Assembly: GCA_947453445.1 (NCBI GenBank)
Contig: CANGGP010000024.1
Location: 1 to 43,399 of the forward strand
Reading direction: 5' to 3'
Source of the DNA: Sphingobacteriaceae bacterium
GTDB taxonomy: Bacteria > Bacteroidota > Bacteroidia > B-17B0 > Aurantibacillaceae
DNA length: 43,399 nt
The notes beneath the pieces are model-generated. The model did not search any database and had not been told where the DNA came from. It saw only the letters and a program-made list of their open reading frames with translations. Positions 1 through 43,399 of this stretch are shown in pieces; the first letter of the stretch is position 1; each line of letters opens with the position of its first letter. The position numbers and the translations under genes were made by a program.

Positions 1-1722
1 ACCATTTCGTTCAATAATCAAAGTACCGGTTCATCAAATGCCTACCAGTGGAGTTTTCAAGGCGGCTCACCGGCCATTTCGAGTAGTTTAAACCCCGTTA
101 TCACGTATAGCACACCCGGCACTTATTCGGTAATATTAACCTTAAGTAATTCTATTGGTACAAGTACTTTCTCACAAGTTAACTATATAACAGTTACGCC
201 TACTGTTGCAACTTCTTTGTCAATTGGCATCAGCAATGGCAACAATACTATATGTGCAGGGGCCAATCTTTCTTTCACGGCCAGTTCAATCAATGGCGGT
301 AGTTCACCCACATACCAGTGGATGGTTAATGGTGTAAATTCCGGAACCAATGGTTCCGTTTTTTCAACCAATGCTTTGTCGAACAACGCCACTGTGAATT
401 GTGTTTTAACATCAAATGCCACATGTGCAAACCCGGCCACATTAAACAGTGCTTCACTCACAATTGTGGTTAACTCAACCGTTGCAGCGGCTCTAAACCT
501 TGCCATCACCGGCGGTAATAATCCAATGTGCAGCAACAGCTCCGCAACATTTGTTGCCAGCCCTTTTAATGGCGGTAATAGTCCATCCTATCAATGGAAA
601 AAAAACAACCTAAACGTAGGTACGAATAGTGCAACATACAGTGGCAGCAGTTTTGCAAACAATGATGTAATTACTTGCGATTTAAGCAGTAATGCAAGTT
701 GCGCAAGTTCTACTTTCGCCAGCAGTGCGCCAATTACCATTACGATTAGCACATTGTTAACGCCTTCTGTTAGTTTGGGCTTACAAAATGGTTCTAATCC
801 GGCTTGTGTGGGACAACAAATTACATATACTGCCTTTCCATTTAGTGGCGGTAATGCACCAACTTACTTATGGCTTGTAAATGGCAATACAGTGAATGTT
901 AACAGTAGCCTCTTTACAAGTACCGTCAGCAACGGCTCACAAATTCAATGCGTGTTGCTTAGCAACGCATCTTGCGCAAGTCCTAATACTGCCAGTAGTT
1001 CTGTTATTAATATGACCGTGAATCCCATCCCTCCTATTCCTTCTATTTCGCTAACAGGCAGTAATACAATATGCGCCGGTACAACTGCTACGCTTAGTTC
1101 TAATGCTACAGGTGCATCTAATTGGTCGAACGGCTCTATAAGTAATTCAATTGTAGTGGGTACAGCCGGAACTTATTCTTTAACACAAACCATTAATGGT
1201 TGTTCTTCACCTTTTTCGTCGGCAATTACCATATCTGTTTTGCCTGTAACGCAAGCAAGTTTAGACGTGGTGCCTGATTTATGTAAAGATGATGCAAGCA
1301 TTGTGCTGAATGGAAGTCCTGCAGGTGGTTTATTTTCAGGTAACGGCGTGAATGGAAACAATTTTAATCCAAATAGCATTACTACAGGTAGCGCACAAAT
1401 TATCTATCAATTCAACGACACTAACGGTTGTAATGATACAGCAGCAATAGCCATTCGTGTTTCGGCATGCACAAACATTTCCAAAAATATTTTTGAGAAA
1501 AGTAATTTTAGTATTTTCCCAAATCCAGCAAATAAAAAAATTAATATTGTTTGTGATGAGGCAGAAATAAATTTTCAATTGTTTGACATGCTTGGAAATC
1601 AATTGATGCAAGGGTCTCAAAAAGAAATTGACATTACCGGATTATCCTCAGGCTTGTATTTTATTAAAGTTGAAACACTAGAAACACGCGGACAACAACG
1701 TTTGATTATTATAAATGATTAG
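1..1722 (+). CDS. T9SS cargo protein with PKD and Ig-like modules, 5' end outside window
   Basis: The reading frame is open from base 1 to the stop at 1722, so the start codon lies upstream and 573 residues are visible. The first ~55 residues look like a PKD domain (YQWSF near the start, then GTYSVILTLSN). Three Ig-like modules of about 87 residues follow, each with a conserved pattern of C..., then YQW or YLW, then NG. A shorter module begins at SNTICAGTTATLSSNA. The last ~75 residues are a typical T9SS type A sorting domain: IFPNPANKK, then FDMLGNQL, then GLSSGLYFIKVE. Proteins of this type are carried across the outer membrane by the type IX system and attached to the surface or released. 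A role in adhesion is inferred from the modules. It overlaps the next gene by 8 bases. Confidence 0.9.
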   Translation, partial: TISFNNQSTGSSNAYQWSFQGGSPAISSSLNPVITYSTPGTYSVILTLSNSIGTSTFSQVNYITVTPTVATSLSIGISNGNNTICAGANLSFTASSINGGSSPTYQWMVNGVNSGTNGSVFSTNALSNNATVNCVLTSNATCANPATLNSASLTIVVNSTVAAALNLAITGGNNPMCSNSSATFVASPFNGGNSPSYQWKKNNLNVGTNSATYSGSSFANNDVITCDLSSNASCASSTFASSAPITITISTLLTPSVSLGLQNGSNPACVGQQITYTAFPFSGGNAPTYLWLVNGNTVNVNSSLFTSTVSNGSQIQCVLLSNASCASPNTASSSVINMTVNPIPPIPSISLTGSNTICAGTTATLSSNATGASNWSNGSISNSIVVGTAGTYSLTQTINGCSSPFSSAITISVLPVTQASLDVVPDLCKDDASIVLNGSPAGGLFSGNGVNGNNFNPNSITTGSAQIIYQFNDTNGCNDTAAIAIRVSACTNISKNIFEKSNFSIFPNPANKKINIVCDEAEINFQLFDMLGNQLMQGSQKEIDITGLSSGLYFIKVETLETRGQQRLIIIND

Positions 1723-2251
1723 AAGTACCAGGCTTAGCTTTCTGTTTATTATTATTTTACATTTTTTTGCCGGAAAATTTTTTTCTCAAAATGTATTTGA
1801 TGCAGCCAGAAAAGGCGATACCCTGGCGGTGTTGGCTTTAATGAAAATAAATCCCGATACCATTCAAAAAACCGATAAGAATGGTTTTTCGCCATTGATA
1901 TTGGCTTGTTACCATGGCCAAACATTAATGGCCGGATTTTTAATTAGACATCATTCAAAAATTGATTTTGTTTCACCCGAAGGAACAGCGCTCATGGCTG
2001 TTGTTTACAAAAACGAACTTGCACTTGCCGAAAAGTTACTGTTGCTTAAAGCCAATCCCGATTTAAGCAATGATTTAGGCACCACCGCATTAATGCTTGC
2101 TGTGAGTGGTAATCAAAAAAACATGGTGGAATTATTATTAAAATATCATTGCAATAAAAACATGAAAGACCATGAAGGTAGAACAGCTTTACAAATTTCG
2201 AGAGCTACCAAAAATCAAGAAATTATTGACTTATTAGAAAAAGCGCAATAA
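1715..2251 (+). CDS. Exported ankyrin-repeat protein
   Basis: This 178-residue protein starts with a signal peptide (MIRSTRLSFLFIIILHFFAG, cleavage probably after FFSQ). Four to five ankyrin repeats follow, filling the rest of the protein; recognisable pieces are DKNGFSPLILACYHGQ, EGTALMAVVYKNE, LGTTALMLAVSGNQ and EGRTALQISRATKNQ. Ankyrin repeats bind other proteins; the partner cannot be read from the sequence. The start codon lies inside the end of the preceding T9SS gene (ATGATTAG shared), so the two are probably translationally coupled. The small exported ankyrin protein may act on or with that surface protein, but this is inference from position only. No lipobox is seen, so a periplasmic location is likely. 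Confidence 0.85.
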   Translation: MIRSTRLSFLFIIILHFFAGKFFSQNVFDAARKGDTLAVLALMKINPDTIQKTDKNGFSPLILACYHGQTLMAGFLIRHHSKIDFVSPEGTALMAVVYKNELALAEKLLLLKANPDLSNDLGTTALMLAVSGNQKNMVELLLKYHCNKNMKDHEGRTALQISRATKNQEIIDLLEKAQ

Positions 2252-2380
2252 TTTATCATGTTCCTCAACACAAAGAATTTTATTTATTTACTTCAATTAA
2301 GTATTGCGGTTGAATAGGTAATATTCTTTTTTTACTTTCTACGCTGTATGTGAATGATAGACAAAAGTGATTCTTCCTAT

Positions 2381-3178
2381 TTATTTCGACAATGAAATTG
2401 CTTCCCTTACCACAAAAAGTTTATTCAACTTTAGCAGTACCAAATCATTGCAAACACCAATCACTTTAAATGTTTTTTTAACCGGAAAAGTATTGTATTC
2501 GTCAGGCACATCAATATTAAAAGTCATGCCAATTTTTACAATAGGCAAGTCGCTATGATTAAAAAAGAAAGAATTTGTTAATAGAGGCACCAAAATATTT
2601 TGGTAATCATTTCCTACAGCTTTTAACACAACCCATTCATTATCGCGTTGATCAACAACGTATGCGTTGTAATTCAGCGCATCTTTTGAGAAAAATATAG
2701 TATCGCCATTGACTAATTGATTGCCATTAAAATATTTACTTGTTGCTGCTTGTTTGATGCTCTCTGTGTTTTGTGTGGCATTTACGCTAATGTTCAATTT
2801 TCGCAGATAATCCATATGAATTACATTATTGCTGCTATCATTTGCCCTCATTACATCAGCACTCACGGTTGCCTTAATGATTTGTAAGAAAAACCCCAAT
2901 ACATACTTTTTGTTGATGTCGCATGTAAAATTTGCATAATACTCGTTTTTATGGAGTTGCAATTTTGAAAAAAGATTTTTTTTGGCCTCCAATACAAGTT
3001 GATCTTGGTCGAATTTCCCCAAACCAAACACCAAGGCAGTTTCTGCTTCACCTACCACCAAGTTCACATACTGGTCTTTGGCACTGAGCAAAGGGCCTGC
3101 ACTTACATTGCCATTGTGAATGACGATGCAAGAAGATAAAAAGAATATAAGGAGAAAACAACCGAGGATTTTTTTCAT
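2381..3178 (-). CDS. Lipoprotein of unknown function
   Basis: This 265-residue protein begins MKKILGCFLLIFFLSSC, a clear lipoprotein signal with a lipobox ending in Cys. It is probably anchored in the inner or outer membrane. The frame can be extended to 3193, but the methionine at 3178 fits the signal peptide, and a promoter box sits just upstream. I do not recognise the family. The body is mixed alpha/beta and includes a stretch like DTIFFSKDALNYNAYVVDQR and a C-terminal part with repeated KVIGVCNDLVLLKLNK. It stands alone, convergent with the ankyrin gene and separated from the next minus-strand gene by about 150 bases, with its own promoter. Confidence 0.75.
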   Translation of the reverse strand: MKKILGCFLLIFFLSSCIVIHNGNVSAGPLLSAKDQYVNLVVGEAETALVFGLGKFDQDQLVLEAKKNLFSKLQLHKNEYYANFTCDINKKYVLGFFLQIIKATVSADVMRANDSSNNVIHMDYLRKLNISVNATQNTESIKQAATSKYFNGNQLVNGDTIFFSKDALNYNAYVVDQRDNEWVVLKAVGNDYQNILVPLLTNSFFFNHSDLPIVKIGMTFNIDVPDEYNTFPVKKTFKVIGVCNDLVLLKLNKLFVVREAISLSK

Positions 3179-3190
3179 GGGCATTTTTAT

Positions 3191-3223
3191 CAAATTTATT
3201 AAATAATTTGAACCCTTAACAAA
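3191..3223 (-). promoter_or_regulatory. Bacteroidota-type promoter for the lipoprotein gene
   Basis: On the minus strand, TTTG (3223-3220) is followed after 21 bases by TAAATTTG (3198-3191), matching the TTTG ... TAnnTTTG promoter pattern of Bacteroidota. The box ends only 12 bases before the chosen ATG at 3178, which implies a very short leader. Confidence 0.55.
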
Positions 3224-3324
3224 TGCTAAATAAAATTAATCTCCTTTAAATAACAAGCCAAGCAACACAATGGCATTACGAATGAAACAAGGGTTTGATA
3301 TTCTTAAAACTTCAATTTCTATTT

Positions 3325-5553
3325 TTATTCAACGATTAGTTTCCCGCTTAGTTTTGAATTCCCATTTTCAATTCTATAGATATAAATACCTTTTACAAGT
3401 GAATCCATTTTGATTGTATTTAATCCCCCTTCAATTTTAGATTTAAAAACAAGCAGTCCTGAGAGATCATAAACATATATTTCTCCGGTGCAATTGTCCT
3501 TTGTATTCATATTTAAATAAAAGAGGCCTTTACCCGGATTTGGGTAAATAAATGGAGCCGCTGATATGGATTGGTTTTCCGGAAGTCCAATGGTATTTTG
3601 ATTATACACGATAATTTTTTTGAAAACTGAATCCTTACAGGTATTGGCACCGGCAACTAACCTTAGCAAATAAACACCATTCAAGGCATAAACGTGCGGT
3701 TGAGGCTGTTGGCTAATTTCATTTGCACTGCCATCACCAAAACGCCAAATATAATTTTGAGCATTCTGCGAAAGGTTAGTCATCACCAAGGCTTCTCCAA
3801 TTCCGGCATTCAAACTATCCTTGTTTGTAATGAATGCTGCAAGTACAGGCGGTGGTTCAATTACAGCGATTGTTGAAGTAAATAAAGCGCAATAACCATT
3901 TTGATCATTGATTGCAACTTTATAAATACCTGCCGCAAGTTGTGATAAGGTATCAGCATAAAATTGAAATGCAGTTTGTTTGATTAACACATTGTTATTG
4001 GTGTACCAATTGTATGACCAAGGCCCGGCTCCTTCACCCTTTGCAATAACTTTACCATTTTGCAAATGTGCACACGATACTTGCATTGACTGTGTTTGTC
4101 CACGTCCGCTCACATGTAACAAAAATCTTGGGGCTTGTGTAGTGTCGGCTATAAAAAAAGTATAGGAATCATTTGTGGCAAAATTAGTTCTGATGCCTGT
4201 AAGCAAATCTTCAAGTACCACACAACTATTTGGATCAAGGTTGTAAATTGAATCACGTTGAATTTTATAAATACCGCTCAAGCCTACCTTTACTTTCACA
4301 GGAATGTGCAAGCTTGCACCAATGTTTGGCAAATTATTAATTGACAGGTCGTTTAAACTTGAATCTTGTGTTGCAATAGCCGGTACTGAAGGATTTGAGC
4401 TATACATTTTACGTGCATCTAAATCAGCATCAAAGGATTTGTGTGCGTTTGCATTAAACAACAAAATTGTTTCATCGCTATAATTGTTGCCGGTAATTTT
4501 CAAATTAAGTGCTTGAATATTTTGGCTTGATGCCGCTTTTAAAAATGTGGCGTTTGTTGCCACTTTAACACTTTCATTACAAGTTAAAACGGGAGAGCCT
4601 GCGTTGGCTTGCACCCAAAAGGCTTGAGATGAAGCAATTAAATTTGAACCGCCATTCACGGCAGTTCCTGCAACCCAACTGGCGTATTGTTGTAATACAG
4701 GATTCCAAATGTAAACAGCGTTATTCACATTGTTGCGTGTCCATCCGGTCGCACTCCAATCAATGGTTGAGGCATATGGATTACCAAGCAACACAAAACC
4801 ATCATTGGCCGCACCACCACTTGAAGTATATGAAAGCGAAAATGTTTGAGCAAACTTAGCAGGCGGCCCGCTAACATCAATTGTAACCGGCAAAGGACCG
4901 ATATATGCCATAAACCCTTTACCGGGAGTTAATGCATCATTTGCACTTGCGGGCGCAACAAAACCATTACCACTACTACCACTTACACTTTCGCTGTATG
5001 AATAAACCGAAACAAATGGAAATGTAGGATAATTGGAGCCGGGAAAACCCGAAGTAATAAAATTATCTTGCCAATCATTGATTGTTACTCCCGAAACCGG
5101 TGAGGCAATAAAGCGCCAACCGTTAGCGCCGGGTCCCAAATACCGCTGCATGGTAATGTTTCCGCTAATATCACCTTGTATGGGTGCAATTCGTGCAGTG
5201 CCATTCGCATCAGAAATGAATGTAAATGTGTATCCGTTTGTGCTAAAAGTACCCGCATTAATACTAAGTGTTCCTTTAATTTTTTCGTTGGCACTTAATG
5301 AAACCCCTGCACTATTGTTGATGGTTATATTATTGAAAATTGTTAATGAACTGCCGCTAATTTGTTGGGCACTGCTGCCGGAGAAGTAGGTAACATCACC
5401 CAAATCGGTGATGCTGCCATTGTTCATGAAGTTTCCAAACAAAGCAACACTGGCAGTGGGGAATATTTTTAAATTTCCGAAATTGCTCAACTGCTTCTGT
5501 GCCAAAGAGAAAAAGTAGCAGAAGAAAAACAAATATGTGAATGATTTTTTCAT
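3325..5553 (-). CDS. T9SS cargo protein with PKD domain
   Basis: This 742-residue protein opens with the signal peptide MKKSFTYLFFFCYFFSLAQ. The N-terminal part (about 25-130) has the repetitive Asn/Gly/Ser beta pattern common in T9SS proteins. It is followed by a region (about 130-320) with GNITMQRYLGPGANGWRFI and GFVLLGNPYASTIDWSA, frequently seen in large Bacteroidota surface proteins. A PKD domain lies near 570-650 (NYIWRFGDGSANE, HVYALNGVYLLRL). The C-terminus is a type A sorting domain: PFIYPNPGKGLFYLN, IYVYDLSGLLV, LVKGIYIYRIENG. It lies 35 bases downstream of the C1q-like gene on the same strand, so the two are probably co-transcribed. The role is unknown, probably surface attachment or glycan contact. 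Confidence 0.9.
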   Translation of the reverse strand: MKKSFTYLFFFCYFFSLAQKQLSNFGNLKIFPTASVALFGNFMNNGSITDLGDVTYFSGSSAQQISGSSLTIFNNITINNSAGVSLSANEKIKGTLSINAGTFSTNGYTFTFISDANGTARIAPIQGDISGNITMQRYLGPGANGWRFIASPVSGVTINDWQDNFITSGFPGSNYPTFPFVSVYSYSESVSGSSGNGFVAPASANDALTPGKGFMAYIGPLPVTIDVSGPPAKFAQTFSLSYTSSGGAANDGFVLLGNPYASTIDWSATGWTRNNVNNAVYIWNPVLQQYASWVAGTAVNGGSNLIASSQAFWVQANAGSPVLTCNESVKVATNATFLKAASSQNIQALNLKITGNNYSDETILLFNANAHKSFDADLDARKMYSSNPSVPAIATQDSSLNDLSINNLPNIGASLHIPVKVKVGLSGIYKIQRDSIYNLDPNSCVVLEDLLTGIRTNFATNDSYTFFIADTTQAPRFLLHVSGRGQTQSMQVSCAHLQNGKVIAKGEGAGPWSYNWYTNNNVLIKQTAFQFYADTLSQLAAGIYKVAINDQNGYCALFTSTIAVIEPPPVLAAFITNKDSLNAGIGEALVMTNLSQNAQNYIWRFGDGSANEISQQPQPHVYALNGVYLLRLVAGANTCKDSVFKKIIVYNQNTIGLPENQSISAAPFIYPNPGKGLFYLNMNTKDNCTGEIYVYDLSGLLVFKSKIEGGLNTIKMDSLVKGIYIYRIENGNSKLSGKLIVE

Positions 5554-5588
5554 ATAATTCTTTTGAGCTCAATCAATTCTAAGCGAGA

Positions 5589-6398
5589 CTAATCCATGCC
5601 CATGCTCACGCCCATGGCAAACAAATTCATTTCAGTAATGGTGAAATCAGCGCCGCTCACTGTATTGGTAATCCATAATTCGAGATAATCGTTCTGATTC
5701 ATGTCTGTCATTACGTGTATGGCTGTTGAAACAATATCAGTTGATGTACCCATTTTTGTTTGTACTACACCGGTGCTTAATTGAACGCCGTTTTTATAAA
5801 TGGCAGCTTTAAGATTACTACCGCTTTGTGTTGATTTAACTGAAATGGTACAGGCAATGTGAAACATTTTCATTTTTGTTCCGGTATAAACCAATTTGTT
5901 GGATGTACCTCCATTTGAAAACATATAGGAACCGGAACTAAATAAAGTTGTACCTGCCACCCTAGTCCAGGTATTTGCGCTTGGCACATTGGTTAATAAA
6001 GTGTTGCTGTTCATTGATAGTTCTCCCATCGGAAATCTACTTAAAGAAATAACTTGACCCGATGGAGGTGTAGATTTAACAATTGAATCATTTTGTGTTA
6101 CAAATTTAACCCAGTGTGCAGCCGAAGGTGTACCAGCATTAAAATAATAACCTGCTCCCGGCGACAAGCTTGTGTTGGTATTGTATATTAATAGGTAAGA
6201 AGCCGGTGATGGTATTGTACTAATATCGGTTAAAGAGGCGAGATTGATTCTTGGTGGTAATATCCCCTTGTTTGTACTTTCTAATTCTAAAATTGAACTT
6301 GCATTAATGGTATTTGGATTGTCTCCAATTTTAACCTGCGATTGAATATTCGACAAAGTACTTGCGAATATTCCTAAAATGAGCATTGTCCTTTTCAT
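5589..6398 (-). CDS. Exported protein with tail-fibre/C1q-like C-terminal domain
   Basis: This 269-residue protein has a signal peptide (MKRTMLILGIFASTLSNIQSQ). Next comes the segment ASSILELESTNKGILPPR (residues ~33-50), a hallmark of a large group of Bacteroidota exported proteins that also resemble phage tail-fibre bases. The part from about 110 on (GELSMNSNTLLTNVP, TLFSSGSYMFSNGG, LKAAIYKNGVQLSTG, DYLELWITNTVSG) looks like a TNF/C1q-type jelly-roll domain. There is no T9SS sorting domain. The last residues, MGVSMGMD, are unusually methionine-rich. It is first in a likely two-gene operon with the T9SS protein downstream. A filamentous or trimeric surface structure is plausible by family resemblance but not shown. 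Confidence 0.75.
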   Translation of the reverse strand: MKRTMLILGIFASTLSNIQSQVKIGDNPNTINASSILELESTNKGILPPRINLASLTDISTIPSPASYLLIYNTNTSLSPGAGYYFNAGTPSAAHWVKFVTQNDSIVKSTPPSGQVISLSRFPMGELSMNSNTLLTNVPSANTWTRVAGTTLFSSGSYMFSNGGTSNKLVYTGTKMKMFHIACTISVKSTQSGSNLKAAIYKNGVQLSTGVVQTKMGTSTDIVSTAIHVMTDMNQNDYLELWITNTVSGADFTITEMNLFAMGVSMGMD

Positions 6399-6800
6399 AA
6401 TCGAGTATTAACTTGTTGTTAATTATCAATATCAGAAGGGAATGAATCTTAGCTTAAGCTGTAATGTTTACAAAACCATGTGTAATATCTTGTTTTTTGA
6501 TTTAAGACTTCCGCTCATTTCCTTTGATTTTTTGACTTTAAATTTAATTTCTATTTCCGACCATAAAGGTACAATAGGCAGTATGAGGTAATTCAACATA
6601 TATAGTCTAAATCTTACATGTGTAATGTTTTATGGAATAAACCAATTACCATTCATTGCCCACAAATTCAAAAACAAGATTAAGTTCAAATTTTATGTAG
6701 TTACCATTATCTGGCGCGCTTTAAATCATTGCTCATTTGCAATTGGTATTGGCTTTTTTGTCTAAATTCGACAAGTACATTATGTAAGATTTTTCATTTT
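6399..6800. other. Intergenic region between divergent genes
   Basis: These 402 AT-rich bases separate the minus-strand C1q-like gene from the plus-strand glycosyltransferase gene and should hold both promoters, but no clean TTG ... TAnnTTTG pair was found. The sequence ATGTGTAAT occurs twice (around 6479 and 6619), the second inside CTTACATGTGTAATG, which resembles the palindrome at 16090. No convincing ORF or RNA gene was seen. Confidence 0.5.
6407..6423. promoter_or_regulatory. Inverted repeat upstream of the C1q-like gene
   Basis: ATTAAC-TTGTT-GTTAAT is a perfect 6-base inverted repeat with a 5-base centre, lying 9-25 bases before the start codon at 6398. It could be an operator or a small hairpin in the leader. 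Short AT-rich inverted repeats also arise by chance. Confidence 0.3.
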
Positions 6801-8261
6801 ATGCTCCACACACGAATTCATAAGGTTTTTTTTGTTTTCACGGCCGCTGTATTTATCGCTTTGATGCTGCCCGAAATGTGTCAGGAAGGGATGTTTATGG
6901 ATGGTACCATTTATGCGGCTATCGCCAGAAACTTATCAATACACATTGGAGATTTTTGGCACTTAAAATTTTCAGACACCACTTTTCCTGTTTTTAATGA
7001 TCATCCACCTTTGGCATTTGGATTAGAATCTCTTTTTTTCAAAGCGTTTGGTGAAGCCTTTTATGCAGAAAAATTATATGGCTTTTGCTGCGCCATCATC
7101 ACTGCCTTTTTAATTATTCGTGTTTGGAAGCACTTGTTTAAAAACCATCATTATGAAAACATGTATTGGCTACCCTTATTGCTATGGATGATCACACCAA
7201 AAGTGTTTTGGTCACTTAATAACAACATGTTAGAAAATACCCTTACGGTATTTAGCACTGCAGCCATTTTACTTTTGCTAAAATCTATTCAACAGCCATT
7301 ATTCAAACAGATACTTTATCTTTTTTTTGCCGGCATAATGCTCATTGCAGCTTTTTTATCGAAAGGTTTTCCCGGACTTTTCCCTTTGGCTTTCTTTTTC
7401 TTTTTTTATGTATCTGCCCCGCGTGAATTTCACATTAAACGAATGCTTGCATTAACGGGCATCTTTGTGTGTATGTGTGTTTTGAGTTCGGCACTTTTTC
7501 TTTTGTGGCAAGGTCAAGCCATTGAAAGCTTAGGTGCTTATTTAAATATTCAAGTGTTTAATAGCATCAAAGGTGGTGATAGGGTTGGTTCGAGATGGAA
7601 TTGGCTAAATGATTATTTTCAGCAAATCATTCCAATGTTGGGGATTTTACTACTGGTTGTTTTTAGTAATCGTAAATTTTTCATCGCGCAATGGCGCAAT
7701 CAAACTGCTATGCGCCAATCAACTTTGTTAATGCTATTAATTGCTCTTTCGGCCTCCTTGCCCTTAATGGTGAGTCCTAAACTTTCGGCCTATTATTTGG
7801 TGCCTTGTTTTCCTTTTATGGCCATGGCCTTTGCTATTATCATGGCACCAAACACCGAGGCTTTGATTCAAAAAATTGATGTCGATTCAAAATTTCCGAA
7901 ACGATTTTTCTATTTTAATGTTTGCCTAATTGCCGCCATTGGTATTTTTTCAATACTACAATTTGGAAATAAGTTTCGCGATGAAGCCTTGTTGCGCGAC
8001 ATTGAAAAGATTCAGGTGTATTTGCCAAATGAAAAAACCATTTCCATTGCTGAGCCCATGTATCAGGATTGGCGTTTGATTGCCTATTTTCAGCGAAAAG
8101 CAAAAATAAACATCAACCGCGAACCTCAGCGTAGTAAATATTTACTGATTGAAAAAAATCAAAGTGCAAACGATACCAATTATAAAGCCAGTGCTTTAAT
8201 CTTAGAAAAATTTACCCTTTTCGAAAGGAACGCAGAAAATAATATTAGAAAAGATGATTAG
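6801..8261 (+). CDS. ArnT/PMT-type membrane glycosyltransferase (GT39/GT83-like)
   Basis: This 486-residue polytopic membrane protein carries the marks of the PMT_2/ArnT family: an acidic residue in the first outside loop (FMDGTIYAAIARNL, residues ~32-46) and, after it, FNDHPPLAFGLESLFFK. About ten to twelve hydrophobic helices follow. Family members move a sugar from a polyprenyl-phosphate carrier to lipid A, lipid or protein on the outer face of the inner membrane; donor and acceptor cannot be read here. The frame extends up to 6729, but the ATG at 6801 begins a sensible first helix (MLHTRIHKVFFVFTAAVF). The C-terminal ~100 residues form a soluble tail (ISIAEPMYQDWRLIAYFQRK). It appears monocistronic. 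Confidence 0.85.
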   Translation: MLHTRIHKVFFVFTAAVFIALMLPEMCQEGMFMDGTIYAAIARNLSIHIGDFWHLKFSDTTFPVFNDHPPLAFGLESLFFKAFGEAFYAEKLYGFCCAIITAFLIIRVWKHLFKNHHYENMYWLPLLLWMITPKVFWSLNNNMLENTLTVFSTAAILLLLKSIQQPLFKQILYLFFAGIMLIAAFLSKGFPGLFPLAFFFFFYVSAPREFHIKRMLALTGIFVCMCVLSSALFLLWQGQAIESLGAYLNIQVFNSIKGGDRVGSRWNWLNDYFQQIIPMLGILLLVVFSNRKFFIAQWRNQTAMRQSTLLMLLIALSASLPLMVSPKLSAYYLVPCFPFMAMAFAIIMAPNTEALIQKIDVDSKFPKRFFYFNVCLIAAIGIFSILQFGNKFRDEALLRDIEKIQVYLPNEKTISIAEPMYQDWRLIAYFQRKAKININREPQRSKYLLIEKNQSANDTNYKASALILEKFTLFERNAENNIRKDD

Positions 8262-8565
8262 TCGAATCTAAAATATTCGGCAAGACAGATAAATAAAGAG
8301 ACACGGAAATTATGCTTGTTTTAATTTGCTAAAAATAGACGAAATAAACGCTTGTTTAAAATTTTACGAGCGCCAAGGACTGAACGAAAGCCCGCAAGCA
8401 GCAAAACGCCAAAATTTGTTGACTGAAGCGGCGACCAAAGGAAGCCACTGCAAGTTTACAAATTTGGCGGGTTGCAATTGAGGCTGAAGAGAAGGCCTGT
8501 TAAGGCGCCCAAAAACTTGTACAAAGTTTATCGAAGTAAACAAAGAATTACTTTTTAAGCGTCGA
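8262..8565. other. Gene-free region with a GC-richer structured element
   Basis: This 304-base gap between convergent genes is AT-rich at both ends, but from about 8366 to 8515 it is clearly richer in G and C than the surrounding spacers. Inside are the near-perfect inverted arms CGCCAAAATTTGT (8407-8419) and ACAAATTTGGCG (8458-8469), with shorter outer GCGCC (8370-8374) and GGCGC (8504-8508). An 85-codon open frame on the minus strand (8621-8364) has no family likeness and is probably fortuitous. It may be an interspersed repeat, a structured RNA or a decayed gene. Confidence 0.45.
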
Positions 8566-9048
8566 CTAAATAAACAACAAGTGTGTGCCCAAACCTTTGG
8601 CGCGATCGTAAAAACCACCAACAGTCAACACATCATCCATGCCTTCATACAAATCTTCTTTTTTGTAATGAAACATGTCCATTGCCAATTTACAAGCCCA
8701 TAATTTAACACCCGATGCCGATAATATATCTAAAAATTCATGTACCGGCGGGATGTCGATTTTCTCCATTTCTTTTTTCATCATGCTTGTTGCTAATGAT
8801 TCCATGCCCGGAATGCCGCCTAATAATGTAGGAATGTGCATGGCAGGATTACCAACAGTAGCCACATGCAGGTGCTCTAATTTTTTGTTGTGCACGGCTT
8901 CCAATCCGAAAAATGTAAAAAACATTTCAGCTTCAATACCTTCTGCTCTTGCACCATTGGCCAAAATAAACGCGGCGTATACGTTTTCTAAAGTGGCCTT
9001 CGATAAGATGATCATCATCTTTTTAACTTCGCCATTGTACTCGTTCAT
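8566..9048 (-). CDS. DsrE/DsrF/DrsH-like (DsrE2) sulfur-carrier protein
   Basis: This 160-residue protein matches the DsrE2 pattern: an early strand MMIILSKATLENVYAAFILA, then EAEMFFTFFGLEAV, and the conserved single cysteine in KLWACKLAMDMF (Cys119), followed by VLTVGGFYDRAK. DsrE-type proteins carry sulfur as a persulfide on this cysteine and exchange it with TusA- and DsrC-like partners. It is the last gene of a three-gene unit: 22 bases separate it from the TusE/DsrC-like gene upstream. A cytoplasmic or membrane-associated role receiving sulfur from the neighbouring flavoprotein is inferred from context. No TusA or rhodanese is visible in the window. Confidence 0.85.
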   Translation of the reverse strand: MNEYNGEVKKMMIILSKATLENVYAAFILANGARAEGIEAEMFFTFFGLEAVHNKKLEHLHVATVGNPAMHIPTLLGGIPGMESLATSMMKKEMEKIDIPPVHEFLDILSASGVKLWACKLAMDMFHYKKEDLYEGMDDVLTVGGFYDRAKGLGTHLLFI

Positions 9049-9070
9049 AACTTAAATTTTAAAATAATTA

Positions 9071-9385
9071 TTAAATACAAGAAGCAGGTTTTGGTATACC
9101 GGCAATTTTGGTGGCAGTTTTTAATGGTCCTTGCGGAAACAAAGTATAAAACTCTTTAATGCTTACCACGCCGCTGTTACCAACCTTTCGGATGTTCAAG
9201 GCCACTTCTTTTTGATGTTCGCTTTGCAAATAACTAATCACATCCCAATGCCTTGGACTTAATTCTAAATTTGCTTCTTTGGCTAATGCTTCAGCAATGC
9301 TTTTATCCCATTGCGAAAAATCGGTGAGGTATCCTTCTTCATTCACGGCTATATTTTTACCGCTTATTTCTTTTAACTGTGACAT
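9071..9385 (-). CDS. tusE: TusE/DsrC family sulfur-relay protein
   Basis: At 104 residues this has the usual length of the TusE/DsrC/DsvC family and its signatures: NEEGYLTDFSQWDKSIAEAL, LSPRHWDVISYLQ, and the C-terminal arm KIAGIPKPASCI. The penultimate Cys103 is the conserved sulfur-accepting residue. The second arm cysteine found in dissimilatory DsrC, eleven residues earlier, is Thr92 here, so the protein has a TusE-like single-cysteine arm. TusE relays sulfur in tRNA thiolation, while related proteins serve sulfur oxidation. It lies 18 bases after the SQR-like gene and 22 before the DsrE2 gene. No tRNA-thiolating MnmA or TusBCD genes are nearby, so sulfide metabolism is the more likely context. 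Confidence 0.9.
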   Translation of the reverse strand: MSQLKEISGKNIAVNEEGYLTDFSQWDKSIAEALAKEANLELSPRHWDVISYLQSEHQKEVALNIRKVGNSGVVSIKEFYTLFPQGPLKTATKIAGIPKPASCI

Positions 9386-9403
9386 AATATTATTTTTTAA
9401 TGG

Positions 9404-10651
9404 TTAATGTTCTATATTTTCAAAATGTTTGCCTGACTCTTGCATGGTGGTTGATACAAAAGGAATGTGGGTGCCCTTGAGTAACATGTTCCAATAAATC
9501 CATTTAAAGGCCAGTTTGCCCATGTGGTTGATGCGACTTTCTTTTAATAAACGCAAAGGACCAATGCCCGGGAAGGGAAATGTGCCTTCAACAGGTTCGT
9601 GGGTATAATTAAAATCAATCAATAAGGCTTTGCCGTTTCCGGTTTCAACAAAACAATTTGCATGACCGTCGAATTCTTCTTTTAAAGCTTCGCCTTTCAT
9701 GTAACGCAAAATGTTTTCGGTTAAAATTTCTGCTTCAAAGTGGGCCACTGATCCTGCTTTAGATGCAGGAATATTGGAAGCATCACCCAACACAAAAACA
9801 TTTTCAAAATCTTTCGATTGCAAAGTGGCTTTGTTGGTTGGCACATAGTTTAATTCATCGCCCATGCCCGAGCGGCCAATCACATCATCACCTTTATTGG
9901 TTGGTACTGTTACCAATAAATCAAAAGGAATTTCTTTGCCGCCATAATCAACAATTACTTTTTTGTCGTTGTCGATGCTTTCAATGGCAAAATCGGTTTC
10001 AATGTGGATGTTTTTGTCGTGCAACAAATGATCTAGTGCTTGGGTGGCTTTTGGTTTGGTAAATGCGCCACTCAATGGTGTTACATAAGTTATTTCTACT
10101 TTGTCGCGCATTTTTTTGTGTTTAAAAAATGAATCGGCTAAAAATGCAAATTCGAGTGGGGCAACCGGACATTTAATTGGCATTTCGGTGATGTGCACCA
10201 CCAATTTGCCGCCATCCCAAGTGCGTAACCTGTTGCGCAGTGCCAAAGCCCCTTCATAAGTATAAAAATCAAACACACTATGGTGCCAACATTTTCCTTG
10301 CATACCTTGAGTTTCTTCCGGTGCAATGCGAGCGCCGGTGGCCACAATTAAAATGTCGTAGTTTAATTTTTTGCCATCTTCCAACAACACAACATTGTTT
10401 TTGGCTTCGATGCGATCGATTTTCGATTTGATTAAGTGAACATTTTTCGGAATAAATTCTTCAATTTCTTTTACAATGTCTTGCGGCTCATAAATATCGA
10501 AAGGAAGAAATAAATAACCGGGTTGATAATAGTGTTTTGTTCTTTCATCCACTATGCTGATTTGCCAGGTGTTTTTGTCTAACTCGTGACTTAAATGATT
10601 GGCCATCATGGTACCTGCTGTACCTGCACCTAAAATGAGTAATTGTTTCAT
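9404..10651 (-). CDS. Sulfide:quinone oxidoreductase-like FAD protein
   Basis: This 415-residue flavoprotein begins with an FAD-binding fold (LLILGAGTAGTMMANHL, residues 4-20) and has YDILIVATGA (98-107) and a C-terminal FAD motif VFVLGDASNIPASKAG (285-300). Three cysteines, Cys121, Cys161 (PIKCPVAPLEF) and Cys333, are at places consistent with the redox cysteines of sulfide:quinone oxidoreductases. The C-terminus has an aromatic, basic stretch (HMGKLAFKWIYWNMLLKG) like the membrane-contact helix of that family. SQR oxidises sulfide to polysulfide or persulfide and reduces quinone. The frame extends to 10678, but the ATG at 10651 starts directly with the FAD fold. It leads a unit with tusE/dsrC-like and dsrE2-like genes. 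A related flavocytochrome or NDH-2-like enzyme is the alternative. Confidence 0.8.
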   Translation of the reverse strand: MKQLLILGAGTAGTMMANHLSHELDKNTWQISIVDERTKHYYQPGYLFLPFDIYEPQDIVKEIEEFIPKNVHLIKSKIDRIEAKNNVVLLEDGKKLNYDILIVATGARIAPEETQGMQGKCWHHSVFDFYTYEGALALRNRLRTWDGGKLVVHITEMPIKCPVAPLEFAFLADSFFKHKKMRDKVEITYVTPLSGAFTKPKATQALDHLLHDKNIHIETDFAIESIDNDKKVIVDYGGKEIPFDLLVTVPTNKGDDVIGRSGMGDELNYVPTNKATLQSKDFENVFVLGDASNIPASKAGSVAHFEAEILTENILRYMKGEALKEEFDGHANCFVETGNGKALLIDFNYTHEPVEGTFPFPGIGPLRLLKESRINHMGKLAFKWIYWNMLLKGTHIPFVSTTMQESGKHFENIEH

Positions 10652-10675
10652 AAACGTTGGCTTTAAATGCCGACA

Positions 10676-10683
10676 CAAAATTA
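10676..10683 (-). promoter_or_regulatory. Candidate -7 box for the sulfur operon
   Basis: On the minus strand TAATTTTG matches TAnnTTTG and ends 24 bases before the ATG at 10651. No TTG was found at the usual 17-23 base distance, so a regulator may be needed or the match is chance. Confidence 0.35.
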
Positions 10684-10760
10684 GCCGCTAAAAACACGGT
10701 GCTAACTGACCTGCCTCAGGTTGCGCCTTGATAGGAATCATCGGTAATAACAAGACTTAT

Positions 10761-10774
10761 GTAACATTTGTTAC
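10761..10774. promoter_or_regulatory. Palindrome GTAACATTTGTTAC, possible regulator site
   Basis: GTAAC-ATTT-GTTAC is an inverted repeat with 5-base arms and a 4-base centre (6-base arms if A/T next to the centre are counted). This spacing is typical of CRP/FNR-family binding sites. It lies about 80 bases upstream of the -7 box of the sulfur operon, a position usable by an activator. Regulator identity is not shown. Confidence 0.4.
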
Positions 10775-11011
10775 CAAATAAAATAAACAAGAATTGCAAA
10801 TTGCGATTGTATTAATGTAGCATAAATTAATGCGCTTGCACATAAACAAATTTTACTTGCCAAAACCCATTTTATTTTCTAAGTGAACAATAATAAGCCT
10901 GCTCTGATTTCATGAAAAGTTTTTTTAAAGTTTTGTATGATGTTTATTTTACAAAAAATTACTTGGCTTGAATTTCAAAAAAGTAAAAGGAATACATTTC
11001 ATCACAAGCTA

Positions 11012-11046
11012 AAATCTTGAATCTGTAATTTGCAATCTGCAATCAA
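11012..11046. repeat. Degenerate heptamer tandem repeat, locus A
   Basis: Five consecutive 7-base units can be read: AAATCTT, GAATCTG, TAATTTG, CAATCTG, CAATCAA. The consensus is NAATCTG. The same unit occurs at 16254-16309. Confidence 0.6.
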
Positions 11047-11091
11047 AATTTCCTACCCTCCTGCCCTATAATATTGATAAATTTTGTCAGT

Positions 11092-11122
11092 AAAAAAGGC
11101 TGCCCATTTCTGAACAGCCTTT
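11092..11122 (-). terminator. Rho-independent terminator after the giant adhesin gene
   Basis: Read on the minus strand, AAAGGCTG, a 12-base loop and CAGCCTTT form an 8-base stem, followed by a run of T (11094-11092 and on). It lies 30 bases after the stop codon of the gene ending at 11152. Confidence 0.8.
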
Positions 11123-11151
11123 CATTTCGAAAAGATAAGGTTTGTCTTTTT

Positions 11152-14100
11152 TTAGTCTTTAATCACACGCATGGTTTTCACTTCACCATTGTTATTCACG
11201 CTAAGGATATAAAATCCTTTGGCCAATGAAGCCAAATCAAGACTAATATCTGAAGATGCATGCATGTTGTTGTAAACCATTTCACCTAAGCCATTGGTTA
11301 AAGTGATAAGGATTCTTTCGCTGCTTAGACCTTCGATGTGAATATTTACATTACCATTAAACGGATTAGGATAAACATTTACACTTAAGCCTTTATTTAG
11401 ATTTTGTTGTAAACCGGTACAATTAGAAACCGATTGGGTAAAGGCCGCTGAATTGTTGCAACCATTGGCTGCGGTAGCGTTAACACTGTAAATAGTAGTG
11501 ATGGTAGGATTCACGGCAATCAGCGATCCGGTGCCATTGTTACTCCAACTGTAGCTTGATGCGCCACTTACAGTAATGTTTGCGGTTTCACCAACACAAA
11601 TCAAACTTGCATTGCTCACAACAGTAATTGTTGGATTGGCTTTTACCGACACGGTACTAACGGCCGGCACATTGCTTACACAACCATCGGTACTGGTACC
11701 ACTTACACTATAATTGGTAGTCACACTTGGCGATACCACGCTGCTTCCACCGCTAATGGTATAGGTGTTTGCACCACCAGGCAAAATGCTAAATGATTTT
11801 CCTGCACAAATAGCGCCGCTGTTTACGCTAATAACCGGTAAGGCATTTACTGTTACTGAACTAACTGCCGCAATGCTGCTGATACAACCTTCAATACTGG
11901 TGCCGCTTACACTGTAATTGGCATTGCTCGAAGGTGAAACAGTATTGCTGCCACTGCTGATGGTATAAGTATTGGCACCTGCGGGGATGATGGTGAATAC
12001 TTTACCCGCACAAATGACGCCGCTATTTACAGATATACTTGGAATTGCATTAACAGTAAGATTACTTACGGCAATATTGCTGCTTAAACAACCTGCAGTA
12101 CTGGTACCACTTACACTATAAGAAGAATTACCTGCCGGCGAAACAGTGTTGCTGCCGCCACTAATGGTATAAGTATTTGCACCTGAAGGAATAATTGTAA
12201 AAATATCACCGGCGCAAATAGCACCGCTATTCACAGAAACAGTCGGTAAAGCATTCACACTCACCGAACTGATGGCGGTGTTACTGCTTACACATCCCAA
12301 TAAACTTGTACCGGTAACACTATAGGTGTTGTTGGCATTTGGACTAACGGTTGTGCTGCCGCCACTAATGGTATAAGTATTGGCACCACTTGGCACGATG
12401 GTAAAAGTGCTGCCCGAACAAATGGCACCGCTATTTACTGCAACGGTAGGCAATGCAATAACACTTAATTGACTAACAGCAGTGTTGCTGCCAATACAGC
12501 CGGCAGTGCTTGTTCCTGTAATACTGTAACTGTTGTTCGATAAAGGACTCACCACGCTGTTGCCACCGCTAATGGTATATGTATTGGCACCACTTGGAAT
12601 AATGGTGAAGGATTTGCCTGAACAAATACTGCCGCTATTCACTGCAATGGTAGGTGTAATATATACAGTCACCGAACTGGTAGCAGTGTTTGCACCTATA
12701 CATCCGTTAAGAGCTGTACCAGTAACAGTGTATGAAGTGCTTGCTGAAGGACTCACATTTGAACTGCTTCCTTGAATGGTATAAGTGTTTGCACCCGAAG
12801 GTATAATTGAAAATGAATTGCCTGAACAAATACTGCCGCTATTCACCGAAATGGTTGGGGTGGTGTTCACGCTTACTGAACTTGTTGCAGTGTTGGCACT
12901 AATACATCCATTGGCAGCGGTACCGGTAACTGTGTAAGTAGTATTTGTAGAAGGGCTCACATTACTGTTACCACCTTGTATGGTATAAGTATTGGCACCC
13001 GAAGCGATAATTGAAAATGAATTACCCGAACAAATTGTACCACTGTTAACTGTAATGGTAGGTGTTGTGTTCACAACAACTGAACTGCTTGCGGTATTCA
13101 CACCGGCACATCCATTGGCCGCTGTGCCAATCACAGTGTAAGTAGTGTTTACTAAAGGACTCACGTTGCTGCTACCACCTTGAATGGTATATGTGGCGGC
13201 ACCTGAAGGAATAATGGAGAATGTATTACCCGAACAAATATTACCGCTGTTCACAGCAATAGTTGGCGAAGTATTCACGGTAAGACTACTGTTGTTATTT
13301 GCAGGCACTGTGCATCCGGTTAAAGTTCCACTTACGCTTATCACAGTATTGCTTACAGCTAATACGCTAATGCTGGCGCTTGTTGCACCGGTACTCCATG
13401 AATAGGTATTCACGCCTGAAGCTGATAAGGTCACACTTTGACCTGAACACAAAGTAGCTGAATTTACAACAATGCTTGGCGCAGGTGAAGTGCTTAAACT
13501 AACACTAACAGGCGCCGAATTACAACCGGCAGTGCTGGTGCCAAATACTGTAAATACAGTGTTACTATTGGCCACAGGGTTAATATTGCTGGATGTACCG
13601 CCATTGCTCCAACTGTAAGCGTTGGCACCGCTTGCTGTTAAAGTGGCTGTGCCACCAACACAATTGGTTACTGATAGTGCCGAAACAGTTGGATTGGCAT
13701 AAACAATAATATTGGCTACTGCTGTATTTGCGCTTAAACAACCCAATGAGCTGGTGCCTGTTACTGAATAATTGGAAGTGCTTGCAGGTGATACTGTGGT
13801 GTTTCCACTACTGTATGTATAAGTGTTTGCGCCTGAAGCAAGCAATGTAAATACTTGTCCTGCACAAATACTGCCGCTGTTTATACTTACAGTCGGCAAG
13901 CTGTAAACAGTAAGTGCCACAGTTGATGATTTAACACAACTGTTTGCGTCGGTAACATTTATGGTGTAAATGGTATTGGCAGTTGGATTTACAGTTTGTG
14001 AGCTGCTTGAAGCACCCGATACCCATGCATATGAATAGGCCCCGGTACCACCGCTAGCACCCGAAGTAAGGGTGGCGGTTGCACCACTACAAATTGTTGC

Positions 14101-15939
14101 CGACGATCCGGCCACAGTTAAAGTGATTGCGCTTGGTTGGGTAATGGTAACGGTATTGGAGCTTGTGCAATTGTTTGCATCGGTTACAGTAACTGTTAAA
14201 ACACCCGAATTTTGATTTACCAAAGCCGATGAAGTTGAACTGCTCGACCACAAATATGTGTAAGCTCCGGTGCCACCGCTAGCTATCACTGAAGCGCCAC
14301 CGTTGTTTCCGGCATTACAACTCACATTGCTTACGCTTGTTGATGTATTTAATGCCGTAGGTTGTGTAATTGTTACCGAAGCAGTAATTCTACAATTGTT
14401 TACATCGGCAATGGTGACTGTTTTTACACCTGCATTTAAACTGCTTGCCACCGAAGCGGTACCCGCAGTTGACCAAAGATATGAATAAGGCGCTGTGCCT
14501 CCTGATACTGTAACACTGGCCGAACCGTTAGTGCCGCCATTACACAATACATTCACTGCTGCTGTACCACTACTCATGGTTGCGGCAGGCTGGGTAATGG
14601 CAAATGTTTTGGTTAAAACAGGACAAAGATTTGCGTCTATAATATTACATGTATAATTATTGGCTGATAAACTACCGGCAGTAGCTGCACTGCCAACTGA
14701 TGGCGACCATGAATAAGTATATGGAGAAGTACCTCCTGAAACAGAAACATTCGCCACACCATTGCCCGAGCCAAAACACGATAAATTGGTTTGGCTACTT
14801 GAGGCAGCTAAAACTGAGGGCTCAGTAATGGTATAAGTTGAAGCAGTTAATAAATTATTGGCGTCTTTAACGGTTAAAGTATATACACCGGCCGATAATC
14901 CCGATAAGCCTGAAGTATTTGCGCCACCGGGGGCCCAAGTATAAGAGTAAGGAGAGGTGCCACCATTTACTGTAGACGACAAAGCTGCATTGGAATTTCC
15001 GTTACAAGCTAAAGTAGTAGTTTGAGAAATGTCAACACCATACAACAAAGTAATTAGCACTTTACCATTTCCTAAGGTGTTTAATACACTTAATGAAGTG
15101 CTTGTTGCTGTATTAATCAAGTATGAACTTCCACCATAACCGGCTGTATATCCGCCACCGCCGCCGCCGCCGCCATTATAACCGCCGCCGCCGCCGCCGC
15201 CGCCTGTGCTACATGAACACGAACCGCCGCCACCGCCAAAACCGCCGTCGCCATGAGGTGCTCCGGGATTACCGCCTGCACCCGGAATACCACCCAACTG
15301 ACCGGCACCACCATTTAAAAATGATTGTGCCACGGTGTAGTATGAACCACTCCATGTTTGTCCTTGTCCGTTAGAATTATATCCAGCACCAACTCCACCA
15401 AAAGTGGAGGGTGAAGCATTAAGCACCGAAGTCGATAAACTGGCATCTTGTCCGCTTAGGTATTGTTGCGCAGCACCGCCACCTCCACCTGCAACAGCCA
15501 ATAAAGTAGAGCCGTTGGTTACAAATGATCCACCGCCACCACCATCAGAATTTGACGGGGCATATGTAGAACCCATTTGACCTACCAGTATGTTTAATAC
15601 TGTACCTGCTGAGAATGTAAAATTTCCAGTAATTCTTGCGCCATAACCTGAATAGCTTGATGCGTTACCGCCACTGGCACCATACACATCAATGCGGTAA
15701 GGACCAGTTACCGGAACCGTCCATGTTTGAATACCGGCATTCGACGTAACCGCACCATTCAAATTGGTTGATGCATACGCACTGTTAATTTGTCCTTGGC
15801 TAGGTCCAACCCTTCCGGTTGCGCCCGCCGAAGTAAAACTATAAGTGATTTGCGCATCCAACTGCCTTGAGCCGAATGCCAAACCCACTGCCGCAATTAA
15901 AATTGCTGCTCTTTTTGTTGTAAAAATTGGCTTTTTCAT
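11152..15939 (-). CDS. Giant T9SS adhesin with glycine-rich head, SprB and Ig-like repeats
   Basis: This 1595-residue surface protein starts at the ATG at 15939 (MKKPIFTTKRAAILIAAVGL, signal peptide ending near LDAQ); an upstream in-frame ATG at 15975 is less likely. Residues ~80-280 are a glycine-rich domain with long Gly runs and CSCS. Four SprB-type repeats follow (~320-620; SGGTSPYTYSW, then ITQPxA). Then come about twelve Ig-like units of ~68 residues with the core VNSGxICxG..F.I.PSGANTYTI. The C-terminus is a type A T9SS sorting domain (VYPNPFNGNVNIHIEG, GLGEMVYN, LAKGFYILSV). SprB repeats are known from the gliding adhesin of Flavobacterium; a role in adhesion or motility is inferred. 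The gene is probably monocistronic: a terminator follows, and a weak TAATTTTG (15968-15961) lies just upstream of the start. Confidence 0.9.
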   Translation of the reverse strand: MKKPIFTTKRAAILIAAVGLAFGSRQLDAQITYSFTSAGATGRVGPSQGQINSAYASTNLNGAVTSNAGIQTWTVPVTGPYRIDVYGASGGNASSYSGYGARITGNFTFSAGTVLNILVGQMGSTYAPSNSDGGGGGSFVTNGSTLLAVAGGGGGAAQQYLSGQDASLSTSVLNASPSTFGGVGAGYNSNGQGQTWSGSYYTVAQSFLNGGAGQLGGIPGAGGNPGAPHGDGGFGGGGGSCSCSTGGGGGGGGYNGGGGGGGGYTAGYGGSSYLINTATSTSLSVLNTLGNGKVLITLLYGVDISQTTTLACNGNSNAALSSTVNGGTSPYSYTWAPGGANTSGLSGLSAGVYTLTVKDANNLLTASTYTITEPSVLAASSSQTNLSCFGSGNGVANVSVSGGTSPYTYSWSPSVGSAATAGSLSANNYTCNIIDANLCPVLTKTFAITQPAATMSSGTAAVNVLCNGGTNGSASVTVSGGTAPYSYLWSTAGTASVASSLNAGVKTVTIADVNNCRITASVTITQPTALNTSTSVSNVSCNAGNNGGASVIASGGTGAYTYLWSSSSTSSALVNQNSGVLTVTVTDANNCTSSNTVTITQPSAITLTVAGSSATICSGATATLTSGASGGTGAYSYAWVSGASSSSQTVNPTANTIYTINVTDANSCVKSSTVALTVYSLPTVSINSGSICAGQVFTLLASGANTYTYSSGNTTVSPASTSNYSVTGTSSLGCLSANTAVANIIVYANPTVSALSVTNCVGGTATLTASGANAYSWSNGGTSSNINPVANSNTVFTVFGTSTAGCNSAPVSVSLSTSPAPSIVVNSATLCSGQSVTLSASGVNTYSWSTGATSASISVLAVSNTVISVSGTLTGCTVPANNNSSLTVNTSPTIAVNSGNICSGNTFSIIPSGAATYTIQGGSSNVSPLVNTTYTVIGTAANGCAGVNTASSSVVVNTTPTITVNSGTICSGNSFSIIASGANTYTIQGGNSNVSPSTNTTYTVTGTAANGCISANTATSSVSVNTTPTISVNSGSICSGNSFSIIPSGANTYTIQGSSSNVSPSASTSYTVTGTALNGCIGANTATSSVTVYITPTIAVNSGSICSGKSFTIIPSGANTYTISGGNSVVSPLSNNSYSITGTSTAGCIGSNTAVSQLSVIALPTVAVNSGAICSGSTFTIVPSGANTYTISGGSTTVSPNANNTYSVTGTSLLGCVSSNTAISSVSVNALPTVSVNSGAICAGDIFTIIPSGANTYTISGGSNTVSPAGNSSYSVSGTSTAGCLSSNIAVSNLTVNAIPSISVNSGVICAGKVFTIIPAGANTYTISSGSNTVSPSSNANYSVSGTSIEGCISSIAAVSSVTVNALPVISVNSGAICAGKSFSILPGGANTYTISGGSSVVSPSVTTNYSVSGTSTDGCVSNVPAVSTVSVKANPTITVVSNASLICVGETANITVSGASSYSWSNNGTGSLIAVNPTITTIYSVNATAANGCNNSAAFTQSVSNCTGLQQNLNKGLSVNVYPNPFNGNVNIHIEGLSSERILITLTNGLGEMVYNNMHASSDISLDLASLAKGFYILSVNNNGEVKTMRVIKD
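11641..13271 (-). repeat. Eight tandem 204-bp coding repeats in the adhesin gene
   Basis: Eight consecutive units of about 204 bp (68 residues) share strong DNA and protein similarity; the segment encoding GANTYTI recurs at a steady 204-base step (for example near 12170, 12374, 12578 and 12782). More divergent units flank it on both sides (about 11430-13900). Such repeats favour recombination and length change. Confidence 0.85.
15100..15560 (-). repeat. Glycine-rich coding segment with GGC-type trinucleotide runs
   Basis: The plus strand shows runs of CCG/CCA triplets, strongest at 15154-15210, coding poly-glycine on the minus strand. This yields spurious arginine-rich and alanine-rich open frames on the other frames, which are not listed as genes. 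Confidence 0.8.
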
Positions 15940-16089
15940 ATCCTTGTAAATTTCTTTCGACAAAATTACAGGCAATTGATTTCGACGTTTTGATTAGTGA
16001 TTTAAGTCACACGATGCTCCACAAGCCAATATACACGGGCACTTATTTGCTTGAATTAAAAAAAGGAGATTTTCTATTTTAATTGCTTT

Positions 16090-16125
16090 CTTACATATGT
16101 AAGGTTTGGCGGAATATGTAAGGTT
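16090..16125. promoter_or_regulatory. Palindrome CTTACATATGTAAG with a direct half-copy
   Basis: A perfect 14-base palindrome at 16090-16103 is followed by a second copy of its right half: ATATGTAAGGTT occurs at 16095-16106 and again at 16114-16125, a 19-base step (about two helical turns). It lies about 150 bases upstream of the adhesin start. The arrangement suggests a site for a dimeric regulator, which is inference. Confidence 0.4.
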
Positions 16126-16253
16126 CTAAAATGTCAAAACAAACCAAACACTTCAATTTTTTTTATTACATCTTAACTTTGGATGTTTTTATCGCAACAA
16201 TGTATTGTGCCATCTTTCGAATTTGCTTAATGTATAGGTTTTATCTGAATCAT

Positions 16254-16309
16254 AAATCTACAGTCTGAAATCTGTAATTTGAAATCTATAATATGAAATC
16301 TGTTATCTT
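16254..16309. repeat. Degenerate heptamer tandem repeat, locus B
   Basis: Eight consecutive 7-base units: AAATCTA, CAGTCTG, AAATCTG, TAATTTG, AAATCTA, TAATATG, AAATCTG, TTATCTT. The unit and the internal variant TAATTTG match locus A at 11012. It lies just after the 3' end of the PepSY-like gene (stop at 16311). Confidence 0.65.
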
Positions 16310-16310
16310 C

Positions 16311-16760
16311 TTATTCCTTATTATCTTCTTGACTTAAGTAACTGCCTTGCGCATCAAAAATAAAATCGATGTGACCCACTTCTGCTTCGTAAGTAATTTT
16401 TCCGGCAGCATCGCTAATTTTAGAAGCTTCTTTAATTTTTTTACCGGGCATGTTCTTGTCTAAGTATGTTTTAACAGCCGGCGGTAATTCGCTAATTTTT
16501 ATTTCTGTTTCCGTTTCTAAACAATTGCCTTTTTCATCAAAACTTGCACTCATCTCAGCTTTTTCAAAATCAAACTCAGCTTCGTAATTCACGTTTTCTT
16601 TTTGCCAATGTTCAACTTTTGTGCCCGGAAATTTTTTGGCAAAGGCTTCCTTTACTGCATTTGGCAATTCCTTCTCAGAAATGCGCTGCGCTGATACAAA
16701 ACTTGTACAGACTAAAAATGTCAAAAAAATGATGTTGTTTTTCAAAGCTGTTTTAATCAA
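16311..16760 (-). CDS. PepSY-like periplasmic protein
   Basis: This 149-residue protein has a signal peptide (IIFLTFLVCTSFVSAQ) followed by two PepSY-like/DUF2874-type units: LPNAVKEAFAKKFPGTKVEHWQ with YEAEFDFEKAEMSASFDEKG, and LPPAVKTYLDKNMPGKKIKEA with TYEAEVGHIDFIFDAQG. The family is common in Bacteroidota periplasms and its function is not settled; PepSY domains are thought to inhibit or regulate partners. No ATG exists before the signal peptide; the only plausible start is the TTG at 16760, which itself overlaps a TATCTTTG sequence resembling a -7 box (16765-16758), so the true start is uncertain. Highly charged C-terminus QEDNKE. Confidence 0.8.
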   Translation of the reverse strand: MIKTALKNNIIFLTFLVCTSFVSAQRISEKELPNAVKEAFAKKFPGTKVEHWQKENVNYEAEFDFEKAEMSASFDEKGNCLETETEIKISELPPAVKTYLDKNMPGKKIKEASKISDAAGKITYEAEVGHIDFIFDAQGSYLSQEDNKE

Positions 16761-16948
16761 AGATACAAATTAAGAAACAGTATTAAGAAGCATCACATAA
16801 ATTCTTACCATGCTAAATCGCGACAATATTTTCGACCAATGCCTGCTTTTAACCCACCACGATTCACAAATTGTCTATTTATTGTTAGAAAAAATCACCG
16901 CTGTGCGTAATTTTTGATTATTTTTAAAGTCTCAATTTAAAAAGAGTG

Positions 16949-18994
16949 ATGAACAGACGTCTGAGTATTTTCTTTCTATTCTTATTACTTCAAATAGTTA
17001 GCCATGGCCAATCTTGGTTTTTAGAACTGAGTAGCAGGGTTGAATTGCGTACTTGGAAATTAACCACCAAGTCCGAAAAAAATGAAGATGGCATTGGCGG
17101 CGCCTTGGTGACCTTATCACAAAACGATAAAACCATTAAACAAATTAATACCGACCCCAATGGTGATTTTATCATTCAAATTCCACCCAATGGCGAATTT
17201 ATTTTAACCATTTCTTACAAAGATTGTGTTCCTAAAAAAGTAATTATTTCAACCAAAGGTGTGCCGCCTGATGTGGGTGAAGACAATTACCGTCCGAGTT
17301 ACCCCATGTACGGAGTAATCATGGCAAAACCTTTTCCTGGTGTTGATTATTCAAGCATTAAACAACCCATCGTAAAAGTACAATACTTTCCTAACGGTCG
17401 TGTGTTTGACAAAGATGAAAGTTACACCGACCATATGTTTGCGGTGCTTAAAAAAATTGCCGATGCTGAAAATACTTTGATTGAAAAATTTTGTTCAACC
17501 AATCGAGATGGCGACAAAGCCTTAGCAAAACCCGATTGTCCAAAGGCAAAAGAATTATACAATCAGGCCATCGCATTAATTCCCGGTGAAAATTATCCGG
17601 TTGAACAATTAAAAAAAGTGGGCGATTGTTTAAATGCCAAAGAAGCCGAAGAGAAAGCAAAAGCGGAGGCAGAAGCAAAGGCGAAAGCTGCGGCAGAAGC
17701 AAAGGCTAAGGCCGAACAAGAAGCATTGGCAAAAAAAGAAGCAGAAACGAAAGCGAAGGCTGAGGCCGAAGCAAAGGCCAAGGCGGAAGCAGAGGCCAAG
17801 GCCAAGGTTGAGGCAGAAAATAAAGCAAAAGCTGAACAAGAAGCATTGGCGAAGAAAGACGCGGAGGCAAAAGCAAAAGCTGAAACAGAGGCAAAGGCCA
17901 AGGCGGATGCAGAGACAAAGGCCAAGGTTGAAGCTGAGAATAAAGCAAAAGCTGAACAAGAAGCATTGGCAAAGAAAGAGAGTGAAGCGAAGGCTAAGGC
18001 GGAGGCTGAGAATAAGTCAAAAGCGGAGGCGGAAGCGAAAGCCAAGGCGGAAGCTGAGAATAAAGCAAAAGCTGAACAAGAAGCATTGGCGAAGAAAAAC
18101 AGCGAAGCGAAGGCTAAGGCGGAGGCTGAGAATAAGTCGAAAGCGGAGGCCGAAGCGAAGGCGAAAGCTGAACAAGAAGCATTGGCGAAGAAACAAGGTG
18201 AAGAGGCAAAAGCCAAGACTGAAGCCGAAAATAAGGCAAAAGCGGAAGCAGAAGCAAAGGCAAAAGCAGAACAAGAAGCATTAGCAAAGAAAGAGGCAGA
18301 AGCTAAAGCAAAAGCTGAGACCAAAGTTGCACCTGAAGTAAAAGTAGATCCTAAAGTAGAAGCAGAAGCAAAGGCCAAAGCAGAGGCTGACGCGAAAGCA
18401 TTGGCGGAAAAAGCTGCTGCTGATAAAGCTGCTGCTGATAAGGCACTGGCTGACAAGGCCGCCGCCGACAAAGCTTTAGCAGACAAAGCTGCCGCTGAAA
18501 GAGCGGCTGCAAAAATTGCCAAAGAAAAAGAATTAGCAGATAAAGCCGCTGCCGCTAAGCAGGCAAAAGAAAAGGCTGCTGCCGACAAAGCATTGGCAGA
18601 TAAGGCTGCAAAAGAAAAAGCATTGGCAGATAAAGCGGCACCAACGCCTACTCAAGCTGTAGCCATGAACACACCTACAAGCAAACCTGAAGAAACCAAA
18701 ACAACCACCACTGTTACACCTTATGTGCAACCACCGGATGGTGTGATAAAAGGTACATACGCCCCTGAATCAGGCGAAGTACAAGTAAATGCCAAAAAAG
18801 TTGAAGTGGCAGTGCCGCAAACCGTTATTGGCGGCAGTAAATACAAGGAATTAATTAAGCGTGGTGACGAACTCATGAAAATGAAACGATATGCCGAAGC
18901 CAAGCCTGTATTTGAAGATGCCCTCAAAGCAAAACCGGATGACGCTTACGCCAAATCAAAATTGGAAGCCATTGCCAAACTTTTAACACCGTAA
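16949..18994 (+). CDS. Exported protein with TolA-like Ala/Lys/Glu coiled coil and C-terminal TPR-like end
   Basis: This 681-residue protein has a signal peptide (MNRRLSIFFLFLLLQIVSHG). Residues ~30-110 look like a carboxypeptidase-regulatory/CNA-B-type beta domain (GALVTLSQNDKTIKQINTDPNGDF, FILTISYKDCVPKKV). Residues ~230-560 are almost only Ala, Lys, Glu, Asp and Gln, forming a long helix like TolA domain II, with a 40-residue repeat (EQEALAKK each time). The last ~65 residues (YKELIKRGDELMKMKRYAEA, ALKAKPDDAYAKSKLE) look like one or two TPR units. The ATG at 16949 is preferred over the overlapping GTG at 16946. It probably spans the periplasm or contacts peptidoglycan. A short TPR-like stretch also precedes the helix (AKELYNQAIALIPGENYPVEQL). 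Exact role unknown. Confidence 0.8.
   Translation: MNRRLSIFFLFLLLQIVSHGQSWFLELSSRVELRTWKLTTKSEKNEDGIGGALVTLSQNDKTIKQINTDPNGDFIIQIPPNGEFILTISYKDCVPKKVIISTKGVPPDVGEDNYRPSYPMYGVIMAKPFPGVDYSSIKQPIVKVQYFPNGRVFDKDESYTDHMFAVLKKIADAENTLIEKFCSTNRDGDKALAKPDCPKAKELYNQAIALIPGENYPVEQLKKVGDCLNAKEAEEKAKAEAEAKAKAAAEAKAKAEQEALAKKEAETKAKAEAEAKAKAEAEAKAKVEAENKAKAEQEALAKKDAEAKAKAETEAKAKADAETKAKVEAENKAKAEQEALAKKESEAKAKAEAENKSKAEAEAKAKAEAENKAKAEQEALAKKNSEAKAKAEAENKSKAEAEAKAKAEQEALAKKQGEEAKAKTEAENKAKAEAEAKAKAEQEALAKKEAEAKAKAETKVAPEVKVDPKVEAEAKAKAEADAKALAEKAAADKAAADKALADKAAADKALADKAAAERAAAKIAKEKELADKAAAAKQAKEKAAADKALADKAAKEKALADKAAPTPTQAVAMNTPTSKPEETKTTTTVTPYVQPPDGVIKGTYAPESGEVQVNAKKVEVAVPQTVIGGSKYKELIKRGDELMKMKRYAEAKPVFEDALKAKPDDAYAKSKLEAIAKLLTP
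17714..18285 (+). repeat. 120-bp tandem coding repeat in the coiled-coil gene
   Basis: GAACAAGAAGCATTGGC or a one-base variant starts at 17714, 17834, 17954, 18074, 18170 and 18269. The first steps are exactly 120 bases (40 residues), the later ones 96 and 99 bases. This suggests recent unit duplication followed by shortening. Confidence 0.85.
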
Positions 18995-19044
18995 TATTAT
19001 TGATGTTTTTGTATGTTCAAAACCAAAATGAATTAAATCATCTA

Positions 19045-19078
19045 TTGGTGTACATCCAATAAAAATACCTTATTTTTG
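19045..19078 (+). promoter_or_regulatory. Bacteroidota-type promoter for the 2-oxoacid oxidoreductase operon
   Basis: TTG (19045-19047), 23 bases, then TATTTTTG (19071-19078) matches the TTG ... TAnnTTTG pattern at the upper end of its spacing range. It lies 49 bases upstream of the TTG start at 19128. Confidence 0.5.
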
Positions 19079-19127
19079 GAGCTATTTCTTGAAAGAATAA
19101 TTAAGAATCTGATAACGCTATATTACT

Positions 19128-20903
19128 TTGAAACCAACCGACATTAAAGACCCGGAATATTTCCATAAAGTGGTCGATTGCCAATACGCTTGTCCGGCAC
19201 ACACCCCCGTTCCTGAATACATTCGCTTAATTGCACAAGGAAAATACACCGAAGCCTATATGATCAATTGGGATTCGAATGTGTTTCCCGGTGTGTTGGG
19301 CCGAACCTGCGACCGACCCTGCGAACCGGCTTGTCGCCGCGGACGTGTTGAAGCCGAACCGGTGGCCATTTGCCGCTTAAAACGTGTGGCAGCCGACAAC
19401 AAGGATGATGTTAAAAAACACATGCCCCAAGGTCCGTTTAAAGCCAATGGCAAAAAGGTGGCCTTAATTGGCGGCGGTCCTGCTGCACTTACAGTGGCGC
19501 GCGATTTAGCCCCGGGTGGATATGAAATTCATTTATACGACGATCAAAAAAAAGGCGGCGGATTTATGCGCAGCCAAATTCCTTCTTTCCGTTTACCTGA
19601 ATCAGTGCTCGATGAAGAAGTAAATTTTGTACTCGATTTAGGCATCCACAGTCACTTTAATTCATATGTAAAAAGTATGAAAGAAGTTCTCGACAAAGGT
19701 TATGATGCTGTGTTTGTTGGTACCGGCGCGCCTAAAGGCCGCGATTTGGTTTTACCCGGTCGCGAAGAAGGCAAAGCCAATATTCACATCGGTATTAATT
19801 GGTTGAGTTCTGTGGCTTTTGAACACACCAAATCAATTGGCAAAAAAGTAATTGTATTGGGTGGTGGAAATACTGCCATGGATTGTTGTCGCACTGCCCG
19901 TCGTTTAGGCGGCGAAGATGTAAAAGTTTTAGTGCGTTCGCCTTTTGCTGAAATGAAAGCTTCGCCTTGGGAAAAAGAAGATGCAGCGCATGAAGACATT
20001 CCAATTCTCGACAACCACGTTCCAAAAACATTTGTGATTGAAAACGGCAAACTCGCCGGCATGACTTTCGAAAAAGTGAAAGCCGTTTATGATGATAAAG
20101 GCAAACGCCAATTAGTTCCAACGGGTGAAGCCGATGTGTTTTATGCTGCAGATGATGTGTTGATTGCTGTTGGTCAAGAAAATTCATTCCCATGGATTGA
20201 ACGCGATTTAGGCATCGACTTCGACCAATGGGGAATGCCGGTGGTTGATAAAACCACACATGCTTCTTCGCATGCCAAAGTATTTTTTGGTGGTGATGCA
20301 GCGTGGGGACCAAAAAATGTAATTACTGCTGTAGCACATGGCCATCAGGCTGCCATATCAATTGATTTATATTGCAAGGAACAAGACCTTCACCAACGTC
20401 CTTCACCATTCGTGAATTTGGTAAGTCAAAAAATGGGTATCCACGAATGGAGTTACGACAACCATGTGGTAAATGATTTGCGTTATGCTGTGCCGCAAGC
20501 AGAAAAAAAATTAACCCTAAGCAACCGCAAAAAAGAAGTAGAGTTGGGTTTTAGTTTACCAACAGGTTTTAAGGAAGCTGAACGTTGTTTAAATTGTGAT
20601 GTTCAAACGGTGTTTACCGAAAACAAATGTATTGAGTGTGATGCTTGCGTGGATATTTGTCCTACCGCCTGTATCACCTTTACCGATAATCAAGAAAACG
20701 AAAACGATTTAAGAAAGAGTTTAAAAGTACAGGCAAAAAATACAAGTCAGGATTTATATGTTTCTGATGTATTACCAACCAAACGTGTCATGGTAAAAGA
20801 TGAAAATGTTTGTTTGCATTGCGGACTGTGCGCTGAGCGCTGCCCAACTGCAGCTTGGGATATGCAAAAATTCTTTTATAACACTAAAAAAGCAGGAAAG
20901 TAA
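19128..20903 (+). CDS. GltD-like NAD(P)/FAD oxidoreductase with C-terminal 2x[4Fe-4S] ferredoxin domain
   Basis: This 591-residue protein resembles the small subunit of glutamate synthase. An N-terminal Fe-S domain has Cys18, 22, 61, 65, 69 and 82 (CQYACPAH, CDRPCEPAC). An FAD motif follows (VALIGGGPAALTVARDL, ~111-127), then an NAD(P) motif (VIVLGGGNTAMDCCRTARRL, 241-260). A C-terminal bacterial ferredoxin domain (~495-580) has CIECDACVDICPTAC and CLHCGLCAERCPTAAW. The start is TTG: a stop lies five codons upstream and no ATG precedes the conserved N-terminus. It is followed without spacing by the 2-oxoacid:ferredoxin oxidoreductase genes, not by a glutamate synthase large subunit. It therefore probably passes electrons between NAD(P)H and the ferredoxin-linked enzyme, which is inference. 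Confidence 0.88.
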   Translation: MKPTDIKDPEYFHKVVDCQYACPAHTPVPEYIRLIAQGKYTEAYMINWDSNVFPGVLGRTCDRPCEPACRRGRVEAEPVAICRLKRVAADNKDDVKKHMPQGPFKANGKKVALIGGGPAALTVARDLAPGGYEIHLYDDQKKGGGFMRSQIPSFRLPESVLDEEVNFVLDLGIHSHFNSYVKSMKEVLDKGYDAVFVGTGAPKGRDLVLPGREEGKANIHIGINWLSSVAFEHTKSIGKKVIVLGGGNTAMDCCRTARRLGGEDVKVLVRSPFAEMKASPWEKEDAAHEDIPILDNHVPKTFVIENGKLAGMTFEKVKAVYDDKGKRQLVPTGEADVFYAADDVLIAVGQENSFPWIERDLGIDFDQWGMPVVDKTTHASSHAKVFFGGDAAWGPKNVITAVAHGHQAAISIDLYCKEQDLHQRPSPFVNLVSQKMGIHEWSYDNHVVNDLRYAVPQAEKKLTLSNRKKEVELGFSLPTGFKEAERCLNCDVQTVFTENKCIECDACVDICPTACITFTDNQENENDLRKSLKVQAKNTSQDLYVSDVLPTKRVMVKDENVCLHCGLCAERCPTAAWDMQKFFYNTKKAGK

Positions 20904-22739
20904 ATGTCAACTTCTAAAATCAACAACTTTGTTGTCAGGTTTGCGAATGTAAATGGAACAGGTTCGGCAAGCGCCAATTTTTTATTTACGAAAGCAATTT
21001 TCAGGATGGGAATTCCTGTTACACCAAAAAATATATTCCCCTCTAACATACAAGGTTTACCAACATGGTACGAAGTGCGTGTAAGTGAAAAAGGTTATTT
21101 GGGTCGCCGCAGTGGCGTGGATTTATTGGTAGCAGTGAATCCGCAAAGCATGGCCGAAGATGTAAAATCGGTACGACGCGGTGGTTATTTAATGTATGAT
21201 TCTACCAAAAAATTGCATGATGAATTCATTCGCGAAGACATTCATTATTTGGGCATTCCACTCATGCAAATGTGTAATGAAAATTACAGCGATGCACGTC
21301 AACGTCAATTGTTTAAAAACATCATTTACGTAGGGGCTTTATCTGCACTTTTACAAATTGAATTCAAAGAGCTCGAAGGCTTACTGGCAGAGCAATTTGA
21401 AGGCAAGGAAAAATTAATCCCGGCCAATATCAAAGCCTTAAACTTGGGTATTGATTATGTAAAAAACAACTTCGAATTTCCTTTAGATATTCGCGTAGAG
21501 CGCAGAAATTTAGTAGGCGATAAAATTATGGTGGATGGCAACTCGGCTTGCGGTTTGGGTGCTGTTTACGCAGGTGCCTCAGTAGTGGCCTGGTATCCTA
21601 TCACCCCTTCTACTTCGGTGGTTGAATCGTTTATGCACTACGCTGAAGAATTTAGAACCGACAAAGTAACGGGCAAAAAAAATGTAGCCATTGTGCAAGC
21701 CGAAGATGAATTGGCTGCCATTGGCATGGTGATTGGTGCCAATTGGAATGGTGCCCGCTCTTTTACCGCCACCAGCGGTCCGGGTTTATCGCTCATGAAC
21801 GAATTTTTGGGCTTGGCTTATTTTGCCGAAGTACCTGCCGTTTTAATTGATGTGCAACGTACAGGGCCTTCAACCGGTATGCCAACGCGCACCCAGCAAT
21901 CAGATATTTTAGAAGCCGCTTACGCGTCGCATGGCGACACAAAACATGTGTTGTTAATTCCGGCTACACCAAAAGAATGTTTCGACATGACAGCCGATGC
22001 TTTTGATTTGGCAGAAGGTTTACAAACACCGGTGATGATTATGACCGATTTAGATTTGGGCATGAATGATCACATGAGCGAACCCATGACATGGGATAAA
22101 AACCGCAAGTACAATAGAGGAAAAGTATTGGATGCCGCTGCCCTCGAAAAGATGGAAAAATTTGGTCGTTACTTAGATGTTGACGGTGATGGCATTCCTT
22201 ATCGCACCATTCCGGGTACACATCCAAGCAAAGGCTCTTATTTTACACGCGGCACCTCGCGCGATGAGTATGCTGCTTATACCGAAGACAGTGGCATATA
22301 CAAAGCCAACATGGAGCGTTTGCTGAAAAAATTTGAAACGGCAAAAAACATGGTGCCTGCTCCGCAAATGTACCAAAGCGAAAACCGTTATGATACCGGT
22401 ATTATTTTTTACGGTACTTCAACTTTTTCGGCTGAAGAAGCTTTGGATATTTTAAAAGAAAACGACATCCACGTGGACGCCATGCGCATCAGAGCATTTC
22501 CGTTTAATGATACTGTGGAAGAATTTATCAATTCCCACAAAAAAATATATTTAATTGAACAAAACCGCGATGCGCAAATGAAGAGTTTGTTAACCATCGA
22601 GTTGCAAGTGAATCCGGCCAAAATTAAATCCGTTTTAAATTTCGACGGTATGCCAATTACAGCTGAAAGCATTTTGCGCCAAGTGTCAAATAAATTTAAA
22701 TCAGACCAACACATTCCAAAAACAAAAAAAGTATCATGA
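20904..22739 (+). CDS. korA: 2-oxoacid:ferredoxin oxidoreductase, fused gamma-alpha subunit
   Basis: This 611-residue subunit joins the gamma domain (~1-190, NFVVRFANVNGTGSASANFL at the start) to the alpha domain (from ~205, with GNSACGLGAVYAGASVVAWY and YPITPSTSVVESF near residue 230). Further family features are VQAEDELAAIGMVIGANWNG, TSGPGLSLMNEFLGLAYFAE and PTRTQQSDI. With the beta subunit it decarboxylates a 2-oxoacid, probably 2-oxoglutarate, to the acyl-CoA and reduces ferredoxin, in the cytoplasm. Pyruvate or branched-chain 2-oxoacids cannot be ruled out from the sequence. The ATG directly follows the stop of the flavoprotein gene, and the stop overlaps the next start (ATGA), so the three are translated as a unit. 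Confidence 0.92.
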   Translation: MSTSKINNFVVRFANVNGTGSASANFLFTKAIFRMGIPVTPKNIFPSNIQGLPTWYEVRVSEKGYLGRRSGVDLLVAVNPQSMAEDVKSVRRGGYLMYDSTKKLHDEFIREDIHYLGIPLMQMCNENYSDARQRQLFKNIIYVGALSALLQIEFKELEGLLAEQFEGKEKLIPANIKALNLGIDYVKNNFEFPLDIRVERRNLVGDKIMVDGNSACGLGAVYAGASVVAWYPITPSTSVVESFMHYAEEFRTDKVTGKKNVAIVQAEDELAAIGMVIGANWNGARSFTATSGPGLSLMNEFLGLAYFAEVPAVLIDVQRTGPSTGMPTRTQQSDILEAAYASHGDTKHVLLIPATPKECFDMTADAFDLAEGLQTPVMIMTDLDLGMNDHMSEPMTWDKNRKYNRGKVLDAAALEKMEKFGRYLDVDGDGIPYRTIPGTHPSKGSYFTRGTSRDEYAAYTEDSGIYKANMERLLKKFETAKNMVPAPQMYQSENRYDTGIIFYGTSTFSAEEALDILKENDIHVDAMRIRAFPFNDTVEEFINSHKKIYLIEQNRDAQMKSLLTIELQVNPAKIKSVLNFDGMPITAESILRQVSNKFKSDQHIPKTKKVS

Positions 22740-23788
22740 CCTATATTCGTCCAAAATTTCGTCATCCGGAACTGCCTAAAAATAAATTGGGATACTCCAT
22801 CAACTATTACGAAGGCGCTTTATCAACGCTTTGTGCGGGTTGCGGACATGATTCCATCAGTGCTTCGGTGGTACAAGCCGCTTTTGAATTAAATATTGAG
22901 CCGCATAAATTGGCCAAATTATCGGGCATTGGCTGTTCTTCAAAAACACCGGCTTATTTTTTAAGTAATTCACATGGCTTTAATTCGGTGCATGGCCGTA
23001 TGCCTTCGGTGGCTACAGGCGCCAATTTAGCGAATAAAGATTTGATTTATTTTGGCGTGTCGGGCGACGGTGATTCGGCATCTATTGGTATGGGACAATT
23101 TATTCACGCCATTCGCCGCAACCTCAACATGGTTTATATTGTGATGAACAACGGTTGTTATGGTTTAACCAAAGGACAAGATTCTGCGACTGCTGATCAT
23201 GGTTCGAAAAATAAATCAGGACATTTAAATGTATACGAATCGATTGATCTTGCCAGCTTAGCCATTGAAATGGGTGCAAGTTTTGTGGCGCAAAGTTTTT
23301 CGGGCGATAAAAAACAATTGGTGCCTTTGATTAAATCGGCCATGAACCACCATGGTTTTGCCTTTATCAATGTAATTTCGCCTTGTGTAACTTTTAATAA
23401 TAATTTGGGTTCAACCAAATCATACGATTACGTTCGTCAACATGTGGAAGCAACTTCTACCATTGACTTTGTGCCTGAAATGACTGAGATTACAACATCT
23501 TACAGTGAAGGTGATTCGCAACAAGTAAAAATGCACGATGGCTCTTACATCAATTTACATAAATTAGATACCAATTGGAATCCATTGGATCGTCATTCGG
23601 CCATGAATGCAGTTTTAAATGCCAAGCTAAAAAATGAAATTTTAACCGGCTTGCTTTACATTGAAAACGACAGCACCGATTTACACCAATTGCTTGAAAC
23701 GGTTGATACCCCATTAAATAAATTAACCGAACTTGAACTTTGTCCGGGTGCCGACGCCCTTGTTGACATTAACAAAGGACTGCGATAG
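22736..23788 (+). CDS. korB: 2-oxoacid:ferredoxin oxidoreductase, beta subunit
   Basis: This 350-residue subunit holds the thiamine diphosphate site. It has CAGCGHDSISASVVQAA (Cys33 and Cys36), GIGCSSKTPAYF, the TPP motif GVSGDGDSASIGMGQF with MNNGCYGLTKGQ about 30 residues later, and HGRMPSVATGANLAN. The cysteines CxxC and the later one bind the [4Fe-4S] cluster in this family. It overlaps korA by four bases and is followed after 20 bases by the LtaS-like gene. The two-subunit arrangement (gamma-alpha plus beta) is the form typical of aerobic and facultative bacteria and archaea, often working in a ferredoxin-linked TCA cycle. Confidence 0.92.
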   Translation: MTYIRPKFRHPELPKNKLGYSINYYEGALSTLCAGCGHDSISASVVQAAFELNIEPHKLAKLSGIGCSSKTPAYFLSNSHGFNSVHGRMPSVATGANLANKDLIYFGVSGDGDSASIGMGQFIHAIRRNLNMVYIVMNNGCYGLTKGQDSATADHGSKNKSGHLNVYESIDLASLAIEMGASFVAQSFSGDKKQLVPLIKSAMNHHGFAFINVISPCVTFNNNLGSTKSYDYVRQHVEATSTIDFVPEMTEITTSYSEGDSQQVKMHDGSYINLHKLDTNWNPLDRHSAMNAVLNAKLKNEILTGLLYIENDSTDLHQLLETVDTPLNKLTELELCPGADALVDINKGLR

Positions 23789-23808
23789 CCGGAAACAGTA
23801 AATAAAAC

Positions 23809-25707
23809 GTGATAGCATTTAAACCTCGATTTAAAACCCTCATGCAACAAATTATTTTGTTGTTTGTGGTTTACGAGATTTGCCGATTGTTTTTTTATGT
23901 GTTTAACCACAGTTCCTTTCAGGAAATTTCATTTTTCGAACTTTTTTCTCTTTTTATTTACGGTTTGCGTTTTGATGCCTTTAGCATTTGTGCGCTCAGC
24001 AGTTTGTACATTTTGTTGTATGTATTGCCTTTTTCATTTGTGCAATCAGGCCTTTATCAAAAAATATTGGCCTTTTTATTTTTGGTGCCAAACACTTTAG
24101 GTATTTTGCTCAACTTCATCGATTTTGCCTATTTCCCATTTAACCACAACCGTAGCAATTACAATGTGATTCGTTTTGTGTTTAATGGTGAAACCGAGTT
24201 TTCAAAATTACTTCCTGAATTTATTTCAGAATTTTGGTACATTATTTTGTTATTTTTTGTGATTGAATATTTTTTCATTCGATGCTATTTTAAAATCAAT
24301 AAGAAAGAGATCTACCAAAAACAAAACATCAATTTTAAAAATATTGCCCAAGCCATCGGCATTTTTGTTTTGCTAATTGCTTTAACGGTATTGGGCATTA
24401 GAGGGGGTTTACAAAGGGCGCCCATTGTGATTTTAGATGCGGCAGCTTACACAGCACCAAACAATATTCCATTGGTGGTGAACACCCCGTTTTTTATTTT
24501 AAAAACAGCCGAATTATCTGCCATTGAACCATTGGCCTTAATGTCTGAAAATGAAGCAGAAAAATTGGTGAATCCAATTCATCTACCGGAGCAGCAAACA
24601 GAGGCTTTTAAACCCATGAATGTATGCGTGTTGATTCTTGAAAGTTTTTCGAAAGAATTTACAAAAATTGGTAACCGCAAATCTTTTACGCCGTTTTTAG
24701 ACAGTTTAATGGATGTTTCGATTTTGTTTAAGAATGGTATTGCCAACGGTAAAACTTCTTTAGAAGGCATTCCTTCGGTGGTAGCCTCCATGCCTTCGTA
24801 CATGGTGAATCCATACATTAACTCGATGTACAGCAATAACAATATTCAATCATTGGCCAATGTATTGAAAACCAAAAATTATTCTTCTGCCTTTTACCAT
24901 GGCGGCACCAATGGCACCATGAACTTTAATGTATTTGCAAAAGCCGCAGGATACGACAGATATTTTGGTCGCAGCGAGTACAATAACGACAATGATTATG
25001 ATGGGCAGTGGGGTATTTGGGATGAACCTTTTTTACAAAGGTGTATTGAAGAAATCAATGTGCAAAAAAAACCATTCTTCTCAACCATTTTTACTTTAAG
25101 CTCTCACAACCCTTACAAGGTGCCTGAAAAATACAATGGCAAATTTCCAAAAGGCATTTACGAAATCAATGCAGCCATTGGTTATACCGATTATTCGTTG
25201 CGCAAATTTTTTGCATCGGCGCAAAAACAAGACTGGTATAAAAACACGCTCTTTGTTATTTCGCCCGATCACACAGCTTCTTCGGAAGACAATTTTTACA
25301 AACACCAGTTTGGTCAATTCACCATTCCAATATTATTTTACCAAGCCGGTATGCAGCCTCGGGTGATCGAAAAAACAGTACAACAAATCGACATCATGCC
25401 AAGCATTTTAAAATATTTAAATTACAATGAAGCTTATTATTCTTTGGGGCATAATATGTTCGACAGCATTGCCAAACCCTGTGTGTATTTTTTAAATCCG
25501 GTTTACTATTGTGTTTACGATAGCACAGTTTACACCATGAACAATTACCGCTTCAACGCAAAATACAATTATCGCCTCGACAGCGGACTGATTCGACCAC
25601 TGCCCGTTGAAAGCCGCGACAAATCGATTGAAACATATTGCAGGGCTTTGGTACAACGTTACAACAACGATTTAATCAAAGATAAAATACAGGTAAAAAA
25701 TCCTTAG
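23809..25707 (+). CDS. LtaS-like membrane sulfatase (alkaline phosphatase superfamily)
   Basis: The 632-residue frame begins with GTG at 23809; the ATG at 23842 is an alternative start. About five membrane helices fill the first 200 residues. The extracytoplasmic sulfatase domain begins at NVCVLILESFSKEF (~271-284), where Glu278 is the expected metal ligand. GKTSLEGIPS holds the nucleophile-type Thr316, and FYHGG, SSHNPYKVP and SPDHTASSED complete the metal site. In Gram-positive bacteria LtaS builds lipoteichoic acid; in Bacteroidota related proteins probably transfer phospho-groups such as phosphoethanolamine or glycerol phosphate to envelope glycans or lipids. It lies 20 bases after korB, so it may share that transcript although the functions look unrelated. 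A convergent terminator follows. Confidence 0.85.
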   Translation: MIAFKPRFKTLMQQIILLFVVYEICRLFFYVFNHSSFQEISFFELFSLFIYGLRFDAFSICALSSLYILLYVLPFSFVQSGLYQKILAFLFLVPNTLGILLNFIDFAYFPFNHNRSNYNVIRFVFNGETEFSKLLPEFISEFWYIILLFFVIEYFFIRCYFKINKKEIYQKQNINFKNIAQAIGIFVLLIALTVLGIRGGLQRAPIVILDAAAYTAPNNIPLVVNTPFFILKTAELSAIEPLALMSENEAEKLVNPIHLPEQQTEAFKPMNVCVLILESFSKEFTKIGNRKSFTPFLDSLMDVSILFKNGIANGKTSLEGIPSVVASMPSYMVNPYINSMYSNNNIQSLANVLKTKNYSSAFYHGGTNGTMNFNVFAKAAGYDRYFGRSEYNNDNDYDGQWGIWDEPFLQRCIEEINVQKKPFFSTIFTLSSHNPYKVPEKYNGKFPKGIYEINAAIGYTDYSLRKFFASAQKQDWYKNTLFVISPDHTASSEDNFYKHQFGQFTIPILFYQAGMQPRVIEKTVQQIDIMPSILKYLNYNEAYYSLGHNMFDSIAKPCVYFLNPVYYCVYDSTVYTMNNYRFNAKYNYRLDSGLIRPLPVESRDKSIETYCRALVQRYNNDLIKDKIQVKNP

Positions 25708-25743
25708 TACATTTTTCAACCACCACAATTCAATGCAAATAAA

Positions 25744-25770
25744 AAAGCCTCCTTGTTTAAAGGAGGCTTT
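25744..25770. terminator. Bidirectional terminator between convergent genes
   Basis: AAAGCCTCCTT, loop GTTTA, AAGGAGGCTTT form an 11-base perfect stem. On the minus strand a T run follows, giving a strong terminator for the gene ending at 25792. On the plus strand the T tract is weaker, but it can still end the LtaS transcript. Confidence 0.85.
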
Positions 25771-25791
25771 GTCAATTTTAGAAATGAATGC

Positions 25792-26280
25792 TTAGTTCAA
25801 CAAAGATTTAACAGTGATGTTAAATGTAATTTTGTGTTCACCTTGCTTCGGATGTTGGGCGCCGCCTTTATCGCAATGTCCGTGGTGTTCGTTATGATTT
25901 CCACAATTTCCATGTCCGTCGTGGTGTTTATCTTTGTCGTGATGATCGCAATTGCCGCCATTATCGGCGTGTTGCGGATGGGTAATGGTCACCACATCGG
26001 TGCCGGTAAAACTAGGGTCGGGTGTATAAACAAAAGTACTGCTATTACTGCTGTCGACAATGGCGATGCTTGATTTTGCAGCGGCATTGGTAACACTCAC
26101 ATTGGCAGCATTGGCTGGTGTTGCCAAATTAAATTTGTAAACTTGATTGGCATTGATGCTAACGTTTACCGTTTCTTCGGTATTACTTACATCTTGTGGA
26201 TTATTTGCGGCAAATTTTTTGCACGAGCTCAATCCTATAAGAGCCAAGGCAACAAAGCCCATTAAAATTGTTTTTTTCAT
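25792..26280 (-). CDS. Lipoprotein with Ig-like fold and a His/Cys/Asp-rich loop
   Basis: This 162-residue protein begins with a lipoprotein signal (MKKTILMGFVALALIGLSSC). A bacterial Ig/cadherin-like domain follows: VNVSINANQVYKFNLATPAN, then FVYTPDPSFTGTDVVTITHP and, at the end, HKITFNITVKSLLN. Inserted before the last strand (residues ~107-150) is a stretch dense in His, Asp, Gly and Cys (NCDHHDKDKHHDGHGNCGNH and on), which looks able to bind zinc, nickel or copper. I do not recognise a named family. The insertion sits where a loop of the Ig fold would be, so it is probably surface exposed. Metal storage, chaperoning or sensing are all possible. It is monocistronic, with a strong terminator. 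Confidence 0.8.
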   Translation of the reverse strand: MKKTILMGFVALALIGLSSCKKFAANNPQDVSNTEETVNVSINANQVYKFNLATPANAANVSVTNAAAKSSIAIVDSSNSSTFVYTPDPSFTGTDVVTITHPQHADNGGNCDHHDKDKHHDGHGNCGNHNEHHGHCDKGGAQHPKQGEHKITFNITVKSLLN

Positions 26281-26430
26281 ATTCTTTTTTGTTGCAGATA
26301 ATTGCAGGATAAAATTAAGCTTAAAAAAAACATGCCTACATTAAATGAGGTTAAATAGCCCATTTAACAGGTATTGGCTTATTGCCACTTTGGCTTGGGT
26401 TATTCAACAACATTAAGGCCGGCAAAAGAT

Positions 26431-26438
26431 TATATTTG
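26431..26438 (+). promoter_or_regulatory. Candidate -7 box for the small lipoprotein gene
   Basis: TATATTTG matches TAnnTTTG and ends only 6 bases before the ATG at 26445, suggesting a leaderless transcript. No TTG lies at the usual distance upstream. Confidence 0.35.
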
Positions 26439-26444
26439 TTTGTG

Positions 26445-26825
26445 ATGAAAATATCGAATTCAATAATTAAAGTCATTAGCGCCTTGTTTATCTGTTCACT
26501 TGCTTTATGCAGCGGCTGCAAAGCCAAACAAAAAAACACTAGCACTGAAAAAATGAGCATTTGTTTACAAGAAAAAATGGAGGCATTTAAAAAAACAGTT
26601 TGTGCCAAAGGTGCTTCAATAAAACAATACCAATTTCAAAATGCCATTGTGTATGCATTTATACCCGGCAACTGTGGGGCAGATTTAAGCAGCGATATCG
26701 TGAATACTTCTTGCGAAACCATTGGTTTTTTGGGCGGCATCATGGGTAATTCAAAAATTAATGGTGAAGAATTTTCAAATGCCAATTGGTTAAAAACCAT
26801 TTGGACAATAGATGCTGAAAAATAA
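26445..26825 (+). CDS. Small lipoprotein, DUF6970-like
   Basis: This 126-residue protein begins MKISNSIIKVISALFICSLA and has a lipobox ending in CSGC. The frame extends to a TTG at 26382, but the ATG at 26445 begins the signal peptide. The mature part has four cysteines (CLQEKMEAFKKTVCAKGASI, GNCGADLSSDIVNTSCETIG), then FLGGIMGNSKINGEEFSNA and KTIWTI. This resembles a family of small Bacteroidota lipoproteins (I believe DUF6970) with no known function. The paired cysteines suggest disulfides in the periplasm. It is convergent with the aminotransferase-like gene, whose 3' end is only 10 bases away. Confidence 0.75.
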   Translation: MKISNSIIKVISALFICSLALCSGCKAKQKNTSTEKMSICLQEKMEAFKKTVCAKGASIKQYQFQNAIVYAFIPGNCGADLSSDIVNTSCETIGFLGGIMGNSKINGEEFSNANWLKTIWTIDAEK

Positions 26826-26835
26826 GATAGGTAGC

Positions 26836-28101
26836 TTAAGCAGAGGCCATGGCTTTCAAAGCATTTACCAGTACATCTAATTCTGAGAGGGTAGTGTAAA
26901 CATTGGGTGTAATTCTGCAGCCTTGCACACCTTTTCCATCAATGGCCACTGTATAAATATTATACTTTTTGAATAGGGTTTCTGCCATGAGGGCAGGCTT
27001 CATGTTAACGATGCCAACATTGGCAATGGCACAAGCGCGGCCTTCTTCTTCAGGTGTATTTAAAACAATGTTCTTTACCTGACGCACCTGTTTGGTCCAG
27101 TATGTTTGCAAATACTTTAATCTTTGCATTTTTCTTTCAGCGCCTAATTTTTGGTAATAGGCAATGGCATTGCTGATGGCTAAATCGGTGTGAACGGGTA
27201 TGGTTCCGGTGTGGTTTAATCGGGCAATATCATCCTCTTTTTTTTCCGTTTCGGCAAGTAAAGGCCAAATGCCTGAAATATTTTCTTTTTTTACATACAA
27301 GATGCCTGCACCCAAAGGCGTACTAAGCCACTTGTGTAATGAACAGGCATAATAATCGCAGTTTAAATCCTTGATTTTAAAAATCAGATGTGCAAAAGCG
27401 TGGGCGCCATCCACCATCACCTTCACCCCTTTGGCATGGGCCATATCACATATTTTTTTTACCGGTAGTATTTGACCGGTTATGTTAATCATGTGGCAAA
27501 TCATAATTAATTTTGTTTTACTGCTGATGGCATTTTCGTATAAGGCCACAATTTCTTCATCCGACTTTGGGTGCAATGGTATTGAAATCATTTTGTTTAC
27601 CATGCCTTGGCGTTTACTTACCTGCTGAAACATATCGAGCATGGCTCCGTAATCTTGTTCGGCCATAATGGCTTCATCGCCAGCTTGCCAATGCGTGCCG
27701 GCAATCACCATGTCGAGCGACTCAGTGGTGTTTCTTGTAATGATTAGCTCCTCCTTCGAACAGCCTGCCAATTCAGCCAGTTGGGCAGCTGCTTTTTGTT
27801 TATTGTCGAATTGCACAGTGCGCATGTAAAAGGCCCCTTGCAGATTGATATTTTTAATATGGTTGATATAAGCATCCAATACTTCGGTGGGTTGAATGCA
27901 ATAATAACCGTTTTCGAGGTTGATGTAATCCGATTTAAGCTGATAGCCTTGACGTATTCCCCACCAAAAACTTTCATCCGAAGCCAAATCTTCAGGAACC
28001 AGGTGATTAGCAGCTTCCAAGGCCTTTTCAAGTTTCGGAAAACTGATGCCTGCGCTTAAGGCCATTAAGGCAGAATTTTTAAGAAAAGTTCTTTTATCCA
28101 T
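26836..28101 (-). CDS. Exported class V aminotransferase-like PLP enzyme (Tat-type signal)
   Basis: This 421-residue enzyme starts at 28101 with MDKRTFLKNSALMALSAGIS, close to a twin-arginine signal (KR in place of RR), consistent with export of a folded cofactor enzyme. The fold is class V aminotransferase/isopenicillin-N epimerase-like: YINLENGYYCIQPTEVLDAY, ELIITRNTTESLDMVIAGTH, VMVDGAHAFAHL, and the PLP lysine in YYACSLHKWLSTPLGAG. Known relatives include epimerases, cysteine desulfurases and kynureninases; the substrate here is not known. The signal at the start and a similar cytoplasmic enzyme at 31640 make a pair worth comparing. A start at 28131 is possible but would bury the signal. 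Confidence 0.85.
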   Translation of the reverse strand: MDKRTFLKNSALMALSAGISFPKLEKALEAANHLVPEDLASDESFWWGIRQGYQLKSDYINLENGYYCIQPTEVLDAYINHIKNINLQGAFYMRTVQFDNKQKAAAQLAELAGCSKEELIITRNTTESLDMVIAGTHWQAGDEAIMAEQDYGAMLDMFQQVSKRQGMVNKMISIPLHPKSDEEIVALYENAISSKTKLIMICHMINITGQILPVKKICDMAHAKGVKVMVDGAHAFAHLIFKIKDLNCDYYACSLHKWLSTPLGAGILYVKKENISGIWPLLAETEKKEDDIARLNHTGTIPVHTDLAISNAIAYYQKLGAERKMQRLKYLQTYWTKQVRQVKNIVLNTPEEEGRACAIANVGIVNMKPALMAETLFKKYNIYTVAIDGKGVQGCRITPNVYTTLSELDVLVNALKAMASA

Positions 28102-28324
28102 TTTAAAAAGATTGAACAATGATGATGACAATGTTATTTATTTTTTTGAAAATACCTTTAGAATTAATTGTCTTTTGAAATGTTAAAATCGCAGCCGATG
28201 CACCGAATTTAGCATTTGTAAAAATATCGGTACAGTAAAGCTCAAAAAAGTGGATTTTTACCTAAAATTATTGCGACATCATTCTTTTTTTTCTACCTTA
28301 CCTGCTCATTAAAAACTAAAAAAT

Positions 28325-31300
28325 ATGAACAAAACTTACAAAACAATGTTCGCGTTTATCATGCTACTCGGTTTGATAACGTTTAATGCCGGTGCCCAAG
28401 CACTTTCCGGCACTGTCACGATTAATAGTGCCGGTACCGGCTCAACAAACTATACATCGTTCACAGCTTTTGCCACAGCTATCAACTCAGTCGGCATCAG
28501 CGGACCATTGGTAGTAAATGTTGTAGCCAATTCAGGTCCTTACAACGAACAACCTACTTTTAATCAAATTAGCGGTGCTAATGCCAGTGCCACCATTACC
28601 ATCAACGGTAACGGTAACTTATTGACATTTAACTCTTCAAGTTCAACCCAACCATGGACATTAAACATGGCCGGTGCTGATTATTTTTATTTTAACAACT
28701 TAAACTTGCAAGGGCAAGGTGCAACGTACGCAATTGTTTGCGCCATGAATGCAGGTGCTGATAACAATGTGTTCAGTGCTTGTACATTCTCTGCTCCTGC
28801 CAACGGTACTTCATCTTACCAAGTGCCTTTGTGTTTTAGTCCAAACGCACTTTCAGCAACAACAGGTGGTAACTCAGGAAACAACAACACTTTTACAGGT
28901 TGTCAATTTTACAGTGGCTATTATTGTATTTGGGGTGGTGGTTTCACAACTGCGCCTTATCAATCAGGTAATAAAATTATAGGCTGTTCAATTCAAGATT
29001 ATTATTATTATGGTATGTACTGGTATTATCAAACATATTCTACCATTACAAATAACATCTGTGAAAGACCAACTAGAACAACTTTAACAACTTCTTTCTA
29101 TGGTATTATGATTTATTATAACCAAGGTACTTTGTGTGAAGGTAACATTGTACAAAAACCTTACGAAACTGCACCAACCACTGCCGGAACTTGTTATTGC
29201 TTTTATTGGTATGCCCCTATTACACCGCAACCAATTCCTAAAAACACTTACAGAAATAACGTTGTAAGAAACATCAGAACAACCGGACAAATTTATGGTG
29301 CCTATTGTTATTATGCTTCAGGCGATATTTACCACAACACTTTCTCATTCGACGAAACAGCTTCAACAGGCGGCGGGGTTTATGGTTTGTATTTTGGTGG
29401 TTCAACTTCTTATACAGATTTTGAAATTAAAAACAACAATATTTCAATTACAAAAGGTGGTGCCGGTGCAAAATACGGCATGTATGCAGCAGCAATGTAT
29501 GCCGGCATCAACATCAATGGAAACAACATTTATGTAAACAGTGCAGGTGGTGGTAACAATCACGGTTACTTAAGTACTTTAGGAACTGCCGCAACTTTTA
29601 CTGCATGGCAAGCTTACAATGTGGATCAAGTTGGTTCAAACATCAATCCTACATTCGTAAACATCCTTACCGATTTACATCCAACCAATAATGCCATGGA
29701 TAACATTGGTATGCCTTTGGGTGTTGTATTTGATCAAACAGCGGCCATTAGAAATCAAACTACACCTGACATGGGTGCTTATGAATTTAATACGCCAAAT
29801 TGTGCCAGTACCCCTTCAGTTAACTCTGTAGTTGGTGCCAACTATGTGTTATGTCCTGGTCAAAGCGCCAATTTAGCGATTGGAAATTTAAACTCTTTAT
29901 CACCAATTGGTATCACTTACCAATGGCAATATTCAACAGTATCAGGTGTTGGTCCATGGACAAGCATTCCGGGTGCTAACGGTTTAACCTATGCTACACC
30001 AAGTACCTATAGCAATACTTATTATAGTGTAGTGATTACTTGTACCAATGCAAGTGGTAGCACAGTACCGGTAACTACTTTAAACATTGCCACTCCAACA
30101 CAAAGTACTGTACCTTATTTTGAAAGTTTCGAAGGCATTGGTTTGAATAACCGTTTACCGAATTGTTCATGGTATTCACCTGCCTTGGGTGGTGCTGCAA
30201 AAAGTAGTACATCGGCTGCAACCGGAAACAGAATTGCCCGCACTGGTAGCGCATTCGGCTATTTTGATTTGGGTTCAGGTACCGGTGCAAATTATTATTA
30301 TACCAATGGTATTACATTAAATGCGGGTATCACTTACTCAGTTTCTACTTGGTTCCAAACCGATTTTACAGGAGCAACCAATTGGTCTGATTTATCTATT
30401 TTATTAGGTACCAGTCAAAGTACAACCGGTTTAGTAAGCTTGGCTTCTACCAACGGTCCTGCCGTTAGTGCCATTTACAAATCATTATCGGGCACATTTA
30501 GCGTGGCAACAACAGGTGTATATTATGTTGCAGTGCGCGGTACTGCCGGTGCAGGTACAGCCCAATATTTAACTTGGGATGATTTGGCCATTACCATTCC
30601 TTGTACATCAAACTTCAACACCCCTAACTTAACTGCATCTACCAACCAAGGCACCATTTGTGCAGGTTCACAGGCTGTAATTAATGCATCAGGTGCGAAT
30701 ACTTATGTTTGGAGCAACGGCGCAACAGGCTCATCTGTTTCAGTTAGTCCTATTACACAAACAACTTATTCAGTTGTTGGCACCAGCTCTTTAAGCGGTT
30801 GTACCAATACTGTAACACAAGTTATTTTTGTGAACCCTGCTCCTTCAATTGCTTTGTTTGCAAATCCGCCAATTGTATGTTCAGGTGCACCAACCAATTT
30901 AATGACATCTGTAATTGGATCAGGTAATGTAAACTTTGCTTGGAGCAATCAAATGACAGGTGCTAACATTGTTGTAACACCAACTGCAAATACTTCTTAT
31001 ACAGTAATTGCAACAGGTCAAAATGGTTGTAGCATTAATTCTGCCATTTCGGTGTCAGTTAATCCTTTACCATCTATTAACGTGGCGGTGAGCAATGCAG
31101 CCATTTGTTTGGCTGATAACTTAATGTTAACTGCCAGTGGTGCTGCCAATTACCAATGGGTATCAAGCACATCCAATGTTGTATTGGTTGGTTCAACCGT
31201 TAATACCAACATCAATACTTTAGGTGCTACAGTATTTACTGTAACCGGTACCGATGTAAAAGGTTGTCAAAGCTACACCACCACTAACATTACCGTAAAT

Positions 31301-31564
31301 GCTTGTACAGGATTAAATGAATTAAGCAAAAACAGCGAAATCAGCATTTATCCAAATCCAAACACCGGTATCTTTACTGTTGCTTTTGTTAGCGCAGGTC
31401 AACACCAAGTAAATGTTGTTGATGTTACAGGTCGCTTAATCAACAGCACCAGCACTGAATCACAAAAAGCAGAAATCAACATCAGCAACATGGCTGCAGG
31501 TGTTTATTATGTTAAGGTGAGCAGCGGTGATGTTAACAGCACTTACAAAATTGTAAAACAATAA
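28325..31564 (+). CDS. T9SS cargo protein with beta-helix and Ig-like modules
   Basis: This 1079-residue protein begins with a signal peptide (MNKTYKTMFAFIMLLGLITF, cleavage near AGAQ). Residues ~30-490 form a right-handed beta-helix type region (ATITINGNGNLLTF, YFYFNNLNLQGQ, repeated N/G turns) with a striking tyrosine-rich stretch (DYYYYGMYWYYQTYS). An Ig-like module (~500-590), a jelly-roll/MAM-like segment starting at YFESFEGIGLNNRLP (~600-765) and three Ig-like modules follow. The first of these (GTICAGSQAVINASGANTYV) is close to the repeats of the giant adhesin. The end is a type A sorting domain (ISIYPNPNTGIFTV, VVDVTGRLI, MAAGVYYVKVSSG). Beta-helix regions frequently bind or cut polysaccharides; no catalytic residues are identifiable. 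A terminator follows closely. Confidence 0.9.
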   Translation: MNKTYKTMFAFIMLLGLITFNAGAQALSGTVTINSAGTGSTNYTSFTAFATAINSVGISGPLVVNVVANSGPYNEQPTFNQISGANASATITINGNGNLLTFNSSSSTQPWTLNMAGADYFYFNNLNLQGQGATYAIVCAMNAGADNNVFSACTFSAPANGTSSYQVPLCFSPNALSATTGGNSGNNNTFTGCQFYSGYYCIWGGGFTTAPYQSGNKIIGCSIQDYYYYGMYWYYQTYSTITNNICERPTRTTLTTSFYGIMIYYNQGTLCEGNIVQKPYETAPTTAGTCYCFYWYAPITPQPIPKNTYRNNVVRNIRTTGQIYGAYCYYASGDIYHNTFSFDETASTGGGVYGLYFGGSTSYTDFEIKNNNISITKGGAGAKYGMYAAAMYAGININGNNIYVNSAGGGNNHGYLSTLGTAATFTAWQAYNVDQVGSNINPTFVNILTDLHPTNNAMDNIGMPLGVVFDQTAAIRNQTTPDMGAYEFNTPNCASTPSVNSVVGANYVLCPGQSANLAIGNLNSLSPIGITYQWQYSTVSGVGPWTSIPGANGLTYATPSTYSNTYYSVVITCTNASGSTVPVTTLNIATPTQSTVPYFESFEGIGLNNRLPNCSWYSPALGGAAKSSTSAATGNRIARTGSAFGYFDLGSGTGANYYYTNGITLNAGITYSVSTWFQTDFTGATNWSDLSILLGTSQSTTGLVSLASTNGPAVSAIYKSLSGTFSVATTGVYYVAVRGTAGAGTAQYLTWDDLAITIPCTSNFNTPNLTASTNQGTICAGSQAVINASGANTYVWSNGATGSSVSVSPITQTTYSVVGTSSLSGCTNTVTQVIFVNPAPSIALFANPPIVCSGAPTNLMTSVIGSGNVNFAWSNQMTGANIVVTPTANTSYTVIATGQNGCSINSAISVSVNPLPSINVAVSNAAICLADNLMLTASGAANYQWVSSTSNVVLVGSTVNTNINTLGATVFTVTGTDVKGCQSYTTTNITVNACTGLNELSKNSEISIYPNPNTGIFTVAFVSAGQHQVNVVDVTGRLINSTSTESQKAEINISNMAAGVYYVKVSSGDVNSTYKIVKQ

Positions 31565-31580
31565 TTAATTTCTTTTCTTT

Positions 31581-31614
31581 AAAGCCTTGTGTGAAAGCAC
31601 AAGGCTTTTTTTTT
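31581..31614 (+). terminator. Rho-independent terminator after the beta-helix T9SS gene
   Basis: AAAGCCTTGTG (31581-31591), loop TGAAAG, CACAAGGCTTT (31598-31608) form an 11-base perfect stem followed by a T run. It lies 16 bases after the stop at 31564. Confidence 0.9.
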
Positions 31615-31639
31615 GTCTAAAAATTTATCCGTTTATATC

Positions 31640-32818
31640 ATGCAAGCAATGGCACATCTTCGCGATCAATTTTACCTCGATCAAAACATTACCTTTTTAA
31701 ATTTTGGTTCATTTGGTGCTTGCCCTAAACCTATTTTTGAAGATTATCAAAAATGGCAAATTGAATTAGAAAGGGAACCGGTGCAGTTTATCACTGTAAA
31801 CGGCTTAAAGTACTTGCAAAATTCGCGAGAAGCACTGGCCCAATACCTCAGTTGCGATGCTGATGATTTGGTGTATTGCAACAATCCCTCTTTTGCCGTT
31901 AACACCATTGCCCGCAGCATTGGTTTAAAAGCCGGCGATGAAGTATTGAGCACAAACATCGAATATGGCGCTTGCGACAAAGTTTGGCAATATTACTGCG
32001 AACAACAAGGTGCCAAATACATTCGTCAAAAAATTAATTTACCGCTCACTAATAAAAACCAATTTATTGACGATTTTTTCAAAGGTTTAAGTGCCAAAAC
32101 AAAACTCATTTTTATTAGTCATATTACCAGTAGCACAGCCCTAATTTTACCGGTGCAAGAAATATGTGATATTGCCAAAAGCAAAGGCATCCTCACTTTT
32201 GTTGATGGTGCGCATGCGCCGGCACAGGTTGAATTAAACCTCAGTTCACTGAATGCAGATTTTTACACCGGCGCTTGTCATAAATGGATGATGACACCCA
32301 AAGGCTGTTCATTTTTGTATGTGAATCGCCAATTGCAAGCCTCTATCGATCCGCTCGTGATTAGTTGGGGATACAAAAGCGCTTTTCCTTCACATTCCCT
32401 TTTTCTTGATTACCACCAAATGCAAGGCACCCGCGATTTCTCGGCCTTTTTAACGGTACCTAAAGCTTTGGCCTTTATGAAAGAAAACAATTGGCAATCA
32501 GTGTCGGCCGCCTGCAAACAATTGGTTCGACAAAATGCTGAACGCTTTTGTGCACTATTCAACACCAAAGCGCTGGCCCCAATTACAGAAGAATTTATCG
32601 GTCAAATGTTCAGCCTTCCAATTCAATGCGAAGAACCTGAAAAACTTCAAAGGCTTTTGTTTGAAAAATACCACATCGAAATACCGGTGATGCGCATGGA
32701 TGCACAAGTGTTTATCCGCTATTCGATCAACGCATTTAACAGCCAAGAAGATTTAGATATTTTGTACAAAGCGCTTGAGGAGATAAAATCGCAAACAAAT
32801 TTATTTGGTGTGAATTAA
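31640..32818 (+). CDS. Class V aminotransferase-like PLP enzyme (isopenicillin-N epimerase-like)
   Basis: This 392-residue cytoplasmic enzyme starts at ATG 31640 (31649 is also possible; the frame reaches a TTG at 31613 that lies in the terminator T run and is rejected). Family features are FLNFGSFGACPKPIFEDYQ, DLVYCNNPSFAVNTIARSIG, TFVDGAHAPAQVELNL and the PLP lysine in FYTGACHKWMMTPKGCSFLY. Relatives include epimerases and cysteine desulfurase-like lyases; the substrate is unknown. It has no signal peptide, unlike the related enzyme at 26836. Its last 18 bases overlap the end of the convergent holB gene. Confidence 0.87.
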   Translation: MQAMAHLRDQFYLDQNITFLNFGSFGACPKPIFEDYQKWQIELEREPVQFITVNGLKYLQNSREALAQYLSCDADDLVYCNNPSFAVNTIARSIGLKAGDEVLSTNIEYGACDKVWQYYCEQQGAKYIRQKINLPLTNKNQFIDDFFKGLSAKTKLIFISHITSSTALILPVQEICDIAKSKGILTFVDGAHAPAQVELNLSSLNADFYTGACHKWMMTPKGCSFLYVNRQLQASIDPLVISWGYKSAFPSHSLFLDYHQMQGTRDFSAFLTVPKALAFMKENNWQSVSAACKQLVRQNAERFCALFNTKALAPITEEFIGQMFSLPIQCEEPEKLQRLLFEKYHIEIPVMRMDAQVFIRYSINAFNSQEDLDILYKALEEIKSQTNLFGVN

Positions 32819-33922
32819 TTCATTTGTGCAAAGCATCAAATCTAAAAACAAAATTTTAGGATTCGCGTTACGTTCGATGTAATAATAATTGCTGTTAAAT
32901 TCATGCACCAAACGCTCATAATTTTTTTGATTAATAAAAGGCGCAAACTTTTCAAGAAACACCTTTTCTTGACCACTTAAGCGCACCAATGATTTGTTGC
33001 CGTAATTATACATCAAACAATCTCGAAAAACTTCCAAAGCATATTGTAAAAACTGCTTTTGTTTTTCCCTGCCCCTACTTGCATTTTCATCTACCCATTG
33101 CAAAGCTTTTCCGCAATCGAATCGCAAAGCCAAACGCATAAAATTTTGAAAATCATTTAAAAAGGAAATATTCTCATCGTTGTGTAACAACAATTGTATG
33201 GCTTCTCCATAATTGCCATTGGCCAACACTGCTGTTTGTTTAGCCACATCGGCATTCACTTGATAATTGGCCATTAATGCCGCACTTATTTCTTCTTCAC
33301 TACATTGGTGAAAATGTATTTGTTGTACACGTGATAAAATGGTCGACAACAATTGCTCTGTATTTGAACTCACCAAAATAAAAATAGTTTGATCAGGTGG
33401 TTCCTCTAAAATTTTCAGTAGTTTATTAGCCGCATCCACATGCATTTTTTCAGGCTGCCATATAATCACCACTTTGTATGAACCTTCGTAACTCGTATAA
33501 CTTAGTTTACGAAGTATGTCGTTGGCCTCCTCAACCGGAATAATGGGCTGTTTGTTCTCTGCACTAATATTGCCAAACCAGTCGTTTAAACCCATGTAAG
33601 GCTGATCCAAAAAAAACAATCTGAAATCTTTCGACAAATCATCACTGCTTTTTACTTCCTTGCTTTTTGCGATTGGAAAAACCAAATGCAAATCGGGATG
33701 AATGAGCTTGCTGATGCGTTGACAAGCCGAACAAGTTGTACAAGGACCGCTTTCAGTTTTTTGATTACAAAATAAATGTTGCACAAAAGCCATTGCCATG
33801 GGCAAATGTCCACAACCATCTTTACCGCTAAACAACAAAGCATGCGGCACCTTTTTGCTGTTCACCATTTTTTGAAGTCTTTGCTTCACCTCCGCTTGTC
33901 CTATGATGTCGTTATACTTCAA
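32801..33922 (-). CDS. holB: DNA polymerase III delta-prime-like clamp-loader subunit
   Basis: This 373-residue AAA-type protein begins MKYNDIIGQAEVKQRLQKMV and has the clamp-loader order: a P-loop-like SGKDGCGHLPMA (residues 32-43), a zinc knuckle with Cys52, 61, 64 and 67, DANKLLKILEEPPDQTIFIL and STILSRVQQIHF (the SRC-like region). The lysine of the P-loop is replaced by His39, which agrees with delta-prime subunits that do not bind ATP, as opposed to DnaX. The ATG follows the pth stop directly (stop ends at 33923). Together with pth and the SET-domain gene it forms a minus-strand operon. Its end overlaps the convergent aminotransferase gene by 18 bases. Confidence 0.88.
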   Translation of the reverse strand: MKYNDIIGQAEVKQRLQKMVNSKKVPHALLFSGKDGCGHLPMAMAFVQHLFCNQKTESGPCTTCSACQRISKLIHPDLHLVFPIAKSKEVKSSDDLSKDFRLFFLDQPYMGLNDWFGNISAENKQPIIPVEEANDILRKLSYTSYEGSYKVVIIWQPEKMHVDAANKLLKILEEPPDQTIFILVSSNTEQLLSTILSRVQQIHFHQCSEEEISAALMANYQVNADVAKQTAVLANGNYGEAIQLLLHNDENISFLNDFQNFMRLALRFDCGKALQWVDENASRGREKQKQFLQYALEVFRDCLMYNYGNKSLVRLSGQEKVFLEKFAPFINQKNYERLVHEFNSNYYYIERNANPKILFLDLMLCTNELIHTK

Positions 33923-34489
33923 TTATTTGGTGTTATATTGATTCATGCACCTTTGTAAACCGATGAATGCAAATGCTTTTACTGCCTCTGCAGCCAATGC
34001 CACGCGCTCATTCAAGGTTTTTAATTCTTCTTCATTCCATTTGCCCAACACATAATTGATTTGGGCGCCTTTATTAAATTCGTTGTGAATGCCAAAGCGT
34101 AATCGTGGATATTGATTGCTGTTCAAGACCTCTTGTATATTTTTTAAACCATTGTGGCCGCCGTCGCTGCCCTTAGGACCAATCCTAATTTTCCCAAAAG
34201 GTAAAGCCAATTCATCTACCAGTACCATGGTATTATCGATGCTGATTTTTTCGGCTTGCATCCAATAATTTAATGCCTTGCCGCTTAAATTCATATAGGT
34301 ACTTGGTTTAATCAACAAGAGCAATTTGCCTTTGTGCTTCAACTCAGCCACATCGGCATAACGATCGGTTTTAAACTTAATGCCGGCTTCTTGTGCCAAG
34401 TAATTTACAATCTTAAAACCAATGTTATGCCGGGTTTCGGCATATTCCTCTCCTATATTTCCCAATCCAACGATTAAAAATTTACTCAT
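33923..34489 (-). CDS. pth: Peptidyl-tRNA hydrolase
   Basis: This 188-residue enzyme has the normal length of bacterial Pth and its conserved parts: FLIVGLGNIGEEYAETRHNI with catalytic His21 and substrate-binding Asn11, then KPSTYMNLSGKAL, VLVDELALPFGKIRIGPKGS and DGGHNGLKNI. It releases peptides from peptidyl-tRNA that has dropped off ribosomes, in the cytoplasm. It lies between the SET-domain gene (41 bases upstream) and holB (adjacent), a housekeeping arrangement. The ATG at 34489 is the only sensible start. Confidence 0.96.
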   Translation of the reverse strand: MSKFLIVGLGNIGEEYAETRHNIGFKIVNYLAQEAGIKFKTDRYADVAELKHKGKLLLLIKPSTYMNLSGKALNYWMQAEKISIDNTMVLVDELALPFGKIRIGPKGSDGGHNGLKNIQEVLNSNQYPRLRFGIHNEFNKGAQINYVLGKWNEEELKTLNERVALAAEAVKAFAFIGLQRCMNQYNTK

Positions 34490-34530
34490 GAAATAAGGTG
34501 CTTACAAAGGCGAAAATTGTTCAATCAAAT

Positions 34531-34953
34531 TTATGATTTATTCTTGTATAATTTGTGTTTGATGTTGTATCGAATACAATCCCAATATTCCTTGGTGTAA
34601 CTCACAAATATTTCTTCACCGGCCTTGATATCGCGGGTGGCCACAATAAAACAGCGATCGTCAAAAATATCATACACTGCATTGTTTTTTAAACCCTTCA
34701 CCTTGCTTAATCCTTCTGCATCATTTGCAAAACGGGCTTTATAACGCGGCGTTGAAAAGGCATCAATACAACGTTTGTTGCTGATAAAAAACAAATACCC
34801 GTCTTTGTCTTCCTTCACACGTTTGGTGTATTCTTTCCAATCAATAATTTCACCTTTGTATTCAATAATTTTACTGTCTTTTTTGATTGCCTTATTGGTG
34901 AACAATCCCTTGCCTGCGTTTGGTAACAACGAGGTTTTTACAATTAATGCCAT
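34531..34953 (-). CDS. Small SET-domain protein, putative protein lysine methyltransferase
   Basis: This 140-residue protein is one SET domain: GKGLFTNKAIKKDSKIIEY at the start (the GxG-type S-adenosylmethionine loop), YKGEIIDWKEY, YLFFISNKRCIDAFSTPRY, ARFANDAEG (in place of the eukaryotic RFINHSC motif) and GEEIFVSYTKEYW with the usual tyrosine. SET domains move methyl groups to protein lysines; in bacteria the targets are mostly unknown, and ribosomal or DNA-binding proteins are possible. It is first in the unit with pth and holB, and a promoter box lies just before it. There is no sign of recent transfer in the immediate surroundings. Confidence 0.85.
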   Translation of the reverse strand: MALIVKTSLLPNAGKGLFTNKAIKKDSKIIEYKGEIIDWKEYTKRVKEDKDGYLFFISNKRCIDAFSTPRYKARFANDAEGLSKVKGLKNNAVYDIFDDRCFIVATRDIKAGEEIFVSYTKEYWDCIRYNIKHKLYKNKS

Positions 34954-34961
34954 AGTGGCGA

Positions 34962-34995
34962 CAAAAATAATTTTTTATCCGATTTAAAGTCCAAA
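34962..34995 (-). promoter_or_regulatory. Bacteroidota-type promoter for SET-pth-holB
   Basis: On the minus strand TTTG (34995-34992), 22 bases, then TATTTTTG (34969-34962) matches the pattern. The box ends 8 bases before the ATG at 34953, implying an almost leaderless transcript. Confidence 0.55.
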
Positions 34996-35102
34996 ATTCA
35001 AAAAATGTTGGTAAGTATTCTGTACCTGCATAACCTCAAATATCAAGCCTGGATGAATAAAATCTGTTTTTAGAGGGTCAATCAAAAAATGGTGTCATTT
35101 GA

Positions 35103-35840
35103 TTACAAATACCCTTTGGCAATTTGTTTAAAGGCTTCGTTGGTTTTTGCTTCTTCAACGGGTATACAGCAGATGTCATCTTCGGTAATCACCAACAATT
35201 TGTGACAATATTTAAGTAATAAATCCAAATCGTGCGAACTGATTAAAATACATTTTTGTGCTTCTTCACACAATCGCTTGAGCATGATTAACAAGTCGTG
35301 TTTGGCCGCGTAATCTAAAAAGGCAGTAGGTTCATCCAATAAAATTACATCGGTTTGCTGCGCCAAGGCTTTGGCAATTACTGTGCGTTGAAAATAACCG
35401 TCGCTCAATTCCTCCAAAAAACGGTGTTGATGATGCTGTAATCCACACAGTTTAATAGCCTCTTCAACCACCTTCATTTGTTCGGCATTTAATTGGTTGA
35501 GGGCATTGGTATAAGGCATCATGCCTGCTTGCACCACGTCGATGACAGTTAAATTAAAACCACCAAATTTTTCAGTTAAAACCACTGCCACCTTTTTGGC
35601 CAAAACTTCATAAGCATCGTCATTAACCGCAATGCCATCGATCAAAATTTCTCCCTTTAACAAGGGTAATAAACCGGCTATGCTTTTTAAGAGGGTTGAT
35701 TTGCCCACACCGTTTAAGCCAACAATGCCAACCAATTGCGAAGCATCAAAGGCCAAATTCAAATCTTTGAGCACTTGCACAATTTGCCCTGATTTTTTAT
35801 ACCCTAGCTGTACATCCGATATTTTTATGCGCTGCTTCAT
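35103..35840 (-). CDS. ABC transporter ATP-binding protein, FecE/BtuD type
   Basis: This 245-residue ATPase has Walker A GLNGVGKST (41-49), a signature LSDGYFQR (145-152), Walker B VILLDEP (165-171) and the switch histidine in SSHD (His203). The signature motif reads LSDGY where LSGGQ is usual; this form is uncommon but keeps the key Ser and Gly. The protein powers import through the permease encoded 4 bases upstream, at the inner membrane. The substrate is probably an iron complex or cobalamin, judging from the FecCD-type permease. It is the last gene of the mfd-kinase-transporter unit. Confidence 0.9.
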   Translation of the reverse strand: MKQRIKISDVQLGYKKSGQIVQVLKDLNLAFDASQLVGIVGLNGVGKSTLLKSIAGLLPLLKGEILIDGIAVNDDAYEVLAKKVAVVLTEKFGGFNLTVIDVVQAGMMPYTNALNQLNAEQMKVVEEAIKLCGLQHHQHRFLEELSDGYFQRTVIAKALAQQTDVILLDEPTAFLDYAAKHDLLIMLKRLCEEAQKCILISSHDLDLLLKYCHKLLVITEDDICCIPVEEAKTNEAFKQIAKGYL

Positions 35841-35844
35841 GCCT

Positions 35845-36828
35845 TTACCATTGTTTGTTTTTAAACATCAAATAAATCACCAGCGGCGCGCCAATAAATG
35901 TGGTAATCATGTTAATGGGCAAGGCCATGTGTTTAATCAAGGAATGGGCAAAAGCATCGGCAAACAATAATAAAATAGGACCCAAGAACAAACAAGCTGC
36001 CAAATGCACCTGTTGTTTTGATACCTGAAACAACATGCGCGACAAGATGGGCACGGCAATCCCCACAAAGGCGATTGGTCCGCAATATGCTGTGATAATG
36101 CCCGTTAAGGACGAAGAAATTAAAATAAGCCAAAACCTTTTTTGTTTCACCGACACGCCCAAGTTTTGCGCGTACAGCTGACCCAATAAGAAGGCATTTA
36201 ATGGTTTAATAAAAAATAGCAATAAGCCCAATACGATTAGTGTGCTGCCGGCCAACAATGGAATGTCTTGTAAATTGGTGGTACTCATAGAACCCATGCT
36301 CCATAACACAAAATTTTTCAAACTTTCGGGTTCAGCAAAATACTCTATAACGGTTTGCAGGGCGCCGCATATTTGCGATATCATTAAACCGATTAAAAGT
36401 AAAATCACATTTTTCTTAACACGCACCGCAATGCTTAAAATTAAGATGGTCATGGCAAAACTGCCCACAATCGATGACAATACGGTATAGGCCTTGGCCC
36501 AAAAAAAGCCCGGTAAAAAATGTAATCCCGAGCCTGCCATTACCGACAGTGCCACTGCCAATGAGGCGCCCGAACTAATGCCAAGCACATAAGGTCCGGC
36601 CAAAGGATTTCTAAAAATAACCTGCAAAATTAAGCCCGAAACCGAAAGAGCCGCCCCGGCCAATATGGCGGTGATTGTTTTTGGTAAACGTATTTGGTAA
36701 AAAATAAAATCAGCGCTTAAATCCGAAAAGTTCAATGACTCAGAGCCGCCAAAAAATAAACTCATGTAAATTCCAATACAAAAAAGCAAAAACAAGAGTA
36801 TAAATTTTGCAGCATTCGACATTTTCAC
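35845..36828 (-). CDS. FecCD/BtuC-type ABC transporter permease
   Basis: This 327-residue protein has about nine to ten membrane helices and the family's conserved segments: FYQIRLPKTITAILAGAALS, GLILQVIFRNPLAGPYVLGI (residues ~64-83), SGASLAVALSVMAGSG, and GIITAYCGPIAFVGIAVPIL near the coupling site. Such permeases form dimers and import ferric siderophores, heme or vitamin B12. It lies between the binding protein (3 bases upstream) and the ATPase (4 bases downstream), so all parts of the importer are in one unit. A second possible start is the methionine two codons later. Confidence 0.93.
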   Translation of the reverse strand: MKMSNAAKFILLFLLFCIGIYMSLFFGGSESLNFSDLSADFIFYQIRLPKTITAILAGAALSVSGLILQVIFRNPLAGPYVLGISSGASLAVALSVMAGSGLHFLPGFFWAKAYTVLSSIVGSFAMTILILSIAVRVKKNVILLLIGLMISQICGALQTVIEYFAEPESLKNFVLWSMGSMSTTNLQDIPLLAGSTLIVLGLLLFFIKPLNAFLLGQLYAQNLGVSVKQKRFWLILISSSLTGIITAYCGPIAFVGIAVPILSRMLFQVSKQQVHLAACLFLGPILLLFADAFAHSLIKHMALPINMITTFIGAPLVIYLMFKNKQW

Positions 36829-36831
36829 AAG

Positions 36832-37980
36832 CTAATTTAAGTGTTTATAATAATAAAAACTTGTGTTTTCTTTACTTTTTAATTCGGGATGAAATACTTG
36901 AATTAAATCGTTTAGAATGCGGTCGGGAAACAACAATCCGTCTTCCCAATAATTGCTGTAACCATACGCATTTAAATGTAAATTGTTGTTGTAAACCTTT
37001 TTGTTTTTAAAGGCTTTAAAATTGGCATAACGGTTTTCGGCTTGCAGCATATCGGCGCATGTTTTATAATTCGATGGATTGATCCAATAATCGGCATCCT
37101 TTGCCTTTACATACACTTGTTCAAAGCTCAAGGGAATACTCCCTACAGATGAATTATCCTGCCACAAATAATTCGCGCCGGCATCCTTTAACAAGGTGGC
37201 CATAAAACTGGTCCCACCGGGCATGTACCACACATCCCCAAATTTAGCTTCGGTAAATACAGCCGGTTTAGTCTTTGCTGTTGCCGCCAAATTTTTTAAT
37301 CGCAGGTATTTAATTTGTGTGCTGTCGAACAAAACATTGGCCAATGAATCTTTATTTAAAAAAGCGGCGATTAATTTTATCCATTCGGCCCGCGCTAAAG
37401 GATTTTCTTCCAAATGGTCGACGATGATGCAGTTTGGAATTTTACTTAACTGCAATTTTTTGTCAATATCCTTTTCGCCTTCACCCATGCCAAACGAAAA
37501 AATAATTTGGGGTTGAATGCGCAAGGTTTTTTCGAGGTCAATTTGCGGACTCAAAGCCAATTCGGCCAATGCAGCGTTTTGGTGTTTTTTAATGATGTTG
37601 GGATTGCCTATATAATGCATGTCATCGACCGCAATTAATGCTGCGAGCGACGACAGGGCATCCAACATATTGGCATACAAACTGCCCAATGCGGCCACTT
37701 TGTTTACCGGTGTTTTCACAATTGTAAATGCTTTGTGCTTCATGGCCAAACCATTGGTGTCATTGGCCAACAAAAACCTGGCCGTTGTATCGTGGTTGCG
37801 GCGATTGCCAAAAAGGTAAATACATTTATGCGTTTTATATTGTTTTAAGGAAAAACGTTTGGCGTATAACAAATCATCTTTTGATTCTATCGGCCCCTGT
37901 TTTTGCGACGGCGCATTGTTTTGTTGACAGGCACATGACAAAATAACCAATAATAGATATGTAAAGAATTTATGCAACAT
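36832..37980 (-). CDS. ABC transporter substrate-binding lipoprotein (iron/cobalamin type)
   Basis: This 382-residue protein has a lipoprotein signal (MLHKFFTYLLLVILSCAC) and the two-lobed fold of cluster A-II (FepB/BtuF) binding proteins: FTIVKTPVNKVAALGSLYAN, LEKTLRIQPQIIFSFGMGEG, KPAVFTEAKFGDVWYMPGGT and SFMATLLKDAGANYLW. In Bacteroidota such proteins are anchored facing the periplasm and deliver iron complexes or B12 to the permease. The start overlaps the end of the kinase gene by 11 bases (ATGTTGCATAA). No TonB-dependent receptor is seen next to it, so the outer membrane partner must be encoded elsewhere. Confidence 0.9.
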   Translation of the reverse strand: MLHKFFTYLLLVILSCACQQNNAPSQKQGPIESKDDLLYAKRFSLKQYKTHKCIYLFGNRRNHDTTARFLLANDTNGLAMKHKAFTIVKTPVNKVAALGSLYANMLDALSSLAALIAVDDMHYIGNPNIIKKHQNAALAELALSPQIDLEKTLRIQPQIIFSFGMGEGEKDIDKKLQLSKIPNCIIVDHLEENPLARAEWIKLIAAFLNKDSLANVLFDSTQIKYLRLKNLAATAKTKPAVFTEAKFGDVWYMPGGTSFMATLLKDAGANYLWQDNSSVGSIPLSFEQVYVKAKDADYWINPSNYKTCADMLQAENRYANFKAFKNKKVYNNNLHLNAYGYSNYWEDGLLFPDRILNDLIQVFHPELKSKENTSFYYYKHLN

Positions 37981-38944
37981 TGAATACTATTTCAAATATG
38001 CTGCCTTGGGGTTCATTGGCCAAAAGGCGAATGCGACCACTGTGTTTGTTTACAATGTTTTGTACAATGTACAAACCCAAACCGGTGCCTTTTGTTTGTC
38101 GGGTTTCTTCATTGCCAATACGGTAAAAACGCTCAAAAACTTTTTCTCTGTCGGCTACGGCAATCCCAAAACCGTTATCGATTACTTGAAGACGAATAAG
38201 CCGATTTTCGGCCGACAATTGTAAGTTTATTTTTTTGTCGCTGCCACTGTATTTAATGGCATTGTCGATTAAATTGGTAACGATTGAAGGAAAGGTTTGC
38301 ACATCAACGGCATAAAACACATCCTTTTGAATATTTAAATGCAATTGACCATTTTGTAATTCCTTTTTGTAATAACGTTCGGCAAGCGCAGTTAATAAAT
38401 CACTAATGTTTTCGGTGCCGGCATTAAAACGATAATCAGTACTATCCATTCTGCTGGCCAGTAGCACATTGTCGATGAGTTTATTTAAACGCTCATTTTC
38501 TTGTAAAGCCGATTGAATAATGTCGTTTTGTACTTCGGTGCTCAGTTTTTGTTTTAACAAGGTTTGTAATTGCAACTTGGTTGCCGAAATGGGCGTTTTT
38601 AATTCGTGCGTGATGCTCAAGAAAAAATTTTGTTGTTGGTTTTTTAGATCTGCTTCTTTATCAATGGCTTTTTTTACCTTGTACATGCCAAACAACAAAA
38701 GCAATAAAAAAACGGTGCCTTCGCACACAATCATAATTGTTTGTGTTTGGTGGCGCTGATGCAAGGCATCTACTTTATCTTTTAATTCTAATTCGCGACT
38801 AATCGACAACTCGAGTAATTTTTGTTGTTCGTTCATGATGTTGGTGCTTTGGCGCACCAAAAGCACTTCCCACCAAATAAACTGCATTAAAATATAGCCG
38901 AATAAAATGGTTAATATGGCGCCCGATCGCGAATTAATTTTCAT
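37970..38944 (-). CDS. Membrane sensor histidine kinase
   Basis: This 324-residue kinase has two membrane helices (~8-30 and ~68-90) around a short periplasmic or linker segment of about 40 residues. Then comes the H box FFLSITHELKTPISATKLQL with His113, the N box VTNLIDNAIKYS, DNGFGIAV and GTGLGLYIVQNI. It autophosphorylates and should donate to a response regulator, but none is encoded in the window. It sits between mfd and an ABC importer with 11-base overlaps on both sides, so it is translationally coupled to both. Sensing linked to the imported substrate is possible but not shown. Confidence 0.92.
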   Translation of the reverse strand: MKINSRSGAILTILFGYILMQFIWWEVLLVRQSTNIMNEQQKLLELSISRELELKDKVDALHQRHQTQTIMIVCEGTVFLLLLLFGMYKVKKAIDKEADLKNQQQNFFLSITHELKTPISATKLQLQTLLKQKLSTEVQNDIIQSALQENERLNKLIDNVLLASRMDSTDYRFNAGTENISDLLTALAERYYKKELQNGQLHLNIQKDVFYAVDVQTFPSIVTNLIDNAIKYSGSDKKINLQLSAENRLIRLQVIDNGFGIAVADREKVFERFYRIGNEETRQTKGTGLGLYIVQNIVNKHSGRIRLLANEPQGSIFEIVFNVA

Positions 38945-41900
38945 TTGAAATGGATGAAGGCAAGTTAATCATTTGTTCAATATCTGCCAGCAATTCAGAT
39001 GCTCTATCGATGCTATGAACATCTTCAACTGTGAGGTGTAATTTTTCGTGTTGTTCTTTTAAAGTGCAAAGTCGCGGGTATTTTTGAGCGTAGGCTAAAA
39101 CGGCCATAAACATTGGACTGCCAAAATAATCGCTTTGTTTTTTGCTTAAAAAATAGGCTTTCATTTTTCTGTTTTTCAGAATCAATTTTTCAAAGCCCAG
39201 GTGCATGGCCTTCCAACGCATGCGCACCACATTAATCAATTCTATGGCTTCCTTTGGTACCGGACCAAAACGATCGCGTAAACTTGCTTCAAATTTAATT
39301 AGGTCTTCTTCTTTGGTGATGTTATCCAATTCGCGGTACAGCAACAAACGTTCAGTTAAACTTCCCACATAGGCATCCGGAATCAACAATTGTAAATCGG
39401 TTTCAATTACGGTTTCTTTTACAAATTGGCGTGAGAAAACAGTTTTGTCAGTTTCTTCATCGCCGCCTACTGCTGCTTGATACCAATCTTCTTCTTTTAA
39501 TTCTTCAATGGCTTCGTTTAATATTTTCATATAGGTATCAAAGCCCATATCATTGATAAAACCACTTTGTTCGCCGCCCAATAAATTACCGGCACCTCGA
39601 ATATCCAAATCGCGCATGGCAATTTGAAAACCGCTGCCTAAATCACTGAAATCAACAATGGCCTTTAAACGTTTGCGGGCTTCACCGGTAAGCATAATGG
39701 ATGAAGGGGCCAACAAATAACAAAAAGCTTTTTTATTACTTCGGCCTACCCTGCCCCGCATTTGGTGTAAATCGCTTAAACCAAAATTTTGCGCATCGTT
39801 AATAATGATCGTGTTTGCGTTGCTAATGTCTAAACCACTTTCAATAATGGTGGTGGCGACCAAAATATCGTAATCACCTTCCATAAAACCAAGCATAACG
39901 TCTTCGAGCTTGTCGCCATCCATTTGGCCGTGACCAATGGCAATGCGCGCATCGGGCACCAAGCGTTGAATGATGCCGGTCATTTCGGTGATACTTTGCA
40001 CTTTGTTGTGTACAAAAAACACTTGGCCGCCGCGGTTCATTTCATATGTAATGGCATCGCGAATCAACACCTCATCAAAAGTGTGCAATTCGGTAAGTAC
40101 GGGATAACGGTTTGGCGGTGGCGTTGAAATTACCGATAAATCGCGGGCACCCATTAAACTAAATTGTAAAGTGCGCGGAATCGGCGTTGCCGTTAATGTT
40201 AATGTATCAATGTTGGCTTTAAATGTTTTGAGTTTGTCTTTTACACCTACACCAAATTTTTGTTCTTCATCGATGATGAGTAAACCTAAATCTTTAAAAT
40301 GAAGGTCTTTGCTTACCAAGCGGTGTGTGCCAATCATGATGTCGATTTTGCCTTCGGCCAGGCGTTTAAAAATATCTTTTTGTTCTTTGGCGCTTCTAAA
40401 ACGGTTTATGTAATCAACAGTGCAAGGCAAATCTTTTAAGCGTTCTTTAAATGTTTGAAAATGTTGGTAGGCCAAAATGGTGGTGGGCACCAAAACCGCC
40501 ACTTGTTTTCCGTCGCACACAGCTTTAAAAGCCGCACGCACGGCAATTTCAGTTTTACCAAAACCTACATCACCGCATACCAAACGGTCCATGGGATGTG
40601 GTTTTTCCATGTCCTTTTTCACATCATTGGTCACTTTTATTTGATCGGGTGTATCCTCGTAAATAAACGAAGCTTCCAATTCGTACTGCATGTAATTGTC
40701 TTTGGGAAAAGCATGACCCGGTTTGGCTTTGCGCTCGGCATACAATTTAATTAAATCGTAAGCCAACAATTTTACATTGCGTTTGGTTTTATTTTTTAAT
40801 GTTTGCCAGGTGCTGCTGCCCAGTTTATCGATGCGTGGCACTTGCCCTTCTTTGCCGCTGAATTTGCTGATGCGGTGCAAACTGTGAATACTCACATAAA
40901 GCACATCATTGTCTTTAAACAACAACTTTACACTCTCTTGTTCTTGCCCGTTGATGTTGAGTTTTTGTAAACCGGCAAAGCGTCCAATTCCGTGATCGAT
41001 ATGGGTGACATAATCACCCGGATTTAAAGTGAGTAGCTCTTTAATGGTAAAAGCTTCGGCACTTTTATTTTTTAATTCTTTTAGTCGAAAGCGGTGGTAA
41101 CGCTCAAACACTTGGTGGTCGGTGTAAATGGCCACTTTTAAATCATCATCAATAAAACCTTCGTGAATGTTGAGCGAATGGTGTTCAATTAATGTGTCGT
41201 AAGTACGGTGTTCTTTGGCCAGCAAATCATTAAAAATTGAAATTAAACGATCGGCTTGGCGCTGGTTATCGGTTAAAAAATAATTGCGGTAAGCTTTGGT
41301 TTTGTTTTCTTTTAGATTGGCAACCAGCAGATCAAAATTTTTATTAAAACTTGGTTGCGGTTTTTGGTTAAATTCTACTGCCGTGGCTGAAAAGGAAGTC
41401 TGCACGCCATATTCAAGGGTTTTGAAAGCCTTTATTTGAAGCAACAATTCTTCACCCGAGGCAAATAAAGTAGTAGGTGTTAATTGATTGATTTCGCCCG
41501 ACAAAGTCTCAAATGCTTTGATGGCTACTTTCATTTTTTTGTCGAGCACATCCAAACAATATTTGGCATCTTCAAAACAGAGTATGGTGTTTTCCGCATC
41601 AAAATAATCAAGCAGGGTTACTTTTTGTTCGGTAAAAAGTGCTGAATTAATATTTGGTAAAATGGTCACAAAATCAAAAGTGGCATTTGATAATTGACTT
41701 GTGGGATCAAAGGTTTTAATGGCTTCTACATCGTTTCCAAACAATTCGATGCGGTAAGGGTATTCGTTGGCGAAAGAATAAATATCAATAATGCCACCGC
41801 GAATGCTGAACTGACCGGGTTCGTAAACAAAATCAACCCTTTCGAAGTGGTAAGAAATTAAAAACTCAGAGATAAAATCGATGGATAATTTTTCGCCTTT

Positions 41901-42320
41901 TTTGATGCGTAAAATGGTTTGCAGCAATTGTTTTTTAAGACTTACCTTTTCGCTTAATGCTTGCGGGTATGTTACCAATACGCCTTTAAAATGTTCTTTC
42001 GATAAGCGGTTTAAAACTTCGGTGCGTTCTTGAATATTTGCATTCGTAGTTTTTTCTTCTTGATAAGGTTGCCTGTAACTTTCAGGAAAGAACAATACGT
42101 TGTTGTCGCCCATTAAGGCATCAATATCATTGTACAGATAAGCGGCTTTTTCTTTATCGGAAGCCACCAGCAAAATATTTTTTTGATGTTGTGTGCTGAT
42201 ACTTTTGATGATAAAGGACAAAGAAGATCCGTTCAAACCCCTTAACCAAAGGTTTTTGTTAAAATCGAGTAATTGAACTTTCGCTTCGAAAATACTCTCT
42301 AATGGGGACTCGTGAAGCAT
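38934..42320 (-). CDS. mfd: Transcription-repair coupling factor Mfd
   Basis: This 1128-residue protein (the E. coli form is 1148) has the full Mfd order: a UvrB-like N-terminal part (PESYRQPYQEEKTTNANIQE, FSIRGGIIDIYSFANEYPYR), the RNA polymerase-binding domain (LNPGDYVTHIDHGIGRFAGL), the helicase with Walker A GDVGFGKTEIAVRA, DEEQ box and ILVATTIIESGLDI, RGRVGRSNKKAFCYLL, and the C-terminal TRCF domain. It removes stalled RNA polymerase and recruits UvrA. The frame extends to 42458, but the ATG at 42320 fits family length and lies downstream of a good promoter at 42398-42431; a further TACCTTTG box at 42337-42330 is just before it. It overlaps the kinase gene by 11 bases. Confidence 0.95.
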   Translation of the reverse strand: MLHESPLESIFEAKVQLLDFNKNLWLRGLNGSSLSFIIKSISTQHQKNILLVASDKEKAAYLYNDIDALMGDNNVLFFPESYRQPYQEEKTTNANIQERTEVLNRLSKEHFKGVLVTYPQALSEKVSLKKQLLQTILRIKKGEKLSIDFISEFLISYHFERVDFVYEPGQFSIRGGIIDIYSFANEYPYRIELFGNDVEAIKTFDPTSQLSNATFDFVTILPNINSALFTEQKVTLLDYFDAENTILCFEDAKYCLDVLDKKMKVAIKAFETLSGEINQLTPTTLFASGEELLLQIKAFKTLEYGVQTSFSATAVEFNQKPQPSFNKNFDLLVANLKENKTKAYRNYFLTDNQRQADRLISIFNDLLAKEHRTYDTLIEHHSLNIHEGFIDDDLKVAIYTDHQVFERYHRFRLKELKNKSAEAFTIKELLTLNPGDYVTHIDHGIGRFAGLQKLNINGQEQESVKLLFKDNDVLYVSIHSLHRISKFSGKEGQVPRIDKLGSSTWQTLKNKTKRNVKLLAYDLIKLYAERKAKPGHAFPKDNYMQYELEASFIYEDTPDQIKVTNDVKKDMEKPHPMDRLVCGDVGFGKTEIAVRAAFKAVCDGKQVAVLVPTTILAYQHFQTFKERLKDLPCTVDYINRFRSAKEQKDIFKRLAEGKIDIMIGTHRLVSKDLHFKDLGLLIIDEEQKFGVGVKDKLKTFKANIDTLTLTATPIPRTLQFSLMGARDLSVISTPPPNRYPVLTELHTFDEVLIRDAITYEMNRGGQVFFVHNKVQSITEMTGIIQRLVPDARIAIGHGQMDGDKLEDVMLGFMEGDYDILVATTIIESGLDISNANTIIINDAQNFGLSDLHQMRGRVGRSNKKAFCYLLAPSSIMLTGEARKRLKAIVDFSDLGSGFQIAMRDLDIRGAGNLLGGEQSGFINDMGFDTYMKILNEAIEELKEEDWYQAAVGGDEETDKTVFSRQFVKETVIETDLQLLIPDAYVGSLTERLLLYRELDNITKEEDLIKFEASLRDRFGPVPKEAIELINVVRMRWKAMHLGFEKLILKNRKMKAYFLSKKQSDYFGSPMFMAVLAYAQKYPRLCTLKEQHEKLHLTVEDVHSIDRASELLADIEQMINLPSSISNEN

Positions 42321-42397
42321 TGGCGCCGGCAAAGGTAATATATTCTTCAAATTGATGGGTACGGAATGAATATTCCTGAAAAAAGATAAGATTCGTG

Positions 42398-42431
42398 CAA
42401 AATTAAGCCATTTAGGTTGGAGGCTTTCAAA
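42398..42431 (-). promoter_or_regulatory. Bacteroidota-type promoter for the mfd operon
   Basis: On the minus strand TTTG (42431-42428), 22 bases, then TAATTTTG (42405-42398). It predicts a start of transcription near 42391, inside the longest possible mfd frame, and so supports the ATG at 42320. Confidence 0.55.
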
Positions 42432-42540
42432 AAAAGGGGGCATCAAAACCTTTGGCATGCAGCATGCATCAAGGCATTGGGGGCAATGTAGCCAAATGCG
42501 CCGTATTTTGTTTATTCTGCCGCATTTAACATCTATAAGG

Positions 42541-42571
42541 TTGTATTATTAATTGTGGTTCTATATATTTG
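42541..42571 (+). promoter_or_regulatory. Bacteroidota-type promoter for the Omp28-like gene
   Basis: TTG (42541-42543), 20 bases, then TATATTTG (42564-42571). It is 34 bases upstream of the ATG at 42606, giving a leader of about 28 bases. This is the cleanest promoter in the window. Confidence 0.65.
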
Positions 42572-42605
42572 TTAACACATTAGTAATAATTTAGAAACTA
42601 TCAAC

Positions 42606-43399
42606 ATGAAAAAAAATCTACTTGCTTTTAGCGTAGTATTATTGGCGGCTTTCGCCAATGCACAAACGCCTCGTCTTTGTTTGTATGAGGAATTTACGGG
42701 TGAAACCTGTCCTCCTTGTGCTTCAACCAATCCGGGCTTGAACAATTTATTATTGTCAGCAACCAATGCCACCAAAATTGTGGCGATTAAATGGCAAGTG
42801 CCTATTCCTTCTGCGCCTAGCAACACATGGTCATTATACAAAACCAATCAAGCTGAAATTGACTGGAGATACCGTTCAACTGCGAGTGGTGGATATGGTT
42901 ACAATCCAGCCGTAACATATGCGCCTTTCGGTAAAATTGACGGTCAAAGTCAAGCTGTTTTCGGCGCAACCGGCAGCAGCGTTGATCACCCGGCTAACTT
43001 AACCAATGCCATGATTGCCACTGCGCAATCTTTTACCTCAGCTTTCTCGGTGACGATGAACCGCGCTTGGGATGTTTCAGGTGCGATTAATTTAACTGTA
43101 AACATTCAAGCCACTGCGCCTTTTACTGCTTCTGGAAATTTAATTTTCCGTACGGTAATGGTTGAGCGTTTAATCAACTTCTCGGTTCAACCGGGCACCA
43201 ATGGTGAAAAAGATTTTTATGATGCGGCGATTAAATCATACGGTACTTCACAAACCACAGGTTTACAAACCGGTGTGTCGATGGCACCTACTTGGACAGT
43301 TGGTCAATCACAAACTTTTACTTTAAGCTGTATGCCGCCAACTTACGTTCGTAAGAAAAGCGAAATTGCTTTTGTAGGCTTTATTCAAGATGATGGCAA
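42606..43399 (+). CDS. Omp28-like exported protein with CxxC motif, 3' end outside window
   Basis: A frame opens at ATG 42606 and stays open to the last base, giving 264 residues without a stop. The signal peptide is MKKNLLAFSVVLLAAFANAQ. It is directly followed by LCLYEEFTGETCPPC, a thioredoxin-like CxxC segment that marks the Omp28-related family of Bacteroidota outer membrane or surface proteins. Further parts are NATKIVAIKWQVPIPS, YNPAVTYAPFGKIDG and a beta-rich C-terminal part (INLTVNIQATAPFTASGNLI). Many relatives end in a T9SS sorting domain; that part would lie beyond the window. The CPPC pair could be redox active or structural. Confidence 0.88.
   Translation, partial: MKKNLLAFSVVLLAAFANAQTPRLCLYEEFTGETCPPCASTNPGLNNLLLSATNATKIVAIKWQVPIPSAPSNTWSLYKTNQAEIDWRYRSTASGGYGYNPAVTYAPFGKIDGQSQAVFGATGSSVDHPANLTNAMIATAQSFTSAFSVTMNRAWDVSGAINLTVNIQATAPFTASGNLIFRTVMVERLINFSVQPGTNGEKDFYDAAIKSYGTSQTTGLQTGVSMAPTWTVGQSQTFTLSCMPPTYVRKKSEIAFVGFIQDDG

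Follow-up and report, generated by a model that had tools for sequence, protein, structure and literature searches.

A sulfide:quinone reductase (SQR) gene, a TusE/DsrC-family gene and a DsrE2-like gene form a real, conserved and discrete unit, and its presence across many Bacteroidota suggests that sulfur from toxic sulfide is handed on by a small set of proteins, with the customary partners missing. The three families are already known and what is new is their arrangement; a sulfur relay carried out by the cassette proteins is plausible but unproved. The unit was analyzed in a window of 43,399 nucleotides, which is the whole stretch of DNA considered here (contig CANGGP010000024.1 of assembly GCA_947453445.1, Sphingobacteriaceae bacterium). 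The genes lie head to tail on the minus strand from 10651 to 8566, in the order SQR, TusE/DsrC-family, DsrE2-like, with intergenic gaps of 18 and 22 bases (Table 1), just as they had been placed in an earlier note made from the sequence alone, whose interpretation of the cassette as an SQR-fed relay is partly supported by the results below. No description of the SQR-DsrC-DsrE2 unit was found among the matches listed from the open-access literature (titles and displayed abstracts).

Table 1. Features of the cassette and its upstream region in the window
Feature	Position	Strand	Remarks
Sulfide:quinone reductase, NF049943 family, 415 aa, catalytic pair C161 + C333	9404..10651	-	profile and alignment
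TusE/DsrC-family sulfur carrier, 104 aa, single Cys103 (CysA), Thr92 at the DsrC CysB position	9071..9385	-	
DsrE2-like sulfur carrier (PF13686), 160 aa, invariant Cys119	8566..9048	-	
Palindrome GTAAC-N4-GTTAC, candidate Crp/Fnr-family (HcpR2-type) operator	10761..10774	.	bases -123 to -110 relative to the SQR start

The flavoprotein scored 650.6 bits against NF049943 (cut-off 525), the NCBI model named 'type III sulfide quinone reductase, selenoprotein subtype'. Its best relatives among solved structures in a phmmer search were SQOR chains, including mitochondrial ones (best E 3.8e-45), with NDH-2 chains far behind (best E about 1e-7). In the phmmer alignment, C161 and C333 fall opposite the redox cysteines of human SQOR (C201/C379 in the human numbering), and both were Cys in all 103 cassette SQR rows of the residue alignment, which covered 103 of the 105 cassettes with all three genes after two had been removed by a length filter. 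E. coli NDH-2 lacks both catalytic cysteines and carries Leu instead. Three flavoprotein cysteines had been singled out from the window, and their positions (121, 161 and 333, counted from the ATG at 10651) are right, but a catalytic trio was rejected: while C161 and C333 are invariant, C121 occurs in one of the 28 cassette rows of the SQR tree, the window's own, and its column is less than 20% Cys in the 103 rows. C333 sits in the motif H330-A-N-C333 (HANC) and is specified by a Cys codon. HANC fits, with Cys in place of selenocysteine, the HxxU motif that an excerpt of a 2026 review gives for selenoprotein members of NF049943 (PMC13188914); since the Sec of HxxU would fall at C333, this residue is pointed to as a redox centre. 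None of the 73 over-cut-off NF049943 genes in a sample of 296 Bacteroidota genomes contained an internal stop, and thus none in the sample looks like a selenoprotein. Type III SQRs are credited with two canonical catalytic cysteines in an excerpt of a 2026 cable bacteria paper (PMC13047784), and an excerpt of a Bohai Sea sediment study assigns most SQR sequences of its set to type III and names Bacteroidota among the sources of upregulated sqr transcripts (PMC12345210).

A tree of 56 SQR rows, comprising the window, 27 other cassette SQRs, locus L088 and 27 others, placed the 28 cassette SQRs and L088 in one group (support 99/93). Its sister group was formed by the SQRs of f18, a dsr-bearing family that presumably represents green sulfur bacteria (the two together 98/94). 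A Staphylococcus SQR, annotated as type II, belonged to another clade (100/100), while NDH-2 of E. coli stood apart on a long branch. The type III name of the cassette SQR comes from the NCBI model, the tree holding no row independently labelled type III. The NF049943 score, the SQOR matches and the tree together ruled out NDH-2 or another non-SQR flavoprotein; clustering with NDH-2, named beforehand as an outcome that would overturn the proposal, was not what we found, as the protein falls among the SQRs and has retained the two catalytic cysteines. Going by its family, it is presumably a membrane-bound flavoenzyme facing the cytoplasmic side.

The second protein of the cassette scored 97.9 bits against PF04358 (cut-off 24.9) and 85 bits against TIGR03342, the TusE/DsrC/DsvC superfamily model (cut-off 53.5), and fell below the cut-off of the TusE equivalog NF008562 (71 bits versus 191). 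Its penultimate residue is Cys, in the tail PKPASCI; this C103 is kept in 102 of the 103 cassette rows, and every one of the 103 has T, S or A at the CysB position, which separates these proteins from two-cysteine dissimilatory DsrC. The earlier label of a DsrC-type carrier is therefore correct as to the TusE/DsrC family, but the protein is of the one-cysteine TusE kind, without the second Cys of true DsrC. One-cysteine DsrC proteins can serve only as persulfide shuttles, and the two-cysteine chemistry with DsrAB is closed to them. The DsrC tree, which is built on 104 columns and is poorly supported for the most part (stars on 8 of 32 inner branches), was used solely for the split between cassette and f18 proteins. 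The third protein scored 120.6 bits against PF13686 (DrsE_2; cut-off 25) and 106.9 bits against the NCBI DsrE2 equivalog NF047629, whose cut-off is 210, so that the name DsrE2-type stands at the level of the Pfam family but not of the equivalog. C119 of this protein was invariant in the 103 cassette rows. The distance matrices of the three cassette proteins correlate with r of 0.75-0.82 (permuted maximum 0.15), a congruence that may come from shared ancestry alone.

One sample of 296 Bacteroidota genomes was searched for each family. Over-cut-off matches were found in 73 genomes for NF049943, 79 for PF13686 and 68 for TusA, and DsrC was matched in 77, over the cut-off in 76. By a hand count, 45 of the SQR genomes and 47 of the DsrC genomes belong to family f18, which has at least 64 genomes in the sample. 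Outside f18, an over-cut-off SQR occurs in 28 genomes and DsrC in 29; 28 are common to both, the odd one being G160. All 28 of these SQR genomes also possess DsrE2, and all keep the order SQR-DsrC-DsrE2 (the window plus 27 loci). The same order is kept in 77 of 80 named loci, which are the best 80 of at least 586 relatives and thus biased to close kin; of the remaining three, two end at a contig edge and L088 carries SQR without the carriers. Clustering of 901 ORFs from 110 loci recovered the three genes in 93-107 loci and no other recurring neighbour in more than 16, so that, on the co-occurrence check that had been proposed, no other gene regularly adjoins the cassette. A chance neighbourhood was ruled out by these results, and an unconserved gene order in relatives, the other outcome held in advance to be damaging, did not appear. 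The named loci include Chitinophagaceae, Saprospiraceae and Flavobacteriaceae; two come from MAGs that bear the labels Planctomycetaceae and Eisenbacteria and may be affected by binning.

A gene of about 230 aa sits between SQR and DsrC in 7 of the 28 cassettes, and was of DUF1641 type in all three that were scanned. Two DsrC loci had no adjoining SQR: L047 in G160 and L042, which is the second copy of G005. No hit was obtained for L061, a second and weak DsrC place in G160. The cassette is found in 28 of about 230 non-f18 genomes, and its patchiness is seen within the window's own genus, where DsrC occurs in just 2 of the 39 other genomes. SQR and DsrC are loosely paired in f18, with SQR over the cut-off but no DsrC match in G067 and G284, and DsrC without an over-cut-off SQR in G185, G233, G244 and G256. 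The cassette was not seen on plasmids among the matches listed. Plasmid DsrC matches came from 15 records of Escherichia, Klebsiella, Proteus and Aeromonas, the named proteins among the 12 listed being TusE. Plasmid DsrE2 matches numbered 135 records; the organisms named among the 12 listed were mostly staphylococci and haloarchaea, and the proteins were CstA, DsrE/DsrF/DrsH-like and one labelled dihydroneopterin aldolase.

The window's genome, with a completeness estimate of 100%, was found to contain no TusA, no dsrA and no DsrE-family protein besides the cassette DsrE2, and accordingly shows neither the Tus relay nor reverse Dsr; the absence of TusA and reverse Dsr first read from the window thus holds for the whole genome. 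Among the 28 cassette genomes, TusA was over the cut-off in one (G188) and dsrA in none, against six of six f18 controls, with weak sub-cut-off dsrA matches in seven. Reverse Dsr in this organism was ruled out on these grounds, and that TusA, dsrA and further DsrE-family proteins are all missing speaks for a relay that runs without its customary partners. The same does not apply to rhodaneses and dioxygenase-like proteins, which are missing from the window but not from the genome: 11 rhodanese-domain matches were found, in nine places after merging double-domain genes and none on the window's contig, among which are two MBL-fold/double-rhodanese fusions and one CoA-disulfide-reductase-like/rhodanese fusion. 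The MBL fusions are called dioxygenase-like by their domain make-up alone, as they lie below the cut-off of NF040641, the sole matching dioxygenase model. An ordinary SQR-dioxygenase route is therefore also possible in this organism. With up to five candidates per genome scored and E up to 1e-60, a fusion match turned up in 104 of the 296 genomes, but in no more than 11 of the 28 with the cassette, so the fusion is not a dedicated cassette partner, and an obligate one was ruled out by its falling short of 28.

The region upstream of SQR holds a newly seen candidate operator, the palindrome GTAACnnnnGTTAC, which had no place in the earlier finding. It is the sole perfect copy in the window; with one mismatch allowed the window has 2 matches against 1.26 expected, which is unremarkable, so the weight of the palindrome rests on comparison across loci. 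Of 108 upstream regions, 107 were used (one had too little upstream DNA). The palindrome was perfect in 30 and within one mismatch in 44, against means of 0.02 and 0.63 in dinucleotide shuffles, and was missing even at one mismatch in 63. With the window excluded, 29 copies were counted in 31.3 kb of 300-base upstreams versus 15 in the 816 kb of the rest of the loci. Chance as the origin of the palindrome was ruled out by comparison with mononucleotide and dinucleotide shuffles and with the remaining sequence of these loci. The four-base spacer is of 17 kinds, which argues for more than a recent shared origin, though related flavobacteria supply many of the loci. An excerpt of PMC1274295, a comparative study from 2005 on nitrogen-oxide regulators, gives an HcpR2 motif equal to the palindrome. 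Judged from this motif, a Crp/Fnr-family regulator, putatively of HcpR2 type, probably controls the cassette in this genome and in some others of the group.

At the eleven rhodanese loci of the genome, among them those of the dioxygenase-like fusions, no copy of the palindrome turned up with up to one mismatch allowed. Some of the further copies precede SorA-type molybdenum enzymes and FadL-type outer membrane genes beside the cassette. A SorA-type enzyme lies downstream in 4 of the 107 loci, all four with the palindrome upstream of SQR, and the one scanned contains PF00174 and PF03404. FadL-type genes occur in 16 of the 107, with an identity of no more than 23-24% in two cases. Proteins of this type may act in sulfur uptake; no such role is claimed for these genes, and FadL is not mentioned in the excerpt of PMC10812762 consulted on the point. 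A Crp-like gene was present in 6 of the 107 loci, and a promoter/terminator scan returned fewer sites than in shuffles and carries no weight.

Given what was observed of the protein families and their catalytic residues, of the linkage and co-inheritance of the genes, of the partners that are lacking and of the operator enrichment, we consider it somewhat probable that the cassette is a compact operon for sulfide oxidation and sulfur relay, running from SQR to DsrE2 to the TusE-like DsrC. In the known families, SQR makes sulfane sulfur on its cysteine pair, and TusD hands sulfur to TusE. The cassette SQR would oxidise sulfide with quinone, the sulfane sulfur collecting on C161/C333; C119 of the DsrE2-like protein would accept it from SQR or from a small persulfide and pass it to C103 of the TusE-like DsrC, acting as a soluble persulfide shuttle. 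SQR would then stand in place of IscS-TusA as the persulfide source and DsrE2 in place of TusBCD. The likely end use would be detoxification to sulfite through the persulfide-dioxygenase-like enzymes of the genome; across the group the end point could be sulfite via a dioxygenase where present, sulfate via SorA in a few, or biosynthetic use. We infer SQR as the source, DsrE2 as first carrier and DsrC as second, together with the direction of transfer, direct contact and the end product; by analogy, this reading leans on related SQRs that lie beside TusA elsewhere and on the Staphylococcus cst operon. Counting against it, L088 keeps SQR without carriers, the DsrC of L052 lacks the Cys, and G188 has TusA; the loose pairing of SQR and DsrC in f18, the extra gene in 7 of the 28 cassettes, the fusion match in just 11 of the 28 and the 63 upstreams without the palindrome point the same way. 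A narrower version is offered tentatively: a TusA-free relay in which SQR, and not a cysteine desulfurase, would load the DsrE2/TusE-like pair by direct persulfide transfer, as a fixed unit across Bacteroidota, partly wired to an HcpR2-type regulator and SorA sulfite oxidation.

Ordinary detoxification by SQR and persulfide dioxygenase, in which the sulfur goes to a small thiol, the fusion makes sulfite and DsrC and DsrE2 only buffer or protect persulfides, would be consistent with the two MBL-fold/double-rhodanese fusions of this genome and with a fusion match in all nine cassette genomes that belong to its class, this genome being one of the nine, although in G049 and G099 the match is only a more distant one (33-37% identity). 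This explanation appears rather unlikely to us, since the fusion is missing at threshold in 17 of the 28 cassette genomes and common without the cassette, and the co-inheritance of carriers and SQR, complete in 28 of 28 genomes, is tighter than an accessory role would lead one to expect. Alternatively, DsrC might act as TusE in a biosynthetic relay and give SQR-derived sulfur to MnmA or another thiolation enzyme. The patchy cassette is unlike a housekeeping function, and TusA and other DsrE-family proteins are absent; despite the one-cysteine TusE-like tail and TusE and TusD being a known pair, we regard such a role as quite improbable.

A third explanation takes its cue from regulation, the perfect HcpR2-type palindrome (motif as excerpted from PMC1274295) pointing to a response to anaerobic conditions or nitrosative stress that HcpR2 would govern; SQR would clear sulfide and so protect respiration when NO or low oxygen is sensed. 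The same site may, however, be read by Crp/Fnr proteins other than HcpR, more than half of the upstreams lack it, and regulation alone does not reveal biochemistry, so that we judge this explanation unlikely. If the favoured relay from SQR through DsrE2 to DsrC is true, many heterotrophic Bacteroidota have a compact sulfide route that is missed by annotation of TusA, rDsr or sHdr, there is a use for one-cysteine DsrC outside tRNA thiolation, and the acceptor of sulfur from such an SQR becomes a question testable with three proteins.

Several known systems resemble the cassette in part. The Staphylococcus cst operon (cstA-cstB-sqr) likewise encodes SQR with sulfur-transfer proteins, and CstA, annotated as a persulfide-response sulfurtransferase, has a region homologous to the cassette DsrE2. 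CstA is made up of rhodanese, TusA and DsrE parts. The SQR of the cst operon is annotated type II and adjoins the persulfide dioxygenase CstB, whereas the cassette has an SQR of a different clade, no TusA, a separate TusE-like DsrC, and dioxygenase-like genes elsewhere. The E. coli Tus relay (TusA-TusBCD-TusE) shares with it a one-cysteine TusE (36.8% identity) with a similar C-terminal tail and a DsrE-superfamily donor; unlike E. coli, the cassette genome has neither TusA nor another DsrE-family protein, and the sulfur source is probably SQR, not IscS. The dsr-linked SQR of f18 belongs to the same NF049943 family as a sister clade, and DsrC, DsrE2-type and TusA genes occur in most SQR-bearing f18 genomes. 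In contrast to the cassette genomes, dsrA is present in all six f18 genomes tested, the one f18 DsrC displayed with the DsrC tree has two Cys rather than one, and SQR lies some kilobases from DsrC, not adjoining it, where both were listed on one contig. In the Chlorohelix and Haloarcula plasmid clusters of the form TusA-SQR(-DUF1641), where DUF1641 comes after SQR in Haloarcula, a related SQR also adjoins a small sulfur carrier, but that carrier is TusA, whereas in the Bacteroidota cassette it is DsrC plus DsrE2. Related SQRs were likewise observed beside TusA in family f21.

The upstream regions of the sulfide:quinone reductase (SQR) genes were enriched about 50-fold for the HcpR2-type palindrome (GTAAC-N4-GTTAC), a candidate operator for a Crp/Fnr-family regulator, when compared with the remainder of the same loci. 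The palindrome also accompanied genes near the SQR-DsrC-DsrE2 cassette, and the coordinates of these features are listed in the table. A FadL/TodX-type outer membrane protein gene was close to the cassette in 16 of the 107 loci, in some of which the palindrome was located between that gene and the cassette or upstream. SorA-type genes had a separate copy of the palindrome of their own in three loci from other genomes (L036, L107 and L125).

Palindrome and genes neighbouring the cassette
Feature	Locus	Coordinates	Position
Perfect HcpR2-type palindrome	window	10761-10774	5' of SQR
FadL/TodX-type outer membrane protein gene	L117	2617-3990	near cassette (example)
SorA-type sulfite-oxidase-family gene	L036	5260-6480	downstream of cassette
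SorA-type sulfite-oxidase-family gene	L107	6308-7528	downstream of cassette
SorA-type sulfite-oxidase-family gene	L118		downstream of cassette
SorA-type sulfite-oxidase-family gene	L125	7530-8810	downstream of cassette

Seven genomes (loci L040, L041, L044, L053, L057, L058 and L059) carried a gene of about 230 aa between SQR and DsrC, which was of the DUF1641 type in all three that were scanned; a DUF1641 gene likewise follows SQR on a Haloarcula plasmid. Among the sampled Bacteroidota of family f21, the stretch L175:1143-2524 held a related SQR that was immediately preceded by a TusA gene, with an overlap of 4 bases.

Adjoining the operon in the window, a repetitive protein of 1607 aa (11152-15975) contained numerous similar repeats and, as judged by eye, is probably a surface protein. 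Inspection by eye also revealed a 742-aa protein (3325-5553) whose C-terminal stretch resembles a type IX secretion sorting domain.
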